A stretch of DNA of 64,000 bases, taken from NCBI GenBank assembly GCA_018241995.1, contig JAFECT010000006.1:186001-250000 (forward strand). Reading direction: 5' to 3'. Position 1 is the stretch's first letter; every line of letters starts with the position of its first letter. The position numbers and the translations under genes were made by a program. The notes under the pieces were generated by a model that was not told where the DNA came from, did no database searches, and saw only the letters and a list, made by a program, of their open reading frames with translations. This document shows, piece after piece, positions 1 through 64,000 of the stretch. The DNA comes from Pseudomonadota bacterium (GTDB lineage Bacteria; Pseudomonadota; Alphaproteobacteria; Caulobacterales; Caulobacteraceae).

Positions 1-149
1 CCCGCGCGGCCGCGCCGAACCGCATGGCGGAGCCTTCGCCGAAACCGCCGCCGCCCATGCGCCGGGCGCGGACGCGGAAAGCTGAACGCGGTAAACGCCC
101 CCTTAATCGGATCGCGCCAAGGGTGGGTCCGACCCCCCGAAGGCCGTCT

Positions 150-833
150 ATGACCACGCGTATCCTGCACCACTTCACCCTTGATCCCGCGTCGCGCTAC
201 GCGCGGCTGGTGCTGGGCGAGAAACGCATCGCGTTCGGCGAGGCCATCGTGCGCTATTGGGAGCCGAACCCGGCCTTCGAGGCCCTCAACCCCTCCGGCC
301 TGACGCCGGTCCTGGTGGTGGGCGACCTGGCCGAGCGGCTGGTGCTCTGCGAAAGCCACGCCATAGCCGGCTGGGCCGAGGATGTGGTCCCCGACCCGCC
401 GCTCCTGCCGCGCGCCCTGCAGGACCGCGCCGAGATGCGCCGCCTGGTGCAGTGGTTCGAGCGCAAGTTCGACTTCGAGGTCAATGCGCTCCTGCTCCAC
501 GAGAAGATGGAGAAGCGCCTGCTGGGCCTCGGCTCGCCCGACACCAATGCGGTCAGGGCCGGGCGCGAGGCCCTGCGCAACCACCTGCGTTACATGGACA
601 CCCTGCTGGCCGAGCGCGACTGGCTGGCCTGCTCGCGCCTGACCCTGGCCGACTTCGCCGCCGCCGCGCACCTGTCGGTCTACGACTATTTCGCCGAGGT
701 CCCCTGGGCCGACTTCCCGGCCTGCAAGACCTGGTACATGAAGCTGAAGTCGCGCCCCTGCTTCCGCCCCCTGCTGTCCGACCGCCAGCCGGGCATGGCG
801 CCGTCCTCCTACTATCACGACCTGGATTTCTGA
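150..833 (+). CDS. fzlA: GST-fold cell-division protein, FzlA-like
   Basis: This 227-aa protein has an N-terminal thioredoxin-like half (begins MTTRILHHFTLDPASRYAR) and an all-alpha C-terminal GST half. It ends in an acidic tail, SYYHDLDF. In Caulobacter, FzlA is a GST-family protein that binds FtsZ filaments and sets the constriction rate, and alphaproteobacteria often carry it next to queG, as here. From memory, the residues important in Caulobacter FzlA are W38, E119 and D227; this protein has W37, E118 and D226, a constant shift of one. I chose the ATG at 150 because GAAGG lies 6 nt upstream and the GST fold starts there; the longer frame from 24 adds only a basic, proline-rich stretch. 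A generic GST is the alternative. Confidence 0.75.
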   Translation: MTTRILHHFTLDPASRYARLVLGEKRIAFGEAIVRYWEPNPAFEALNPSGLTPVLVVGDLAERLVLCESHAIAGWAEDVVPDPPLLPRALQDRAEMRRLVQWFERKFDFEVNALLLHEKMEKRLLGLGSPDTNAVRAGREALRNHLRYMDTLLAERDWLACSRLTLADFAAAAHLSVYDYFAEVPWADFPACKTWYMKLKSRPCFRPLLSDRQPGMAPSSYYHDLDF

Positions 834-863
834 GCCGGCGGCGTTCGCGCTAAGACCGCGCCG

Positions 864-1901
864 ATGCCCGACCCTTCCTCCATCCGCGAGCGCATTCGCT
901 CCGAGGCCCTGAGCCTGGGCTTCGACGCCTGCCGCTTCGCCTCGGTCGAAGCGCCGTGGGCGGCGGGCGAGCGGCTGCAGGCCTTCGTCGCGCACGGCCG
1001 GCACGGCGAGATGACCTGGATGGAGGAGACGCTGGAGCGGCGCTCCCACCCCCGCGCCATGTGGGACGGCGCGCGCTCGGCCGTGATGCTGGGGGTCAAC
1101 TATGGGCCCGAGACCGATCCGCTGCGGGCGCTGGCGGATCGCAGCATAGGCAATATCTCGGTCTATGCGCGGGGCGACGACTACCACGACCTGATCAAGA
1201 AGCGGCTGAAGGCCCTGGCGCGCTGGATGGTCGCGAACTTCGGCGGCGATCTGAAGGTGTTCGTGGACACCGCGCCCCTGATGGAAAAGCCCCTGGCCCA
1301 GGCGGCGGGCCTGGGCTGGCAGGGTAAGCACACCAACCTGGTGTCGCGCGAGTTCGGCTCCTGGCTGTTCCTGGGCTCGATCCTGACCACGCTGGAGCTT
1401 CAGCCCGATGCGCCGGAGGTGGATCACTGCGGCTCGTGCCGGGCGTGCCTGGACATCTGCCCGACCGACGCCTTCCCCGCGCCCTACCAACTCGATGCGC
1501 GCGCCTGCCTGTCCTACCTGACCATCGAGTTCGACGGCCCCTGGCCGGAGCGGTTCCGGGCGGCCATGGGCAACCGCATCTACGGCTGCGACGACTGCCT
1601 GGCCGTGTGCCCCTGGAACAAGTTCGCCCAGGCCGGGCGGGAGTTGAAGCTGCAGGCGCGGGCGGAGCTGCAACGCCCGGCTCTCGCGGACCTGGCGGCG
1701 CTCGACGACGCAGCCTTCCGGGCGCTTTTCGCCAAGTCCGCGGTCAAGCGCATCGGGCGTGATCGGTTCGTCAGGAACGTGCTCTACGCCATCGGCAATT
1801 CGGGTGAGTCGGCCCTGGCCGGCGTCGCGGGCCGGCTGCTGGAGGACCCGTCGGCGCAGGTGCGGGACGCGGCGGCTTGGGCCGTCTCCCGCCTTTCTTA
1901 A
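864..1901 (+). CDS. queG: Epoxyqueuosine reductase QueG
   Basis: QueG catalyses the last step of queuosine synthesis, reducing epoxyqueuosine at the tRNA wobble position using cobalamin and two [4Fe-4S] clusters. The 345-aa protein shows the N-terminal DUF1730-type domain with VDTAPLMEK (D135 is the expected catalytic acid). A ferredoxin-like first cluster motif has Cys at 189, 192, 195 and 199, and a second motif reads [14 protein letters not shown] short C-terminal HEAT-like repeat follows ([14 protein letters not shown]). Length and motif order are normal for the family. It lies 30 nt after the FzlA-like gene on the same strand, so the two are probably co-transcribed. A REP-like hairpin separates it from convergent gshB. 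Confidence 0.95.
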
Positions 1902-1909
1902 TCCATGCC

Positions 1910-1994
1910 GTCACCCTCGGGCCTGTCCCGAGGGCCTATGGCTGGGCTCACTGCACATTGACCCTTGGGCCCTCGGGACAAGCCCGAGGGTGAC
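1910..1994. repeat. Nested inverted repeat (REP/BIME-like) between queG and gshB
   Basis: Two 27-nt arms (1910-1936 and 1968-1994) are reverse complements with one mismatch, separated by 31 nt. Each arm is itself a palindrome: CCCTCGGG, 5 nt, CCCGAGGG. The element fills almost the whole gap between two convergent genes and could act as a bidirectional terminator or RNA-stability element. It resembles repetitive extragenic palindromes; whether it recurs in the genome cannot be seen here. Confidence 0.75.
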
Positions 1995-2010
1995 GAGATG
2001 AAAGAGGGGA

Positions 2011-2958
2011 TCAGGCCCCCAGCTTCCGCTCGATCACATCCCAAAGCGCCGCGGCCGCATCGCCCGCGCCGAACCGCTTCATCTGCTGGGCGCCGGTGGG
2101 GGAGGTGACGTTGATCTCGGTCAGGTAGCCGCCGATCAGGTCGAGGCCCACGAAGATCAGGCCGCGCTTGCGCAGCTCCGGCCCCACCGTCGCGCAGACC
2201 TCGCGGTCGCGGGCCGTCAGCTCCACGGCTTCCGCCGTTCCGCCCTGGCCGAGGTTGGAGCGGATCGCGCCCTTGGGCGGCACGCGGTTGATGGCGCCGA
2301 CCACCTCGCCGTCGACGAGGATCACACGCTTATCGCCTTCGGACACGGCCGGTACAAACGCCTGGATCACCACCGGATCGCGCTGGATCGAGCGGTGCAG
2401 GTCCATCAGGGCCGCCAGGTTCGGATCGCCCGCCTTCAGTTTCACCACGCCCGAGCCCGCGTTGCCGTGCAGGGGTTTCAGCACCACGTCGCCGTGGCGG
2501 CGGTGGAAGTCGTTGAGCGCCTCCAGGTCGGCGGTGATCAAGGTGGGCGGCTGCAGATCGGGGAAGTGCTGGGCGAACAATTTTTCCGGCGCGCTGCGCA
2601 CCTCGGCAGGGTTGTTCACCACCAGGGTTTTGTCGGCCACCAGCTCCAGCATGTAGGTCGAGGTGACATAGGCCATGTCGAACGGCGGGTCCTGGCGCAG
2701 CAGGACCACGTCCACGTCGTCGGACAGGTCCAGCGTCACCGGCTCTCCGAAGGAGACGTGATCCCCCTTGGTGTTGCGCAAAGTCATGGGAATGGCGCGG
2801 GCGCGCACCCGCCCGTTCTCCAGCGCCAGGCGCTCCGGGCCATGGATCCACAGGATATGTCCGCGCTCCTGGGCCTCCATGGCCATCAGGAAGGTGGTGT
2901 CCGACTCGATGTTGACGGACTCGATCGGGTCCATCTGGACCGCGACGCGCAAGGCCAT
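2011..2958 (-). CDS. gshB: Glutathione synthetase
   Basis: GshB ligates glycine to gamma-glutamylcysteine with ATP, the second step of glutathione synthesis in the cytoplasm. The 315-aa protein has the classic start [16 protein letters not shown] and an N-terminal pre-ATP-grasp domain. The ATP-grasp segment contains [16 protein letters not shown], and the acidic Mg-binding end reads [15 protein letters not shown]. Length matches the family. It is the last gene of the leftward rdgB-hemW-rsmI-yraN-sirB1-gshB run, 57 nt after the SirB1-like gene. It is convergent with queG across a large hairpin. Confidence 0.96.
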
Positions 2959-3015
2959 GAGCCCTCCGGGGCAAAAGGTCCCCTGAGCTAGGCCTGCCGA
3001 CGGCTCAGTTCAAGC

Positions 3016-3831
3016 TCAGTTGAGGCGCAGACGCACCCGTTCGCGCGCGGCGCGGGCCACGGTCGAGGTCCCGGCGTCGATGCGCTGGGCGCGGCCCAGG
3101 GCCTCCAGGGCTCCGGTCAGGGCGCCCTGCTTCTCGCGCGCGGAGGCGACGTCGAGCCAGGGGCGATGGTCCTCGGGGTCGAGCAGGGCGCGGCGCAGGG
3201 CCGAGCGCTCCGCCGCCTCGAAGTCGCCCGACGCCAGGGCCCGGGCGAACAGCTGGTTCTGCAGCCGGATCAGCACCTGGCGGTCAGAGACCGGCGCCAT
3301 CAGAACCTCCAGCCGATCGGCCACGTCCGGCGTCAGGCCCGCGCGCAGCGCACGCCGCGTCAGCTCCGAGGGCAGGACCAGCCGGCCCTGGCTGAAGGGA
3401 TCCAGCGCCACCGGACCTTCCTCGGTGTCGACGCGGAGCAGGAAGTGGTTGGGAAAATCCACCCCGTCCGCCTTCAGCCCGCATTTGCGCGCGGCGTGCA
3501 GGTAGAAGACGCCGAGCGTCGCGGAGATGCCGCGCCGCCGCTCGGCCACGTCCACCACATCGGTGTTGGCCGGGTCGTCGTAGGTCAAAAGATCGCCGGA
3601 CAGGCGCATGTCGCCCGACAGCGTCTCGGCCAGGGCCTCGTCGGGCGATTCATTGTGCAGGCGCTCGGCCAGGCGCGCGGCGGCCGCCTCGGCCAGGGCG
3701 CGCACCGGTTGGGGGTCGCGGAAGGGGATGTCGTGAACGGCGCAGGCAATCGCCGCCTCAAGCAGCGGGAACTCGGCGTCCAGCGCCTCCCCCGCCTTCG
3801 TCAACACCCGTTCCGCCTCTTCGCGGGTCAT
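3016..3831 (-). CDS. SirB1-family protein (transglutaminase-like plus TPR)
   Basis: This 271-aa protein matches the SirB1 family. Residues about 35-190 form a transglutaminase-like fold, with the family segment RRRGISATLGVFYLHAAR and the His-containing PNHFLLRV followed by LDPFSQGR. Residues about 190-270 form TPR-like helices (FARALASGDFEAAERSALRR). The catalytic Cys of true transglutaminases is not evident, which is usual here. Its function is not established; family members often neighbour housekeeping genes. It lies 37 nt after yraN and 57 nt before gshB on the same strand, so it is probably part of that operon. It has no signal peptide and is predicted cytoplasmic. Confidence 0.88.
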   Translation of the reverse strand: MTREEAERVLTKAGEALDAEFPLLEAAIACAVHDIPFRDPQPVRALAEAAAARLAERLHNESPDEALAETLSGDMRLSGDLLTYDDPANTDVVDVAERRRGISATLGVFYLHAARKCGLKADGVDFPNHFLLRVDTEEGPVALDPFSQGRLVLPSELTRRALRAGLTPDVADRLEVLMAPVSDRQVLIRLQNQLFARALASGDFEAAERSALRRALLDPEDHRPWLDVASAREKQGALTGALEALGRAQRIDAGTSTVARAARERVRLRLN

Positions 3832-3868
3832 GACCTAAGCGTGCTCCCAGCCTCGCCGGACCTGCACT

Positions 3869-4273
3869 CTAAACGCGTTCGGCAAAGATATCGGAAACAT
3901 GTCGCGGAAATCGCTTCGGCGCCAGCGCGATCAGATGCAGACGCACGTCCAGTTGTCGCAGGGCCGGGCGCTTGTCCCGCAAAGCTCGCGCCGCGCGCAG
4001 CAGCCGCTGCTGCTGCGCGGGACTCAGCGCCTCCAGCGCATCCTCGAGGGTGGCGCGGCGCTTGACCTCCACCACCGCCAGCACCTTGCCGCGCTTGGCC
4101 AGGAGATCGATCTCGCCCTCGCGGGTGCGTAGGCGAAAGCCCAGGATCTGGTAGCCCTTGCACATGAGCAGCAGGGCCGCGATCCACTCGGCGGAGCGCC
4201 CGGCCCGGCGGCCCTGGCGGCCGCGTTCGCGGCGACGTTCGACCCGGTCCTGACGCTGCTGGGCGTTCCTCAC
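3869..4273 (-). CDS. yraN: YraN family protein (UPF0102), GTG start
   Basis: This 134-aa YraN/UPF0102 protein has a nuclease-like fold. It shows GRSAEWIAALLLMCKGYQIL, then REGEIDLLAKRGKVLAVVEV with the E-x-D...E-V-K pattern of restriction-endonuclease-like folds (EIDLL, VVEVKRR). The biochemical role is unproven. The start is GTG at 4273, overlapping the rsmI stop as GTGA, which implies translational coupling. The longer frame upstream runs through rsmI and is not credible. The rsmI-yraN pair is a very common arrangement in proteobacteria, which supports both calls. Confidence 0.9.
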   Translation of the reverse strand: MRNAQQRQDRVERRRERGRQGRRAGRSAEWIAALLLMCKGYQILGFRLRTREGEIDLLAKRGKVLAVVEVKRRATLEDALEALSPAQQQRLLRAARALRDKRPALRQLDVRLHLIALAPKRFPRHVSDIFAERV

Positions 4274-5133
4274 GCCTTGCCCTTCAGCTCCAGCGCCCGG
4301 CGGTAGAGCGCCTTGCGCGGCAAGCCCAGCGCGCGGGATACCTCCGATGCCGCATCGGCTGGGCCCATGCGGGCCAGGGCCTCGGTCAGCGCCGTGTCCG
4401 CATCCTCCGCCGAGGCCTCGGCCTCCTCGCCGGGGCCGACCATCACCACGATCTCGCCCTTCGGCCCATCGCAGCGCGGGTCGGCGGCGAGGTCGGGCAG
4501 GACGCCGCGCACGCATTCTTCGTAGAGCTTGGTCAGTTCACGCGCGACCCCCGCCTCGCGGGGACCGAACACCGCGGCCATGTCCGCCAGGCTCTCCCTC
4601 AGCCGCGGCCCGGTCTCGAAGAACACCAGTGTGGCGCGCGTGGCCTTCAGGGCCTCGAACAGGGCGCGCCGGGCCGAGGTCTTGTTGGGCGTGAAGCCGG
4701 CGAACAGGAACCGGTCGGTGGGCAGGCCGGACAGCGTCAGGGCGGCCAGGGGCGCCGAGGCGCCGGGGATCGGATGCACCTTCAGCCCCGCCTCGACCGC
4801 GGCGCGCACCAGCTTGTAGCCGGGGTCGGAGACCAGGGGCGTGCCGGCGTCCGAGACCTGAGCCACCACCTGGCCCGCCTGCAGCGCCGCGAGCACCTTG
4901 GGCCTGACCTGGTCGCCGATGTGGTCATCGTAGCGCTCAAGCTTCTTGTGCAGGCCGAAGGCGGACAGCAGCTTGCCGGTGACGCGGGTGTCCTCGGCCA
5001 GCACCAGGTCGGCGGCGGCCAGCACGTCCAGCGCGCGTAAGGTGATGTCGCGCAGATTGCCGATGGGCGTGGCCACCACATAGAGCCCCGGTTCGACGGG
5101 TCGGGGCGGCGGGGCCGTGGGGGTGGGGCTCAT
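4270..5133 (-). CDS. rsmI: 16S rRNA (cytidine1402-2'-O)-methyltransferase RsmI
   Basis: RsmI methylates the 2'-OH of C1402 in the decoding centre of 16S rRNA using SAM. The 287-aa protein shows the tetrapyrrole-methylase fold: GLYVVATPIGNLRDITLRAL, LAEDTRVTGKLL, QVSDAGTPLVSDPGYKLV and IPGASAPLAALTLSGLPTD. The C-terminal extension includes the helical segment ending LPRKALYRRALELKGKA. Its ATG overlaps the hemW stop as ATGA and its stop overlaps the yraN GTG, so the three genes are translationally coupled. Length is normal. Confidence 0.96.
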   Translation of the reverse strand: MSPTPTAPPPRPVEPGLYVVATPIGNLRDITLRALDVLAAADLVLAEDTRVTGKLLSAFGLHKKLERYDDHIGDQVRPKVLAALQAGQVVAQVSDAGTPLVSDPGYKLVRAAVEAGLKVHPIPGASAPLAALTLSGLPTDRFLFAGFTPNKTSARRALFEALKATRATLVFFETGPRLRESLADMAAVFGPREAGVARELTKLYEECVRGVLPDLAADPRCDGPKGEIVVMVGPGEEAEASAEDADTALTEALARMGPADAASEVSRALGLPRKALYRRALELKGKA

Positions 5134-6287
5134 GCGGTCAACAGTTCGGCTATCACACGGTCCAGCACAAGCCGCCCGGCGGGCATAGCGGCGATCCGGT
5201 CGCTGTCGATGCGCAGGAACCCGGCCTCGAGCAGGTCAGCGACCGGGGCTGTGGCGGTCTGGAGGCCCAGCGCCCGCAGCGCCGAGAGCGCCACGCCCTC
5301 GTCGATCCTCAGGCCCAGCAGCACCCGCTCCTCGGCGGCGTCGCGGGGGCTTAAGCGTTCGGCGACCTCGAAGCCCACGCCGGTCTTCTCCACCTGCGCC
5401 AGATAGTCCGTGATCCTGCGCGCGCCCACGGTGGCGGTGCGGGCGCCGTCCAGCACGACGCGCCCGTGTGCGCCCGGCCCGGCGCCCAGGTATTCCGCGC
5501 CGCGCCAGATCGCCAGATTGTGCCTTGAGCGAGCGGCCTCGCCCCGGGCGTGGTTGGAGACCTCGTAGGCCTCGAAACCGGCTTCCTCCAGCACCGCCTG
5601 GGTCGCGTCGTAGAGGTCGGCGCCCAGGTCGTCGTCGGGCGGGCGCAGCTGCCCGCGCGCGGCGGCGCGGCCGAAGGCGGTCGTGGGCTCGATGGTCAAC
5701 TGATAGGGCGATACGTGCTCTGGCGCCCAGTCGAGCGCCTGGCCGAGTTCGCGCCTCCAGCCTTCGACGGTTTGGTCCGGGCGGGCGTAGATCAGGTCGA
5801 TCGACAGGCGGGGAAAGGCGTCCGCTGCGGCCCGCGCTGCGCGCTCCGCCTCCGCTGCGCCGTGGTTGCGGCCCAGGAACTCCAGCGCCGCATCGTCGAG
5901 CGACTGCACCCCCAGTGACAGGCGCTGCACGCCGGCTTCGGCGAAGGCGCGGAAGCGTTCGGCCTCCGCGTCGGTGGGGTTGGCTTCGAGGGTGATCTCC
6001 AGGTCCGGCGCCGGTTCGAACAGGCTCTTGGCGGTCGCGACGATGCGGCTGAGCGCGGCCGGGTCCATCAGCGAGGGCGTGCCGCCGCCGAAGAAGATCG
6101 AGATCAGCCGCCGGGGCCCGATGCGACGCGCCTGGGCCTCGATGTCGGCGACGACGGCCTCGGCCAGGGCGGCGGCCTCCGCCTCGCGGCCCCGCGCGCG
6201 CACCACGTTGAAGTCGCAGTACGGGCAGATCCGGGCGCAGTAGGGCCAGTGGACATAGACGGCCAGGTCGGGAAGGGGAGGGACCAC
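5130..6287 (-). CDS. hemW: HemW (radical SAM heme chaperone)
   Basis: HemW is a radical SAM protein related to coproporphyrinogen dehydrogenase but thought to deliver heme. The cluster motif YCARICPYCDFNVV (CxxxCxxC) is present and lacks the fourth Cys of true HemN, which favours HemW. Later motifs are FFGGGTPSLM and SLGVQSLDDAALEFLGRNH, and the C-terminal HemN domain runs from about residue 300. The best start is GTG at 6287 (MVPPLPDLAVYVHWPYC), 5 nt after the rdgB stop, giving a normal 385 aa. The frame continues further upstream only as an antisense-type shadow of rdgB. Its TGA overlaps the rsmI ATG. Confidence 0.93.
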   Translation of the reverse strand: MVPPLPDLAVYVHWPYCARICPYCDFNVVRARGREAEAAALAEAVVADIEAQARRIGPRRLISIFFGGGTPSLMDPAALSRIVATAKSLFEPAPDLEITLEANPTDAEAERFRAFAEAGVQRLSLGVQSLDDAALEFLGRNHGAAEAERAARAAADAFPRLSIDLIYARPDQTVEGWRRELGQALDWAPEHVSPYQLTIEPTTAFGRAAARGQLRPPDDDLGADLYDATQAVLEEAGFEAYEVSNHARGEAARSRHNLAIWRGAEYLGAGPGAHGRVVLDGARTATVGARRITDYLAQVEKTGVGFEVAERLSPRDAAEERVLLGLRIDEGVALSALRALGLQTATAPVADLLEAGFLRIDSDRIAAMPAGRLVLDRVIAELLTA

Positions 6288-6292
6288 GTCAC

Positions 6293-6895
6293 TCAGTCGA
6301 ACAGGGCGGCCTTGAGCTTCTCGAACGCGCGCGCCCGGTGGCTCATGGCGTCCTTGGCCGTGGGGTCCATCTCGCCGAAGGTGATCGAGTGGCCTTCGGG
6401 CGTGAAGATCGGGTCGTAGCCGAAGCCGCGCTCGCCACGACCGGGGAAGGTCAGCGAGCCCTCCACGCGCCCCTCCACCGCCACCACCGGCCCGTCCGGC
6501 CACGCCAGCGCCAGGGCGCAGGTGAAGAAGGCGGAGCGATCGTCGGAATGGCTCTCTTCCAGGCGCTCCTCGACCTTGGCCATGGCGATGGCGAAGTCCT
6601 TGGTCGGGCCGGCCCAACGCGCCGAATAGATGCCGGGCTGGCCGTCCAGCGCCCGCACCGACAGGCCTGAATCGTCGGCAAGCGCCGGCAGGCCGGAGGC
6701 GTCGGCGGCCTTGCGCGCCTTCAGCACGGCATTGCCGACGAAGGTCTGCTCGATCTCCTCGGGCTCCGGCAGGCCCAGTTCGCCGGCGGCGATCACCTGG
6801 AAACGGCCTTCCAGAAGGGCGGCGATCTCTCGCGCCTTGCCGGGATTGTGGGTGGCGGCGACCAGTTTCGCGCCGGACGTCAGTTTCAGGGTCAT
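6293..6895 (-). CDS. rdgB: XTP/dITP diphosphatase (RdgB/HAM1)
   Basis: RdgB hydrolyses non-canonical purine triphosphates (dITP, XTP) to monophosphates and keeps them out of DNA. The 200-aa protein has the HAM1 hallmarks: [18 protein letters not shown] at the N-terminus, [20 protein letters not shown] in the middle, [20 protein letters not shown], and [11 protein letters not shown] near the end. It heads the leftward operon, with a 205-nt intergenic region upstream. In related genomes rph often lies next to it; here the neighbouring upstream DNA is a divergent small-peptide cassette. Confidence 0.96.
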
Positions 6896-6935
6896 GTCTC
6901 GCCTTACGGGGTTTTAATGCATTGCAAAAGTTTAA

Positions 6936-6951
6936 TATCGTTTATCGATAA
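6936..6951. promoter_or_regulatory. Palindromic operator candidate upstream of the small-peptide/DUF2975 cassette
   Basis: TATCG, 5 nt, CGATA (6936-6950) overlaps the perfect palindrome TTATCGATAA (6942-6951) in an unusually A+T-rich stretch between divergent rdgB and the 7101 peptide gene. This looks like a dimeric regulator site, perhaps for the HTH protein at 7897. The link is inference from position only. Confidence 0.45.
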
Positions 6952-6996
6952 TTGGCATTGATCGCTAAACGGCGAAGGCATATTGATAAGCGGCAA

Positions 6997-7024
6997 GAAC
7001 GGAGCTGCACCGTTCCGCAGGTGC
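6997..7024 (+). other. Overlapping alternative stem-loops in a probable 5' leader
   Basis: GAACGG (6997-7002) can pair with CCGTTC (7010-7015). GCACC (7007-7011) can pair with GGTGC (7020-7024). The two stems share bases and exclude each other. They lie about 80 nt before the small peptide gene. This may be chance or a small RNA switch; no family is recognised. Confidence 0.25.
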
Positions 7025-7100
7025 GAAATATGACACCCAATTAATGTTGCGGCGCACAATCGATCCTCCCCGGTCGGTTGAACTTATAGGAGCTTAGGAC

Positions 7101-7217
7101 ATGACCTACCCGGTCGCTACGAGCCTCGTTGGAAAGATCGGCATGAGCCTGGTCTACGCCGGTGTGTTCGTGGTCGTCGTCGCTGTCGGCGCGACGCCCT
7201 TCCTGCACGCGCTTTGA
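7101..7217 (+). CDS. Small single-span membrane peptide (38 aa)
   Basis: This short ORF encodes 38 aa beginning MTYPVATSLVGKIG. Residues about 15-34 form one hydrophobic segment (SLVYAGVFVVVVAVGATPF). An AGGAG-type Shine-Dalgarno sits 10-14 nt before the ATG (ATAGGAGCTTAGGAC), which is the main reason to believe it. It follows the A+T-rich palindrome region and precedes the DUF2975/HTH pair by 141 nt containing two hairpins. I do not recognise a family. It could be a small regulator of the cassette or a stand-alone membrane peptide. Confidence 0.55.
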   Translation: MTYPVATSLVGKIGMSLVYAGVFVVVVAVGATPFLHAL

Positions 7218-7241
7218 TCCTGCGATGATCTCGCGCATTCT

Positions 7242-7321
7242 CGCCTGACCGCCCGAACAAGATCCGATCAAGGACACGGGCCGGTCAGGCGAACGAGGCT
7301 TCCCGTCCGAATGAGGAAGCC
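7242..7321 (+). other. Two consecutive stem-loops between the peptide gene and DUF2975
   Basis: The first stem is CGCCTGACCG (7242-7251) with CGGTCAGGCG (7282-7291), a perfect 10-bp stem with a 30-nt loop. The second is GGCTTCC (7297-7303) with GGAAGCC (7315-7321). There is no T-run, so these are not canonical intrinsic terminators. They could attenuate read-through or stabilise the mRNA. Confidence 0.5.
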
Positions 7322-7358
7322 GTAACGGACCACAGCTCTGGGAGGGGCTGTCGATTCG

Positions 7359-7889
7359 ATGAGAGCGATGGGACCCGGCTCGGTTTCGAGCCTTCTGAAG
7401 ACCGCCCTGGACGTCGTCTACGTCATCCTGTGGGTCATGGTCGCCGCGGCCCTGCTGCTCGCCATCGTGGTGCTGTTCCTGCAAAACGATCGCCAGGCCA
7501 CGTTGCAGGACGGCGATTTCATGGTCCGCGTCAATGTCACCGGGCCACGCGCCTCCATCCTCCTGGTCTGCGGCGCGATCTATCTCTCGATCATCCAGTT
7601 CGTGATCGGACGCCTGAGGCGGCTGTTCACGACCCTGACCGCCGGCGACCCGTTCCATCCGGACAATGTCGCGCGCCTGCGCATGATCGGCATCGGCCTG
7701 GCGGTGCTGGAGCTGGCCACCGTCGCCCAGCAGGTCGGCACGCCCCTGCTGCTCACCGAGGGTGCGGCCCACCTGCGCATGCCGGGGCTCGACATCACCG
7801 CCTGGTTCGCCGTCATCGTGGTCTTCGTGCTCGCGGAGGTGTTCCGCGAAGGCGCACGCCTGCGCCGCGAAGCCGAACTGACGATCTGA
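7359..7889 (+). CDS. DUF2975 membrane protein
   Basis: This 176-aa protein has four predicted membrane segments: about residues 18-41 (VVYVILWVMVAAALLLAIVV), 66-86, 110-130 and 148-168. The layout and the central motif RLRRLFTTLTAGDPFHPDNV match the DUF2975 family. DUF2975 genes are typically followed directly by a YozG-like Cro/C1 regulator, exactly as here (7-nt gap). The molecular function is unknown. A purine-rich GGGAGGGG lies about 13 nt before the ATG. The membrane protein may modulate the partner regulator; that is inference. Confidence 0.82.
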   Translation: MRAMGPGSVSSLLKTALDVVYVILWVMVAAALLLAIVVLFLQNDRQATLQDGDFMVRVNVTGPRASILLVCGAIYLSIIQFVIGRLRRLFTTLTAGDPFHPDNVARLRMIGIGLAVLELATVAQQVGTPLLLTEGAAHLRMPGLDITAWFAVIVVFVLAEVFREGARLRREAELTI

Positions 7890-7896
7890 GCGCCCC

Positions 7897-8130
7897 ATGC
7901 CTATTCGCGTACAGCTCGACCGCATCCTGCTCGAACGGCGCATGTCGCTGACCGAGCTCGCCGACCGCGTCGGCGTGACCCTGGCCAACCTGTCGATCCT
8001 GAAGACCGGCAAGGCCCGCGCCATCCGCTTCACCACCCTCGACGCCCTGTGCCGCGAGCTGAACTGCCAGCCCGGCGATATCATCGTGTTCGAGCCCGGC
8101 CCGCCCGAGATCGACGACGGACCGGACTGA
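7897..8130 (+). CDS. YozG-like HTH transcriptional regulator
   Basis: This 77-aa protein is almost entirely one Cro/C1-type helix-turn-helix. Residues 15-40 give LLERRMSLTELADRVGVTLANLSILKTG, followed by KARAIRFTTLDALCRELNCQ and PGDIIVF, the usual YozG ending. An acidic tail ends the protein. It starts 7 nt after the DUF2975 stop, so the two are one transcript. The regulator probably controls its own cassette; the nearest palindrome is at 6936-6951. Confidence 0.88.
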   Translation: MPIRVQLDRILLERRMSLTELADRVGVTLANLSILKTGKARAIRFTTLDALCRELNCQPGDIIVFEPGPPEIDDGPD

Positions 8131-8242
8131 CCGGCCTTTCCGCGGTCGCGTCCAGGCTTCCGCTCGTCGCACCTCGATTGCCGCCCGCAAGCCTCGCCCC
8201 GGATAAGGATCGCCTCGCACGACCTTGGGGGGGTCAAGTCGT

Positions 8243-8776
8243 ATGCTCGCTCGTTTCGTTCCGACCGTCATGGCCGCCGTCGTCGCCCTGAGCGCCGGCC
8301 AGGCCTGCGCCGAGCGCCTCATCTTCACCTCTGAGCTCAACGGAGCCGGCGCCTCAACCGCCACGCCGTCGAAGGCGCAGGGCCGGGCCCGCATCGTGGT
8401 CGACACCGACGCCCAGACCGTCGACATGGAACTTGTGGTGAGGGGCCTGAAGACCGACGAGCTGTGGACCACCCTGGTCAAGGCGCCGATCGGCCCGGTG
8501 CACCTGCACGTCTACGGCCACGGTTCCCATGACCCGGACAATTCCGCCCTGGCCTTCCCGTTCCCCTACGGCGCCAGCTACGCGCCCACCGCCGAAGGCT
8601 TCAAGGTCGAGGCCAAGGGCTACCGCTACGACCTGTCGGCCGCCTCGGTTGGCTCCAAGGCCAGCTTCGACGAGTTCGTGCATTCGATGCGCGCCGGCGA
8701 CGTGGCGCTGAACATCCACACCAACGCCTATCACGATGGGGAAATCGGCGGGCCGGTGGTGGCGGTGAAGCCGTAG
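8243..8776 (+). CDS. Exported CHRD-domain protein
   Basis: This 177-aa protein has a Sec signal peptide (MLARFVPTVMAAVVALSAGQACA, cleavage near residue 23), so it is periplasmic or secreted. The rest is one CHRD domain: LIFTSELNGAGAS, VHLHVYGHG, and the terminal LNIHTNAYHDGEIGGPV, the CHRD signature. CHRD domains resemble the Cu/Zn-SOD-like fold and bind ligands or metals, but the function is undefined. I chose ATG 8243 over the TTG at 8225 because the signal peptide then starts properly. It appears to be a single-gene unit. Confidence 0.85.
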   Translation: MLARFVPTVMAAVVALSAGQACAERLIFTSELNGAGASTATPSKAQGRARIVVDTDAQTVDMELVVRGLKTDELWTTLVKAPIGPVHLHVYGHGSHDPDNSALAFPFPYGASYAPTAEGFKVEAKGYRYDLSAASVGSKASFDEFVHSMRAGDVALNIHTNAYHDGEIGGPVVAVKP

Positions 8777-8803
8777 GGGCGGACCTGGCTCGAAATTTTT
8801 ACG

Positions 8804-8870
8804 CATGTCAGGTTGACCTGACATGACGGTGATGTAAGGTATTCCTGACAAAACGTCAGGAGGACCTGTC
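8804..8870. promoter_or_regulatory. Dual-palindrome operator/promoter of the 8871-9493 cassette
   Basis: Palindrome 1 (8804-8825) is CATGTCAGGT, 2 nt, and its exact complement. Palindrome 2 (8844-8860) is CCTGAC, 5 nt, GTCAGG. A degenerate half-site, ACCTGTCATG, overlaps the start codon. TTGACC (8814) and TAAGGT (8835) could be the -35 and -10, so palindrome 1 would cover the -35 and palindrome 2 the start of transcription. AGGAGGA before the ATG is the ribosome-binding site. The likely ligand is the HTH protein at 9281. Confidence 0.7.
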
Positions 8871-9281
8871 ATGAACAACACCGATGCTGACAACGTCACG
8901 TGGCCGGGCGACCGGCAGTACATCTTCGGCACCACGGCCTCCATGGGCCTATATGTGATCTCCATCCTCGCCTTGAGCTGGGCCGTTCCGCGGGGCCTGC
9001 TGAGCGGCCCAGCGATGTATGCGGCGATCCTGACCCCCAGCCTGGCCATCGCCATCCAGCTGTGGGTCACCATGCGCTTCCTCGGTCGTGTCGATGAATA
9101 TGTGCGCGGCGTCACCACCAAGCGCTTCCTGGCCTCGGCCATGCTGTCGTGCATCGTCGCGACGACCTGGGGCTTCTTCGAAACCTACGCCGGCGCGGCG
9201 CACATGCCGGGCTGGCTGATCTATCCGCTGTTCTGGGGTCTGTTCGGCGTGGTCACCCCGTTCATCCGGACCTCACGCTGA
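8871..9281 (+). CDS. Four-span membrane protein of an HTH cassette
   Basis: This 136-aa protein has four predicted membrane segments, at about 18-38, 47-70, 85-105 and 112-130, with little soluble sequence apart from a 17-residue N-terminus. No family is recognised with confidence. A strong AGGAGGA Shine-Dalgarno precedes the ATG. Its TGA overlaps the ATG of the next gene (TGATG), so production is coupled to that of the regulator. The two palindromes upstream suggest autoregulation by the downstream HTH protein. Whether the membrane protein senses a signal or tethers the regulator is inference. Confidence 0.75.
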   Translation: MNNTDADNVTWPGDRQYIFGTTASMGLYVISILALSWAVPRGLLSGPAMYAAILTPSLAIAIQLWVTMRFLGRVDEYVRGVTTKRFLASAMLSCIVATTWGFFETYAGAAHMPGWLIYPLFWGLFGVVTPFIRTSR

Positions 9282-9493
9282 TGAAGAACCAGCTTCGCGT
9301 CCTGCGCGCCGGCAAGGGCTGGACCCAGGAGGAGCTCGGCAAGGCGTTGGGCGTCTCGCGACAGGCGGTCAACGCCCTGGAATCCGAGAAGCACGATCCC
9401 TCACTCGACCTGGCCTACCGCGCCGCCGCCATATTCGACCTGCCGGTCGAGGACATCTTCGAAAATCCCCACCGGCTCCTGCCTAGGGCCTGA
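9281..9493 (+). CDS. Small XRE-family HTH regulator
   Basis: This 70-aa XRE/Cro-type regulator begins MKNQLRVLRAGKGWTQEELG, continues with VSRQAVNALESEKHDPSL as the recognition region, and ends AAIFDLPVEDIFENPHR. This matches the YgzD/YozG-like group of minimal DNA-binding proteins. The start overlaps the upstream stop by one base. It probably binds the CAGGT/ACCTG palindromes at 8804-8860 and represses its own promoter. It is the last gene of the cassette. Confidence 0.88.
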   Translation: MKNQLRVLRAGKGWTQEELGKALGVSRQAVNALESEKHDPSLDLAYRAAAIFDLPVEDIFENPHRLLPRA

Positions 9494-9549
9494 ATCTCGG
9501 GCTGATCTGGCCTAGCACCAACCCATCCAACCCAACCGCCGACATCCCT

Positions 9550-9565
9550 CGTCCCCTTCGGGACG
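9550..9565 (+). terminator. Short stem-loop after the HTH cassette
   Basis: CGTCCC, loop CTTC, GGGACG forms a perfect 6-bp stem between the HTH gene and the hydrolase. No T-run follows, so it is only a weak terminator or leader hairpin candidate. Confidence 0.35.
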
Positions 9566-9603
9566 GGCCGGCGAAACACGTCCCAAATCCAAGGAGAATT
9601 TCC

Positions 9604-10560
9604 ATGTCCAAACCCCTGCAGATCGTCGCCGCCGCGACCCTCGGCCTCGCCCTTCTGACCGGTGCCGTCCGCGCCCAGGCTCAAGCCGCGCCTGCCACGG
9701 CTCCTGCCGCTCCAGCCGTCCAGCCCGCCGCACCGGACACCCTGCCGTTGATCCACGGCCGCTTCACCGTGCAGGTGGTCGGCCACGGCCCGGACGTGAT
9801 CCTGATCCCGGGGCTGTCGTCCTCGCGCGACACCTTCGCGGCCCTGGTCAAGGCCGACGCGGGCCGCCACCGCCTGCACCTGGTCCAGCTCGCGGGTTTC
9901 GCCGGCACGCCCGCCGGCGACAACGCCGGCGGCGACAAGGTGGCTGCGCCCACGGTGGAGGCGATCGCCGAGTACATCCGCGAAGCCAAGCTCAAGCGCC
10001 CCGCGGTGATCGGCCATTCGCTGGGCGGCGAGTCCGCCCTGATGCTGGCCGCGCATCACCCGGACCTGGTGTCCCGCGTGATGGTCGTGGATGCCTTCCC
10101 CTTCTACGCCCTGATCTTCGGCAAGGACCAGACGCCCGAGACGGCCGCGCGCCAGCTCGCGCCCTGGCGCGATGGGATGCTGAAGAGCGACGACGCCTCC
10201 TGGCGCAAGGCCTCGGCCGCCCAGACCCTGGCGCTCGTCACCGCGCCGGAGCATCAGCGCGAAGTGCAGAGCTGGATGCTGGCCAGCGACCGGGCCGTGA
10301 CCGCCCACGCCTTCTTCGAACTGGGCACCACCGACCTGCGCCCCGAACTGCCCAAGATCGCCGCACCGACCACGGTCCTCTATGCCTACAACAGCTTCAT
10401 CCCCCTGCCGGCCGCGGTCATGGATGCGAACGTCGCGGAAATGTATGCGGGCCTGAAGAGCGTGAAGCTGATCCGCGTGGACGACAGCCGCCACTTCATC
10501 AGCTTCGACAAGCCGGAGCGGTTCGTGGCGGAGGCGGAGAGGTTCCTCGACGGGCGATAG
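9604..10560 (+). CDS. Exported alpha/beta hydrolase
   Basis: This 318-aa protein has a signal peptide (MSKPLQIVAAATLGLALLTG, cleavage near AQA) followed by an Ala/Pro-rich linker to about residue 45. The alpha/beta-hydrolase domain has the oxyanion segment LIPGLSSSRDTF, the nucleophile elbow GHSLGG, an acid region around VVDAFP, and the catalytic His in DDSRHFISFDKPERF. The triad appears complete. The substrate is unknown; periplasmic esterase or peptidase activity is plausible. AAGGAG lies 8 nt before the ATG. It appears monocistronic. Confidence 0.85.
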   Translation: MSKPLQIVAAATLGLALLTGAVRAQAQAAPATAPAAPAVQPAAPDTLPLIHGRFTVQVVGHGPDVILIPGLSSSRDTFAALVKADAGRHRLHLVQLAGFAGTPAGDNAGGDKVAAPTVEAIAEYIREAKLKRPAVIGHSLGGESALMLAAHHPDLVSRVMVVDAFPFYALIFGKDQTPETAARQLAPWRDGMLKSDDASWRKASAAQTLALVTAPEHQREVQSWMLASDRAVTAHAFFELGTTDLRPELPKIAAPTTVLYAYNSFIPLPAAVMDANVAEMYAGLKSVKLIRVDDSRHFISFDKPERFVAEAERFLDGR

Positions 10561-10653
10561 AGCCCGTCGAGAGACGCCCGCGGCGCGTTAGCACATCGCA
10601 TAGAATCGTCTGATCAACTGTACGGACAGATCGATGAAGTCGGGGCGTGGCCA

Positions 10654-10680
10654 GCGCAGGATGCCCACATCGTCCTGCGC
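10654..10680 (+). other. Leader stem-loop before the ETR1-type kinase
   Basis: GCGCAGGA (10654-10661) pairs perfectly with TCCTGCGC (10673-10680) around an 11-nt loop. It lies just upstream of the Shine-Dalgarno GGGGGAG (10689-10695) of the kinase gene. It may tune translation or terminate transcription upstream. No known riboswitch is recognised. Confidence 0.45.
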
Positions 10681-10701
10681 GCACCCTCGGGGGAGCGTCG
10701 A

Positions 10702-11925
10702 ATGTTCGACTATTTCCGGAAGCTGCTCGATTCCGCGAGCCTGTCGCCGCACGGCATCTGCCTGCTGTGGCGACCGGAGCTGCTGTGGACCCACGTCACC
10801 TCGGACGCCGTCATCGCGGCGTCCTATTTCTCGATCTCGGCGGCGCTGTCCTACTTCCTGATGCGCCGGAGGGACATCAGCTTCGGGCCGATGGTCTGGG
10901 CCTTCGCCACCTTCATCCTGGCCTGCGGCGCCACCCACGTGATGTCGATCTGGACGCTCTGGCATCCGGACTATGGCGTCGAGGCGATGGTCAAGCTCCT
11001 GACTGCGGTGGCCTCGATCGTCACCGCCGTGGCGCTCTGGCCGCTTCTGCCCAAGGCCCTGGCCTGGCCCTCGCCGGTGCAGCTCCAGGCCGCCAACAGC
11101 GCCCTGGAGGAGCGGATCCGGGAACGCGACACGGCGATGGAGGCCCTGCGCCTGGAGACCGCCGCGCGGCTCGAGGCGGAACAGAAACTCCGACATGCGC
11201 AGAAGATGGAGGCGGTGGGCCAGCTGACCGGCGGAGTCGCCCACGACTTCAACAATCTGATGACCGTGGTCCTGGCCAATCTGGAGCGGGCCGAGCGCCA
11301 GCTAAGCAAGGATGGGGCGGGCAAGGACGAGGCGGCCGTGGTCAAGGCATTGCAGAACGCCCAGGTCGGCGCCCGCCGCGCCGCGGTCCTGACCCGGCAG
11401 CTGCTTTCCTTCTCGCGCCGCCAGCCGCTGCAGCCGGTGCTCGGTGACGTCAATGAGATCGTCAGCCAGGCGGCCGACCTGGCCAAGGGCCTGATGCCCG
11501 ATCAGGTCCGCACCGAACTGAAGCTGGCGTCCGGCCTGCCCTCGGTGCAGGTCGATATCAACGAGGCGGTCAACGCCCTCGTCAATCTCTCGGCCAATGC
11601 GCGCGACGCCATGCCGGAGGGCGGTTCCCTGGTTATCCAGACCGGCCTGGCGGAACTGGAGCAGGGGGCGGTCTCCGACCTGAAGGCCGGTTCCTATGTG
11701 ACCGCCGCGGTGACCGACACGGGCTGCGGCTTGGCGCCGGAGGTGGCCGAGAAGGCCTTCGAGCCGTTCTTCACCACCAAGCCGTTGGGCGAGGGAACGG
11801 GCCTCGGCCTCAGCCAGGTCTACGGTTTCATCCGCCAGTCCGGCGGTGACGTGATCATCGACAGCTTGGTCGGCAGGGGCACGACGGTTACGCTCTATCT
11901 GCCGGCTGCGGGGGAAGCAGCATGA
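10702..11925 (+). CDS. ETR1-type (ethylene-binding) sensor histidine kinase
   Basis: This 407-aa protein has three N-terminal membrane helices (about 33-54, 63-86 and 95-117) that closely resemble the ethylene-binding domain of plant ETR1 and cyanobacterial SynEtr1. D35, Y42, I45, I72, C75 and H79 match ETR1 D25, Y32, I35, I62, C65 and H69 at a constant offset of ten. The CGATH copper motif is intact; ETR1 P36 is Ser46 here. A coiled-coil stretch (about 128-165) leads to a CckA-like kinase core: H181 in [10 protein letters not shown]-box [10 protein letters not shown], and glycine boxes DTGCGLAP and [10 protein letters not shown]. There is no GAF or receiver domain. The downstream receiver gene overlaps by 4 nt. 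Ethylene binding is inference from the domain. Confidence 0.88.
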
Positions 11926-12296
11926 ACACCGAAGCGGGAAAGGGCGCGCCGGCCAGGACCGTGCTGGTCGTCGAAGACGAGGCGCTCGTTCGCGAGGTCC
12001 TTTGCGATGACCTGCGCGAGGCGGGCTATCTGGTCGACGAGGCCGAGCGGGGCGACGATGCGATCGCGGCCCTGCAGCGGGGCTTCGACGTTCTGCTGAC
12101 CGATATCCGCCTGCCCGGGCGGCTCACCGGCTGGGACGTGGCCGAGGCGGCCCGGCGCGCGACGCCCGATATCCAGGTGATCTACATGACCGGCTATACG
12201 CCGGACGCGCCGCGGCAGGTGGCCGGCAGCCAGCTGATCTCCAAGCCCTGCACCGGTTCGGAGATCGTGGCCTTGATGCAGCGATCGGCGGCCTGA
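11922..12296 (+). CDS. Single-domain response regulator
   Basis: This 124-aa CheY-like receiver has no output domain. The acidic pocket is in VVEDE (about 17-20), the phosphoacceptor is D61 in LLTDIRLPG, followed by Thr in IYMTGYT and Lys in ISKPC. ATGA overlap with the upstream ETR1-type kinase makes it the obvious partner, receiving phosphate from H181. Without an output domain it must act by protein contact, as a phosphate shuttle, or as a sink. The receiver resembles those fused to CckA-type kinases, suggesting a split hybrid kinase. Confidence 0.92.
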   Translation: MNTEAGKGAPARTVLVVEDEALVREVLCDDLREAGYLVDEAERGDDAIAALQRGFDVLLTDIRLPGRLTGWDVAEAARRATPDIQVIYMTGYTPDAPRQVAGSQLISKPCTGSEIVALMQRSAA

Positions 12297-12300
12297 CTGC

Positions 12301-13410
12301 CTAGTGCGCGTGCGGCCCTTCCGGGGGCGTCGCGCCCGGCGGGGTCATCTGCTTGCGCCGCAACCGCGTCAGCCGTCGCAAGCGCCGCCAGAACCGGGTC
12401 TTCTCAGGCTCCGGATAGGGCTTCAGGTTGCGCACGAACTCCTCGGCCGAGGCGCGCCACGAGAACTTCTCGGCGTAGGCGCGGACCGCCTTGCGGTCGA
12501 GTTTCAGGCACTCCAGGCAGGCCTGTTTCAGGTCCTGGTCGATCACGCCGGCGCCGGAGCCCGGGATGATGTCGATGGGGCCAGGGGCGGGGTAGGCGGC
12601 GACCGGGGTGCCGGTGGCCATGGCCTCCAGGATCACCAGGCCGAAAGTGTCGGTCAGGGACGGGAACACGAACACGTCCGCGTCGGCGTAGCAGCGGGCC
12701 AGCTCGTCGCCGAACTTGGCGCCCACGAACTTGGCCTCGGGATATTTCTTCTCCAGCTCCGCCTTTGACGGCCCGTCGCCCACCACCACCTTGGTCCCGG
12801 GCAGGTCCAGTTCGAGGAAGGCCTCGATGTTCTTCTCCACCGCCACCCGGCCGACCGAGACGAAGATCGGGCGCTCCAGGCCCTCGAAGATCGGCTCCAG
12901 GCCGGGACGGAACAGCTCGGTGTCCACTCCGCGCGACCAAGGCGAGATGTTGCGGAAGCCGTGCTTCTCCAGGTCCGAGCGCATGGTGGGGGTCGCCACC
13001 ATCACCCGGCCCGACGGCTTGTGGAACCAGCGCATGAAGGCGTAGCCCACCGACAGCGGCACCGGGAAGCGCGCGGCCACGTACTCGGGGTACTTGGTGT
13101 GATAGCTGGTGGTGAAGGGCAGGCCCCACTCCTGGCACACCCGGCGCGCGGCCATGCCGATCGGGCCCTCGGTGGCGATGTGGATGCCGTCCGGCTCGAA
13201 GTCCTTGAACTTCTCGCGGATCTCCTCGTAGGCGCCCAGCGCCAGCCGGATCTCCGGATAGGTCGGCATCGGCACGGTCTTGAACTGGTCCGGGCTGATG
13301 ACCAGCACCTCGTGGCCCATGGCGCGGCACTCGGCCACCGTGCGGGTCAGGGTGCGGACCACGCCATTGACCTGAGGCTCCCAGGCGTCCGTGGCCAACA
13401 GAATACGCAT
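12301..13410 (-). CDS. GT4-type glycosyltransferase
   Basis: This 369-aa GT-B glycosyltransferase has the N-terminal LATDAWEPQVNGVVRTL, typical of alpha-glycosyltransferases acting on diacylglycerol or other membrane acceptors. The acceptor domain has SYHTKYPEYVAARFP. The donor domain contains FVSVGRVAVEKNIEAFL and the E-x7-E motif region DVFVFPSLTDTFGLVILEAMATGTPV. The C-terminus is very basic (FWRRLRRLTRLRRKQ), suggesting membrane association. The likely product is a glycolipid; donor and acceptor cannot be told from sequence. Its stop is 4 nt from the convergent receiver gene. Confidence 0.85.
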   Translation of the reverse strand: MRILLATDAWEPQVNGVVRTLTRTVAECRAMGHEVLVISPDQFKTVPMPTYPEIRLALGAYEEIREKFKDFEPDGIHIATEGPIGMAARRVCQEWGLPFTTSYHTKYPEYVAARFPVPLSVGYAFMRWFHKPSGRVMVATPTMRSDLEKHGFRNISPWSRGVDTELFRPGLEPIFEGLERPIFVSVGRVAVEKNIEAFLELDLPGTKVVVGDGPSKAELEKKYPEAKFVGAKFGDELARCYADADVFVFPSLTDTFGLVILEAMATGTPVAAYPAPGPIDIIPGSGAGVIDQDLKQACLECLKLDRKAVRAYAEKFSWRASAEEFVRNLKPYPEPEKTRFWRRLRRLTRLRRKQMTPPGATPPEGPHAH

Positions 13411-13494
13411 GCGTGCGAGGGTCTTCGATCCGTGAGCGGGTCGCTCAGCCTATAGGGCGAACCGTCGCGAAAGGCGAGATGGCTCGAATGCGGC

Positions 13495-13947
13495 CTATAC
13501 GGGCAGCTCCAGCGTGGATTTCACCTCTTCCAGCACCGCATAGGTGCGGGTCTCGCGCACGCCCGGCATGGCGACCAGGGTCTCGCCGAGAAACTGGCGG
13601 TAGGCGGCCATGTCCTTGACCCGCGCCTTGATCAGATAGTCGAAGCCGCCGGCCACCATGTGGCACTCCAGGACTTCGGGTGAGCGGCGCACGTGCTCGG
13701 CAAAGCGCTCGAAGGTCTCCTCGGTGGTGCGGTCCAGGTGCACCTCGACGAAGATCAGCAGCGACAGGTCGAGCTTGGCCGGATCGAGCAGGGCGGCGTA
13801 GCCGGTAATCACCCCGCGCTCGCGCAGCCGCTTGACCCGCTCGAAGCAGGCGGCCGGCGACAGGTTGCAGCGCTGAGCCAGCGCCTGGTTGGTGATGCGG
13901 CCGTCCCGCTGCAGCTCGCGCAGCAGACGCCGGTCGACCTCTTCCAT
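13495..13947 (-). CDS. putR: Lrp/AsnC regulator, probable PutR
   Basis: This 150-aa Lrp/AsnC-family protein has an N-terminal winged HTH (MEEVDRRLLRELQRDGRITN, then LAQRCNLSPAACFERVKRLR) and a C-terminal RAM ligand-binding domain (LLIFVEVHLDR, VLECHMVAGGFDYLIKARV). It is divergent from putA with 128 nt between. In Rhodobacter, Agrobacterium and Caulobacter relatives an Lrp-type PutR activates putA in response to proline, so the same role is inferred. The symbol rests on this context. Confidence 0.85.
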   Translation of the reverse strand: MEEVDRRLLRELQRDGRITNQALAQRCNLSPAACFERVKRLRERGVITGYAALLDPAKLDLSLLIFVEVHLDRTTEETFERFAEHVRRSPEVLECHMVAGGFDYLIKARVKDMAAYRQFLGETLVAMPGVRETRTYAVLEEVKSTLELPV

Positions 13948-13957
13948 GATGACGATA

Positions 13958-13985
13958 CTTCGGTTTCGTGGCTGTTACGCCGAAG
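13958..13985. promoter_or_regulatory. Inverted repeat in the putR-putA divergent region
   Basis: CTTCGG (13958-13963) and CCGAAG (13980-13985) are exact complements 16 nt apart, within the 128-nt region shared by the two divergent genes. Lrp-type regulators bind spaced, weakly symmetric sites in such regions, so this is a candidate PutR site. A 6-bp arm can also arise by chance. Confidence 0.35.
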
Positions 13986-14075
13986 GATGTTCGCCTATCT
14001 CCGCGAAAAAACCAAGATAATCCGGCCTATTTCATGAGATAACCGACGATCTCAGTTTTCCAGTGAAAGCGCGCC

Positions 14076-17000
14076 ATGCCGCTCGACTCCCTGCCGCCGG
14101 CCATCGATCGTTGGGACAGCCTGGATGCGGGCAAGTTCCAGGATGAGGGCGAGGCCGTAGCCGCCCTCCTGGCCGCGAACGCCCTGACCACGGAGGACCG
14201 CGCCGCCGTGGTCGCGGAGGCTGAGGCGCTGGTGAACGGCGCGCGCGGACGCACCGAGCGCCAGGGCGTGGTCGAAAGCTTCCTGCAGCAGTTCTCGCTG
14301 GGCACCCGCGAAGGCCTGGCCCTGATGTGCCTGGCCGAGGCCCTGCTGCGCACCCCCGACGAGGACACCAAGGACCGCCTGATCGCCGAGAAGATCGGCT
14401 CGGCCGACTGGGCCTCGCACCTGGGCAAGTCCGACAGCCTGTTCGTCAACGCCTCGACCTGGGGCCTGATGCTGACCGGGCGCATCGTCGACGTGGACGA
14501 GCAGGCCAAGCAGGACCTGGGCGGCTTCATCGCCCGCATCGCCGGGCGCCTGGGCGAGCCGGTGATCCGCCAGGCGGTGGCCGCGGCCGTGCGCATCATG
14601 GGCGAGCAGTTCGTGCTGGGCCGCACCATCGAGGACGCGCTGAAGCGGGCCAAGAAGGAGGGCATGCTCTGCTCCTTCGACATGCTGGGCGAAGGCGCGC
14701 GCACCGCCGCCGACGCCGAGCGCTACGAGCGCCTGTACGCCTACGCCATTGAGACCGTCGGCAAGAACAAGGGCGGGAGCGGGCCGGAGACCGGCCACGG
14801 CGTCTCGGTGAAGCTGTCGGCGCTGTGCCCCCGCTACGAGGCGACCCAGGAGGCGCGGGTCTGGGCCGAGCTCTATCCGCGCATCAAGCGCCTGGCCCTG
14901 ATCGCGGCCAAGTACGACCTGAACTACGCGATCGACGCCGAAGAGAGCGACCGCCTGACCCTGTCGATGAAGCTGATCGAGGCCCTGGCCAACGAGCGCG
15001 AGCTCGGCCGATGGACCGGTCTCGGCGTCGTGGTGCAGGCCTATCAGAAGCGCGGGCGCGAGGTGATCGCGCGGCTCAACGACCTGTCGAAGCGCTCGAA
15101 GCGTCGGCTGATGGTGCGCTTGGTCAAGGGCGCCTACTGGGACAGCGAGATCAAGCGCGCCCAGATCGCCGGGCGCACCGACTATCCGGTCTTCACCACC
15201 AAGCCCGCCACCGACCTCAGCTACCTGATCTGCGCTCGCGACCTGATCGCGGCGGCCCCGAACCTCTATCCGCAGTTCGCGAGCCACAACGCCCATACCC
15301 TGGCCGCGGTGCGGCGCATGGCCCAGCAGGCGGGCGTCAAGATCGAGCACCAGCGCCTGCACGGCATGGGTGAGGCGCTCTATGACGCGGCGGAAGACCG
15401 CTACGGCGACATGATCGTGCGCGCCTATGCGCCGGTCGGCGGGCATGAGGACCTCTTGCCCTATCTGGTCCGCCGCCTGCTCGAGAACGGAGCCAACACC
15501 TCCTTCGTGCACGCCCTGCTCGACGACAATGTGCCGGCCTCGCTCGTCGTGGCCGACCCGATCACCGCCGTGGAGGCCCAGCCGGGCCGCCACCCCAAGA
15601 TCCCCACGCCGGAAAACCTCTACGGCCCTTCCAGAAAGAACTCCCTCGGCATGGACTTCACCCAGACCGTCGACCGCGACCGCATCAAGAAGGCCCTGCA
15701 GGCCATCGACGACGATCGTCTGCGCTCCGGCCCCATCGTGGGCGGCAAGTTGCGGAAGGGCGCCGGCCCCAAGGATGTGACCAGCCCGGTCGACCGTAAC
15801 CGCGTGGTCGGCGAGGTCTCTGAAGCCACCGAGGCCGATCTGAAAGAGGCGATGAAGCTGGCCCAGGCCGCCCAGATCAAATGGGACGACATGGGCGGCC
15901 CGGCCCGGGCCAAGGTGCTGCGCGCCATGGGCGACGCACTGGAAGCCAGGACCGACCATTTCGTGGCCCTCTTGGCGCGCGAAGGCGGCAAGACGCTGAA
16001 CGACGGCGTGGCCGAGGTGCGCGAGGCGGCCGACTTCTGCCGTTACTACGCCGACCTCGCCGAAAAGCAGTTCGCGGGGCCTGAGACCCTGGCCGGACCG
16101 GTAGGCGAGACCAACCAGCTGGTGCTGCACGGGCGCGGGGTGTTCGTCTGCATCAGCCCCTGGAACTTCCCGCTGGCCATCTTCACCGGCCAGATCGTGG
16201 CGGCTCTGGCCGCCGGCAACGCGGTCCTGGCCAAGCCGGCGGAGCAGACCCCGCTGGTGGCGGCGGAGGCCGTGCGCGCCTTCCACGCCGCTGGCCTGGA
16301 CCCGAACCTGCTGGCGCTGCTGCCCGGGCGCGGCGAGACGGTCGGCGCGATGCTGACGGCGCATCCTGAGATCGACGGCGTGGCCTTCACCGGCGGCACC
16401 GACACCGCCTGGCGCATCAACCGGACCCTGGCCGACCGCCAGGGCCCGATCATCCCGCTGATCGCCGAGACCGGCGGGCTGAACGGTATGTTCGTGGATA
16501 CGACCGCGCTCCGCGAACAGGTGATCGACGACGTGATCCTCTCGGCCTTCGGCTCCGCCGGCCAGCGCTGCTCGGCGCTGCGGGTGCTCTATGTGCCGAA
16601 GGACTCCGCCGACGGCCTGATCGGGGGTCTAGCCGGGGCGATGGACGCCCTGGTGCTGGGTGATCCGGCGGACGCCTCCACCGACGTCGGTCCGGTGATC
16701 GACGAGGACGCCCAGAAGGCGCTGCAGGACCATCTCGCGCGCCTCGAGAAGGAGGCCAAGGTGCTCAAATGCCTGGACCCGGGCGTGGCGGGTGAGGAGG
16801 GCGTGTTCTTCGGCCCGGTGATGGCCGAGATCCCGTCGCCCGACTTCCTGGAGCGCGAAGTGTTCGGCCCCGTCCTGCACGTCTATCGCTACGACCCGGC
16901 CAAGCTGCCTGAGGTGGCCAGGAAGCTGGCCGCGCGCGGCTACGGCCTGACGCTCGGCGTGCACAGCCGTATCGAGGCCTTCGCCGAGGAGGTCACCCGC

Positions 17001-17201
17001 CTGGTCCCGGCCGGCAACGTCTACGTCAACCGCTCGATCATCGGCGCGGTGGTGGGCGTCCAGCCGTTCGGGGGCGAGGGGCTGTCCGGCACGGGCCCGA
17101 AGGCAGGCGGCCCGCATGCCCTGGTGCGCTACGCCCACGAGCGGGCGATCAGCGTGAACATCGCAGCCCAGGGCGGCGACCCGGCGCTGCTGAACCTCTA
17201 A
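14076..17201 (+). CDS. putA: Bifunctional proline dehydrogenase / P5C dehydrogenase PutA
   Basis: PutA oxidises proline to glutamate in two steps with substrate channelling. The 1041-aa protein has the proline dehydrogenase barrel in the N-terminal half ([51 protein letters not shown]). The aldehyde dehydrogenase half has [27 protein letters not shown] and the catalytic Cys832 in SAGQRCSAL. There is no N-terminal ribbon-helix-helix domain, so it is not an autorepressor; the divergent Lrp regulator fits that. This is the short class of PutA. Confidence 0.97.
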
Positions 17202-17257
17202 CCGGATTTGCGCTGAAGCCGCCTTGGGCGCACCTTCTCCGCCAGGGAGAGGGGTCC

Positions 17258-18946
17258 ATGGACCAGACGCTGGCTCACGTGCGCGGCGCGGAGCATCCGC
17301 TGCTGCGCGAGGACACCATCGGCCAGGCGTTCGACCAAGCGGTCGCGCGCTGGCCTGGGCGCGAGGCGCTGGTTTCGGTCCACCAGGACATCCGCTGGAC
17401 CTGGGCCGAGCTCGGCAAGCGCGTCGACCAGGTCGCGGCCGCCTTCCTGCATCTGGGCCTGGAGCCCGGCGACCGGGTGGGAATCTGGGCGCCCAACTGC
17501 GCGGAGTGGGTGGTCACCCAGTTCGCGACCGCCAAGGCCGGGCTGATCCTGGTCAACATCAACCCCGCCTACCGCGCGCATGAGCTGGCGTTCACGCTCA
17601 ACAAGGTCGGGGTCAAGGCCCTGGTCTGCGCCGGGCGGTTCAAGACCAGCGACTATCCGGCGATGCTGGAGTCGGTGGCCACAGATATGAGCGCGTCGAA
17701 GGACGGCGCCATCGCCTCGCGCCTGCTCCCGCACCTGAAGACCCTGATCAAGATCGGCGGCGAGCCTCGTAAGCGTTTCATGGATTTCGAGGCGCTCTAC
17801 GACCTGGCCACCGACGCCGACAGGGCGCGGCTGGCCGAAATCGGGCCGAGCCTGTCGAACCGCGACGCCATCAACATCCAGTTCACCAGCGGCACCACCG
17901 GCCTGCCCAAGGGTGCGACCCTGTCGCATCGGAACATCCTGAACAACGGCCTGTTCGTCGGCGCCGCAATCGGCCTGACGGAGCACGACCGCCTGTGCAT
18001 CCCGGTGCCGCTCTACCACTGCTTCGGGATGGTGATGGGCAACCTGGCCTGCGTGAACCATGGCGCGGCGATGGTCTATCCGGCGGCGGGGTTCGATCCC
18101 CTGGCGACCCTGCAGGCCCTGGAAAGCGAACGCTGCACCGGCCTCTATGGCGTGCCGACCATGTTCATTGCCTGCCTGGAGCACGCCGAGTTCGAACGCT
18201 TCGACCTTTCGTCCATGCGCACCGGGATAATGGCCGGCGCCCCATGCCCGATCGAGGTGATGAAGAAGGTCATCGGCCGCATGGGCGCGCGCGACATGAC
18301 CATCGCCTACGGCATGACCGAGACGAGCCCGGTCAGCTGGCAGTCGGCCATGGACGATCCGCTGGAGCGGCGCGTGTCCTCGGTCGGGCGGGTGCAGCCG
18401 CATCTGGAATGCAAGGTGGTCGGGCCGGATGGCGAGACCCTGAGGCGCGGCGAGGCCGGCGAGCTTTGCACCAAGGGCTATGCGGTGATGCTGGGCTACT
18501 GGGACGACGAGGCCAAGACCGCCGAGGTGCTGCAGGACGGCTGGATGAGGACCGGCGACCTCGCGACCATCGACGCCGAGGGCTACGGCAATATCGTGGG
18601 CCGGCTGAAGGACATGATCATCCGCGGCGGTGAGAACATCTATCCGCGCGAGATCGAGGAGTTCCTGTTCACCCACCCCAAGATCGCCGACGCCCAGATC
18701 GTGGGCCTGCCCGATCCCCGCTTCGGCGAGGAGCTGTGCGCCTGGATCCGCCTGCGCGAGGGTCACGAGGCCGATGAGGAGGAAATTCGCGCCTTCTGCC
18801 GTGAGCGCATCGCCCACTACAAGGTGCCGCGCTGGGTCCGCTTCGTCGACGCCTTCCCGATGACGGTCACCGGCAAGATCCAGAAGTTCGAAATCCGCCA
18901 GGTCATGATCGCCGAGCTCGGCCTGAGCTTGGAAAAAACCGCCTGA
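17258..18946 (+). CDS. AMP-binding acyl-CoA synthetase
   Basis: This 562-aa enzyme of the ANL superfamily activates fatty or other carboxylic acids to acyl-CoA via an acyl-AMP. Motifs: P-loop-like [45 protein letters not shown], and the hinge and C-terminal lid [33 protein letters not shown] and [12 protein letters not shown] with the catalytic Lys. The layout resembles medium-chain ACSF2-like enzymes. The substrate is not determinable. It lies 56 nt after putA on the same strand with its own GGGAGAGGGG Shine-Dalgarno, so co-transcription is possible. Confidence 0.92.
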
Positions 18947-19012
18947 TCCGCGGCGATTGGTTCTTCACGCGCCGTCGTTTAAGCCTCCGGGCGCAGCGCC
19001 TTCGGGGGGATC

Positions 19013-19798
19013 ATGGGCCGCACGTTTTCCAAGTCCGGGCTCGGCATTCTGCTGGCCGGCCTCGCGGCGGCTTCGGCTGCTCGCGCCGCGCCGGAAGAGA
19101 TCCAGGTCTACATGGATGAGATGAACAGGCCCGGCGAGTTCGGGCTGGACCTGCACAACAACTATGTCTTCCAGGGGCGTTCGACCCCCGACTATCCCGG
19201 GGAGCAGGCGCCTGACCGGGTCTATCGCCTGACGCCGGAGTTCTCCTACGGCCTGACGCCGAACCTGGAGCTGGGCGCCTATGTGCTCTCGACCGCGGAC
19301 GCGCACGGGTCCTATCGCATCGACGGCGAGAAGCTTCGGCTGAAGTTCATCGCGCCCAAGGCTCCGGATCAGGCTTGGTGGTGGGGCGCCAACTTCGAGA
19401 TCGGCAAAGTCCAGCACAACCTCGACATCAACCCGTGGAACGCCGAGTTGAAGGCGATCTATGGGGTCAAGCGGGGTCGTTGGACCCTGGCGGCCAATAC
19501 CAACGTCGACTGGGCCGTTTCGGGGCCGGCGAAGGGGGCCGCCACCGTCGAGCAGGACTTCAAGCTGTCCTATGCGGTGCGCGAGAAGCTGGCCCTGGGC
19601 ATAGAGACCTACGACGAGCTGGGCGAGCTGCGCCGGCTGGGCGGGCCGCTCGACCGCTTCAGCCACGTGGCCTACGCGACGGTGGATACGTCCTTCGGCC
19701 GCTGGGACCTCAATCTCGGTCTCGGCCGAGGGCTGACGTCGGGGTCCGAGGACCACTGGGTGGTCAAGGCCATCATCGGCGTGCCGCTGGAGCGATAG
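19013..19798 (+). CDS. Outer-membrane beta-barrel-like protein
   Basis: This 261-aa protein has a signal peptide (LGILLAGLAAASAARAAP, cleavage near residue 27). The mature part is rich in alternating strands with aromatic ends: FGLDLHNNYVF, YGLTPNLELGAYVL, WTLAANTNVDWAVSG, FKLSYAVREKLALGIETY, and WDLNLGLGRGLTSG. It ends VVKAIIGVPLER, a beta-signal-like terminus. This pattern suggests a small outer-membrane barrel or transporter-like protein. No family is named with confidence. A GGGGGGAT Shine-Dalgarno precedes the ATG. Its context gives no function. Confidence 0.65.
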   Translation: MGRTFSKSGLGILLAGLAAASAARAAPEEIQVYMDEMNRPGEFGLDLHNNYVFQGRSTPDYPGEQAPDRVYRLTPEFSYGLTPNLELGAYVLSTADAHGSYRIDGEKLRLKFIAPKAPDQAWWWGANFEIGKVQHNLDINPWNAELKAIYGVKRGRWTLAANTNVDWAVSGPAKGAATVEQDFKLSYAVREKLALGIETYDELGELRRLGGPLDRFSHVAYATVDTSFGRWDLNLGLGRGLTSGSEDHWVVKAIIGVPLER

Positions 19799-20027
19799 GC
19801 CGGCCGCGACGCTTGACGCGGGCCCGCGGCAGGCCTACCTCGCCGCCTTCCTTTGGGGAGTAGTCGCCCTCGACGTTCAGAGGGGCTCGCGTCAACACAC
19901 TTGGCTTTCGGGCCATGGCGCGGGTAGCTCGAAAGAGCCTGGCGAGACCAACGGCATGGCGTTCGTCCCGGGTCGGGCGAGGGCGCCAGAGCTGTTGGCG
20001 TGCGTCCGACCCCGTAAGGCCTATGCC

Positions 20028-21032
20028 ATGACCGACTACCTCGTCCCCATCGCCCTGCTGCTCGGCGCGGCCGTGGTGATCTATCTCTCCTGCGAGTTCT
20101 TCGTGAACGGGGTGGAGTGGATCGGGCGCAAGCTCGACTTCGGCCAGAAGGCCGTGGGCACGGTGCTGGCCGCGTTCGGCACGGCCCTGCCCGAGAGCGT
20201 GGTGACGCTGGTCGCCGTGGCGTTCGGCAAGGACGCTGCGCACAAGCAGATCGGCGTCGGCGCGGCGCTGGGCGGCCCCCTGGTGCTGGCGACGGTGGCC
20301 TATGCGGTAGTGGGCTGGAGCCTCTACGCCACCAAGCGGCCCTATCCCGGCAATGACGCCGACCGGCGGGCGTTCGGGCACCTCAGCCGCGACCAGGGCT
20401 GGTTCCTTTGCATCTTCCTGGTCAAGCTGGGCCTGGGTCTCGTGGCCTTCACGATCAAGCCCTGGCTGGGGATCGCCTTCCTGGCAGCCTACGGCCTGTA
20501 TGTCTGGAAAGAGACGCGTACGGGCGGCGACGGGGAAGAGGGCGAGGACCTCGAACCGCTGAAGCTGCAGCCCAAGGCCGCCGTTCCCTCCCTCGCCATG
20601 GCCTTCCTGCAGACCGGCATCGCGGTGGCGGTGATCTACCTCGCCTCGCGCCTGTTCGTAAGCCAGATCGGGGTGCTGGGTCCGCGGCTCGGCGTGCCGC
20701 CGCAGCTCCTGGCTCTGTTCGTCAGCCCGATCGCCACCGAGCTTCCCGAGACCATGAACGCCATCATCTGGATCCGGCAGGGCAAGGTGCGGCTGGCGCT
20801 GGCCAATATCTCCGGCGCCATGATGATCCAGGCGACCATCCCCACCGCCTTCGGTCTGTTCTGGACGCCCTGGCGGTTGGACGCGCCCTTGCTGATCGCC
20901 GGCGGGGTGACGGCGGTCGCGATCGCGGTGCTTTTCGCGGCGTTCCGAAGCGGCCGAGCGCACCGGGGGCTGCTCTGCGCCATGGCGCTGGGCTATCTGG
21001 CCTTTGTCGGCGCCATCGTGGCGTTCGGGTAG
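20028..21032 (+). CDS. Na+/Ca2+ exchanger family (CaCA) transporter
   Basis: This 334-aa inner-membrane protein has about ten membrane segments in two halves. The two inverted alpha-repeats are clear: AAFGTALPESVVTLVAVAF in the first half and SPIATELPETMNAIIWIRQG in the second, each with the acidic residue that binds cations. A hydrophilic loop (residues about 165-185, GGDGEEGEDLEP) joins the halves. Calcium or other cation export by antiport is expected. I chose ATG 20028 because the first helix begins there; the frame from 19956 adds an Arg-rich unlikely extension. The 3' end overlaps the convergent PAP2 gene by 40 nt. Confidence 0.88.
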   Translation: MTDYLVPIALLLGAAVVIYLSCEFFVNGVEWIGRKLDFGQKAVGTVLAAFGTALPESVVTLVAVAFGKDAAHKQIGVGAALGGPLVLATVAYAVVGWSLYATKRPYPGNDADRRAFGHLSRDQGWFLCIFLVKLGLGLVAFTIKPWLGIAFLAAYGLYVWKETRTGGDGEEGEDLEPLKLQPKAAVPSLAMAFLQTGIAVAVIYLASRLFVSQIGVLGPRLGVPPQLLALFVSPIATELPETMNAIIWIRQGKVRLALANISGAMMIQATIPTAFGLFWTPWRLDAPLLIAGGVTAVAIAVLFAAFRSGRAHRGLLCAMALGYLAFVGAIVAFG

Positions 21033-21802
21033 TCCTGCCCGGTCTTGCCCGAGCCGGGCGCCGACAGGCGGTGATCGGTCAGGCGCTCCCAGACGAAAGC
21101 CACGAGCCAGCAGAAGCAGGCCCAGGCCGCGCCCACGCTCCAGCCCGCCAGGACGTCGGTGGTCCAGTGGACCCCCAGGTAGATGCGGCTGAAGCCCACG
21201 ATCACCGTCAGGAGCACGGCGACGCTCAGCACGTAGGTCTGCTGGCGCTTCTGCGGCAGGGTGTGGGCGAGCAGCGCCGCCAGCGTCAGATAGGCCACCG
21301 CCGACAGCATCGCGTGGCCGGAAGGGAAGGAGGTGTTGACCACCTCGATCTCGCGGTAGATTTCCGGCGGCCGGGCGCGCTCGAACAGCGACTTCAGCCC
21401 CTGGCAGACCGCCATGCCCGTGCCCAGCGCCGCCACGATGGAGATCGCCGCGGCGTAACGGCGGCGCACGGCGGCGAAACCGGCAGTGATCAGCGCGATG
21501 AGGCAAAGCACCGACAGGCTGCCCAGCGCGGACAGGTCGCGCAGGCCCTCCAGCATCCAGGCCGGTCCGATGGGATGATGCGGCTGGCCGGGCACGCGCA
21601 GGGCGTTCAGGACGCGCAGGTCGAAGTCGCGCGTCTCGCCCTCGATGATGGTCTCGTTCGCCACGTGCAGGAAGGTCGCCATCGCCGCCGCGCAGAGGGC
21701 GAGCACGACCAGCGGCAGCGCCTCGCGCTTAGCGAGCGAAAGCGCCTCGGTCATATGGTCGCGGGTAAGGCGAGGCCGCATTCGGGGCGAACGTGACGCC
21801 AT
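20993..21802 (-). CDS. PAP2-family membrane phosphatase
   Basis: This 269-aa integral membrane phosphatase has six hydrophobic segments and the three-part acid-phosphatase signature: KSLFERARP, PSGH in FPSGHAMLS, and SRIYLGVHWTTDVLAGW. The large periplasmic loop carries the first two parts. Substrates could be undecaprenyl pyrophosphate or phosphatidate; the sequence does not decide. The ATG at 21802 is preferred (MASRSPRMRPR); the first ATG at 21844 adds 14 residues. A long tail after the last helix (DHRLSAPGSGKTG onward) is encoded across the 40-nt antisense overlap with the cation exchanger gene. Confidence 0.9.
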   Translation of the reverse strand: MASRSPRMRPRLTRDHMTEALSLAKREALPLVVLALCAAAMATFLHVANETIIEGETRDFDLRVLNALRVPGQPHHPIGPAWMLEGLRDLSALGSLSVLCLIALITAGFAAVRRRYAAAISIVAALGTGMAVCQGLKSLFERARPPEIYREIEVVNTSFPSGHAMLSAVAYLTLAALLAHTLPQKRQQTYVLSVAVLLTVIVGFSRIYLGVHWTTDVLAGWSVGAAWACFCWLVAFVWERLTDHRLSAPGSGKTGQDYPNATMAPTKAR

Positions 21803-21925
21803 CTTCGGCAGTTCCCTTTTTCGCTCACAAAAACTTGAGTCCAACCGCTACCGCCCCAGCCCAAGCGCTGTCACGAGTCGGTCGCAGTCCACTGCTTTTT
21901 CGGCCTCCGGATGGTTAAGGCGCTA

Positions 21926-21994
21926 TTGACCCTTCTTTTACCCTATGGCCCCATATCTCGGGCTTGGGGCGCTTCGAGACACATCATCTAGTGT
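21926..21994 (+). promoter_or_regulatory. nrdA promoter with two NrdR-box-like sites 31 bp apart
   Basis: TTGAC (21926-21930) and CCTATG (21942-21947) form a plausible housekeeping promoter. Directly after the -10, GCCCCATATCTCGGGC (21948-21963) is a palindromic box. ACACATCATCTAGTGT (21979-21994) is a close match to the NrdR box consensus ACACAATATATTGTGT. The boxes are exactly 31 bp apart, the usual tandem NrdR spacing. NrdR would repress nrdA here. The second box is the stronger one. Confidence 0.65.
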
Positions 21995-22061
21995 CTGGAC
22001 GGGGGTCCTGTGGGCAAAAGCCTGCATTCGCAACGGTTTGGGGAAGAGAGTTAGTAGCGCC

Positions 22062-23933
22062 ATGGCTGGGTCTGAAGCGGCGAAACAGGAAGTCTCTCGG
22101 CAGGACGCGGCGGGGGCCGCCAAGGCGCACTCCGCGCCGGTGCTGACCCTGGTGCGAAAGGTCGAGGTCGACCGCTCGCGCGACGCGCTGCTGACCGAGT
22201 TCGGCAAGACCACGCTGGAGGACCGCTACCTCCTGGCCGGTGAGTCCTATCAGGACATGTTCGCCCGCGTCGCCACGGCCTATGCCGACGACGCCGACCA
22301 CGCCCAGCGCATCTACGACTACATCTCCAAGCTCTGGTTCATGCCGGCGACGCCGGTGCTGTCGAACGGCGGCGCCGGGCGCGGCCTGCCGATCTCCTGC
22401 TTCCTCAATTCGGTCGGCGACAGCCTGGAGGGCATCGTCGGCACCTGGAACGAGAACGTCGCCCTGGCCTCGAACGGCGGCGGCATCGGCACCTACTGGG
22501 GCCGGGTCCGTTCCATCGGCGAGAAGGTCAAGGGCGCGGGCCAGACCTCGGGCATCATCCCCTTCATCCGCGTGATGGACAGCCTGACCTTGGCGATCAG
22601 CCAGGGGTCGCTGCGCCGCGGCTCGGCCGCCGTCTATCTCGACGTGCACCACCCGGAGATCGAGGAGTTCCTGGAGATCCGGAAGCCCTCGGGCGACTTC
22701 AACCGCAAGTCCCTGAACCTGCACCACGGCATCAACATCACCGACGAATTCATGGAGGCGGTGCGCGACGGGATTCCCTTCGGCCTGCGCAGCCCCAAGA
22801 CCGACGAGATCGTGCGCACCGTCGACGCGCGCAGCCTGTGGCAGAAGATCCTGGAAATCCGCCTGCAGACCGGCGAGCCCTATCTGATCTTCTCCGACAC
22901 GGTGAACCGCGCCCTGCCGTCGTTCCAGCGCGACCTGGGCCTGAAGGTGACCCAGTCCAACCTGTGCTCTGAGATCATGCTGCACTCCGGCCCCGACCAC
23001 CTGGGCCGCGACCGCACCGCCGTCTGCTGCCTGTCGTCGGTCAACGCCGAGAAGTATCTGGAGTGGCGCACTGAGGAGCGGTTCGTCGAGGACGTCATGC
23101 GTTTCCTCGACAATGTGCTGCAGGACTTCATCGACCGTGCCCCGCTGGAGATGGCCGACGCGGTCTATTCCGCCGGCCGCGAGCGTTCGGTGGGTCTGGG
23201 CCTGATGGGCTTCCACAGCTTCCTGCAGGCCCAGGGCGTCTCCTTCGAGAGCGCCATGGCCAAGTCCTGGAACATGCGCATCTTCAAGCATCTGCGCCGT
23301 GAGGCCGACAAGGCCTCGCGCACCCTGGCCGAAGAGCGCGGGCCGTGCCCGGATGCGGCCGAGCGCGGCGTGATGGAGCGCTTCTCGCACAAGCTGGCCA
23401 TCGCCCCGACCGCCTCGATCTCGATCATCTGCGGCGGGACCTCGGCCGGCATCGAGCCGATCCCGGCCAACATCTACACCCACAAGACCCTGTCGGGCTC
23501 CTTCGCGGTCAAGAACCCCTATCTCCAGGCTCTGCTGGCGGAGAAGGGCCTGGACAACGACGAGACCTGGGGCTCGATCCTGGAGAACGAGGGCTCGGTC
23601 CAGCATCTGGACGCGCTGACTCAGGACGAGAAGGACGTGTTCAAGACCGCCTTTGAGATCGACCAGCGCTGGGTGATCGAACTGGCGGCGGACCGCACCC
23701 CGGAAATCTGCCAGTCGCAGTCGCTCAACGTCTTCCTGCCCGGCGACGTGGATAAGTGGGACCTGCACATGCTGCACTGGACCGCGTGGGAGCGGGGCGT
23801 GAAGTCGCTCTACTACATGCGCTCAAAGTCGGTGCAGCGGGCCGCCTTCGCCGGCGCCGCGGACAAGGCCGAAGTCGTCGACATGGCCGCCGCCGCCAAG
23901 ACCGACTATGAGGAATGCCTCGCCTGCCAGTGA
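22062..23933 (+). CDS. nrdA: Class Ia ribonucleotide reductase, alpha subunit
   Basis: NrdA reduces ribonucleoside diphosphates to deoxy forms using a radical passed from NrdB. The 623-aa protein has C113 in PISCFLNS, the active-site N-x-C-x-E (N300, C302, E304 in SNLCSEI), C323 in AVCCLSSVN, the phosphate-binding APTASISIICGGTSAGIEP, and the redox tail YEECLACQ. No N-terminal ATP-cone is visible, so overall activity control by dATP may be missing. The ATG at 22062 is chosen because GGGAAGAGAG precedes it; the longer frame reads through the promoter boxes. nrdB lies 5.1 kb downstream. Confidence 0.95.
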   Translation: MAGSEAAKQEVSRQDAAGAAKAHSAPVLTLVRKVEVDRSRDALLTEFGKTTLEDRYLLAGESYQDMFARVATAYADDADHAQRIYDYISKLWFMPATPVLSNGGAGRGLPISCFLNSVGDSLEGIVGTWNENVALASNGGGIGTYWGRVRSIGEKVKGAGQTSGIIPFIRVMDSLTLAISQGSLRRGSAAVYLDVHHPEIEEFLEIRKPSGDFNRKSLNLHHGINITDEFMEAVRDGIPFGLRSPKTDEIVRTVDARSLWQKILEIRLQTGEPYLIFSDTVNRALPSFQRDLGLKVTQSNLCSEIMLHSGPDHLGRDRTAVCCLSSVNAEKYLEWRTEERFVEDVMRFLDNVLQDFIDRAPLEMADAVYSAGRERSVGLGLMGFHSFLQAQGVSFESAMAKSWNMRIFKHLRREADKASRTLAEERGPCPDAAERGVMERFSHKLAIAPTASISIICGGTSAGIEPIPANIYTHKTLSGSFAVKNPYLQALLAEKGLDNDETWGSILENEGSVQHLDALTQDEKDVFKTAFEIDQRWVIELAADRTPEICQSQSLNVFLPGDVDKWDLHMLHWTAWERGVKSLYYMRSKSVQRAAFAGAADKAEVVDMAAAAKTDYEECLACQ

Positions 23934-23935
23934 CG

Positions 23936-23966
23936 GTTCCTTAGGCCGCCCTGCGCGGCCTGGAAC
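23936..23966 (+). terminator. Stem-loop after nrdA
   Basis: AGGCCGC, loop CCTGC, GCGGCCT forms a perfect 7-bp stem, extended by GTTCC/GGAAC across a 2-nt bulge. It begins 3 nt after the nrdA stop. No T-run follows, but the position and stability suggest transcript termination or 3'-end protection. Confidence 0.6.
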
Positions 23967-24063
23967 TTGCACCCTGACCACGCGTTAGGCCCAGCACGAA
24001 ACGTGGGTCTGGAATTCCATCGTTAACTGAACGGGTTAGCGTGGAATGGAGTGGGAGGCGAGC

Positions 24064-24924
24064 GTGCGCGCTTTGCCTGGTTGCATGGTTTGCCTGGCGG
24101 CCGTGACCGCCGCCGTGATGGCTGTTCCCTCGCTGGCCGCCGCCCAGACGGCCGACTTTTCCTCGTCTTCCCCCATCGCCGTCGCCGCGCCGCCCCAGCA
24201 CTGGGACGAAGGCGTTTCGACGCCGTCGTTGGTGGCGGTGACGCTCGATCCCGGCGCGGCGGGCTTCAACCGCAGCTTCGCGCCGGGCGCCGGCGCGCCG
24301 GTGGCCTGGACCTCCAGCGAAACCTGGTTCGAGGGCCGTGACGGCTCCGTCGACCGCCTGCGCATTACCCAAGGCGGGCCGGTCGTGGGCGGGCTGTTCG
24401 CACCGATCCTGACCGACCCCTCGCACCTGGCGGTGGCCGACCAGAGCTATGACGTGAACTACACCCGCGGCTGGCCCTCGGCGCTGAAGGTCGATTCCGG
24501 CCGCTATGCCATGGATGTGACGCCGCACGCCGGGGTCGGAACCACCAGCATCGGCAACTCGGCCGAACTCGGCGCAACCGTGCGGGTTGGCATGTCCGAG
24601 GGCCTGGAGCGGCTGGGCGTGCAGGACGGCTCCGCCTTTGGCCAGCGCGGGCGCTGGTACCTCTATGCGGAGACCAGCGGTCGGGCGATCGGCTACAACT
24701 TCCTGCGCGGCGGCGACGGCGGCTGGCGCCGGTCGGGCCTGTCCACCGACCAGGGCGCCTTCATCGGCGACCAACAGGCGGGCGTGGCCTGGCGCAAGGG
24801 CGCGATGCAGGCCTCGTTCGGCTATGTCCAGCGCTCGATCCACCTGCAGAACATCCGCGCCGACGACCTCGACACCCACGAGTCGATGGTCGCTTTGAGC
24901 TTCTCGTTCAAGCCGCGGCGCTAG
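24064..24924 (+). CDS. LpxR/DUF2219-like outer-membrane protein
   Basis: This 286-aa exported protein has a signal peptide (ALPGCMVCLAAVTAAVMAVP, cleavage near AAAQT). The second half resembles the DUF2219/LpxR lipid A 3'-O-deacylase barrel: RGRWYLYAETSGRAIGYNFL, then DQGAFIGDQQAGVAWRKG, SFGYVQRSIHLQN, and the terminal MVALSFSFKPRR. The N-terminal catalytic Asn/Asp/His of LpxR are not clearly recognisable, so activity is uncertain. GTG 24064 is preferred: GGAGG lies 5 nt upstream and the signal peptide starts properly. An imperfect hairpin (24014-24046) precedes it. Confidence 0.6.
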   Translation: MRALPGCMVCLAAVTAAVMAVPSLAAAQTADFSSSSPIAVAAPPQHWDEGVSTPSLVAVTLDPGAAGFNRSFAPGAGAPVAWTSSETWFEGRDGSVDRLRITQGGPVVGGLFAPILTDPSHLAVADQSYDVNYTRGWPSALKVDSGRYAMDVTPHAGVGTTSIGNSAELGATVRVGMSEGLERLGVQDGSAFGQRGRWYLYAETSGRAIGYNFLRGGDGGWRRSGLSTDQGAFIGDQQAGVAWRKGAMQASFGYVQRSIHLQNIRADDLDTHESMVALSFSFKPRR

Positions 24925-24989
24925 GCCCGCCTCTCGCCAGACTCGCCCACGCCCCCTAGTCTCTGCGCCGAAGAGCAGGGGACTGGATC

Positions 24990-26291
24990 ATGAGCGCCGA
25001 CGCGACCGCCGCCGCACCGCCCATGGGCGCCCTCCGCCGCATCCGCTCGCTGCTCGGCGGTTCGGCCGGCAACCTGGTGGAGTGGTACGACTGGTACGCC
25101 TACGCCGCCTTCGGCCTCTATTTCTCCAAGATCATCTTCCCGCCGGGCAGCGCGACCAAGCAACTGCTCGACACCGCCTTGGTGTTCGGCCTCGGCTTTT
25201 TCGCCCGGCCGCTCGGGGCATGGCTGATGGGGGTCTACGCCGACCGGGCCGGGCGCAAGGCGTCGCTGACCCTGTCGGTGGCGCTGATGTGCCTGGGCTC
25301 GCTGCTCATCGCCGTCTGCCCCGGCTTCAAGGACGTCGGCTATGCCGCCCCGGCGCTGCTGCTCGGCGCGCGCCTGATCCAGGGGATCAGCCTGGGCGGG
25401 GAATACGGGACCAGCTCGACCTATCTGTCGGAGATGGCCGGGCGGAAGCACCGGGGCATGTGGTCGTCGCTGCAGTACATGACCCTGATCTCAGGCCAGT
25501 TGATCGCGCTCGGCGTGCTGATCGTGCTGCAGCGGACCATGGCCAAGCCGGACCTGGACGCCTGGGGCTGGCGCATCCCCTTCGTGATCGGGGCGCTCTT
25601 GGCGCTGTCTGTGTTCTGGCTGAGGCGCAACATCGACGAGACCGGATCGTACCGGGCCGTGGAAAACCGAGAGCGGGGCAAGACGCTGTGGCTGGTGCTG
25701 CGCCATCCGAGGGAGAGTCTGACCGTCCTGGGCCTGACCGCCGGCGGCACCTTGGCCTTCTACTGCTACACCATCTACATGCAGAAGTTCCTGGCCAATA
25801 CGGCCGGCTTCTCCAAGGACCAGGCATCGGAAATCAGCGCCCTGTCGCTGCTGATCATGATGGTGGTCCAGCCCTTCTACGGCTGGCTCTCCGACAAGAT
25901 CGGGCGTCGGGCCATGCTGATCGGCTTCGGGGTCATGGGCGTGGTCGGCACCTGGCCGATCCTGTCGACCCTGTCGCACACCCACGACTGGAACACCGCC
26001 TTCGCCCTGGTCGTGGCGTCGGTGCTGATCGTCAGCTGCTACACCTCGATCAATGCGGTGGTGAAGGCCGAGATGTTCCCGACTGAGATCCGGGCGCTGG
26101 GCGTGGCCTTGCCCTACGCCATCTCCAACGCCCTGTTCGGCGGCACCGCCGAGTACGTCGCCCTTTGGTGCAAGGACCAGGGCCACGAGCCGTGGTTCTA
26201 CATCTACGTCACGGTGGTGATCGGCGCCTCGCTGCTGGTCTATCTGTGGATGAAGGACACCCGCACACATAGCCGTATCGTCGAAGACTAG
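24990..26291 (+). CDS. MFS transporter, metabolite:H+ symporter type
   Basis: This 433-aa permease has twelve predicted membrane segments. MHS-subfamily signatures are clear: NLVEWYDWYAYAAFGLYFSK in helix 1, MGVYADRAGRKASL between helices 2 and 3, LIQGISLGGEYGTSSTYLSE in helix 4, and GWLSDKIGRRAML in the second half. The subfamily includes alpha-ketoglutarate, citrate and proline/betaine carriers (KgtP, ProP). The exact substrate is open; a dicarboxylate such as 2-oxoglutarate is the best guess. Its TAG and the stop of the convergent small gene share the tetranucleotide CTAG. Confidence 0.88.
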   Translation: MSADATAAAPPMGALRRIRSLLGGSAGNLVEWYDWYAYAAFGLYFSKIIFPPGSATKQLLDTALVFGLGFFARPLGAWLMGVYADRAGRKASLTLSVALMCLGSLLIAVCPGFKDVGYAAPALLLGARLIQGISLGGEYGTSSTYLSEMAGRKHRGMWSSLQYMTLISGQLIALGVLIVLQRTMAKPDLDAWGWRIPFVIGALLALSVFWLRRNIDETGSYRAVENRERGKTLWLVLRHPRESLTVLGLTAGGTLAFYCYTIYMQKFLANTAGFSKDQASEISALSLLIMMVVQPFYGWLSDKIGRRAMLIGFGVMGVVGTWPILSTLSHTHDWNTAFALVVASVLIVSCYTSINAVVKAEMFPTEIRALGVALPYAISNALFGGTAEYVALWCKDQGHEPWFYIYVTVVIGASLLVYLWMKDTRTHSRIVED

Positions 26292-26608
26292 ACCGCGCCT
26301 CGCGCCGGCGCCGCGTCCGGACACCCGACCATGATCTCCAGGTCCTCAGTCTTGTGCAGCCGATCATCGCCCGGCACGCGCCAGCACAGTGGCTCGACTG
26401 TGAACGGGAGGGCGGCGAACAGCACTTCACGCAGGTCAGGGCCTGAGGTGTCGGTCAGGCGCAGCCGCCGGCTTTTCGCGTCATAGCCTTCGATCAGCAG
26501 CACCCATCGGCCCGGCGCATCGTCCTTGGGATCATGGCGATGCAGGGTGAAGTCCAGACGCGGCGGCCCGGTGACCTCAGCATAGAACGCGTGACAGCCT
26601 TCGGACAC
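26288..26608 (-). CDS. Hypothetical protein, paralogue of the 27979 protein
   Basis: This 106-aa protein of unknown function begins at GTG 26608, with GGGAGG 5 nt upstream. It aligns by eye with the 95-aa product at 27979-28266: both have MSE, then GPPxLxF, a tyrosine-aspartate (EGYDAKSRRL versus DEYDQQRRS), DT..P.L.E and EPLxWR. It has no signal peptide or membrane segment. It is the last gene downstream of the PadR cassette (60-nt gap). Its stop overlaps the MFS stop in CTAG. Confidence 0.62.
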   Translation of the reverse strand: MSEGCHAFYAEVTGPPRLDFTLHRHDPKDDAPGRWVLLIEGYDAKSRRLRLTDTSGPDLREVLFAALPFTVEPLCWRVPGDDRLHKTEDLEIMVGCPDAAPARGAV

Positions 26609-26668
26609 CGGGGCCTCCCGGCGACCATGGTCACAGCCGCCGGCCTTGCCGTCAAACCGGGTGTGGGA

Positions 26669-27238
26669 TCAGGCCCGACGCTTCAGGGCCTTCAGCGTCC
26701 AGGTGACGATGAGCCGGCAAAGGAACCAGCAGATCACGGCGTTGACCGCGGCGACGGGGTAGAGCCAGTTCCCGAGCAGTTCGTGCATTCCGGGCGGCGG
26801 CGGCTGATCCACGCTGCCCAGGAAGAAGTTGTGAGCGCCGGTCCACAGGCCCACGCGGTCGGGATCGCCCGGCTTCATCGCCGCGGCGATCAGGCCGCCA
26901 ACGCCCCAGCCGCCCACGATCAGCACCGCGAAGAAGGCGGCCGTGGCGGTCAGGCTCTTGTGCGCGCGACGCAGCACCACCGCCAGGCCTTGCATGGCGC
27001 GGCCTGATCCCAGGGCGCGGGTCACTTCCATCTCGTCGACGAAGCGGGCGGCGTAGGCCTCCGCCGGGCCGAAGGCGGCCAGGACCTCGCCCTGATCCTG
27101 TCCCTGCTCGACGCGAGCCAGGACGTGGGCGCGGGTCTCCTCGACGATGTCGTCGCGGTCGCGCTCGGGCAGGGAGGACAGCGCCCAGCCCAGACGGCGC
27201 AGATAGGTCTTCAGTTCGGCGTAGCGGGTGTCATCCAT
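26669..27238 (-). CDS. HAAS/DUF1700-type membrane protein of the PadR cassette
   Basis: In this 189-aa protein, residues 1-70 form a soluble helical domain (YLRRLGWALSSLPERDRDDIVEE, then VLAAFGPAEAYAARFVDEM) of the HAAS/DUF1700 type. This domain commonly precedes membrane segments and travels with PadR regulators. Hydrophobic spans follow at about 95-118 and 158-180. It starts 4 nt after the padR stop, so it is co-transcribed. The family role is thought to be signalling or regulation of the partner; this is not proven. Confidence 0.8.
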   Translation of the reverse strand: MDDTRYAELKTYLRRLGWALSSLPERDRDDIVEETRAHVLARVEQGQDQGEVLAAFGPAEAYAARFVDEMEVTRALGSGRAMQGLAVVLRRAHKSLTATAAFFAVLIVGGWGVGGLIAAAMKPGDPDRVGLWTGAHNFFLGSVDQPPPPGMHELLGNWLYPVAAVNAVICWFLCRLIVTWTLKALKRRA

Positions 27239-27242
27239 GGCC

Positions 27243-27593
27243 TCAGGCCTCCAGGAAGGTGTTGAGGGCGGCGCTGATCCGGCGCCATTCGCCCGAGAGC
27301 GCTTCCAGCTCCTCGGCGCCCAGGGGAGTCAGGGCGTAGTAGCGGCGCGGCCGCCCACCCGACGGATCGATGCGCCACTCCGACTTGATCGAGCCGCCCT
27401 TCTCCAGGCGGTGCAGCAGGGGGTAGATCGTCCCCTCCGCCACGTTCAGCCCCGCGTCGCGACGCAGGCGCTCCAGAATCTCCAGGCCGTACTCCGGCTC
27501 GTCCCGTAGTAGGCGCAGCAGGGCGATCTCCATCAGGCCGCGCAGCAGCTGCGCCTTGCGGGCCTCGATCGGGCTTTCGGCTTCGCGTGGCAT
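27243..27593 (-). CDS. PadR-family transcriptional regulator
   Basis: This 116-aa PadR winged-helix protein has LLRGLMEIALLRLLRDEPEYG as the first helices and ILERLRRDAGLNVAEGTIYPL as the recognition region. The wing is LEKGGSIKSEWRIDPSGGRPRRYYALTP, followed by a C-terminal dimerisation helix. ATG 27593 is chosen because it overlaps the stop of a 39-codon ORF (TGATG) and the PadR domain begins there; the longer frame is unlike any PadR N-terminus. The 12-1-12 palindrome at 27730-27754 is the probable operator. Confidence 0.92.
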   Translation of the reverse strand: MPREAESPIEARKAQLLRGLMEIALLRLLRDEPEYGLEILERLRRDAGLNVAEGTIYPLLHRLEKGGSIKSEWRIDPSGGRPRRYYALTPLGAEELEALSGEWRRISAALNTFLEA

Positions 27594-27712
27594 CAGGACA
27601 GGGCCTCGCCGAGCGCCAGGGCCAAGGCCTTGACCAGCGGCGTCTTCGCGACGCTGACGGCCAGGAGAAGGCCCAGCGCGCAGCCGCACAGGATGTTGAA
27701 GGCTCGGAGCAT
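27593..27712 (-). CDS. Micro-ORF (39 aa) coupled to padR
   Basis: A 39-aa hydrophobic peptide begins MLRAFNILCGCALGLLLAVS, with one probable membrane span at residues 5-22. Its TGA shares a base with the padR ATG, so its translation would be coupled to padR. It lies between the palindromic operator and padR, so it would be the first cistron. I see no strong Shine-Dalgarno and no known family. It could be a leader peptide or a real membrane micropeptide. Confidence 0.5.
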   Translation of the reverse strand: MLRAFNILCGCALGLLLAVSVAKTPLVKALALALGEALS

Positions 27713-27729
27713 GGGCGCCGCGTCTAGAG

Positions 27730-27754
27730 TTGCGATACAAGCCTTGTGTCGCAA
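27730..27754. promoter_or_regulatory. PadR operator candidate
   Basis: TTGCGATACAAG (27730-27741), one central base, and CTTGTGTCGCAA (27743-27754) are complementary at 11 of 12 positions. The site lies 18 nt upstream of the first cistron of the padR transcript, where an autorepressor site would be expected. Assignment to PadR is inference. Confidence 0.65.
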
Positions 27755-27787
27755 GATAACGTGCGGCGCAAATTAAAATTCCTCAAT

Positions 27788-27978
27788 GATCCTTCTCCCC
27801 TTGTGGGGGAAGGATGGGACCCCGTTGCGCAGCAACGGGAGGATGGGGGTCTAGATACCGGTTCAGAACTTGGCGCGGGAGTTGGACGCCAAGGCTTGGG
27901 AGGTTTGCGCGACCCCCTATCCTCCCACTCGCCTGCGGCTCATGGGGCCCATCCTTCCCCCGCAAGGGGGGAAGGATC
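27788..27978. repeat. Long imperfect inverted repeat
   Basis: Arms of about 65 nt (27788-27851 and 27911-27978) are imperfect reverse complements. The best parts are the outer GATCCTT...GGGGAAGGATGGG and the inner GGGAGGATGGGGGTC. About 60 nt separate the arms. Each arm contains its own CCTTCCCC/GGGGAAGG-type palindromes. No ORF is supported inside. It resembles a non-coding repetitive element (REP/MITE-like) between two leftward transcription units. Confidence 0.7.
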
Positions 27979-28266
27979 CTATCCTTCCAGTTCCGCCTTA
28001 ACCGCCTCCAGGTCGGCGTCCTGGCCGCCGGCCATGTAGCGCCACTCCAACGGTTCGGAGGTGTAGTTCGAAATGTGCGCCATGGCTTCGCCCAGCGTGG
28101 GCTCCAAGGTGTCGAACAGCGGGCTCGAGCGGCGCTGCTGGTCGTACTCGTCGACGGTGAACATCCACAGCCGGCGCCCGTCGGCCTGGGCCTTTGTCTG
28201 ATAGATGTAGAACCGCAGCAGGGGCGGGCCCTCGGCGTCCGCGGTGAAGGCGTAGGCTTCGCTCAT
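27979..28266 (-). CDS. Hypothetical protein coupled to a GST
   Basis: This 95-aa protein of unknown function begins MSEAYAFTADAEGPPLLRF. ATG 28266 is chosen because it overlaps the upstream GST stop as ATGA; two in-frame codons earlier are not needed. It has no membrane segment. It is similar by eye to the protein at 26288-26608 (shared MSE, GPPxLxF, YD..RR, EPLxWR). The 3' end abuts the long inverted repeat. The role is probably linked to the GST through translational coupling. Confidence 0.72.
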   Translation of the reverse strand: MSEAYAFTADAEGPPLLRFYIYQTKAQADGRRLWMFTVDEYDQQRRSSPLFDTLEPTLGEAMAHISNYTSEPLEWRYMAGGQDADLEAVKAELEG

Positions 28267-28922
28267 CCTTCCCAACCTTCCTCGAAGGGGAAACGTTCTG
28301 CCCAGAACGTCTGCAGCTCGGGCAGGGCGTCGATCCGGCGCACGATTTCACCCAGGCGCGGGCAGGCGTCGTAGAACCAGCGCCGGCGCGGGCTCCAACG
28401 CGAGACGACGGTGACGTAGAGATCGAGCAGGCTCATCCGCTCGCCCAACAGCCAGGGCGTCTTCACGCCCAGGCTCCACGCCTCCATCACCCGCCAGCAG
28501 CTCTTGATCCGCTCCAGCGCCCGCTCGCGCAGGTGATCCTGGTCGTCCGGATCGTCGAACCAGACGGACGGGTCGTCGCGCAGCAGGAACATCGAATAGA
28601 TGTTGGCCGGCACATAGACCATCCAGCGCAGATAATCGGGCCGGGCGGGGTCAGTCGGCCCCGGCGCCAGGCCGGCCTCGGGCTTGAGGTCGCCCAGCAT
28701 CATCAGGATCGCCGCGCTCTCGGTCATCAGCCGCCCGTCGGGCAGCTCCACGGTCGGCACCTGGCCCAGCGGATTGACCTGTCCGGCAAGGGCCTTGGCG
28801 TCGGGCCCGCACCAAGAGGCGGCGTCGACGGTCGTGTAGGGCAGGCCCAGCAAGGTCATGGCCGCTTCGACGGCGACCGATCCGGAGCCCGGCCCTCCAT
28901 AGACCCTGTAGGCGTCAGCCAT
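28263..28922 (-). CDS. Glutathione S-transferase family protein
   Basis: This 219-aa GST has an N-terminal thioredoxin fold at residues 1-80, with NPLGQVPTVELPDGRLMTES (cis-Pro region and glutathione-binding ES). The C-terminal helical domain has TPWLLGERMSLLDLYVTVVSRW, with the N-capping motif around SLLDLY. The substrate is unknown. It is transcribed leftward and coupled to the 95-aa gene by ATGA overlap. It is divergent from nrdB; the 119-nt space between them holds candidate DnaA and NrdR sites. Confidence 0.9.
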   Translation of the reverse strand: MADAYRVYGGPGSGSVAVEAAMTLLGLPYTTVDAASWCGPDAKALAGQVNPLGQVPTVELPDGRLMTESAAILMMLGDLKPEAGLAPGPTDPARPDYLRWMVYVPANIYSMFLLRDDPSVWFDDPDDQDHLRERALERIKSCWRVMEAWSLGVKTPWLLGERMSLLDLYVTVVSRWSPRRRWFYDACPRLGEIVRRIDALPELQTFWAERFPFEEGWEG

Positions 28923-28925
28923 GAT

Positions 28926-28955
28926 TTATCCCCAGATCGACACAAGATGTTGATG
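28926..28955 (+). promoter_or_regulatory. Candidate DnaA box and weak NrdR-like site upstream of nrdB
   Basis: TTATCCCCA (28926-28934) matches the DnaA box TTATCCACA at 8 of 9 positions. ACACAAGATGTTGATG (28940-28955) matches the NrdR consensus in its left part only (11 of 16 overall). A GATTC (GANTC, CcrM-type) lies at 29025-29029 near the start codon. Each is weak alone; together they suggest cell-cycle control. Confidence 0.4.
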
Positions 28956-29041
28956 ATCGGCGCCTGCGACCAACCATCCGTAGCGGTCCCTTAACCACAG
29001 GGGTATCACTTGAGGAAGTCTCCAGATTCGGACCTCGCGCC

Positions 29042-30079
29042 ATGAACGCTTCCAGCCTGCGCTCCGCTCCCGGCCTGCTCACGCCGTCGGCGTCCTACAA
29101 GCCGTTCCGCTATCCGTGGGCCTATGAGTTCTGGAAAAAGCAGCAGCAGGTCCACTGGATGCCCGAAGAGGTGCCGCTGGGCGAGGACTGCCAGGACTGG
29201 GCGGTGAAGCTCAACGACAAAGAGCGCAACCTGCTGACCCAGATCTTCCGCTTCTTCACCCAGTCCGACATCGAGGTCGCGGACAACTACATGGAGCGCT
29301 ACGGCCGGGTGTTCAAACCGACCGAAGTGAGGATGATGCTGTCGTCGTTCGCCAATATGGAGACCATCCATATCGCGGCCTACGCGCTGCTGCTCGAAAC
29401 CATCGGCATGCCCGAGAGCGAGTTCGGCGCCTTCATGGAATACGACGCCATGAAGGCCAAGCACGACTACATGCAGAAGTTCGGGGTCGAGACCGAGGCC
29501 GACATCGCCCGCACGCTCGCCATGTTCGGCGGGTTCACCGAGGGCCTGCAGCTGTTCGCGTCCTTTGCGATGCTGATGAACTTCCCGCGCTTCAACAAGA
29601 TGAAGGGCATGGGCCAGATCGTCAGCTGGTCGGTGCGCGACGAGAGCCTGCACTGCGAAGGGATCATCAAGCTCTACCACGCCTTCAACAAGGAGACCGG
29701 GGCGGTCACCAAGGCCGTGGCCGACGACATCGTCGACTGCTGCAAGACGGTGGTGGGGCTGGAGGACCGGTTCATCGACCTGGCCTTCGAGGCCGGCGAG
29801 ATCCAGGGCATGACGCCCACTGACATCAAGTCCTACATCCGCTTCATCGCCGACTGGCGCCTGCGCCAGCTGCAGCTGCCCGAAGTCTACGGCATCAAGG
29901 AAAACCCGTTGCCCTGGCTGCAGAGCATGCTGTCGGGCGTCGAGCACGCCAACTTCTTCGAGGCGCGCGCCACCGAATACTCCAAGGCCGCTACCAAGGG
30001 CGCCTGGCACGGCGGCGAGGGCGTGTGGAGCGAGTTCGACAAGCTCATGGCCAAGCGCAAGGAAGCGGAACCGGTCTAA
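29042..30079 (+). CDS. nrdB: Class Ia ribonucleotide reductase, beta subunit
   Basis: NrdB holds the diiron centre and tyrosyl radical used by NrdA. The 345-aa protein shows ligand D76 in [14 protein letters not shown]107 and H110 in METIHIAAY, and Y114 at the radical position (E-x-x-H-x-x-x-Y as in E. coli Y122). The second ligand set includes Glu in FTEGLQLF and the E/H pair in RDESLHCE. It is therefore an active, Tyr-radical type. No ATP-cone is seen at the N-terminus. The stop overlaps the convergent dioxygenase gene in CTAA. Confidence 0.95.
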
Positions 30080-30765
30080 CCGAACACCTCATCGGTGCTC
30101 ATGCGCACCGATCGGATTCCCCTGGTCGCCTCCCATGCCTCACGCTGAGCCAACGCCGCATAGGTGACGAGCAGCGAGCGCCGCCTTGCGCCCGAGACGT
30201 TGCGGGTGGCGCCGTGCAGCAGGTTGGCGTCGAACACCAGGATATCGCCGGCTCCCCCGCTGAGGACTTCCGACTGGGCGTCAGCCTCCGGCGTCGCCTC
30301 GGGCTCGCCGCCGTGGCTGGCGCGCAGGACGCGGGTCGCGCCGTTTTCGGGGCTGTAGTCGTCCAGGAACACCAGGGCCGAGACCACGCCGGTCTCGCCC
30401 GCGCCGTCGCGGTGCAGGCCCTGAAAGCCCCCGCCAAGCTTCGGCTCCCGCCCTTCGACCTGACCGAGGAAGAAAGGTTCGCCGATCAGCGCATGGGCGG
30501 CCGCCAGAAGGGCGGGCAGGCGACAGGTTTGCTGGATTGTGGGATCGAGGTCGACCAGGGCATGGCGCCAGTCGGCGCCGCGGGGCGCGGGCCAACGCTC
30601 CGAGGGCGTTTCACCGGCGTCAAACGCCGAGCGCAGCGACTCGCGCCACTCCGGAGGCACAGCGCCTCGCAGTAGCGCGCAGCCGTCGCGACGAAGGCCG
30701 GCCAAGCCGTCTCCCTCCAGCCGGTCCACGCGCGTGATTTCGGAAAGATCGCCCATGAGGAGCAT
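30076..30765 (-). CDS. Phytanoyl-CoA dioxygenase (PhyH) family protein
   Basis: This 229-aa non-heme Fe(II)/2-oxoglutarate oxygenase has the facial triad: H118 and D120 in GLHRDGAG and H184 in NLLHGAT. The 2-oxoglutarate-binding Arg is among RRRSLLV (194-196). The jelly-roll core spans residues about 95-205. The substrate is unknown; the family includes enzymes acting on phytanoyl-CoA, ectoine and secondary metabolites. The start may be the second Met (30756). It appears monocistronic and tail-to-tail with nrdB. Confidence 0.85.
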
Positions 30766-30798
30766 CTAGCCCCGGTTCGCGTGAGCGCGCCAGGGCGA

Positions 30799-32916
30799 TC
30801 AGGCCGCGGCGGCTGCTTCCGCCTTGGCCGTCAGCACGGCGTTCATGGTTGTCAGCAGGGCTGTTCGGTTGATCGGCTTGCCTACGTGGCCGTCCATCCC
30901 GGCCTCGCGACAGCGGGCCACGTCCTGGGCGGTGACGTCGGCGGTCATGGCCACGATAGGGGTGCGCGAGGCGTCGCCCTTCAGCGCGCGGATCGCGCGA
31001 GCGGCTGAATATCCGTCCATGCCCGGCATGTGGATGTCCATCAGGATCATGTCGAAGCCTTCGCCGCGCCGGGCGGCGTCCACGGCGGCGGCGCCGTCGT
31101 CGCAGGTCGAGACCTCGCAGCCGGCGGCGGTCAGCACCAGAGACGCAACCTCTCGGTTGATGGGGTGGTCGTCGACCACCAGCACCCGCACCGCGCGCTC
31201 GAATTCCTCGTCGCCGGCCTCGGCTGCGGCCTGATGATCGGCCGCGGAGGAGCGGTCCAGAGGTACGCTGAACCAGAAGACGGAACCGTGGCCGTGGTCG
31301 TCGCGGGCGCGCACGCCGATCTCGCCGCCCATCAGCTCGATCAGCGACTTCGAGATCGCCAGGCCCAGGCCCGTGCCGCCGTAGGTGCGGCTGATCGAGG
31401 CGTCGACCTGCGAGAACGGCTGGAACAGGCGGTCGCGTTTGTCTTCGGCGACACCGATGCCCGTGTCGACGACCGAGATGGTCACCTGGTCGGCGTCCTC
31501 GCCATCGCGCGGCGCGGCTTCCACGACCACGCGCACCTCGCCCTCGGCGGTGAACTTCACCGCGTTGTTCAGCAGGTTTAGCAGCACCTGGCGAATGCGC
31601 AGGTCGTCGGCGACGTGGCGCGCGGCCGGATCCAGGCGGTTGTCGAGGTGCAGCTTCAGCCCCTTGGCCTCGGCGGACGGGCGCACGATGGCGGAGGTCT
31701 GCTCGATCAAGGCCGACAGGTCGCTGGGGGCGGGGTTCAGGTCGAACTGCTTGGCCTCGATCTTGGAGAAGTCGAGGATGTCGTTGACCAGGGCCAGAAG
31801 AATGTCGCTCGAGCCCAGCACCAGCTCGGCCTGGCGTTTGGCGTCGGGCGCCAGGTCGTTGCGCTCGTGCAGCACGCGCGAGAAGCCGATGATGCCGTTC
31901 AGCGGCGTGCGGATTTCGTGACTCATCACCGCCAGGAAACGGGCCTTGGCCTGGGCGGCGTGCTCGGCCTCGGCGCGGGCGGCGCGGGCGGCGGCCTCGC
32001 TGCGGGCCAGCCTCTGGGCGGCGCGGTTGCGTTCGCCGAGCGCGTTGGTGGCGGGCAGGGCGCTGATGAACACCGTCACCAGGAACAGCTGCAGGATGTC
32101 CTGATCCACGAAGGGCCTGAGCGGGGACATCATGGCGATCGGCCCGAGGCCGCGCACGGTCAGGGCGATGGCGGGAATCACGACGCCCAGCACCGAGATC
32201 GACACCCAGGCCGGGCCGGCGCGGAAGGCGGTGAGCATCAGAAGCGGGAAGATCAGCAGGAACAGCGGGGTGCGCCCGAAGCTGAAACCGACCACGGTCA
32301 CGGCGATGATCAGCGCCAGCAGCACGTAGCGCTCCAGCACCGATGCGGCGGCTGCGTAGACGGCGCGCTTGTGCTTGACCGCAAGCAGAACCGCCGGCGC
32401 GGCCAGCAGGACGCCCAGGTAGTCGCACACCCACCACATGTACCAATCGCGCAGGTCCAGGCCGTTGGTGACGGCTCGGTACGCGGTGCCGATGCTCGCC
32501 TCGAGTACGGCGGCGATCAGGCTCACGACGGCGAACTGGGTCAGGCGCTTGATTCGCGAAAGGTCGGTGGCGGCGCCGCAGAAGGTGCGCGTCATCCAGG
32601 CAGTGGCGAAGGCCAGGCCGGTGTTGAGCGCCGAGTAGACGACGTTCAGATCCCAGACCAGGTGGCCCAGCAGGTTCTCGCCGACGTTGATGGCCAGGCA
32701 GGCCGCCGAGAACGCCCAACCAAGGCGCTTGGGCAGCACCAGCAGCGCCGCGACCGCGACGCCGTTGGCCGGCCAGAAGGCGGAATTGGTCTCGACATCG
32801 CGGCAGAAGGCGACGCCCACGAACACCATCGAGGCATAGACCGCCAACAGCACCGCCGCGGTCCCGAGACCGCGCCGAGGCTCCGCCGGGCGATAGAGAC
32901 GCCACTTCGGGGGCAT
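30799..32916 (-). CDS. MASE1-sensor hybrid histidine kinase
   Basis: This 705-aa hybrid kinase has an N-terminal MASE1 membrane domain (about 8 spans, residues 15-295), with SAFWPANGVAVAALLVLPKR and WYMWWVCDYLGVLLAAPAVL. A short coiled coil follows, then HisKA with H333 in MSHEIRTPLNG, and HATPase_c with NLLNNAVKFTAEGE, DTGIGVAED and GGTGLGLAIS. The C-terminal receiver has VLVVDDHPINREV, phosphoacceptor Asp in MILMDIHMPGMDGY and Lys in VGKPINR. ATG 32916 is preferred for its GGAG Shine-Dalgarno; the first ATG at 32949 is the alternative. The signal is unknown. It stands alone on the - strand. Confidence 0.92.
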   Translation of the reverse strand: MPPKWRLYRPAEPRRGLGTAAVLLAVYASMVFVGVAFCRDVETNSAFWPANGVAVAALLVLPKRLGWAFSAACLAINVGENLLGHLVWDLNVVYSALNTGLAFATAWMTRTFCGAATDLSRIKRLTQFAVVSLIAAVLEASIGTAYRAVTNGLDLRDWYMWWVCDYLGVLLAAPAVLLAVKHKRAVYAAAASVLERYVLLALIIAVTVVGFSFGRTPLFLLIFPLLMLTAFRAGPAWVSISVLGVVIPAIALTVRGLGPIAMMSPLRPFVDQDILQLFLVTVFISALPATNALGERNRAAQRLARSEAAARAARAEAEHAAQAKARFLAVMSHEIRTPLNGIIGFSRVLHERNDLAPDAKRQAELVLGSSDILLALVNDILDFSKIEAKQFDLNPAPSDLSALIEQTSAIVRPSAEAKGLKLHLDNRLDPAARHVADDLRIRQVLLNLLNNAVKFTAEGEVRVVVEAAPRDGEDADQVTISVVDTGIGVAEDKRDRLFQPFSQVDASISRTYGGTGLGLAISKSLIELMGGEIGVRARDDHGHGSVFWFSVPLDRSSAADHQAAAEAGDEEFERAVRVLVVDDHPINREVASLVLTAAGCEVSTCDDGAAAVDAARRGEGFDMILMDIHMPGMDGYSAARAIRALKGDASRTPIVAMTADVTAQDVARCREAGMDGHVGKPINRTALLTTMNAVLTAKAEAAAAA

Positions 32917-33092
32917 GCAAACTCCGCACACAGGACGGACCACGTCCATCCGGAGTGCAACCTGGACGCCAAAGCTTTGAGAAAATCCTTACGCCGTTCC
33001 GAAGCTTGTCGGCTTTCAGTCGAACCTGTTCGCCGAGATTTCCGGAAGCCGATCCGCGCTTAAGGCGTTTCCCTTGCCGGAAGGTGGTTTGC

Positions 33093-35267
33093 GTGCACGA
33101 ACATCCTCAACGGCCCGACTTCGGCGACCGCGCCAGACGCCTTGTGGCGAAAGGGCGCAACCAGTGGCGGCGGACCCGTGCGCGCCTCGAACGGCTGGCC
33201 ACGCCCAGGCGTCTGCGCATCGGTGCGGGTGGCCCGGAAGCGCCGGATGCGGACGATCCGGATCACGAAATCCAGGTCGGCGCCGATGGTCAGGCGGTCC
33301 TGGCGCCGCGACCGCGTGGGCGCGCGCTGCTGTGGCTGGCCGGCGCCTTCGCCCTGCTCGTCGCCGCCATCGCCCTGCTCATCGCCGTCTGGGACTGGGA
33401 CTGGTTCCGCGGGCCCGTGGCCCGCTACGCCTCCGCGCGCACCCATCGCTCGGTGCGCATCGACGGCCACCTGAAGGCGCACATCCTGACGTGGACTCCA
33501 CAGGTCTGGGTCACGGGACTGAAGATCGGCAATCCGAAGTGGGCGGGTCCGGGCGACGTGGCTCAGGTCCCGAGCCTGACGATCAAGGCGCGCCTGATGC
33601 CGCTGTTCGCCGGTCGGCTCGATTTGCCCCTGGTCGAGGTCGATCAACCTGACCTCAACCTCTACAGCGACGCTCAGGGCCGGGCGAACTGGAAGGGCGA
33701 CCCTAACGACGACAAGGCCGCGGCATTGCCGCCGATCCAGCGGCTGATCGTGCGCGACGGCAAGGTCAAGCTGAGGGACGTCAAGCGCAAGCTGACGCTC
33801 GACGCCACCGTCAACACCAGCGAGGACGCGCCGGGCTCGGGCCGGGGCGTGTTCCGGCTGGACGGCCGGGGCTCGCTCAACAGCGACCCGTTCCTGTTGC
33901 GCGTGAGCGGTGCGCCCCTGATCGACGTCAAGCGCGACCAGCCCTATCGCTTCGACGCGGACCTCAGGGCCGGAGCCACCCACATCGCCGCCAAAGGCCA
34001 GATCGACAAGCCGTTCGATCTGGCGCGCTATCACGCCAATCTGACGGTCTCCGGCGCGAACCTGGCCAAGCTCTATGATCTCACCGGCTTGGCCTTTCCG
34101 ACCACGCCCGCCTATCAGGCCACGGGCCTGTTCAGCCGCGACGGCCAGACTTACCGCTACCAGCGATTCTCCGGCCGGGTGGGCGCCTCCGACCTGTCCG
34201 GCGACATCCTGGTCGGCAAGCGCAAGGCGCGCCGCTACATGAGCGCGGACCTGGTCTCTCGCTCGCTCGACTGGAAAGACCTGGCGGCGGTGACCGGCGG
34301 CACGCCCGCCGCGCCCAAGGACGCATCGCCGGCGCTGCAGCAGGCGGCGCAGGAGTTGAAGGCGAGCGGTCGGATGATGCCCGACGCCGAGATCAACCTG
34401 GACAAGCTCCGCTCGCTCGACGCCGACGTGAAGTTCCGCGCCACCGCCGTGCAGGCGAACCGCCTGAAGTTGTCGCGCGTGAACCTCGGGGTGAAGCTCG
34501 ACCATGCGGTCCTGACCCTCAACCCGCTCTCCTTCACCTTCGCCCAGGGCGTGCTGGACGGCCACGCCCGCACCGACGCGCGCAAGGCCGTGCCCGTCAC
34601 CGATATCGACCTGCGCCTGTCCAACTATGCGCTGCAATCGCTTCTGCCGTTGCGCGGCGGCGCGCCGCCGGTCACCGGCATGGTCGATGCGGAAGCGCAC
34701 CTGCACGGCGCGGGGAAATCGATCCACCAGACCCTGGCGGCGTCCGACGGGCGCGTGCGCTTCGTCGCGCCGCACGGCGAAATCCGCCAGGCCTTCGCCG
34801 AGCTCCTGGGCATTAATGTCGGCAAGGGCCTGTCGCTGCTGCTCAACAAGGACCAGCACAAGACCGACTTGCGCTGCGCCGTGGCCGACTTCAGCGTCAC
34901 CGGCGGCGCCATGCAGGCGCGGCAGGTCGTGATCGACACGGGCGTGGTGGTTTCGCACGGCTCCGGATCGGTCAACCTGCGCAGCGAGACCATGAACCTG
35001 CGCCTGGAAGGCCAGTCCAAGAAGCCCCGCCTGCTGAGGCTCTGGGCTCCGATCACGGTCAAGGGCCGGTTCACCCACCCGCAGGTGGGCGTCGAGCGAG
35101 GAGCGGTGGCCGCGCAGGGCGGTGTGGCCGCGGCGCTGGGCGCTCTGGTGCATCCGCTGGCGGCTATCCTGCCGTTCGTGACGCCCGGCGGGGCCAAGGA
35201 CGTGGATTGCCCGGCCCTGATCGCCGGCCGCCTGCCGCCCCAGACCGCCCCGGCCAAGGGTCGATGA
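33093..35267 (+). CDS. AsmA-family protein (GTG start)
   Basis: This 724-aa protein has a basic cytoplasmic N-terminus and one membrane span (LLWLAGAFALLVAAIALLIAV, residues about 77-98). A long periplasmic region follows with the AsmA N-terminal motif (VARYASARTHRSVRIDG, KIGNPKWAG, VPSLTIKARLMPL) and C-terminal AsmA repeats (DGRVRFVAPHGEIRQAFAE). AsmA-like proteins are implicated in lipid transfer and outer-membrane assembly. GTG 33093 is chosen because AAGGTGG lies 6 nt upstream; the frame extends to 32955 without a plausible start. It ends in a Pro-rich tail. Confidence 0.85.
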   Translation: MHEHPQRPDFGDRARRLVAKGRNQWRRTRARLERLATPRRLRIGAGGPEAPDADDPDHEIQVGADGQAVLAPRPRGRALLWLAGAFALLVAAIALLIAVWDWDWFRGPVARYASARTHRSVRIDGHLKAHILTWTPQVWVTGLKIGNPKWAGPGDVAQVPSLTIKARLMPLFAGRLDLPLVEVDQPDLNLYSDAQGRANWKGDPNDDKAAALPPIQRLIVRDGKVKLRDVKRKLTLDATVNTSEDAPGSGRGVFRLDGRGSLNSDPFLLRVSGAPLIDVKRDQPYRFDADLRAGATHIAAKGQIDKPFDLARYHANLTVSGANLAKLYDLTGLAFPTTPAYQATGLFSRDGQTYRYQRFSGRVGASDLSGDILVGKRKARRYMSADLVSRSLDWKDLAAVTGGTPAAPKDASPALQQAAQELKASGRMMPDAEINLDKLRSLDADVKFRATAVQANRLKLSRVNLGVKLDHAVLTLNPLSFTFAQGVLDGHARTDARKAVPVTDIDLRLSNYALQSLLPLRGGAPPVTGMVDAEAHLHGAGKSIHQTLAASDGRVRFVAPHGEIRQAFAELLGINVGKGLSLLLNKDQHKTDLRCAVADFSVTGGAMQARQVVIDTGVVVSHGSGSVNLRSETMNLRLEGQSKKPRLLRLWAPITVKGRFTHPQVGVERGAVAAQGGVAAALGALVHPLAAILPFVTPGGAKDVDCPALIAGRLPPQTAPAKGR

Positions 35268-35313
35268 GCGCGCGCGCTTGATCCGCTTGCATCGCCGGCG
35301 CGTATAGCAACCG

Positions 35314-36168
35314 ATGACCCGACGCGGCCTCGCCACCACGTTCGCGGCGCTGATGACCAGCGCCTGTTCGCCGCTCGCGCTGTTCAACCGGTTTTCGCCG
35401 AAGGATGCGGCGGGAAAGCTGGAGGCGCGCGACATCGCCTACGGGCCGGAGCCGCGCCAGCGCCTCGACATCTACCGGCCGCGGCGGGTGGATCGCCCTG
35501 CGCCGCTGCTGGTCTTCTTCTACGGCGGCGGATGGGACAGCGGGTCGAAAGACCTCTACCGCTGGGTCGGGCGCGCCTTCGCCGCTCGCGGCTTCGTCGT
35601 GGCGGTGCCGGACTATCGCCTGGTTCCCCACGTGCATTTCCCGACCTTCATCCAGGACGGCGCGGCCGCTATCGCAAAGACGCAGGCGGTCGCCACTCAG
35701 CATGGCGCCGATCCCGACCGCGTGTTCCTCGCCGGTCACTCCGCCGGGGCCTATATCGCGATGATGCTGGCGCTCGATGCCGCCTTCCTGCAGGCCGCCG
35801 GCGTCGGCCAGGTCAGGGTGCGCGCCGCAGCGGGCCTGGCGGGCCCTTACGATTTCTATCCCTTCGACGTGCCGGCGTCGGTCAATGCGTTCGGTCAGGC
35901 GCCGGACCCGCAGGCCACTCAGCCGATCCGCTACGCGCGAGGCGACGCCGCGCCCCTGTTCCTGGCCCACGGCGGCAAGGACACGGTGGTCCGGGTGCGC
36001 AATTCCACCGCCCTGGCCGATGCGGTGCGCAGCAAGGGCGGGCAGGCCGAATTCAAGCTCTATCGTGACCTCGATCACGTCGAGATCGTGCTGGCTCTGT
36101 CGCGACCGTTCCGCGGGAAGGCGCCGGTGCTGGACGACGTCGTTCGCTTCCTGCAGGCTCACGCCTGA
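35314..36168 (+). CDS. Alpha/beta hydrolase, probable lipoprotein
   Basis: This 284-aa esterase-like protein begins with a signal sequence and a possible lipobox, LMTSACS (Cys near residue 18), so it may be a lipoprotein. The hydrolase domain has FFYGGGWDSGSKD (HGGG-type oxyanion hole, with Tyr in place of His), the nucleophile in AGHSAGAYIAMML, and the His in DLDHVEIVLAL. It fits the carboxylesterase/BD-FAE group. The substrate is unknown. The next gene starts 16 nt downstream on the same strand. Confidence 0.83.
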   Translation: MTRRGLATTFAALMTSACSPLALFNRFSPKDAAGKLEARDIAYGPEPRQRLDIYRPRRVDRPAPLLVFFYGGGWDSGSKDLYRWVGRAFAARGFVVAVPDYRLVPHVHFPTFIQDGAAAIAKTQAVATQHGADPDRVFLAGHSAGAYIAMMLALDAAFLQAAGVGQVRVRAAAGLAGPYDFYPFDVPASVNAFGQAPDPQATQPIRYARGDAAPLFLAHGGKDTVVRVRNSTALADAVRSKGGQAEFKLYRDLDHVEIVLALSRPFRGKAPVLDDVVRFLQAHA

Positions 36169-36184
36169 GGCGGAGGGGCGTGCC

Positions 36185-36574
36185 ATGGCGAGCGACGATT
36201 TCCACGCGATCTACGCCGAATTGCGCGCCCGCATGCTGCGCGCCGCGGCGGCCATGCAGGTGGCCAAGGACGAGCCTTCAGCCCTGGTGCTGCACGCACC
36301 GTGGCCGCATCCGCACCATCCGAAGCAGGCGATGTGGTTCGGCGGGGTGGAGATCAGGAAGTCCTATGTCTCTTATCACCTCATGCCGGTCTACGGCCGC
36401 CCGGCGCTGCTCGACGGCGTGTCTTCGGAGCTTCGCCGCCGCATGCAGGGCAAGGCCTGCTTCAACTTCAAGGCCGCCGACCCCGCGCTGTTCGACGAGC
36501 TGGAGGCCTTGACCGCCAAGGGCGCCGAGCTGTTCGCAAAGCCCTTGAGCCTGGCCCAGATCACCGGCGCCTGA
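36185..36574 (+). CDS. Hypothetical conserved protein (129 aa)
   Basis: I do not recognise the family. This 129-aa soluble protein begins MASDDFHAIYAELRARMLRA and continues with an acidic/His-rich segment, HAPWPHPHHPKQAMWFGGVE. The pattern YVSYHLMPVYGRPALLDGVS then FNFKAADPALFDELEAL looks like a compact conserved alpha/beta domain. GGAGGGG lies 8-12 nt before ATG 36185, and that spacing decides the start. It lies 16 nt after the hydrolase, so is probably in the same transcript. It ends 4 nt from the convergent hydrolase gene. Confidence 0.75.
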   Translation: MASDDFHAIYAELRARMLRAAAAMQVAKDEPSALVLHAPWPHPHHPKQAMWFGGVEIRKSYVSYHLMPVYGRPALLDGVSSELRRRMQGKACFNFKAADPALFDELEALTAKGAELFAKPLSLAQITGA

Positions 36575-36578
36575 TCCG

Positions 36579-37874
36579 CTAGGCATGGCCGTGAGGCCCG
36601 GTCTGCCACGGACGCCCCTGCTGTGAGGCGATATCGGCGCTGTCGCGCGCGCCCGTCGCGTCGGGCTGATCCGCGAAGCTGCGGGATTCGGCCAGGGGCT
36701 CGATAGCGTCCTTCGCCTGGGCCAGCACCGCCGCATGGCTGGACGCGCGTCGGGCCCGATCGAAGGCACGCTCGGCGTGTTCCTTCAGGACATCCGCATA
36801 GACTTCGGGTCGTTCCAGCAGGCCCATATGCCCCGCCGCCTCGATCTCCACATGGCGGCCGAACGGAGCGGCCTTGGCGGTGGCGGCGGACTCCGCCGGC
36901 TTGATCAGCAGATCCGCGCTGGCGGAAGCGGTCAGCAAGGGCACCGTGACTTCGCCGGCCACGCCTGCGCCGTCCCATTCCAGCAAGGCGCGCAGGCCCT
37001 TGGCCAGGACGCTCGGCGCCTGCCGGGTCGACAGCCAGGCCGTACAATCCACGTCGCGCCGCGCCGGATCGGGGCCGAAACCGAAGGCACGGGTGATCAG
37101 CACCGCCAGGCCGTTCAGATAGCTGGCCCACGCAAATAGATGCACCAGGGGCGAAGCGGCGATGCTCAGCCGGATCAACGGCTCCAGCAACGGCTTGCGC
37201 ACCGAGCGCAGGAAGGTCGAGTCGCCCGACGCTTCGATCAGGGGCGCGTCCGCGCCGTTCAGCAGGGCCACGCCGGCGATCCGCCGCTGCATGAGTTCCG
37301 GATAGTGGCTGCAGCAGGCCAGCACGATGGTCGCGCCCGTCCCGTGCCCGACCAGCACGGTCGGCGCTTCCCCTGCGAGCTCCATCACCGAGCGCAGATC
37401 CTGGGCGAAGCGATCCACCGCATAGACCCCGTCGAACGGCCTGCCCGAGCGGCCCAGCCCGGGCAGGTCCCAGACGAACACGCGATAACGCTGCGCCAAA
37501 GTGGGCGTGACGGCCTGCCAGAAGCTGCCGTCCATGCCCCAGGCATGGGTCAGGATGATCGCCGGAGCCCCGGCCGGACCGAAGCAGCGCACATGCAGCC
37601 GAGCGCCGGCGCACCCGGTGACCGCCTCGACCTCCGACACCGGCGGCCAGGCGTAAACCCGCTCGCCGTGCTGACGCATGGTCAGGGAGACCAGGGCCCG
37701 ACCGGCACCGGCGATGACCAGCAAGGTCAGGCCCGTAACCAGCCAGAAACTGCTCCGCGACTCGTTGCTCATCCATTCCGCGGCGAACCAAAGGCCGCTG
37801 AAGAGGATCAACATCGAGATCAACCCGGCGGCGCGGTTCAGCAGGAACGGCAGGGGCATGGCCGACATGGCCAA
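36579..37874 (-). CDS. Membrane-anchored alpha/beta hydrolase with Gly at the nucleophile position
   Basis: This 431-aa protein has two N-terminal membrane spans (about 14-32 and 43-62), then an alpha/beta-hydrolase domain. It keeps LTHAWGMDGSFWQ (oxyanion loop), VWDLPGLGRSGRP, and the His in EAAGHMGLLERPE. The nucleophile elbow reads VGHGTGA, so residue 178, where Ser is expected, is Gly (codon GGG). It may be a pseudo-enzyme or use another residue. The C-terminal 60 residues are hydrophilic and probably disordered. It is divergent from amn, across a region with the palindrome CCCCGGCCGGGG (37912-37923). Confidence 0.8.
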   Translation of the reverse strand: MAMSAMPLPFLLNRAAGLISMLILFSGLWFAAEWMSNESRSSFWLVTGLTLLVIAGAGRALVSLTMRQHGERVYAWPPVSEVEAVTGCAGARLHVRCFGPAGAPAIILTHAWGMDGSFWQAVTPTLAQRYRVFVWDLPGLGRSGRPFDGVYAVDRFAQDLRSVMELAGEAPTVLVGHGTGATIVLACCSHYPELMQRRIAGVALLNGADAPLIEASGDSTFLRSVRKPLLEPLIRLSIAASPLVHLFAWASYLNGLAVLITRAFGFGPDPARRDVDCTAWLSTRQAPSVLAKGLRALLEWDGAGVAGEVTVPLLTASASADLLIKPAESAATAKAAPFGRHVEIEAAGHMGLLERPEVYADVLKEHAERAFDRARRASSHAAVLAQAKDAIEPLAESRSFADQPDATGARDSADIASQQGRPWQTGPHGHA

Positions 37875-38003
37875 CCAGCCTTTCCGTTGTTGTGCATGAG
37901 CTAACGGGAGTCCCCGGCCGGGGTTCCCGCTCCGCTGGCCGCGACTCGGGCCGCACCTATGCCGTGCGCTGGAATCCGTGCGGCTTCACGGTTATAAGCC
38001 GCC

Positions 38004-39455
38004 ATGAAACATACGACCCAAGCACTGGCGGCAGTGGACCGCCTCGAAGAACTCTATCAGCAGTCCGTGGCCAGCCTGCGCGAGGCGCTGAAGGCCTATC
38101 TGGAGACCGGGCAGCGCCCCGATCCGCAGGCCCGCTCCGAAGGCCTGTTCGCCTATCCCGAACTGAAGCTGACCTGGCGCGCCGAAAACCCGGCGCCGCG
38201 CCTTTATCGCGCCTACGCCCGCCTCTCCAAGCCGGGCGTCTACGCCACCACCCTGACGCGCCCTGAGCTCTACCGCGACTATCTGCTCGACCAGCTGCGC
38301 CTCCTGGAACGCGACTACGGCGCAGTGTTCGAGGTCGGTAAGTCGCGTCAGGAAATCCCTTTCCCCTATGTGCTGGACGGCGCCGACGGGGTCTCGCTGG
38401 ACGGCGCGGTGGCGACCGAGCTGGCGCGCTGGTTTCCCGCCACCGAACTGGCCCACATCGGCGACGAGGCCGCAGACGGCGTGCTGGCCATGAACCTGTC
38501 GGGGGAGCGGCCGCTCAGCCTGTTCGACGGTCTGCGCACCGATTTCTCGCTGGCGCGGCTAAAGCACTACACCGGCACCCCCGTCGACCACGTGCAGTCC
38601 TTCGTGCTGTTCACCAACTACAACCGCTACGTCGACGAGTTCGTGAGCTGGGCCTGCCGGCAGTTGCGCGAGGGCGGCCCCTATGAAGGCCTGTCCTGCG
38701 CCGGGGGCGTGGTGGTCGGCCCGGAGACCGCCGATCCTGAAAAGGCGATCATGGAAGGAGCCTGGCGCAAGCACCAGATGCCCGCCTACCACCTGATGGC
38801 GCCGGGCCGGCAGGGCATCACCCTGGTCAACATCGGCGTGGGCCCCTCCAACGCCAAGACCATCTGCGATCACCTGGCGGTGCTGCGCCCGCATGCCTGG
38901 CTGATGATCGGCCACTGCGGCGGCCTGCGCCCGAGCCAGCAGATCGGCGACTATGTGCTGGCCCACGCCTATCTGCGCGACGACCACGTGCTGGACGACA
39001 TCCTGCCGCCGGAAATCCCGATCCCGCCCATCGCCGAAGTGCAACTGGCCATGAACAAGGCCGCCGAGATCGTCTCGGGCCAGGACCCCGACACCCTGAA
39101 GTCACGCATGCGCACCGGCACGGTGGTCACCACCGACGATCGCAACTGGGAGCTCCGCTACAGCCTCTCGGCGCTCCGCTTCTCACAGTCGCGCGCGGTG
39201 GCCATCGACATGGAGTCCGCGACCATCGCCGCCCAGGGCTATCGCTTCCGGGTGCCGTACGGGACGCTGCTGTGCGTCTCCGACAAACCGCTGCACGGCG
39301 AGATCAAGCTGCCGGGCCAGGCCAACCGCTTCTATGAACGGGCGATCAGCGAGCACATCCAGATCGGCATCGCCGCCTGCGACCTGCTGCGCCAGGAGGG
39401 CTCGCGCCTGCACTCGCGCAAGCTTCGCGCCTTCGACGAGCCGCCGTTCCGCTGA
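38004..39455 (+). CDS. amn: AMP nucleosidase
   Basis: Amn splits AMP into adenine and ribose 5-phosphate and so regulates adenylate pools. The 483-aa protein has the Amn N-terminal domain (LAAVDRLEELYQQSVASLRE, PELKLTWRAENPAPR, SKPGVYATTLTRPELYRDYL). The C-terminal nucleoside-phosphorylase-like domain has VNIGVGPSNAKTICDHLAVL, IGHCGGLRPSQQIGDYVLAH and AIDMESATIAAQGYRFRVPY. Length is normal. It begins 129 nt after the divergent hydrolase and ends 3 nt from the next convergent gene. Confidence 0.95.
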   Translation: MKHTTQALAAVDRLEELYQQSVASLREALKAYLETGQRPDPQARSEGLFAYPELKLTWRAENPAPRLYRAYARLSKPGVYATTLTRPELYRDYLLDQLRLLERDYGAVFEVGKSRQEIPFPYVLDGADGVSLDGAVATELARWFPATELAHIGDEAADGVLAMNLSGERPLSLFDGLRTDFSLARLKHYTGTPVDHVQSFVLFTNYNRYVDEFVSWACRQLREGGPYEGLSCAGGVVVGPETADPEKAIMEGAWRKHQMPAYHLMAPGRQGITLVNIGVGPSNAKTICDHLAVLRPHAWLMIGHCGGLRPSQQIGDYVLAHAYLRDDHVLDDILPPEIPIPPIAEVQLAMNKAAEIVSGQDPDTLKSRMRTGTVVTTDDRNWELRYSLSALRFSQSRAVAIDMESATIAAQGYRFRVPYGTLLCVSDKPLHGEIKLPGQANRFYERAISEHIQIGIAACDLLRQEGSRLHSRKLRAFDEPPFR

Positions 39456-39458
39456 TTC

Positions 39459-40190
39459 CTATGGCTTGCCCAGCCAGGCGGCGATGGCGTCGCCCAGGCT
39501 CGGGTCCATCACCGCGCTGATGTGGTCGCCCTCGACGCGCTGGGCCTTGGCGTTGGGCAGGGCCTGAGCCAGGGCCTCGGCCGAGCCGTTCTCCTCGTCG
39601 TCGCGGCCAGAGACGACCAGGATCGGGGTGGTGATCTTGGCCAGGTCCTTGGCCATGGACGGCACCACGCTGTCGAACACCCGCAGCATCACCTCAGGCT
39701 TCAGCCCGCCCTGGGCCATCAGGGCGAAGACCGTGCGGCCGACGCGCCCGCGGCTCTCTGCTATGGCCTCGGCAAAGTGGCGCCGGCGGGCGGCCACGTC
39801 CTTCAGCCCCGACAGACCCATCCCGGCCAGCACCGCCTTGCCCGGCTTGGCCCCGCGCACCAGCATCCTGACGCTCGTGCGCGCGCCCAGGGAATAGCCA
39901 ACGAGGTCGTAATCCTCGATCCCGAGGTGCGCGAGCAAGGCTTCCTGGTCGCGGGCCAGCGCGTCGGGCGGCCAGGCTTCCGGCGCCTCGGGCTGCGCAG
40001 AATCGCCGTGGCCCCTCAGGTCGGGCAGGATCACGCGCCGACCCAGCGAGGCCACCTTGGCCGCCACGCCCGGCTGGATCCAGTTGCGTTTCGCGTCGGC
40101 CAGGAAGCCGTGCAGCATCAGGGTCGGGCGGCCGTGGCCCATCTCGCGCCAGGCGATCTCCAGGCCGTCGAAACTGCGGAATCGGTTCAT
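39459..40190 (-). CDS. Alpha/beta hydrolase
   Basis: This 243-aa cytoplasmic alpha/beta hydrolase shows LMLHGFLADAKRNW (HG oxyanion region), ILPDLRGHGDS, the nucleophile in LVGYSLGARTSVRM, an acid in VVSGRDDEENGS, and His in VEGDHISAVMDP. The triad is complete. ATG 40190 (MNRFRSFDGLEIAWREMGHG) is chosen; the longer frame to 40256 would run through the 40232-40252 palindrome. The substrate is unknown. It is divergent from the 40309 cassette, so the palindrome may affect both. Confidence 0.87.
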   Translation of the reverse strand: MNRFRSFDGLEIAWREMGHGRPTLMLHGFLADAKRNWIQPGVAAKVASLGRRVILPDLRGHGDSAQPEAPEAWPPDALARDQEALLAHLGIEDYDLVGYSLGARTSVRMLVRGAKPGKAVLAGMGLSGLKDVAARRRHFAEAIAESRGRVGRTVFALMAQGGLKPEVMLRVFDSVVPSMAKDLAKITTPILVVSGRDDEENGSAEALAQALPNAKAQRVEGDHISAVMDPSLGDAIAAWLGKP

Positions 40191-40231
40191 GGTCGGACCG
40201 TACCGGCGTGGATCGCGCAGGGGATCAAAAA

Positions 40232-40252
40232 GCACTTTACAAGATAAAGTGC
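40232..40252. promoter_or_regulatory. Perfect palindrome operator candidate for the 40309-41269 cassette
   Basis: GCACTTTA (40232-40239), 5 nt, TAAAGTGC (40245-40252) is an exact inverted repeat. It lies in the divergent region, 56 nt before the membrane-protein ATG and 42 nt before the hydrolase ATG. TTTACA within it resembles a -35. It is a likely site for the winged-helix regulator encoded second in the cassette. Confidence 0.65.
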
Positions 40253-40308
40253 GCAAGCTAGAAGACGCTCACCGACGCTGGAATCCTAACACCCGGGGGC
40301 CGAGGGCC

Positions 40309-40935
40309 ATGACCGACGACCAGATGCAATCGCTGCGTGACGACATCGCCTACATGAAGGCGCTGGCGCAGGAAGGCCGTCAGACGCCGGTTCTCGGCGG
40401 AGCCATGCTGTTCACTTCCGGCGTGGTCTTCGGCTTGGCCAGCCTGGTGCACTGGGCCGCCTTCGTGGGCCTACTCAGGATCGGCAACTGGGGTGTGTTC
40501 AGCGTCTGGATGGGCGCCTTCGTGATCTACATGGTCATCCTGATGTTCCTGATTGCCAGGGTGAAGCGTCAGGTCGGTGTTCGCTCAGCGGCCAATCGCG
40601 CGGCGCGTGCGGTCTGGTCGGCGATCGGCGGCTCTATCTTCGTGCTGGGCTTGTCGATCGCGGTGGTGGCCAACAAGTACCCGCACAGCACGGAAGGCTT
40701 GCTGATTCCTTCGATCATCCTGGCGCTGTGGGGCACCGGGTGGGCGGTGCAGGCTGCGATGGCGAACGTCCGCTGGATGCGCTGGATGGCGGTCACCGCC
40801 TGGGTGGCGGCGCCTGCGGTGGCCCTGTTCGCCGGCAAGCCGGAGCAATTCCTCGCCTATGCGGCCGCCCTGGTGGTGTGCGCCGTGATCCCCGGCCTGG
40901 TGATGATGCGCCAGGAACCGTCCGAGGTCGTGTGA
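40309..40935 (+). CDS. Six-span membrane protein of a winged-helix cassette
   Basis: This 208-aa integral membrane protein has a soluble N-terminus of about 25 residues (MTDDQMQSLRDDIAYMKALA) and six predicted spans, starting with GGAMLFTSGVVFGLASLVHW and ending AYAAALVVCAVIPGLVMM. ATG 40309 is chosen; the upstream part of the frame is not protein-like. It is followed after 4 nt by a winged-helix regulator. I know such pairs in related genomes, but I do not know the function of the membrane protein. Confidence 0.8.
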   Translation: MTDDQMQSLRDDIAYMKALAQEGRQTPVLGGAMLFTSGVVFGLASLVHWAAFVGLLRIGNWGVFSVWMGAFVIYMVILMFLIARVKRQVGVRSAANRAARAVWSAIGGSIFVLGLSIAVVANKYPHSTEGLLIPSIILALWGTGWAVQAAMANVRWMRWMAVTAWVAAPAVALFAGKPEQFLAYAAALVVCAVIPGLVMMRQEPSEVV

Positions 40936-40939
40936 GCCC

Positions 40940-41269
40940 GTGTCGGAAAAGCCTGTGTCCGAAAAGCCCGTGCCAGAGTTCGACATCGACGACATCGACG
41001 AGGTGATCCATGGCCGGATTCGACTGGGTGTGATGGCCTATCTGTCAGGCGTGGAGCAAGCTGAGTTCAACGAACTGAAGGCCCGCCTTCAGGCCACCGA
41101 CGGCAATCTGTCGGTCCACCTGCGCAAGCTGGAGGACGCCGGCTACGTCGCGGTCGACAAGAGCTTCGTCAACCGCAAGCCCCTGACCCGCGTGGGCCTG
41201 ACCGAAGCCGGCCGCGCCGCCTTCCTGAAGTATCTCGACGCGATGGGGCGGCTGGTCGAAGGGCGGTAG
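40940..41269 (+). CDS. Winged-helix transcriptional regulator
   Basis: This 109-aa protein has a MarR/ArsR-like winged helix of the HTH_34 type: IRLGVMAYLSGVEQAEFNEL, then ATDGNLSVHLRKLEDAGYVAV as the recognition helix, and the wing FVNRKPLTRVGLTEAG. A repeated SEKPVSEKPVPE segment forms the N-terminus. The start is GTG 40940, 4 nt after the membrane-protein stop. It probably recognises the TTTA/TAAA palindrome at 40232-40252. No ligand or metal motif is visible. Confidence 0.85.
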   Translation: MSEKPVSEKPVPEFDIDDIDEVIHGRIRLGVMAYLSGVEQAEFNELKARLQATDGNLSVHLRKLEDAGYVAVDKSFVNRKPLTRVGLTEAGRAAFLKYLDAMGRLVEGR

Positions 41270-41306
41270 TCTCGCAGTCGACAGAATCGCTCTCTATCTG
41301 AGCCCC

Positions 41307-42086
41307 ATGCAGGATCGTGTGATCGCGCTCGAGGGCGTGGAGAATTTCCGGGACTACGGCGGCTATGCCGGCGCGGGCGGGCTGAAGATCCAGACCGGCC
41401 GGTTGCTGCGCTCGGGGCACCACGCCCGCGCCAGCGAGGCCGACCTCGGCCGGTTCCAGGCCCTGGGCGTGGGCGCCATCGTCGACCTGCGCCGCGCGGC
41501 CGAACGCCATGAACAACCCTCGCGCCGCTATCCCGGCTTTTCCGGCCTGGTGATCGAGAGCGCCGACACCGAGCTTGTCGAGGCGCCGCACGTCACCTTC
41601 CTGAAGACCACCGACCTGACCGAGGCCAGCGCGCGCGGCTTCATGCTCGACACCTATCGGGCCATGCCGTTCGACGCGCGCCACCTGGACCTGTTCAGCC
41701 GCTACTTCCGCACCCTGGCCAAGGGTGACGGCGCGGTGCTGATCCACTGCGCCGCCGGCAAGGATCGCACCGGCCTGCTTGCCGCCCTGACCCATCATGC
41801 GCTCGGCGTGGGAGAGGATGACCGCATGGCCGACTACCTCCTCACCAACCAGGCCGTGCGCCTGGCGGAGCGCGCGCCGGAGGTGGGGCGCCGGATCGCC
41901 GAGCTCTACGGCCGCACGCCGTCGGACGCGGCGGTGATCGCCTTCCTGGGCGTGGAGCCGGCCTTCCTGCACACCGCCTGGTCGGAGATCATCGACCACT
42001 ACGGCTCGGTCGACGCCTACCTGGAACAGGCGCTCGGCGTGGACGCCGCGACGCGCGAGAAGATCGCGGTGCGGCTGCTGGCCTAA
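41307..42086 (+). CDS. Tyrosine/dual-specificity phosphatase (HCx5R)
   Basis: This 259-aa protein-tyrosine-phosphatase-like enzyme begins with the family pattern ENFRDYGGY and LLRSGHHARASEADL, then VDLRRAAER. The P-loop is HCAAGKDRTG, with nucleophile C148 and R154. This architecture matches the bacterial tyrosine phosphatases related to Mycobacterium PtpB, which can also dephosphorylate phosphoinositides. The target is unknown. There is no signal peptide. It lies 37 nt after the winged-helix gene, so co-transcription is possible. Confidence 0.88.
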   Translation: MQDRVIALEGVENFRDYGGYAGAGGLKIQTGRLLRSGHHARASEADLGRFQALGVGAIVDLRRAAERHEQPSRRYPGFSGLVIESADTELVEAPHVTFLKTTDLTEASARGFMLDTYRAMPFDARHLDLFSRYFRTLAKGDGAVLIHCAAGKDRTGLLAALTHHALGVGEDDRMADYLLTNQAVRLAERAPEVGRRIAELYGRTPSDAAVIAFLGVEPAFLHTAWSEIIDHYGSVDAYLEQALGVDAATREKIAVRLLA

Positions 42087-42214
42087 AAAATCAGCGCCCG
42101 CCGCGCTCGCGGCAGGCGCCGAAGGCGCTTCCATCCGTGGACGAACCATGGCGCCGCGGCCGCTCGCGTTCTAATCACCCTCCCGTGAAGCCGACCCCAA
42201 TCCACGAAGGCCCG

Positions 42215-43564
42215 ATGCGATCGGTCAGCGCGACGATACTGGACTGGCGGGAGCCTCTGGACGTAGCTGCGGGCTTCGCGGAGGCGTCTTTCGCCCTGAC
42301 CCTGCTGTCTGACGGCGGCCCGTTCGGACGCTGGTCCTATCTCGCCTTCGATCCGGCGCGGATCGAGACCCTGGCGCCGGAGGATGCGCGCGACGGCCTG
42401 GGCTTGCTGCGCGAAATGCTGGGATCGGGCGGGGAGCAGCTGGAGGGCGGCCCACCGTTCCAGGGCGGCGTTGCCGGCCTGATGGCCTATGAATTCGGCG
42501 ACCGACTGGAGCCCCTGGAGCTGTCGCGCGACACCGATTGGCCGGACCTGACCCTGGCGCTCTATCCGGCGATCCTGGCCTTCGATCATCACCAGCGGCG
42601 CGTCACCGCCATTGGCCGGGGCGTCGATGAGATTGCCGCGAACGCCGAAGCCCAGCGCGCTGCCGCCTGGCTCGGGTGGGAGCCCGCGAGCCGTCGCGAG
42701 GCGCCGCCGCCGCTGGCGTTGGCCTTTGAGCCCGATGCTTCAGGGGAGGCCTATGAGGCGGCGGTGGCCGACGTGGTGGGGCGCATCGCGGCCGGTGAGA
42801 TATTCCAGGCCAATATCGCCCGCGCCTGGGGCGGCGAACTCAGGCCGGGCGTAAGGCCCTTCGACCTGTTCTCGCGCCTGGTGCGCCTCAGCCCGGCGCC
42901 CTTCGCCGCTTTCTGGCGCATGCCGGGCCTCGCCCTGGTCTCGCATTCGCCGGAGCGTTTCCTCAGCGTGGGGGTCGACGGCGAGAGCGTTCAGACCCGG
43001 CCGATCAAGGGCACGCGCCCGCGCGGTCGTGACGCCGCCGAGGACGCTGCGCTGAAGGCGGAACTGCTCGTCAGCGCCAAGGACCGGGCTGAGAACCTGA
43101 TGATCGTGGATCTGATGCGCAACGACCTGTCACGGGTCTGCGCGCCCGGCTCGGTCGCGGCGCCGGAACTGTTCGCCGTGGAGACTTATCCGGCCGTCCA
43201 TCATTTGGTCTCGACCGTCGCCGGGCGGTTGGCCGAGGGGCGTGATGTGGCCGATCTCCTGGGCGCCTGCTTCCCGCCGGGCTCGATCACCGGTGCGCCC
43301 AAGGTGCAGGCCATGAAGGTGATCAAGAGGCACGAGCCGGCGCGTGGCCCCTGGTGCGGCTCACTGTTCTGGGCGGGCGTGGACGGCGCGTTCGATTCCA
43401 GCGTGCTGATCCGCACCGCCGCCCTGGTCGAGCGTGACGGCGGCTGGCGCTTCCGGGCTCAGGCGGGCGCGGGTATCGTCGCCGACAGTGACCCGCGCGC
43501 CGAGCGGTTGGAGACCGAAGCCAAGATTTCGGGCCTGAGGCGCGCCCTGACGGAGCCGGTATGA
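42215..43564 (+). CDS. pabB: Aminodeoxychorismate synthase component I
   Basis: PabB converts chorismate and ammonia to 4-amino-4-deoxychorismate for folate synthesis. The 449-aa protein has the chorismate-binding core: EIFQANIARAW, SPERFL, TRPIKGTRPRG with the PabB-type Lys in PIKGT, DLMRNDLSRVC, and GACFPPGSITGAPKVQAM. ATG 42215 with AAGG upstream is chosen; GTG 42185 is an alternative. It overlaps pabC by 4 nt (ATGA). No glutaminase domain (PabA) is fused or nearby, so amidotransferase must come from elsewhere. Confidence 0.93.
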   Translation: MRSVSATILDWREPLDVAAGFAEASFALTLLSDGGPFGRWSYLAFDPARIETLAPEDARDGLGLLREMLGSGGEQLEGGPPFQGGVAGLMAYEFGDRLEPLELSRDTDWPDLTLALYPAILAFDHHQRRVTAIGRGVDEIAANAEAQRAAAWLGWEPASRREAPPPLALAFEPDASGEAYEAAVADVVGRIAAGEIFQANIARAWGGELRPGVRPFDLFSRLVRLSPAPFAAFWRMPGLALVSHSPERFLSVGVDGESVQTRPIKGTRPRGRDAAEDAALKAELLVSAKDRAENLMIVDLMRNDLSRVCAPGSVAAPELFAVETYPAVHHLVSTVAGRLAEGRDVADLLGACFPPGSITGAPKVQAMKVIKRHEPARGPWCGSLFWAGVDGAFDSSVLIRTAALVERDGGWRFRAQAGAGIVADSDPRAERLETEAKISGLRRALTEPV

Positions 43565-44397
43565 GCGTTCCCGCCGACGATCGCGGCCTGCTGCTCAGCG
43601 ACGGCCTGTTCGAGACCATCCTGTGGAGCGACGGGCGCCCGGTGCTGTTCGAGGCCCATGCCGAGCGGATGATCAGAGGCTGCGTAACGCTTGGCCTGCC
43701 TACGCCGGAGCCTGACGCCCTGCGTGCCGCCGCCGAAGAGGCCGTGGCGAGCATCGCCGCGCCCCGCATCGCGGTGCGCCTGACGTGGACCGCCGGCTCC
43801 GGCGGCCGGGGCCTGGACCGACCAGGGGAAGCGAAGCCGCGCCTGATCGCCTCGGCTGCGCCCGCGCCCAGGCCTCAGGGGTTCGCGACGCTGATCACCA
43901 GCACGGTGCGTCGCAACGAGGGCTCGCCCGCCTCGCGCCTGAAGACCCTGGCCTATCTCGACAATGTCCTGGCCCGACGAGAAGCGCGCGGGGCCGGCGC
44001 CGACGAGGCCCTGATGCTCAACCTGGCTGGAGAGGTCGCCTGCGCCGCGGCCGCCAATCTGTTCTGGTTCGAACGGCGCGATCTGACGGTTACGGCGCCG
44101 ACGCTGCACACCGACTTCATCTACGAGATATCGGAACTGGTCACCCCAGCGCTCAGCTGTGGCGCGCTGGACGGGGTCGTACGCTCGGAGATTCTGAGGC
44201 TGGCGCAGGCGACGGGGGTGAAGGTGCGCGAAGTCCGAGCGCTGCGCCCCGATCTTGATCGCGCTGTGGGTCTGTTCCTGACCAACAGCCTGATTGGCAT
44301 AAGGCCGGTCGCAAGGCTCGACGGAGCGCCGGTGACACCGTGCTCGGGCGTGGACGAACTGCAGATCGCCCTGTCGGATCAGCTCAGCGGGATCTGA
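43561..44397 (+). CDS. pabC: Aminotransferase class IV, probable aminodeoxychorismate lyase
   Basis: PabC is a PLP enzyme that releases pyruvate from aminodeoxychorismate to give p-aminobenzoate. The 278-aa fold-type IV protein has LLLSDGLFETILWSDG at the N-terminus, the PLP Lys K128 in SRLKTLAYLDNVLA, the Glu region DEALMLNLAGEVACAAAANLFW, and EVRALRPDLDRAVGLFLTNS. Assignment to PabC over a D-amino-acid or branched-chain transaminase rests on ATGA coupling to pabB. Its last 19 nt overlap the convergent TadE-like gene. Confidence 0.88.
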   Translation: MSVPADDRGLLLSDGLFETILWSDGRPVLFEAHAERMIRGCVTLGLPTPEPDALRAAAEEAVASIAAPRIAVRLTWTAGSGGRGLDRPGEAKPRLIASAAPAPRPQGFATLITSTVRRNEGSPASRLKTLAYLDNVLARREARGAGADEALMLNLAGEVACAAAANLFWFERRDLTVTAPTLHTDFIYEISELVTPALSCGALDGVVRSEILRLAQATGVKVREVRALRPDLDRAVGLFLTNSLIGIRPVARLDGAPVTPCSGVDELQIALSDQLSGI

Positions 44398-44915
44398 TCC
44401 ACCACCCGCGGGCGCAGATAGTAGGTCTGGGTGAAGGTGATCGGGCTCTTGAGGATGTAGTTGACCGGCGAGGTGTAGACGTAGCTCACCTCGGACATGA
44501 TCACCGACTGGCCGTTGGTGACCACATTGGCGGGCAGGGAGACGGTCGAGCCGACGCCGCGCGCGGACATGTTGCTGCCCTGGCTCCAGTCGACCTTGGC
44601 CACGCCCGTGCTGCTGACCGTCACGCTCGACAGGCGCTGCGACAGGGTCGTGGTCTGGAACGGCGACAGGATCAGCTTGCCGACCAGGAAGGTGTCGGTC
44701 AGGTCAGCGGTCTTCAGGCTGCGCGCCTGGGCGGTCAGGTCGCAGATGGCGGACGCCGTGTGCTCGACCCGGCGCTGGGCCATCAGCCCTTGCGACATCT
44801 CGGCCAGGCCCAGGTAGAAGGCGATCAGCACCGGCGCCAGCATGGCGAACTCGATGGCCGAGACGCCGCGGTGGTCGCGCCGCAGCCGTCTCAGGAATTT
44901 GATGAAGCCGCTCAT
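44379..44915 (-). CDS. TadE-like minor pseudopilin (second)
   Basis: This 178-aa TadE/TadG-like protein has a basic N-terminus, then the pseudopilin segment GVSAIEFAMLAPVLIAFYLG with the conserved Glu after the processing Gly, and one membrane span (residues about 20-42). The periplasmic part has YVYTSPVNYILKSPITFTQTYYLRPR at the end, typical of TadE-like proteins. It is coupled by ATGA to the preceding TadE-like gene and belongs to the Flp pilus locus. It overlaps pabC tail-to-tail by 19 nt. Confidence 0.88.
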   Translation of the reverse strand: MSGFIKFLRRLRRDHRGVSAIEFAMLAPVLIAFYLGLAEMSQGLMAQRRVEHTASAICDLTAQARSLKTADLTDTFLVGKLILSPFQTTTLSQRLSSVTVSSTGVAKVDWSQGSNMSARGVGSTVSLPANVVTNGQSVIMSEVSYVYTSPVNYILKSPITFTQTYYLRPRVVDQIPLS

Positions 44916-45466
44916 TGGTAGGGCTCATTGCGGAAGGTGGTGGTGGCGGTGAGCACCGCCTGGCCGTTGTTCAGCTTGTTCACGGCCTGGGCCAGGAACG
45001 GGGTGATCAGCTGCCAGCGGAAGTAGGCGCGCACCACCACGATGTCCTGCGGGCCGCCCGGAACGAACTTGAGGCTGGCGGTGCTGAACACCCCGCCCGA
45101 TACCGGATTGGGCGGATTGGCGGCGGCGAAGGAGGGATAGGTCTCCACGTCCACCGACAGGTCGGCGTTACAGGTCGACTGGATCCAGGCCATGTGGCTG
45201 CAGATCTTCGCCGCGAAAGCCGCCTGGGACGAACCGCCGGCGTTCTGGAGCTGGCCGGTGCGAATTTCACGCGAGGCCTGCACCATGGCGTCGTCCAGGG
45301 TCATGGAGATCATGAAGATGATCGCCAGTTCCATCAGGCAGAAGATCATGGTCACGAACGGGATGGCCAGCATGGCGAACTCGAGCGCCGTGGCGCCGCC
45401 GGTCTCCGCGACCAGGGCGTTCAGGCGTCCGAGGGCTTTCGCCCGCAAGGCTCCACGCGTCCGCAT
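44912..45466 (-). CDS. TadE-like minor pseudopilin (first)
   Basis: In this 184-aa TadE-family protein the N-terminus carries GGATALEFAMLAIPFVTMIF with the conserved Glu, followed by one membrane span and a periplasmic domain (MTLDDAMVQASREIRTGQLQ). TadE and TadF-like pseudopilins are processed by the prepilin peptidase and prime Flp pilus assembly. It is located 21 nt after the pilus N-terminal domain gene and coupled to the second TadE-like gene, forming a leftward operon divergent from the pilin genes. Confidence 0.9.
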   Translation of the reverse strand: MRTRGALRAKALGRLNALVAETGGATALEFAMLAIPFVTMIFCLMELAIIFMISMTLDDAMVQASREIRTGQLQNAGGSSQAAFAAKICSHMAWIQSTCNADLSVDVETYPSFAAANPPNPVSGGVFSTASLKFVPGGPQDIVVVRAYFRWQLITPFLAQAVNKLNNGQAVLTATTTFRNEPYQ

Positions 45467-45487
45467 GGGCTGGGTTTCCAGTTGGCC

Positions 45488-45979
45488 TTAGAGCATCGGC
45501 GTGGGCTGGGGCGCGCCGCGCGGAGCGGGCAGGGCGGGGCTGGGGACGGAGCCCGAGCCGGAGCCGCCCGAGGCGCCGCCGGCCGCACCCGCCGCGCCGC
45601 TCTTGCCGTTGCGCAGCGTCGGCGCGCAGAGGCCCGAGCAGGCCATCTCAGTGACCTGGGAGCCGCGATAGATCGAGACCTCGCCCTGGGTCGGGGCGGT
45701 GACCACCACGTCGCCTTGCCAGACGGTGCGGCCGATCTCGTCGAGCACCACCACCTCGCTGATCCCGTAGTTCCGGCCGGAGACATAGACTGTGCGCGCG
45801 TCGACCACCGTCACGTCGGCCACCGCGGGATTGCCCACGATCACCGAGCCGGCGGGACGTGACACCGACAGGCGCGCGACATGGTCGACAGCGACCGTCA
45901 GCGCAGGAGCGGCCACGGCGGGAAGGGCGGGGACCGCAAGGGCGAGCGCGAGGGCCGCGACAGGCAGGAAACGGCGCAT
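45488..45979 (-). CDS. Stand-alone pilus assembly N-terminal domain protein
   Basis: This 163-aa exported protein has a signal peptide (MRRFLPVAALALALAVPALP) and one T2SS/T3SS pilus N-terminal domain: VARLSVSRPAGSVIVGNPAV, DVTVVDARTVYVSGRNYG, and VVVLDEIGRTVWQGDVVV. This domain is also at the N-terminus of CpaC (NPAVAD is shared). A Gly/Ser/Pro-rich tail of about 45 residues ends the protein. It may cap or support the secretin. ATG 45979 is chosen for its GGAG Shine-Dalgarno and signal peptide. It leads the leftward pseudopilin operon. Confidence 0.88.
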   Translation of the reverse strand: MRRFLPVAALALALAVPALPAVAAPALTVAVDHVARLSVSRPAGSVIVGNPAVADVTVVDARTVYVSGRNYGISEVVVLDEIGRTVWQGDVVVTAPTQGEVSIYRGSQVTEMACSGLCAPTLRNGKSGAAGAAGGASGGSGSGSVPSPALPAPRGAPQPTPML

Positions 45980-46291
45980 GGGTCTCGGACTCCTGATGAA
46001 TCTGCGCTGGCGCGCGTGAGGCACCTTTGCGCGGAAAACTTAACGATCGTTGAAAAGAGGGGCGTGGGCTGTGCGCGAGAAGCCTAGCGTGTAGGTTTCG
46101 GGTGTGTGGTTAATGCAGATTTACTGTAAACTTCCGTAAACCAAAGAATATTATGCGGCGAATACCTAGATGTTCACTGCAAATTAACGAGGTCGGCGCA
46201 GGATGCTCTCGTGATCTGGGGTGAAGCGAGCAGTACAGGCTGAACCCCGCCTCAGGGAAAACCCTGTCTGCTTGTCCAAGGAGAAAGTCGC
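45980..46291. other. 312-nt divergent region between the pseudopilin operon and the pilin genes
   Basis: No gene is seen here. It holds TTAACGATCGTTGAA (46040-46054), a palindrome-containing CtrA-like sequence; a CtrA-like box (46110-46124); an A+T-rich stretch (46105-46190); and the first pilin leader starting at TTAAC (46184), whose 5' half (AGGATGCTC, TCTGGGG) is repeated before the second pilin. Both divergent promoters must lie here. Confidence 0.6.
46110..46124. promoter_or_regulatory. CtrA-box-like site upstream of the pilins
   Basis: TTAATGCAGATTTAC fits TTAA-N7-TTAA with one mismatch (TTAC). In Caulobacter the cell-cycle regulator CtrA activates pilA, and this site lies about 170 nt upstream of the first pilin ATG. 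Consensus matches this short occur by chance, so this is a candidate only. Confidence 0.4.
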
Positions 46292-46456
46292 ATGACCAAA
46301 TTCGTTTCCCGCCTGCTGAAGGATGAATCCGGCGCCACCGCCATCGAGTACGGCCTCATCGCCGCCCTCATCGCGGTCGTGATCATCGGCGCCCTGCAGG
46401 CGCTCGGCGGCAACCTGAAGACCAAGTTCACCTCGGTCTCTACTGCTCTCCAATAA
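46292..46456 (+). CDS. pilA: Flp/PilA-type major pilin 1
   Basis: This 54-aa Flp-type pilin has a short basic leader ending DESG, with predicted cleavage after G14 to give a mature N-terminus ATAIEYGLIAALIAVV. The conserved Glu/Tyr pair is characteristic of Flp pilins. The mature subunit of 40 aa is one hydrophobic helix and a short tail (LKTKFTSVSTALQ). AAGGAGAAAG lies 4-13 nt before the ATG. An excellent intrinsic terminator follows. It differs from the second pilin at 5 of 54 positions (2, 8, 10, 37, 43). Confidence 0.95.
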   Translation: MTKFVSRLLKDESGATAIEYGLIAALIAVVIIGALQALGGNLKTKFTSVSTALQ

Positions 46457-46478
46457 GAACAGCATCTCTCCAGCTGAA

Positions 46479-46510
46479 AGCCGTCCCGGGAGACCGGGAC
46501 GGCTTTTTTC
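46479..46510 (+). terminator. Intrinsic terminator after pilin 1
   Basis: AGCCGTCCCGG (46479-46489), loop GAGA, CCGGGACGGCT (46494-46504), then TTTTTC. This is a perfect 11-bp G+C-rich stem plus a T-run, so a canonical rho-independent terminator. It implies that the second pilin needs its own promoter or read-through. Confidence 0.92.
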
Positions 46511-46718
46511 TTTGTTTCGACGTCGAAAAAATCAGGAATGCTGAATTGGTGGGTAATATTACTTAACTGGAAACTGCGATTTTTTGGGAGAACGTGTTCG
46601 GCGTACACGAGGGTTTAACCACGGCCTGCGAGGATGCTCATGTTTTCTGGGGCGGACAGCAGAGCGGCGCGCCCCCGAGCCCCGGGTGAAACCCCGTCTG
46701 CTGGTTAGGAGAGAGACC

Positions 46719-46883
46719 ATGTCGAAGTTCGTCAGCCGGTTCCTGAGGGACGAGTCCGGCGCCACCGCCATCGAATACGGCCTGATCGCGGCGCTCATCG
46801 CCGTGGTGATCATCGGCGCGCTGCAGGTGCTCGGCGGCAACCTCAACACCAAGTTCACCTCGGTCTCGACCGCGCTTCAGTAA
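46719..46883 (+). CDS. Flp/PilA-type major pilin 2
   Basis: This 54-aa Flp pilin is 49/54 identical to pilin 1 and has the same DESG/ATAIEYG processing site. AGGAGAGAG precedes the ATG. It lies beyond a strong terminator and has its own leader, which repeats the TTAAC...AGGATGCTC...TCTGGGG pattern of the first gene, so the duplication included control DNA. It may be a second major subunit or an alternate pilin expressed at a different time. A G+C-rich hairpin follows. Confidence 0.93.
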   Translation: MSKFVSRFLRDESGATAIEYGLIAALIAVVIIGALQVLGGNLNTKFTSVSTALQ

Positions 46884-46914
46884 GCGATCGCGACACTGCT
46901 TGGACAAGCGGCGG

Positions 46915-46940
46915 GGCCGCGGCGGGAGACCGTCGCGGCC
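46915..46940 (+). terminator. G+C-rich hairpin after pilin 2
   Basis: GGCCGCGGCGG, loop GAGA, CCGTCGCGGCC forms an 11-bp stem with one mismatch. No T-run follows, so termination is likely but not certain. The GAGA loop is the same as in the first pilin terminator. Confidence 0.6.
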
Positions 46941-47042
46941 TTCTGCGCATTTGCGGTCCCGCCAAGCCGGGCAACGGTAAGTTTACGTCCTTGCGCCAGG
47001 GTGGCGGCCATTCAGGATCAGGTCCTCCGGTCGGCGAACTTC

Positions 47043-47558
47043 ATGCACACGATCACCGCCATCGCCCTTCTCGTCTTTCCGGCCCTGATGATCGCCTCGG
47101 CGATCAGCGACCTGACCACCATGACCATCCCCAACCGCATCACCGGGGCGCTGATCCTGGCCTTCTTCCCGGCGGCGATCATGGCCGGCCTCTCGCCGAG
47201 CGCGATCCTGGCCTGCGTCGGCGTGGGGGCGGCCTGCCTGGTCGGCGGGGCGGTGATGTTCGCCCTGCGCTGGATCGGCGGCGGGGACGCCAAGGTCATC
47301 GCCGGCGCCGGCCTGTGGCTGGGGGTCAGCGGCATCGGGCCGTTCCTGATGTGGACGGCGGTGGCCGGCGGCCTGTTCGGCCTGAGCCTGTTGTTCGCCC
47401 GCTCCTGGGCGCAACCTTATGTCGGCTACGGCCCGCGCTGGGTCGGGCGCCTGCTTGAGCCGAAAGGGGACATCCCCTACGGCGTCGCCATCGCCGTGGG
47501 CGCCCTGGCGGCCTTTCCGCAATGTGCGCTGATGCTCGGAAATACCGGGGTTTTCTAA
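47043..47558 (+). CDS. cpaA: Prepilin peptidase CpaA/TadV
   Basis: This 171-aa inner-membrane aspartic protease cleaves the Flp pilin leader. It has the A24 peptidase pattern: D23 in SAISDLTTMTIPN and D82 in WIGGGDAKV (the G-x-GD motif), with four to five membrane spans. ATG 47043 (MHTITAIALLVFPA) is chosen since it gives a typical start and length; GTG 47001 would add 14 residues. It is the first of the rightward cpa genes, 160 nt after pilin 2. Confidence 0.93.
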   Translation: MHTITAIALLVFPALMIASAISDLTTMTIPNRITGALILAFFPAAIMAGLSPSAILACVGVGAACLVGGAVMFALRWIGGGDAKVIAGAGLWLGVSGIGPFLMWTAVAGGLFGLSLLFARSWAQPYVGYGPRWVGRLLEPKGDIPYGVAIAVGALAAFPQCALMLGNTGVF

Positions 47559-47668
47559 CGAATCCGGCCGCTCCGCTTAGGCCGTCGTTAACACCTCTGG
47601 ACCACCCTTAAGACGTAGGTTCGCGGCCCGTTTGGCCTGGCCTTCGTGCAAGGGGAAGAGCCCGTCAC

Positions 47669-48643
47669 ATGAAGCCCGTTCGTATCATCGTCCTGGCCGT
47701 CGCCGCCCTGGCCGCCATTATGCTCGCCTTCCTGGTGCGCGGCATGCTCGGCCAAAAGCCCACCAGCCAGGCCGTCGCCGCCGTGCCGATCGCCAAGCCC
47801 AAGCCCGTCGCCCACGTGCTGGTGGCCAAGCGCGACCTGAAGATCGGCGAGCGTCTCGGCCCCGACGATCTCGACTGGCAGGACTGGCCGATCGAGGCGG
47901 TCAATCCGGCCTTCACCACCGATGGCTCGGTGGCGACGCCCGCACCGCCCCCGGCTCCGACGCCCGCGAAGACGGAAGAGAAGCCCGCCTCCAATTCAAA
48001 GACCAAGATCGGCAAGCTGGCCGGCGCCACGGGCGCCGACGCGGTCGCCAAGGTCACCCACACCGTCGCCATGCTCGGCGACACCGGCCCCAAGGGGCAG
48101 TTCGTCGGCGCGGTGGTGCGCGAGCCGTTCCTGAAGGGCGAGCCCATGGTGGCCCGCAAGGTGGTGCGCGCCGGCGACAGCGGGTATCTCGCCGTGGTCC
48201 TGCCCGCGGGCATGCGCGCCATGGCCGTGCCCGTGAAGGTCGAGACCGCCGCCGGCGGCTTCATCCTGCCGGGCGACCGGGTCGACGTGATCCTGTCCAA
48301 GCAGATCCAGCCCGAGAACGGCCGCAACAACCTGATCGTCACCTCGACGGTGCTGAAGAACATCAAGGTCCTGGCCATCGACCAGGTGTCCAAGGCCGAC
48401 AAGGACGAGACCACGGTGGTCGGCGCGACCGCCACCATGGAGGTTTCGGCCACCGACGCGGAGGTGCTGGCGCTGGCCAAGTCCTCCGGCGACCTGTCAC
48501 TCACCCTGCGCTCCTACGCCGACGTGAACGAGGCCTCCGGGCACACGGGCAAGCTGCCCCGCCTGGACCAGATGGCCCGTCAGTCGCGCGGCGTGCGCGT
48601 GTTCCGCAACGGCGAAGCCTCCGAGGTTCCGGTCCGGCCATGA
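47669..48643 (+). CDS. cpaB: Flp pilus assembly protein CpaB
   Basis: CpaB is an inner-membrane/periplasmic assembly factor that stabilises the secretin. The 324-aa protein has an N-terminal membrane anchor (IIVLAVAALAAIMLAFLVRG), an SAF domain (VLVAKRDLKIGERLGPDDLD ... VREPFLKGEPMVARKV) and the RcpC/CpaB C-terminal domain (VKVETAAGGFILPGDRVDVI). GGGGAAGAG lies before the ATG. A Pro/Ala/Lys-rich insertion (about 90-115) lies inside the SAF domain. It overlaps cpaC by 4 nt. Confidence 0.95.
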   Translation: MKPVRIIVLAVAALAAIMLAFLVRGMLGQKPTSQAVAAVPIAKPKPVAHVLVAKRDLKIGERLGPDDLDWQDWPIEAVNPAFTTDGSVATPAPPPAPTPAKTEEKPASNSKTKIGKLAGATGADAVAKVTHTVAMLGDTGPKGQFVGAVVREPFLKGEPMVARKVVRAGDSGYLAVVLPAGMRAMAVPVKVETAAGGFILPGDRVDVILSKQIQPENGRNNLIVTSTVLKNIKVLAIDQVSKADKDETTVVGATATMEVSATDAEVLALAKSSGDLSLTLRSYADVNEASGHTGKLPRLDQMARQSRGVRVFRNGEASEVPVRP

Positions 48644-50193
48644 GTTCCAAGCCCGCTCCCTTCCGCCGCCTGCTGGTCGCCGCCGTCGGCGCGCTCAGCC
48701 TCGCGGTCCCCGTTGTTCCGGCCTCGGCCCAGGACGCCACGACCGTGAAGGTCGAGCTCGGCGGCGCGAGCCCCGCCAGCCGGCCCCTCTCCCTGCCGCG
48801 CGGCAAGTCGGCCATCGTCGACCTGCCGGTGGACGTGCGCGACGTGGTGGTCTCCAACCCCGCCGTCGCCGATGCGGTGCTGCGCACCCAGCGCCGGGTC
48901 TATGTCATGGGCGTCGCCCCCGGCGAGACCGACGCGATCTTCTTCGACGCGGCCGGGCGGCAGATCCTCAGCCTGAACATCCGCGTCGACCAGCCGACTG
49001 GCGCGCTGGCGGACACCATCCACCGCATTGCGCCCGACGCCGACGTGCACATCGAGCCGATCGCCGACTCTTTGGCGCTGACCGGCACCGCCAACTCGCC
49101 GGCCCAGAGCGCCCAGATCCAGAAGATCGCCGAGCGCTTCGTGGCCAAGCCGGAGCAGGTGCTCAACATGCTGGCCGTGCGGGGTTCCGATCAGGTGGTC
49201 CTGAAGGTCCGCGTGGTCGAGATGCAGCGCAACATGATTAAGCAGCTCGGCTTCAATACCGCGGCCGTGCTGCACCAGATCGGTCAGCCACAGTTCCTGC
49301 TCGGCAATACGCCCAGCTTCGGCGTCAATGGCGGTCCGGTCGGCGGCTTCTCTTCCGGTTTCAGCCAGGACACCACGACCCAGCCTGTGCTGCCCTCGCA
49401 GAACGACTGCTCCACCCCCGGCGTCGTTATCACTCACAGCAATCCGGCCGCCTGCGTCGCCACCGGCCGCGCCGGCGCCACCGGGCTGAACAAGGGCATC
49501 GCCACGGTCCAGGCGTTCGAGCGCGCCGGCCTCGTGCGCACCCTGGCCGAGCCCAACCTGACCGTCGTTTCCGGCGAGAACGGCAAGTTCCTGGCCGGCG
49601 GCGAATTCCCCGTGCCCACTGGCATGGACCAGAACGGCAACGTGACGGTGCAGTTCAAGCCCTTCGGCGTGGCGTTGGGCTACACCCCCGTCGTCCTGTC
49701 CGACGGCCGCATTTCGCTGAAGCTTTCGACCGAGGTGTCGGAGCTGACCACCGACGGGGCGCTCAAGTTCAACAACAGCCTGACCATCCCGGCCCTGTCG
49801 GTGCGCCGCGCCGAGACCACGGTGGAGCTGCCTTCGGGCGGCGCCCTGATGATCGCGGGCCTGCTCAAGGAAGAGACCAAGCAGAACATCGACGGCCTGC
49901 CCGGCATGACCGAACTGCCGGTGCTGGGCGCCCTGTTCCGCTCGCGCGACTACCTGGCCGGCGAGACCGAGCTGGTGATCATCATCGAGGCCTACACGGT
50001 CAAGCCGACGACGCCGGACAAGCTGCAGACCCCGGTCGACGGCCTGCAGATCGCCAGCGACATGGAGACCATCTTCATGGGCCGGCTCAACAAGACCTAC
50101 GGCGCCTCCAAGGCGCCGGAGAAGCGCGGCCAGGCCGCGCCCGCCGGTCCCCCGCCCGCGTGGCAGGGTCCCGTCGGCTATGTGATCGATTGA
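48640..50193 (+). CDS. cpaC: Flp pilus secretin CpaC
   Basis: CpaC forms the outer-membrane channel of the Flp pilus. The 517-aa protein has a signal peptide (LLVAAVGALSLAVPVVPASA), a pilus N-terminal domain (PLSLPRGKSAIVDLPVDVRD, VVVSNPAVADAV), a BON-like domain (residues about 120-180), and the secretin core with VLKVRVVEMQRNMIKQLGF and ALMIAGLLKEETKQNIDGLPG. ATG 48640 overlaps the cpaB stop; the frame upstream is a shadow of cpaB. The 3' end has a Pro/Ala-rich tail. Confidence 0.96.
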   Translation: MSSKPAPFRRLLVAAVGALSLAVPVVPASAQDATTVKVELGGASPASRPLSLPRGKSAIVDLPVDVRDVVVSNPAVADAVLRTQRRVYVMGVAPGETDAIFFDAAGRQILSLNIRVDQPTGALADTIHRIAPDADVHIEPIADSLALTGTANSPAQSAQIQKIAERFVAKPEQVLNMLAVRGSDQVVLKVRVVEMQRNMIKQLGFNTAAVLHQIGQPQFLLGNTPSFGVNGGPVGGFSSGFSQDTTTQPVLPSQNDCSTPGVVITHSNPAACVATGRAGATGLNKGIATVQAFERAGLVRTLAEPNLTVVSGENGKFLAGGEFPVPTGMDQNGNVTVQFKPFGVALGYTPVVLSDGRISLKLSTEVSELTTDGALKFNNSLTIPALSVRRAETTVELPSGGALMIAGLLKEETKQNIDGLPGMTELPVLGALFRSRDYLAGETELVIIIEAYTVKPTTPDKLQTPVDGLQIASDMETIFMGRLNKTYGASKAPEKRGQAAPAGPPPAWQGPVGYVID

Positions 50194-50204
50194 GGATGGC
50201 GACG

Positions 50205-50882
50205 ATGACGATCCGCAAGCTGCTGCCTCTCGCCCTGGTTTCCGCCTCGCTGACGGTTTCGGCCTGCGCCACCGGCGCGGGCGGCGGCGCCCCGGCCCCG
50301 ATCACGCCGACCGAACGCTATACGCTCAAGGCCGAGAAGGCCCTGGAGCAGGTCGCCTTCGCCCCGCACGCTGAGGGTCTCTCCGACGGCCAGCGCGCCG
50401 CGCTCGGCCGCTTCTACCAGAACTGGAGCGAGGCCCAGGGCGGCGACATCTCGATCAGCGCGCCCGCCGACGGCGGCGAACCGGCCAATCGCGTCGCCTG
50501 GGCGGCCAAGGCCCAGCTGCAGCAGCTGGGCGTGGCGCCCGGCGCGGTGCACGTGGACGCCTACCGCGCCGACAAGGCCGGTGCGCCGGTGTTGATCGCC
50601 TACGACACCTACAAGGCGGTGGTCCCGGAATGTAACCGCTCCTGGACCAACCTCGCCGCCACGCGAAAGAACGACGGCCAGCAGAACTTCGGCTGCGCCC
50701 TGACCGCCAACCTGGCCGCCCAGATCGCCAACCCGCGCGACATCAAGGCGCCTCAGGCCATGACCCCGGCTGACGCCGGGCGTCGCGCCGAGGTGCTGGA
50801 GAAGTATCGCAAGGGTGAACCGACCGCAGCGAAGGCCGATGAGCAGGCGGGCGGCAAGGTCGCCACCTCGGTGCAGAACTGA
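50205..50882 (+). CDS. cpaD: Pilus assembly lipoprotein CpaD
   Basis: This 225-aa lipoprotein has an N-terminal signal and lipobox LTVSAC (Cys near residue 20). The mature protein matches the CpaD family: RYTLKAEKALEQVAFAPHAE, GRFYQNWSEAQGGDISISAP, CNRSWTNLAATRKNDGQQNFGCALTANLA. CpaD helps localise the secretin at the outer membrane. ATG 50205 is preferred for Shine-Dalgarno spacing (AGGA upstream); ATG 50196 is nearly on the cpaC stop. It lies between cpaC and cpaE. Confidence 0.94.
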   Translation: MTIRKLLPLALVSASLTVSACATGAGGGAPAPITPTERYTLKAEKALEQVAFAPHAEGLSDGQRAALGRFYQNWSEAQGGDISISAPADGGEPANRVAWAAKAQLQQLGVAPGAVHVDAYRADKAGAPVLIAYDTYKAVVPECNRSWTNLAATRKNDGQQNFGCALTANLAAQIANPRDIKAPQAMTPADAGRRAEVLEKYRKGEPTAAKADEQAGGKVATSVQN

Positions 50883-50901
50883 TCGGGGCGCGCGGACCGG
50901 A

Positions 50902-52419
50902 ATGAGCAAGAGTATGGCCCAGCACCGACTACCGGACGATTTCGGCCTCGAGGACGACCTCGACTTCCCGTCGGACGACGCCCGGGCGCCTGCGCACGGG
51001 TCCGGCGCCTTCGACCTGGACGACGACCTGGCCTTCGACGGCGATTTCGACGCCTCCGACAGCACCGGCGCGCTGGAGACCCTGCCGACCATCCGCCCGT
51101 CGGGTCCGGCCGGCGGCGCCTTGCAGTTCACCGCGCCCCCGCCGCCCGCGGGTTTCAACCCCGTCGGCGCCATGATCGCCGGAGCCGAAGCGGCTCTGGG
51201 CGAGGTGTCGGTGCCGCGCATCGCCATCCATGTCTTCGCCGAGCGCCAGGATACGGCCGAGGCCGCCCAGCGCGCCGCCGCCGATCGGCGCCTGTCGCGC
51301 GCCAGCTGCACCGTGCGGCTCGGCGGCGTCGCCACCGCCTTCGAGGTCTATCAATCTGAGCCGACCCCGGCCCTGATCATTGTCGAGAACGCCGCCCCGG
51401 GGCCGCAGATGCTCGATGAGCTCGATCGCCTGGCGGAATGCTGCGACGCGGGCACCAAGGTGGTGGTCATCGGCGCGGCCAACGACATCGGCCTCTACCG
51501 CGAGCTGATGCGCCGCGGCGTGTCCGAATACCTGGTCGCCCCGATCCAGCCGCTGCAGCTGATCGGCGCCATCGGCGGCCTGTTCAACGACCCGCACGCA
51601 CCCTTCGTGGGCCGCACCATCGCCTTCATCGGCGCGCGGGGCGGCGTCGGCGCCTCCACCATCGCCCACAACACCGCCTATGCGCTCAGCGAGCGCATGT
51701 CGGCCCAGACGGTGATCGTCGACTTCGACCTGCCGTTCGGCACCGCGGGCCTGGACTTCAACCAGGATCCCCTGACCGGCGTCGCCGATGCGCTGAGCCA
51801 GCCCGAGCGCCTGGATCCGGTGCTGCTCGACCGCATGATGGTGCGCTGCACCGACAACCTCAGCCTGTTCGCCGCGCCCGCGACGCTCGACAACGACTGG
51901 GATGTCTCGCCTGAGGCCTTCGAGGAGGTCGCCCAGCGCATCCGCGGCACCGCGCCTTACGTCGTGCTGGACCTGCCGCACCAGTGGAACGCCTGGGTCC
52001 GCCGCATGGTGGTCGGCGCCGACGAGGTGGTCGTGGTGGCCACGCCCGACCTGGCTTCGCTGCGCAACGCCAAGAACATGATCGACCTGGCCCGCGCCGC
52101 GCGCCCGAACGACGCCCCGCCCAGGCTGGTGCTGAACCAGGTGGGCCTGCCGGGCCGGCCGGAAATCCCGCTGAAGGATTTCAACAATGCGCTCGGCATC
52201 GAGCCGGCGCTGGTGCTGCCCTTCGACGCCAAGCTGTTCGGCGCCGCGGCCAACAACGGCCAGATGGTGCTGGAGGTGGGCGCCAAGTCCAAGGCGGCGG
52301 AAGGCATCCAGCATCTCGCCCAGGTGGTCGCCAAGCGCGAACTCGTGGCCCTGCCCGCGCCCAAGAAGCAGGCGTCCGGCGGCGGCTCGCTGTTCGCCAA
52401 GCTGTTCAAGAAGCGCTGA
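50902..52419 (+). CDS. cpaE: CpaE/TadZ-like pilus localisation ATPase
   Basis: CpaE is a MinD/ParA-like protein that places the Flp pilus machine at the pole in Caulobacter. The 505-aa protein has an acidic disordered N-terminus (to about residue 85), a receiver-like domain without a complete phosphorylation site (VVVIGAANDIGLYRELMRRG, residues about 115-230), and the ATPase domain with the deviant Walker A GARGGVGASTIAHN at about residue 244, then VIVDFDLPFGTAGLDF. ATG 50902 is chosen. The C-terminus is basic (LFAKLFKKR). Confidence 0.94.
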   Translation: MSKSMAQHRLPDDFGLEDDLDFPSDDARAPAHGSGAFDLDDDLAFDGDFDASDSTGALETLPTIRPSGPAGGALQFTAPPPPAGFNPVGAMIAGAEAALGEVSVPRIAIHVFAERQDTAEAAQRAAADRRLSRASCTVRLGGVATAFEVYQSEPTPALIIVENAAPGPQMLDELDRLAECCDAGTKVVVIGAANDIGLYRELMRRGVSEYLVAPIQPLQLIGAIGGLFNDPHAPFVGRTIAFIGARGGVGASTIAHNTAYALSERMSAQTVIVDFDLPFGTAGLDFNQDPLTGVADALSQPERLDPVLLDRMMVRCTDNLSLFAAPATLDNDWDVSPEAFEEVAQRIRGTAPYVVLDLPHQWNAWVRRMVVGADEVVVVATPDLASLRNAKNMIDLARAARPNDAPPRLVLNQVGLPGRPEIPLKDFNNALGIEPALVLPFDAKLFGAAANNGQMVLEVGAKSKAAEGIQHLAQVVAKRELVALPAPKKQASGGGSLFAKLFKKR

Positions 52420-52433
52420 GTTAGGGGCGGGGG

Positions 52434-54026
52434 TTGTTCGGCAAGCGCTCAGGACCGGGAGGATCGCCGCCGCCGACGGGCTCGGCCCCGTCTGCGCACG
52501 CCCGCGCGCCCGAACCGGCGGCGGCTCAAACCCAGGCCTATGCCGCCCCTGAGCCCGCGGCCAGCCCGCAACCGGCGGCGCCCAAGCTCGACGCCCTGGC
52601 CCCCAAGACGCATTCGGCCACCGAACGGCTGAACGCCACCAACGCCGACCAGAAGTCCTATTCGGACAGCAAGAAGCAGAGCGGCCCCAAGGCCACCGCA
52701 GGCTTCGAGCAGCTGCGCCAGGCGCAGCAGGTCGCCGAGATCGTCCGCGAGCAGAGCGACTACTACCACGCCACCAAGACCCTGATCTTCAACGCCCTTC
52801 TGAACACGATCGACCTGGCCCAGCTGGCCCAGCTCGAACCGAAGCAGGCGGCCGAGGAGATCCGCGACATCGTCGCCGAGCTGGTGGCGATCAAGAACGT
52901 CTCGATGTCGGTGGCCGAGCAGGAGCACCTGGTCCAGGACATCATCAACGATGTGCTTGGCTACGGCCCGTTGGAGCCCCTGCTGGCCCGCGACGACATC
53001 GCCGATATCATGGTCAACGGCGCCAACCGGGTGTTCATTGAAGTCGGCGGCAAGGTCCAGCTGACCAACATCCGCTTCCGCGACAACCAGCAGCTGATGA
53101 ACATCTGCCAGCGGATCGTCAGCCAGGTCGGCCGCCGCGTCGACGAAAGCTCGCCGATCTGCGACGCGCGCCTGGCCGACGGCAGCCGCGTCAACGTCAT
53201 CGCGCCGCCCTTGGCTCTGGATGGGCCCACGCTCACCATCCGGAAGTTCAAGAAAGACAAGCTGACCATGCGCAACCTGGTGGAGTGGGCCTCCATCAGT
53301 CCCGAGGGCGCGCGCGTCCTCGGCGTGATCGGCGCCAGCCGCTGCAACGTGCTGATCTCGGGCGGCACCGGTTCGGGCAAGACCACCCTGCTGAACTGCA
53401 TGACCGCCTTCATCGACCCGACCGAGCGCGTCATCACCTGCGAGGACGCCGCCGAACTGCAGCTGCAGCAGCCGCATGTGGTGCGCCTGGAAACCAGGCC
53501 GCCGAACCTGGAAGGCCAGGGCCAGATCACCATGCGCGACCTGGTCAAGAACTGCCTGCGTATGCGCCCGGAGCGGATCATCGTCGGCGAAGTCCGTGGT
53601 CCCGAGGCGTTCGACCTTTTGCAGGCGATGAACACCGGCCACGACGGCTCGATGGGCACCCTGCACGCCAACTCACCGCGTGAATCGATCAGCCGTCTGG
53701 AATCGATGATCACCATGGGCGGCTACGGCCTGCCGTCGAAGACCATCCGCGAGATGATCGTCGGCTCCATCGACGTGATCGTCCAGGCCGCGCGCCTGCG
53801 CGACGGCTCGCGCCGCATCACCCACGTGACCGAAGTGGTGGGCCTCGAAGGCGAGGTCATCATCACCCAGGACCTGTTCGTCTATGAGATCCAGGGCGAG
53901 GACAAGGATGGCCGCGTGCTCGGCCGCCACCGGTCCACCGGCATCGCCCGCCCGCGTTTCTGGGACCGCGCCCGCTACTACGGCCTGGAGCGCGAGCTCG
54001 CCGAAGCGCTGGATGCGGCGGAGTAG
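52434..54026 (+). CDS. cpaF: Pilus assembly ATPase CpaF/TadA (TTG start)
   Basis: CpaF is the hexameric ATPase driving Flp pilus extension. The 530-aa protein has a Pro/Ala-rich N-terminal region (about 60 residues), then helices and the ATPase core with GTGSGKTTLLN (about residue 310), the Asp-box region CEDAAELQLQQPHVV, Walker B-like RIIVGEVRGPEAFDLLQAMN and the His box GHDGSMGTLHANS. The start is TTG 52434 (MFGKRSGPG), with AGGGGCGGGGG directly upstream; no ATG fits near. It starts 14 nt after cpaE. Confidence 0.95.
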   Translation: MFGKRSGPGGSPPPTGSAPSAHARAPEPAAAQTQAYAAPEPAASPQPAAPKLDALAPKTHSATERLNATNADQKSYSDSKKQSGPKATAGFEQLRQAQQVAEIVREQSDYYHATKTLIFNALLNTIDLAQLAQLEPKQAAEEIRDIVAELVAIKNVSMSVAEQEHLVQDIINDVLGYGPLEPLLARDDIADIMVNGANRVFIEVGGKVQLTNIRFRDNQQLMNICQRIVSQVGRRVDESSPICDARLADGSRVNVIAPPLALDGPTLTIRKFKKDKLTMRNLVEWASISPEGARVLGVIGASRCNVLISGGTGSGKTTLLNCMTAFIDPTERVITCEDAAELQLQQPHVVRLETRPPNLEGQGQITMRDLVKNCLRMRPERIIVGEVRGPEAFDLLQAMNTGHDGSMGTLHANSPRESISRLESMITMGGYGLPSKTIREMIVGSIDVIVQAARLRDGSRRITHVTEVVGLEGEVIITQDLFVYEIQGEDKDGRVLGRHRSTGIARPRFWDRARYYGLERELAEALDAAE

Positions 54027-54032
54027 CGTACC

Positions 54033-55010
54033 ATGATGGTCTTCCTCATCGCCCTGCTGGGTTTCGTGATGATCGGCGGCGTCGGCTGGGTGCTGGTCGG
54101 CTCCGGCGACTCCAGCTCCAAGGCGGTCAAGCGCGCCCAGAGCTTCTCGGGCCCGACCGAGGCCAAGCGCGCCCGCGCCAAGCCCTCGCCCGGCGCCACC
54201 GCCGAGGCGCGACGCAAGCAGATTCAGGATCAGCTTAAGGAAGCCGAGCGGCGCGAGCGCAAGGCGCGCGTGACCATTCAGGCCAAGCTCAAGCAGGCCG
54301 GGCTGTCGATCGACGCACGCACCTTCTGGATCATCAGCGTGATCGTGGGCGTGGTGGTGCTGGGCATTGTCATGGTGCTGGGCCAGAAAATCTGGATCGC
54401 CGGGGGCCTCGCGCTTGCGGCAGGTCTGGGCCTGCCGCGCTGGGTCGTGGGCTTCCTGGCCGGCCGCCGCGCCAAGAAGTTCACCGCAGACTTCGCCAAC
54501 GCTGTCGATGTGATCGTGCGCGGCATCAAGTCGGGCCTGCCGGTCCACGACTGCTTCAAGATCATCGGCAAGGAGTTCTCCGCGCCGCTCGGGCCAGAGT
54601 TCCAGCGCCTGGTCGAAAACCTGGGCATGGGCCTGACCGTCGAGCAGGCCATGGAGAAGATGTACGAGAGCATGCCCACGCCGGAGCTGCGCTTCTTCAC
54701 CATCGTGCTCGGCATCCAGTCCAAGACCGGCGGCAACCTGGCCGAGGCGTTGGGGAACCTGTCGCAGGTGCTGCGCTCGCGCAAGCTGATGCGCGAGAAG
54801 ATCAAGGCCATGTCGTCAGAGGCCACGGCCTCGGCCGGCATCATCGGCTCTCTGCCCATCGTCGTGATGCTCATCGTGCTGGTGACGACGCCCAGCTACA
54901 TGATGTTGATGTTCACCGACGACCGGGGGCACCTGATGCTGATGGGCTCGGCCTTCTGGATGGCGTGCGGCGTCTTCGTGATGAAGCGCATGATCTCGTT
55001 CAAGATCTGA
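54033..55010 (+). CDS. tadB: TadB/CpaG inner-membrane platform protein
   Basis: TadB is one of two inner-membrane platform proteins of the Flp system. The 325-aa protein has an N-terminal span (LIALLGFVMIGGVGWVLV), a basic coiled linker (EARRKQIQDQLKEAERRERK), further spans, and the T2SSF domain with FANAVDVIVRGIKSGLPVHD and LSQVLRSRKLMREKIKAMSS. It ends with two hydrophobic spans. It begins 6 nt after cpaF and works with TadC and the CpaF ATPase. Confidence 0.95.
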   Translation: MMVFLIALLGFVMIGGVGWVLVGSGDSSSKAVKRAQSFSGPTEAKRARAKPSPGATAEARRKQIQDQLKEAERRERKARVTIQAKLKQAGLSIDARTFWIISVIVGVVVLGIVMVLGQKIWIAGGLALAAGLGLPRWVVGFLAGRRAKKFTADFANAVDVIVRGIKSGLPVHDCFKIIGKEFSAPLGPEFQRLVENLGMGLTVEQAMEKMYESMPTPELRFFTIVLGIQSKTGGNLAEALGNLSQVLRSRKLMREKIKAMSSEATASAGIIGSLPIVVMLIVLVTTPSYMMLMFTDDRGHLMLMGSAFWMACGVFVMKRMISFKI

Positions 55011-55020
55011 GGGCGCGGCC

Positions 55021-56010
55021 ATGAACATCGCGCGCATCCTGACCAACCCCGACAACGTGCTCACCGCCTTCGTGGCGCTGGTGACCTTCGCCACCATCGT
55101 GACGGTGGCGCGCCCCATGCTGGGCGGCCAGAACCTCGAAAAGCGCATGAAGTCGGTGGCCACCCGCCGTGACGAGCTGAAGCGTCGCTCGCGCCAGGCC
55201 ATGGCCAGAGATGGGGGCAATGCGGCCGCCTCGGGCATCCGTCACTCGGACGAAGGCTTCTACAAGCGCGTCGTCGAGAAGCTGAACCTGAAGACCCTGC
55301 TGGAAGACCCTAAGGTGGTCGAAAAGCTGGCCCAGGCCGGCTTCCGCGGACCCAAGCCGGTCTCGACCTTCTACTTCTTCCGCTTCGCCATGCCGTTCGT
55401 GTTCGCTGTGGGCACCGGCTTCTACCTGTTCCTGATCAACGGCTTCGGCATGCCCACGACCACGCGCCTGTGCGCGACCGTGGCCGCGTTCGTCATCGGT
55501 TTCTATGCGCCGAACCTCTACGTCTCCAACGTCGCCTCCAAGCGCCGCACCGCGATCATGCAGGCGTTCCCGGATGCGCTCGACCTGCTGCTGATCTGCG
55601 TGGAGTCGGGCATGTCGATCGAGGCGGCGATCCAGAAGGTCAGCCACGAAATCGGCTCCCGTTCGATCGAGCTGGCCGAGGAGTTGAGCCTGCTGACTGC
55701 CGAACTCAGCTACCTGCCCGAGCGCCGGCAGGCCTATGAGAACCTGGCGCGACGCACGAACCATCCGGGCGTGAAGTCGGTGGCCACCGCCATGATCCAG
55801 GCCGAGAAATACGGCACTCCGCTCGGCAACGCCCTGCGCGTCATGGCCAAGGAAAACCGCGAACTGCGCTTGGCCGCCGCCGAGAAGAAGGCCGCCGCCC
55901 TGCCGGCCCAGCTCACCGTGCCGATGATCCTGTTCTTCCTGCCCGTGCTGTTCGTCGTGATCCTGGGACCGGCGATCATCCAGGTGCAGAACATGATGGC
56001 GAAGAAGTGA
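55021..56010 (+). CDS. tadC: TadC/CpaH inner-membrane platform protein
   Basis: TadC is the second platform protein. The 329-aa protein has an N-terminal span, a linker, then two central spans (FRFAMPFVFAVGTGFYLFLI) and the T2SSF domain (IMQAFPDALDLLLICVESGMS, PLGNALRVMAKENRELRLAA). It ends in a hydrophobic helix PMILFFLPVLFVVILGPAII. It lies 10 nt after tadB and is the last gene of the rightward pilus operon. A hairpin follows, then the convergent TadD-like gene. Confidence 0.95.
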   Translation: MNIARILTNPDNVLTAFVALVTFATIVTVARPMLGGQNLEKRMKSVATRRDELKRRSRQAMARDGGNAAASGIRHSDEGFYKRVVEKLNLKTLLEDPKVVEKLAQAGFRGPKPVSTFYFFRFAMPFVFAVGTGFYLFLINGFGMPTTTRLCATVAAFVIGFYAPNLYVSNVASKRRTAIMQAFPDALDLLLICVESGMSIEAAIQKVSHEIGSRSIELAEELSLLTAELSYLPERRQAYENLARRTNHPGVKSVATAMIQAEKYGTPLGNALRVMAKENRELRLAAAEKKAAALPAQLTVPMILFFLPVLFVVILGPAIIQVQNMMAKK

Positions 56011-56030
56011 GCCGCGACTAGGCGCTGCTC

Positions 56031-56050
56031 ATCCCCGCGCAGGCGGGGAT
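56031..56050. repeat. REP-like hairpin between tadC and the TPR gene
   Basis: ATCCCCGC, loop GCAG, GCGGGGAT is a perfect 8-bp stem within CTCATCCCCGCGCAGG. The same kind of ATCCCCGC/GCGGGGAT palindrome is frequent between genes of high-G+C proteobacteria. It probably ends both convergent transcripts. No other copy is in this window. Confidence 0.65.
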
Positions 56051-56064
56051 CCAGTCAAAGAAGC

Positions 56065-56967
56065 TTACTGACCGCCCGAATTCCCCTGAACGCTGCTCCA
56101 GGTGCGCGGTGCCGTAGGCGTTACAGCCGCGGCCGGGGTGACGTTCGCCGCCGGCGCCATGCGCGCCCTGAGCCAGGCCAGGTTCTGCTCCGCCAGCTCC
56201 GGCGGCAGGTCCTGGCGGATGATGCGCTCGGCCTCCGCCGCCTTGCCCTGCAGGCCCAGCACGAGGGCCAGGTTCTCGCGGGTCTGCAGCGTCGCGGTCG
56301 GTTGGGCCACCGCCTTGCGCAGCAAGGTCTCGGCCTGGGCCGGGTCGCCGGCCGAGGCATAGGCCATGGCCATGTTCGACAGCACCGTCGGATTGTCGGG
56401 CGACAGGCTCAGCGCCTTGGTCCAGGCCTGGCGCGCCTCGTCGTGGCGGCTGACCTGCTCCAGCGCCACACCCAGCAGCGATTGCGCGCGCCAATCGCGC
56501 GGCGCGGCGGCGGCGGCGCGTTGCAGCGGGTCGACCGCATAGAAGCCCTGGCCCCGCGCGATGTGGTCGCGGCCGAGCTCCAGTAGGGCCTCGGCGTTGG
56601 CCGGATGCATCACCAGCACCTTGGCGGCGGCGTCGGCGGCCTCGTCATTGCGGCCGAGCGCGCGCAGGGTCTGCGAGAGCTTCAGGCCGGCCTCGATGTC
56701 GGAGGGATCCACGTCGGCCTCGTGCGCCCAGAACACGGCGCGGGCGAGGGTGTCGAGCCGGTCGGCCTGGGCCCGCTCGGCGGCGTTGGCCTTGCGCGGC
56801 GCGACGGCTGCGCCGGGCTTGGCTGCGCTCTGGGTGGTCGGCGTGGCGGACGCGGACGCAGCGGCGGGCGCGGCCTCCTTCTTCTGGAACGGCCAGGCGG
56901 CGGCAGGCTCGGCGGCGGCCAGGGCCAGCACGGCGGCGGAGGCGGTGAGGGCGAGCCTGAACGACAT
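56065..56967 (-). CDS. TadD-like TPR protein
   Basis: This 300-aa exported protein has a signal peptide (MSFRLALTASAAVLALAAAE), a low-complexity Ala/Pro/Thr stretch to about 60, and four to five TPR motifs. One reads SLLGVALEQVSRHDEARQAWTKALSLSP and the next NPTVLSNMAMAYASAGDPAQ. TadD lipoproteins with TPRs assist secretin assembly in Flp systems. There is no lipobox here, so it may be periplasmic. It is convergent with tadC and divergent from the aminopeptidase, with its own promoter. Confidence 0.85.
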   Translation of the reverse strand: MSFRLALTASAAVLALAAAEPAAAWPFQKKEAAPAAASASATPTTQSAAKPGAAVAPRKANAAERAQADRLDTLARAVFWAHEADVDPSDIEAGLKLSQTLRALGRNDEAADAAAKVLVMHPANAEALLELGRDHIARGQGFYAVDPLQRAAAAAPRDWRAQSLLGVALEQVSRHDEARQAWTKALSLSPDNPTVLSNMAMAYASAGDPAQAETLLRKAVAQPTATLQTRENLALVLGLQGKAAEAERIIRQDLPPELAEQNLAWLRARMAPAANVTPAAAVTPTAPRTWSSVQGNSGGQ

Positions 56968-57080
56968 GGCGCAAATCCCGGAAACTGACGCTTCGAGGGT
57001 CGCCCCACCCCGTCAAGGAAGCGTTAATCCACCGCGCGCGGACGCTTCCTGCGACTGCCTGTCCCGACTAGAACAGGCCC

Positions 57081-58457
57081 ATGCACGAGACCCTGATCGC
57101 GGCCGCCGAGGCCCCCATCCCCATCCGCGCCCTGTCCGAGGCCGACTTCGACAACCTCGGCGACGCGAGGCTGCAGGCCTTGGCCGCCACGCACCGGTTC
57201 AAGGCCAAGCGGGGCGAGGCGCTGCTGGTCACCGGCGATGACGGGGCCTTGGCCGAGGTGCTGTTCGGCCTGGGCAAGGGCCAGCCCGATCCGATGAGCC
57301 TGCGCGGCCTGCCCGGCAAGCTGCCGGCGGGCGACTATGTCCTGAAGGGCGATCTCGACCCGCGCCTCTCGGCCCTGGCCTGGGCGATGGGGAGCTACGG
57401 CTTCGACCGCTACAAGCCGCGCGAGGACAAGCCCCGGCCGCGCCTCGTGGCGCCTGAGGGCTGCGACCTGGAGGCCGTCACCGCCATCGCCCACGCCTGC
57501 GCCCTGGCCCGCGACATGGTCAACACGCCCGCCTCGGACATGGGGCCGCTGCAGATCGAGACTGTGGCCCGTGAGATCGCCAGCCAGTACGGCGCCACGA
57601 TCAGCGTGGTCACCGGCGATGACCTCCTGGAACAGGGCTATCCCGCCGTCCACGCCGTCGGCCGCGCCGCAGCGTCGCATCGGGCGCCGCGCATCGTCGA
57701 GATCGGCTGGAACCTCGACAAGACGGATCTGCCGCTGGTGGCCCTGGTCGGCAAGGGCGTGGTGTTCGATTCCGGCGGCTTGGATATCAAGCCCGCGTCC
57801 GGCATGCGCCAGATGAAGAAGGACATGGGCGGCGCCGCCCACGCCCTGGCGCTCGGGCGCATGGTCATGCAGGCCAGGCTGCCGGTCAGGCTGGTGGTGC
57901 TGACCCCGGTGGTCGAGAACGCCATCTCCGGCGACGCCTTCCGCCCCGGCGATGTGCTCTCGACCCGCAAGGGCCTGACCATCGAGGTCGGCAACACGGA
58001 CGCCGAAGGCCGTGTGATCCTGTCCGACGCCCTGGCGCGGGCGTCTGAGCACAACCCCGACCTGACAATCGACTTCGCCACCCTGACCGGCGCCGCGCGG
58101 GTGGCGCTCGGGCCGGAGCTGCCGCCCTTCTACACCGATGACGAGACCCTGGCCGCCGACCTGGCCAAGGCCGCCAAGGCCGAGATCGATCCGATCTGGC
58201 GCATGCCCCTGTGGCCCGGCTACCGCGATGCGGTCGACAGCGACATCGCCGACGTGAGGAACGACTCCGCCGAATGGGCCCAGGCCGGGTCCGTCACCGC
58301 CGCCCTGTTCCTGCAGCGGTTCGCGCCGGAGACCGGATCGTGGGTTCACTTCGACATCTTCGCCTGGAACCCGCGCGCCCGCCCCGGCTGGCCCGCTGGC
58401 GGCGAGGCCCAGGCGATCCGCGGCGTGTTCGCCATGCTGAAGAAGCGCTACGGCTGA
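57081..58457 (+). CDS. M17-family leucyl aminopeptidase
   Basis: This 458-aa cytoplasmic metalloaminopeptidase has an N-terminal domain (to about 160) and the M17 catalytic domain. Metal ligands and the catalytic Lys lie in VVFDSGGLDIKPASGMRQMK and the NTDAEGRVILSDAL signature. ENAISGDAFRPGDVLSTRKG precedes it, and DFATLTGAARVALGPELP closes the active site. It cleaves N-terminal residues from peptides with two metal ions. The N-terminal domain is shorter than in E. coli PepA. The 3' end overlaps the convergent 58448 gene by 10 nt. Confidence 0.94.
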   Translation: MHETLIAAAEAPIPIRALSEADFDNLGDARLQALAATHRFKAKRGEALLVTGDDGALAEVLFGLGKGQPDPMSLRGLPGKLPAGDYVLKGDLDPRLSALAWAMGSYGFDRYKPREDKPRPRLVAPEGCDLEAVTAIAHACALARDMVNTPASDMGPLQIETVAREIASQYGATISVVTGDDLLEQGYPAVHAVGRAAASHRAPRIVEIGWNLDKTDLPLVALVGKGVVFDSGGLDIKPASGMRQMKKDMGGAAHALALGRMVMQARLPVRLVVLTPVVENAISGDAFRPGDVLSTRKGLTIEVGNTDAEGRVILSDALARASEHNPDLTIDFATLTGAARVALGPELPPFYTDDETLAADLAKAAKAEIDPIWRMPLWPGYRDAVDSDIADVRNDSAEWAQAGSVTAALFLQRFAPETGSWVHFDIFAWNPRARPGWPAGGEAQAIRGVFAMLKKRYG

Positions 58458-58900
58458 GGCTTGCGACGACCGACGTAGGCCGCGATTGCGGCGGCGAAGA
58501 CCAACTGGGCGCCCAGCAGCCACCAGCTGTCGATGACCCGTGTGGCTAGGATATTCGCCAGCACGCCGACCACCGCGATGCGTCGCAGCAGGCCCTCGGC
58601 CATCACATTCGCCACTAGCCCAGGCGCACGCGGCCCGATCCTTCGCAGGCACAGGATTGCGGCCAGCGCGACAAGCAGGGCCGCGATACGCACCAGGTTT
58701 TCGGGGCTGAAATAGATCGTCCCGACCATGCCTGGCAGCACCTTCGGGACGTTCACCAAGTGGCCGATGCCGGGCGCAGGCCGCGTTGGCCGGGCCACCC
58801 ATCCAGATACGACGCTCGCGAGCGCCGTCAGGAAGGCGTTCATCGCCAGTAATGCCCAGAACCAAGCCCAGCGAATGCGCGTGACTTGCGGCCGGTCCAT
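58448..58900 (-). CDS. Hypothetical four-span membrane protein
   Basis: This 150-aa protein has about four membrane segments: WAWFWALLAMNAFLTALASV (about 11-30), a span near 66-83 (LVRIAALLVALAAILCL), one near 106-120, and a last one ending LVFAAAIAAYVGRRKP. The soluble segment VNVPKVLPGMVGTIYFSPEN lies between the first two. No family is recognised with confidence. The C-terminus is basic. Its 3' end overlaps the aminopeptidase by 10 nt, and its promoter is shared divergently with the NlpC/P60 gene. Confidence 0.7.
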   Translation of the reverse strand: MDRPQVTRIRWAWFWALLAMNAFLTALASVVSGWVARPTRPAPGIGHLVNVPKVLPGMVGTIYFSPENLVRIAALLVALAAILCLRRIGPRAPGLVANVMAEGLLRRIAVVGVLANILATRVIDSWWLLGAQLVFAAAIAAYVGRRKPQP

Positions 58901-59002
58901 ATCGATTTCCCTGATCGCCCGCGCGAAAGGCTCCGCTCGTTAACCGGGTTTTCGCTTCCATCGCCTAGGGTTGTCCATCCCGACACGGATGAAGGCCCAG
59001 TC

Positions 59003-59839
59003 TTGGACGCGTTCGATCCCAGAACGACTTTGGCGCGCGGCGGCGTGGCTGAGCAGGCGCTGGAAGGCGTCATGCCGGCCGAGGCCTATCGCGCGGTCGA
59101 GCCGGCCCAGTGCCACATCTCAGCGGCCGGCGTGCGCAAGACCAAGGGCCCGCACGGCGAGCTCGACAACCAGCTGGTGTTCGGCGAGGCCTTCGACATC
59201 CTGGAGCGCGACGGCGACTGGGTGTTCGGCCGCGCGCGGCGCGACAGCCACGTCGGCTGGGTCGAGGCCTCCGCCCTGGCCGAGGGCGTGCGCGCGCCGA
59301 CCCACCGGGTCTCGGCCATCCGCACCTACGCCTTCCCCGAACCCGACCTCACCTCGGCCCCGCCGATGGTGCTGACCCTGAATTCGCTGGTGACCGTCGA
59401 GGCGCGCGAAGGTCGCTTCGCCAAGGTCGCGGGCGCGGGCTGGGTGGTTGAGAACCACCTCGCCGAATTCCTCGATTTCGAAACCGACCCCGTGGCCGTG
59501 GCCGAGCGACACCTGGGCGCCCCCTACCAGTGGGGCGGTCGCGAAAGCATCGGCCTGGACTGCTCGGGCCTGGTGCAGCAGTCGCTGTTCGCCTGCGGTC
59601 GCGCCTGCCCGCGCGACACCGACGAGCAAGAACTTCAGACCGGCGCCCCGCTCGACCCCGGCCATGACCTCAAGGCCCTTCGCCGCGGCGACCTGGTGTT
59701 CTGGGACGGCCACGTGGCCATGATGGTGGACGAGGCTCAGGTGATCCACGCCAACGGCCACCACCTGCAGGTCTCGATCGAGCCGCTGACCGCTGTGATG
59801 GCCCGCGCGGGCCAGCCGACCAGCTACCGCCGGCTCTAA
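59003..59839 (+). CDS. NlpC/P60-family cell-wall hydrolase (TTG start)
   Basis: This 278-aa protein has two SH3-like domains (residues about 35-155) and a C-terminal NlpC/P60 domain with the catalytic Cys in GLDCSGLVQQSLFACG and His in GHVAMMVDEAQVIHAN. These enzymes cut gamma-D-Glu-diaminopimelate bonds in peptidoglycan. TTG 59003 (MDAFDPRTTLARGG) is chosen, since AAGG lies 8 nt upstream and homologues start near this motif; ATG codons downstream would cut the first domain. No signal peptide is visible, so a cytoplasmic peptide-recycling role is possible. Confidence 0.88.
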   Translation: MDAFDPRTTLARGGVAEQALEGVMPAEAYRAVEPAQCHISAAGVRKTKGPHGELDNQLVFGEAFDILERDGDWVFGRARRDSHVGWVEASALAEGVRAPTHRVSAIRTYAFPEPDLTSAPPMVLTLNSLVTVEAREGRFAKVAGAGWVVENHLAEFLDFETDPVAVAERHLGAPYQWGGRESIGLDCSGLVQQSLFACGRACPRDTDEQELQTGAPLDPGHDLKALRRGDLVFWDGHVAMMVDEAQVIHANGHHLQVSIEPLTAVMARAGQPTSYRRL

Positions 59840-59841
59840 GG

Positions 59842-59881
59842 CCCAAAAGCAAAAGGCGCAGGCCTTGCGGCGCCGCGCCTT
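59842..59881 (-). terminator. Intrinsic terminator of the cytochrome c gene
   Basis: Read on the - strand, AAGGCGC pairs with GCGCCTT around a 15-nt loop and is followed by TTTGCTTTTGG. It lies 26 nt after the cytochrome c stop. This is a moderately strong rho-independent terminator, with the T-run broken by GC. Confidence 0.6.
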
Positions 59882-59906
59882 CGACATCCCCCAGCGGGAT
59901 TTTGGC

Positions 59907-60671
59907 TTATTTCTTGGTTTCGCCCGGGTTGGCCGGCGCGCCGCTGTTGGCGGCCTTCGGAGCCTGCACCGGCGACTGGCCCGCCGCGCCGGCGACCGGG
60001 GTCTGGCCGGCGGGGCCGCCGTTGCCGGCGGAGGGCGGAGGCGTCTGGCCCGCCGCTGCGTTCGGGGCGGCGGTGGCGCCCGCGGCGCCGGCCGGAGCGG
60101 CCGCGCCCGGCGCGCGCTTGGGATCGGGCGCCGGGATCGGATAGCCCGAGGAGCCCACCGAACGCAGATAGGCGATCAGGTTGACCCGGTCCTTGGAGTC
60201 CTTGATGCCCGCGAAGGTCATCTTGGTGCCGGAGATGTAGTTCTGCGGGCCCTTCAGGAACTGATAGAGCTCGTCGTAGGTCCAGGTCGGCGCCTTGGCC
60301 GCGTGGGCCTTCATGGCGTCGGAATAGGCGAAGCCCGCGTGCGAGGCGGGGGCGCGGCCGACCACGCCGTTCAGGTTCGGGCCGGTGCCGTTCGGGCCGC
60401 CCGGATCGTTGTTGTGGCAGGACTTGCACTTGGCGAAGGTCGCCTCGCCCGCGGCGATGTCGGCGGTCTTCAGCACCGTGCCCCAGTCGGGCAGGGTGTC
60501 GGCCGCTTCGCCCGCGCCGCCCGTGTCTTCAGCCACCGCGACCTTGAAGCCCGGAGTCTTGGGCATTTCGTTCGGGAACATCCGGTCGGTGATTTCCCGC
60601 AGGCCCAGAACGACCAGCGCCGTCGCCAGACCCGCGCCGAGAATCTTGTTCCACTTGAGATCGCCGCTCAT
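59907..60671 (-). CDS. Membrane-anchored c-type cytochrome (CycM-like)
   Basis: This 254-aa protein has an N-terminal uncleaved anchor (WNKILGAGLATALVVLGL) and one cytochrome c domain. The heme-binding site is CKSCH (C82, C85, H86) and the sixth ligand is M151 in GTKMTFAG. The class I fold follows GPNLNGVVGRAPASHAGFAY and ends RVNLIAYLRSVG. A long Ala/Pro/Gly-rich tail (about 70 residues) is unusual. Such proteins shuttle electrons between bc1 and cytochrome oxidase in the periplasm. It is divergent from kdsB. Confidence 0.9.
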   Translation of the reverse strand: MSGDLKWNKILGAGLATALVVLGLREITDRMFPNEMPKTPGFKVAVAEDTGGAGEAADTLPDWGTVLKTADIAAGEATFAKCKSCHNNDPGGPNGTGPNLNGVVGRAPASHAGFAYSDAMKAHAAKAPTWTYDELYQFLKGPQNYISGTKMTFAGIKDSKDRVNLIAYLRSVGSSGYPIPAPDPKRAPGAAAPAGAAGATAAPNAAAGQTPPPSAGNGGPAGQTPVAGAAGQSPVQAPKAANSGAPANPGETKK

Positions 60672-60798
60672 GCCCGCCGAAAGCCCTGTTTCCTGATGGA
60701 GGCGACGCGAAAGCCGCCCCGATTCTTGCGCCCGCGTCTCTTACACGCTACCGCCGCGCGCGCAACCGGCCGCGACCGTTAGAAGGCGTCTTGACCGT

Positions 60799-61536
60799 AT
60801 GAACCCCATCGTCCTGATCCCCGCGCGCATGGCCGCCACCCGCCTGCCGAACAAGCCCCTGGCCGATATCGGCGGGGTGGCGATGGTCGTGCGGGTGCTG
60901 CGCCAGGCGGAAAAGGCCGGCGCCGGGCCGGTGGCCGTGGCCGCCGGAGACGCCGAGATCGTCGAGGCGGTTAAGGCCGCGGGCGGCCGCGCGGTGCTGA
61001 CCGATCCGGACCTGCCGTCCGGCTCGGACCGCATCCGTGCGGCCCTGGAAGCGCTCGACCCGGAAGGCCGGCACGACGCGGTGATCAACCTGCAGGGCGA
61101 CATGCCCTTCGTCGATCCCGCGGTGGTCGGCGCCTGCGCGCGCCTGCTGGCGGAGACGCCCGAATGCGACATCGCCACCACCGTCGCCGCCGAAAGCGCG
61201 GCCGAAGACCGGAGCAATCCGGATGTGGTCAAGGCGATCCTGGCGCTGAAGCCCGGCGAGCGTGCCGGTCGCGCCCTCTACTTCACCCGCTCGACGCTCT
61301 ACGGCGATCAGCCGATCTGGCGCCACATCGGCATCTACGGTTACCGCCGCGAGGCCCTGATGCGCTTCACCGAAGCCCAGCCCTCGCCGCTGGAGCGCCG
61401 CGAGAAGCTGGAGCAGCTGCGTGCGCTGGAGATGGGCATGCAGATCTGGGCGGCGGTGCTGGACGAGGCCCCGATCTCGGTCGACACCCCCGCCGACCTG
61501 GAAAAGGCGCGGGCGGTGGTTCGCCAGAACCCTTGA
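60799..61536 (+). CDS. kdsB: 3-deoxy-manno-octulosonate cytidylyltransferase
   Basis: KdsB activates Kdo to CMP-Kdo for lipopolysaccharide inner core. The 245-aa protein has IVLIPARMAATRLPNKPLAD at the N-terminus, VLTDPDLPSGSDRIRAALEA, VINLQGDMPFVDPAVVGACA and HIGIYGYRREALMRF with the terminal SVDTPADLEKAR. Length and motifs are normal. It is the first gene of the rightward run, 127 nt after the divergent cytochrome c gene; the ABC transporter gene begins 52 nt downstream. Confidence 0.96.
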   Translation: MNPIVLIPARMAATRLPNKPLADIGGVAMVVRVLRQAEKAGAGPVAVAAGDAEIVEAVKAAGGRAVLTDPDLPSGSDRIRAALEALDPEGRHDAVINLQGDMPFVDPAVVGACARLLAETPECDIATTVAAESAAEDRSNPDVVKAILALKPGERAGRALYFTRSTLYGDQPIWRHIGIYGYRREALMRFTEAQPSPLERREKLEQLRALEMGMQIWAAVLDEAPISVDTPADLEKARAVVRQNP

Positions 61537-61588
61537 CCCCGCAGGTCCGGGCGCCCAGCATCCCCGCGAACCGAAGCGGAGACGCCGC

Positions 61589-63145
61589 GTGGACGAGCGC
61601 TTGCAGGCCGCGTGGGTGCTGTTGCCGGAGTACCTCGGCTGGCACGTGGTGCTCAGCGCGTCGGCCCTGGCGCTCGGTTTCCTGATCGCTGCGCCTCTGG
61701 CGGTGCTGGCCAGCCGCAACCGCCCGGTCCGCACGGTCGCGCTCGGGCTGGCGGGTCTGGTGCAGACCATTCCGTCTCTCGCGCTGCTCGCCCTGTTCTT
61801 CCCGCTCCTGGTTCTGCTCTCCTCCGCCAGCGAGGCGGCGCTGGGCCTGAAATTCTCCGCGCTGGGATTCCTGCCCTCACTGTTGGCGCTCACCCTCTAT
61901 TCGATGCTGCCGATCCTCAGGAACGGGGTCGCGGCCCTGCAGGGCGTCGGGCCGGGCCTGAGGGACGCCGCCTTTTCGCTCGGACTTTCGCCGACCCAGC
62001 GCCTGTGGCTGGTCGAGGCGCCGGTGGCCGCGCCTGTGTTCATGGCGGGCGTGCGCACCGCCGCAGTCTGGGTGGTGGGCACGGCGACCCTGGCCACCCC
62101 CGTCGGGCAGACGAGCCTGGGCAACTACATCTTCACCGGCCTGCAGACCGAGAACTGGGTCGCGGTGCTGTTCGGCTGCGCGGCCTCTGCCGCGCTGGCG
62201 CTGATCGCGGACGGCCTCCTGGCCCTGGTCGAGCGCGGCGCGGCTTCGGGGGCGTGGCGGCTGGCCGGGGGCGCGCTGGCGGGCCTGGCGGTCGGCACGG
62301 CGCTCGCGGCGACGCCCCTGCTGGGCAAGGGAGAGGCGACCTATGTCGTGGGCGCCAAGAACTTCAGCGAGCAGTTCATCCTGGCCGAGGTCATGGCGGA
62401 TCGCCTCAAGCGGACCGGCGCCAAGGTCCGCCGCAGCGACGGCCTGGGATCGGCGGTGGCCTTCCGCGCCCTGGCGTCGAACGAGATCGACGTCTACGTC
62501 GACTACTCGGGCACCCTCTGGACCAACGTTCTGCACCGCACGGACACGCCGTCGCGCGAGGTCATGCTGGCCGAGCTGGGGCGCGAGCTGGAGCGTCGCT
62601 ACGGGGTGCGGCTCTTGGGTCCCCTGGGCTTCGAGAACGCCTACGCCCTGGCCATGACCTCAGCCCGAGCGAAGGCCCTGGGCGTCAGCTCCATCGCCGA
62701 CCTGGCCGCCCGCGCGCCCTCCCTGACCATGGGCGGGGACGTGGAGTTCTTCTCGCGGTCGGAATGGGCGGCGCTGGACCGCGCCTACGGGCTCCAGTTC
62801 AGGACGAAAAAGTCGTTCCAGCCGACCTTCATGTACCGCGCCCTGGCGAGCGGCGACGCGGACGTGATCTCGGCCTTCTCATCGGACGGTCGCATCGCCG
62901 CGGACCATCTGGTGATCCTCGCCGACCCGAAACACGCCATCCCTCCCTACGATGCGGTCATCCTGATCGCGCCCAGGCGCGCTCACGACGGGAAGCTGGA
63001 GGCCGCGCTGAAGCCCCTGGTCGGCGCCATCCCGGTCGCCGCCATGCAGCGGGCCAACTACGCCGTGGACGGGCAGGGCAGAACGCCCGCCGAGGCGGCG
63101 AAACTGCTTACCGCTTCTCCGGAAACCCCTCCGCCCACGCCTTGA
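61589..63145 (+). CDS. Glycine betaine-type ABC transporter permease/substrate-binding fusion
   Basis: This 518-aa fusion has residues 1-215 forming a ProW/OpuC-like permease (IPSLALLALFFPLLVLLSSA, with the EAA-like loop GVGPGLRDAAFSLGLSPTQR). An extra span (residues about 228-246) tethers a periplasmic binding domain of the OpuAC/glycine betaine class (AKNFSEQFILAEVMADRLKR, YVDYSGTLWTNVL, ADVISAFSSDGRIAADHL). Such fusions need only an ATPase partner, but none is in the window. GTG 61589 with GGAG upstream is chosen. Osmoprotectant uptake is probable. Its 3' end overlaps nudC by 38 nt. Confidence 0.88.
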   Translation: MDERLQAAWVLLPEYLGWHVVLSASALALGFLIAAPLAVLASRNRPVRTVALGLAGLVQTIPSLALLALFFPLLVLLSSASEAALGLKFSALGFLPSLLALTLYSMLPILRNGVAALQGVGPGLRDAAFSLGLSPTQRLWLVEAPVAAPVFMAGVRTAAVWVVGTATLATPVGQTSLGNYIFTGLQTENWVAVLFGCAASAALALIADGLLALVERGAASGAWRLAGGALAGLAVGTALAATPLLGKGEATYVVGAKNFSEQFILAEVMADRLKRTGAKVRRSDGLGSAVAFRALASNEIDVYVDYSGTLWTNVLHRTDTPSREVMLAELGRELERRYGVRLLGPLGFENAYALAMTSARAKALGVSSIADLAARAPSLTMGGDVEFFSRSEWAALDRAYGLQFRTKKSFQPTFMYRALASGDADVISAFSSDGRIAADHLVILADPKHAIPPYDAVILIAPRRAHDGKLEAALKPLVGAIPVAAMQRANYAVDGQGRTPAEAAKLLTASPETPPPTP

Positions 63146-64000
63146 GCAGGTGATGGGCGATAGCCAGCGGCGGGGCGCAGCCGATGCCGCCGACCGTCTC
63201 GCCCGCGATCATGCGCCCGGCCTCCTCGCGGGTGAACCAGCGCACGGCTTCCAGTTCGCTCTGATCCGGCGCCGCCTGGTCATGGCTGACCTCGGCGATC
63301 AGGCCGATCATCAGCTGCGAAGGGAAGGGCCAGGGCTGGCTGGAGTGATAGTGGACCCGCGTCACCTCAAGGCCCGCCTCCTCGCGGGTCTCGCGCGCGC
63401 AGGCCTCCTCGATCGACTCGCCGGGCTCCAGGAACCCCGCCAGCGCCGACATCCGCCCCGGGACCCAGCTCGCCTGCCGGCCCAGGAGGCAGCGGCCCTC
63501 GAAGACCGGCAGCATGATGGTCACCGGATCGACGCGCGGGAAGTGCTCGGCCTTGCAGCTGGGGCAGACCTGCTTCCAGCCGCCGCCGGCGACCTCCGAC
63601 GCGTGGCCGCAGACCGAGCAGAAGCGGTGACGGTTGCGCCAGTCGAACAGGCTCTTGGCGGCGCCCGCGATGCCCGCCTCAGGCCCCGGCAGCACCGCGG
63701 CCAGGCCGCGCAGCTCCTCGAAGGCGCCTAGGCCCTGCAACGGCCCGGCGGTCGGATCGGCCTCGCCCTCGAAATCCACGGCGAAGACGGGGGTGTCCTT
63801 CCAGAGGCCCAGGAAAGCCTGCCGTTGCTCCGAGCCGCCGACCGCGTCCCGGGCCAGGTCCGCGCGCAGATAGGCGAGGCGCAGGTTTCCGTCGGGACCC
63901 TTCTCGGCCAGGGGCTTGCCGCCCCACAGCGCCACCGCGATGGCGTCCGGGTTGGCCGCCTGCTCCGCCAGCCAGGCCGCGTCGTTGCGCAGGTCGCCGC
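63108..64000 (-). CDS. nudC: NADH pyrophosphatase NudC (5' end cut by the window)
   Basis: NudC hydrolyses NAD(H) to NMN and AMP and removes NAD caps from RNA. The visible part has the zinc ribbon (CSVCGHASEVAGGGWKQVCPSC), the Nudix box GFLEPGESIEEACARETREE, and the family-specific SQPWPFPSQLMIGL downstream. The frame is open to the window edge at 64000 with no stop, and the coding sequence continues upstream; an apparent GTG at 63935 is internal. It is transcribed leftward and overlaps the ABC fusion gene by 38 nt. Confidence 0.94.
   Translation of the reverse strand, partial: GDLRNDAAWLAEQAANPDAIAVALWGGKPLAEKGPDGNLRLAYLRADLARDAVGGSEQRQAFLGLWKDTPVFAVDFEGEADPTAGPLQGLGAFEELRGLAAVLPGPEAGIAGAAKSLFDWRNRHRFCSVCGHASEVAGGGWKQVCPSCKAEHFPRVDPVTIMLPVFEGRCLLGRQASWVPGRMSALAGFLEPGESIEEACARETREEAGLEVTRVHYHSSQPWPFPSQLMIGLIAEVSHDQAAPDQSELEAVRWFTREEAGRMIAGETVGGIGCAPPLAIAHHLLKAWAEGFPEKR

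Follow-up and report, generated by a model that had tools for sequence, protein, structure and literature searches.

In a 64,000-nucleotide stretch of a Caulobacteraceae genome (the window, to which coordinates refer unless another record is named), we identified a 407-residue sensor histidine kinase with an ETR1-type ethylene-binding domain, encoded together with a single-domain receiver, in which a serine, Ser46, takes the place of Pro36 of Arabidopsis ETR1. Sequence evidence establishes the domain and the residues of its site, the pairing of the two genes and the group to which the kinase belongs, and we consider it probable that the pair is a working copper/ethylene two-component sensor whose affinity has probably been altered.

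The kinase gene (10702..11925, + strand; ORF call) comprises the ethylene-binding domain, a coiled coil, a HisKA domain with H181 and a HATPase_c domain. Its stop codon overlaps the start of the 124-residue receiver gene (11922..12296, + strand) as ATGA at 11922–11925, bearing out the coupling of the two genes proposed in a preliminary description of this DNA. Pfam matched ETR1_N to kinase residues 26–121 (10777..11064, + strand) with 128.9 bits (E 9e-38, cut-off 27) over profile positions 1–96 of 97, an identity far beyond chance. HATPase_c was matched at residues 287–402 (63 bits) and HisKA at residues 173–241, the latter with 24.9 bits, slightly under its cut-off of 26.9; these three were the sole Pfam matches in 10702–11925, with neither PAS nor GAF among them, in line with the earlier statement that a GAF domain is lacking. 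The phosphoacceptor box AHDFNN containing H181 (residues 180–185; 11239..11256, + strand) is invariant across orthologue set A2. The product of 11922–12296 matched Response_reg only and carries E18-D19-E20, the predicted phospho-acceptor D61, a TGY motif and K108. An AlphaFold2 model of the kinase, computed with 23 orthologues, contains three helices of membrane length (26–55, 62–87 and 91–120), a long helix (125–203) bearing H181 and then the ATPase fold; at a mean pLDDT of 81 and a pTM of only 0.49, the domain arrangement in this model is unreliable. A scan of the locus for promoters and terminators returned nothing exceeding chance.

Aligned with ETR1, the kinase runs at an offset of 10 across helices 1 and 2 and, after a three-residue gap, at an offset of 7 in helix 3. 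All six residues that had been matched to ETR1 at an offset of ten (D35, Y42, I45, I72, C75 and H79) are present, and the CGATH copper site is intact as claimed, the copper ligands Cys65 and His69 being kept as C75 and H79 together with Asp25 as D35. The proposed equivalence of K98 with ETR1 K91 stands in part: the lysine is there at offset 7, but the match hinges on the local alignment. Alanine scanning of ethylene binding, reportedly by Wang in 2006, is said to have covered seven residues. The kinase has six of the seven ETR1 residues required for ethylene binding, with Ser46 (codon TCG, 10837..10839, + strand) replacing Pro36, a substitution that the preliminary description had correctly recorded; because it strikes one of the seven required residues, the designation 'ethylene receptor' is less secure than was implied there. 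In ETR1, I35, P36 and I62 are named among the residues essential to ethylene binding (PMC6586836), and the tomato Never-ripe mutation is Pro36Leu (PMC6727826). According to a review, replacement of the conserved Asp by Asn leaves a working receptor with an approximately 100-fold lower affinity (PMC13012798), indicating that changes at the site can tune binding and not only abolish it.

We then considered how unusual the serine is. Proline occupies ETR1 position 36 at all 80 loci from named genomes and in 190 of 200 domain copies, a set made up of these 80 loci, the Caulobacteraceae set, samples at order, class and phylum level and four plasmid records; Pro36 was absent from the search patterns. 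Seven of the ten copies with another residue have lost other parts of the binding site too, and D, Y, I, I, C, H and K are all retained in only three, namely the kinase described here and two loci (L196, L200) from two genomes of one distant genus. These two, which the tree of the ethylene-binding domain (ETBD) places apart from our kinase, represent the one further sampled cellular lineage with Ser36 in an otherwise intact site. The L196 protein (L196:903-3779, G850) has 958 amino acids, a SHEIRTP kinase motif and fused receiver-like segments, and its gene adjoins one resembling an ammonium transporter. A co-variation of Ser31 (ETR1 numbering) with Ser36 (3/3 versus 40/182, p 0.012) was dropped, two of the three copies being sisters. 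Five kinase-length proteins (L140, L141, L178, L180, L182) contain degenerate ETR1_N domains in which Pro36 and further residues of the site are missing along with Cys65, His69 or both, and are perhaps natural ethylene-blind or repurposed sensors.

Across 25 orthologues with matching domain order, 35 columns of the domain do not vary, although the invariance of the Cys/His motif columns in L035–L114 is partly built in because the search patterns held that motif, and our kinase departs at a single one, Pro46 to Ser. Its ratio of domain to kinase conservation is 1.32, against 1.18–1.42 in the other members. With 34 of 35 invariant columns kept and a ratio inside the range of the others, the ethylene-binding domain is neither decaying nor drifting.

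The requirement for Pro36 in ETR1, the ethylene insensitivity of Pro36Leu tomato (PMC6586836, PMC6727826) and the presence of proline in 80/80 named relatives all count against a working sensor. The first two would also favour a receptor resembling Never-ripe, in which P36S abolishes ethylene binding while fold and copper are kept, and signalling is constitutive or responsive to copper or redox state; that position 36 is the sole invariant column lost points the same way. Serine is, however, a milder substitution than leucine, outside this position the domain is conserved to the same degree as in other members, and a second lineage has Ser36 too, which makes this explanation unlikely in our view. 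Alternatively, Ser46 might stem from an error of sequencing or assembly that turned CCG into TCG in an otherwise ordinary member, as a single base separates TCG from a Pro codon and one genome of the genus was sampled. Given an assembly of 19 contigs that is 97.9% complete and has no sign of error at the locus, and given that residue 47 also departs from the common residue, such an error is very improbable.

Comparison with named receptors places the working-sensor reading in context. AzoEtr1 of Azospirillum brasilense Sp7 has 525 residues, of which the first 130 bind ethylene, and combines an ethylene-binding domain with a PAS and a kinase domain; its stop codon is overlapped by a gene for a 135-residue receiver that carries no further output motif (PMC11819568). 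Using AzoEtr1 as recorded for the A. brasilense Sp7 plasmid, we found a gapless alignment with our kinase at offset zero over residues 1–145, with 54% identity, which, together with the 128.9-bit ETR1_N match, upholds the assignment of the domain as ETR1-type. Both AzoEtr1/AzoRRetr1 and the present pair combine an ethylene-binding domain, a histidine kinase and an overlapping downstream gene for a single-domain receiver; AzoEtr1 differs in having a PAS domain, AHEMSQ as its H-box and Pro46, whereas our kinase lacks a PAS domain and has AHDFNN and Ser46. SynEtr1 (Synechocystis slr1212) similarly carries its ethylene-binding domain on a histidine kinase signalling to a response regulator, but differs in having a domain for light sensing and a regulator, Slr1213, that is modelled as a transcription factor. 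Arabidopsis ETR1 shares the three-helix copper site with D25, Y32, I35, I62, C65, H69 and K91, and is distinguished by a GAF domain, a different kinase, a fused receiver and Pro36 where our kinase has Ser. Since the AzoEtr1 gene is overlapped by a receiver gene (PMC11819568), a lone coupled receiver beside an ethylene-receptor kinase is already described. The suggestion that this would be a new setting for ethylene sensing does not hold: besides the overlapping receiver of AzoEtr1, the PAS-less layout is common among Alphaproteobacteria, and ETR1_N is found in 58 of the 390 Caulobacteraceae genomes (9 of 22 genera).

PAS-less kinases with an adjacent receiver occur in Methylobacterium, Sphingomonadaceae and Pseudolabrys and on Novosphingobium plasmids (for example L035–L039, L041–L044, L031 and L033). 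They have the same domain order as our kinase, with 50–58% identity over the whole kinase and about 34–54% in the receivers, but all 25 aligned orthologues have Pro at the ETR1 P36 position. ETR1_N, HisKA and HATPase_c were found in 26/26 aligned members, and PAS or GAF in none. Among 91 domain copies on AHDFNN kinases, counted by motif rules in an uneven sample, 61 are fused to a receiver (mostly in Bradyrhizobium) and 29 have it as the next gene; the latter comprise the Methylobacterium, Sphingomonadaceae, Pseudolabrys and Novosphingobium plasmid copies and the kinase described here. In a tree built on the kinase core and so independent of the sensor, our kinase falls in this separate-receiver set (29 rows, support 89/80) with its sister not fixed, and the ETBD tree, with its small number of columns, does not place that sister either. 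The plasmid pairs of Novosphingobium sp. ES2-1 p2 (L031) and THN1 pTHN (L033) lie on plasmids typed as conjugative, and the ES2-1 p2 pair is near genes annotated as Cas9 and Cas1. One record titled Frankia sp. RB7 (L101, JAUEPE010000009.1) groups its receptor among those of Bradyrhizobium and is probably mislabelled or contaminated. The literature searched yielded no report of a ligand test for the PAS-less group, and Cu(I) sites also accept other pi ligands; both would be compatible with a domain whose natural signal is a small ligand other than ethylene (a different alkene, CO or copper itself). As six of the seven key positions of the binding site agree with AzoEtr1, we regard this as improbable.

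The kinase core had been called CckA-like, which is accurate as a broad resemblance: it is of the AHDFNN type, with H181 in this motif, and among solved structures CckA gives the best match. In the sequence and fold comparisons with solved proteins, the nearest entries were CckA and further kinases, and the matches listed included no ethylene-binding domain. A closer relationship to CckA is not indicated, as the best NCBIfam model was PRK13557 (252.6 bits), ahead of CckA models at 243.1 and 197.3 bits, all far under cut-off; for the CckA equivalog, 243 and 197 bits compare with a cut-off of 1000. Eleven other kinases of the source genome are 41–52% identical across the kinase core. The genome returned a single weak hit to the family of ChpT-type phosphotransferases, and a CckA–ChpT-like relay is possible but unsupported.

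The gene pair was likely gained horizontally, judging from comparison of neighbourhoods and homologues. It is followed by a glycosyltransferase gene (12301..13410, – strand) of a conserved flanking block, outside the system, which has homologues in 31/31 relatives searched, beside PutA in several; in the 20 neighbourhoods read, the kinase–receiver pair adjoins this glycosyltransferase in the source genome only. The closest relative by glycosyltransferase (G001) returned no ETR1_N match, and the closest matches of the sensor domain are in Hyphomicrobiales, where a Bradyrhizobium bin reaches 73% identity and Methylobacterium and Methylorubrum reach 72%. Together with the kinase motifs of other Caulobacteraceae copies, described below, these observations favour horizontal gain. 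No foreign composition is visible, the GC content (0.677) and GC3 (0.897) being similar to those of the neighbours. Most ETR1_N copies fetched from Caulobacteraceae carry HWE-type or other kinase motifs, and AHDFNN was seen only in our kinase and in L127, where the receiver is fused.

Ethylene-binding domains without a kinase were also encountered. The isolated marine Maribacter phages Molly_1 (L238:2435-3304; MT732451.1 36990-37859) and Colly_1 (L239:1435-2304) encode a 289-residue 'hypothetical protein' with ETR1_N (60.9 bits), whose gene directly precedes one for an N-acetylmuramoyl-L-alanine amidase. The protein retains the copper-site Cys and His and the helix 1 Tyr and Ile; by eye, Asp25 is replaced by Asn, Pro36 by Ser and Lys91 by Asp. 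A viral contig that also bears a RusA-type resolvase gene (L234:2704-3540, IMGVR_UViG_3300003267_000167) has a kinase-less domain (103 bits) with all site residues by eye, and another (L235 near 2963-3305, IMGVR_UViG_3300031730_000003) has one in which Asp25 and Lys91 are, by eye, both lost. The joint loss of these residues in L235 and the Maribacter phages would fit the salt bridge proposed between them. Additionally, frames of 137–158 amino acids in cellular genomes (L151, L157, L161; also G443:C12:309305-309613, L150) contain the domain without a kinase.

Taken as a working sensor, the pair would operate as follows. By analogy with its family, C75 and H79 of the three-helix domain, which also has D35 and K98, would coordinate Cu(I), and ethylene would be expected to bind at the copper site. 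Binding may change the coiled coil (helix 125–203) and thereby alter H181 autophosphorylation, from where D61 of the overlapping receiver would take up the phosphate; as the receiver has no effector domain, its output is presumably by protein contact. The natural Pro36-to-Ser change probably leaves the site in place but with a lower or retuned affinity for ethylene. This reading is supported by the 128.9-bit ETR1_N match, the likeness to AzoEtr1, membership of the separate-receiver group, the intact domain and the second lineage with Ser36. More tentatively, a natural ethylene receptor that works with Ser36, with tuned affinity or ligand preference, may have arisen more than once in bacteria.

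The kinase adds a member to a widespread and hardly tested class of bacterial ethylene-sensor genes, in which a layout near that of Azospirillum is common across Alphaproteobacteria, conjugative plasmids included. Its Pro36-to-Ser change in an otherwise fully conserved site amounts to a natural experiment on a residue whose mutation blocks tomato ripening: either Pro36 is not strictly needed, or bacteria retain ethylene-blind copies of the receptor.
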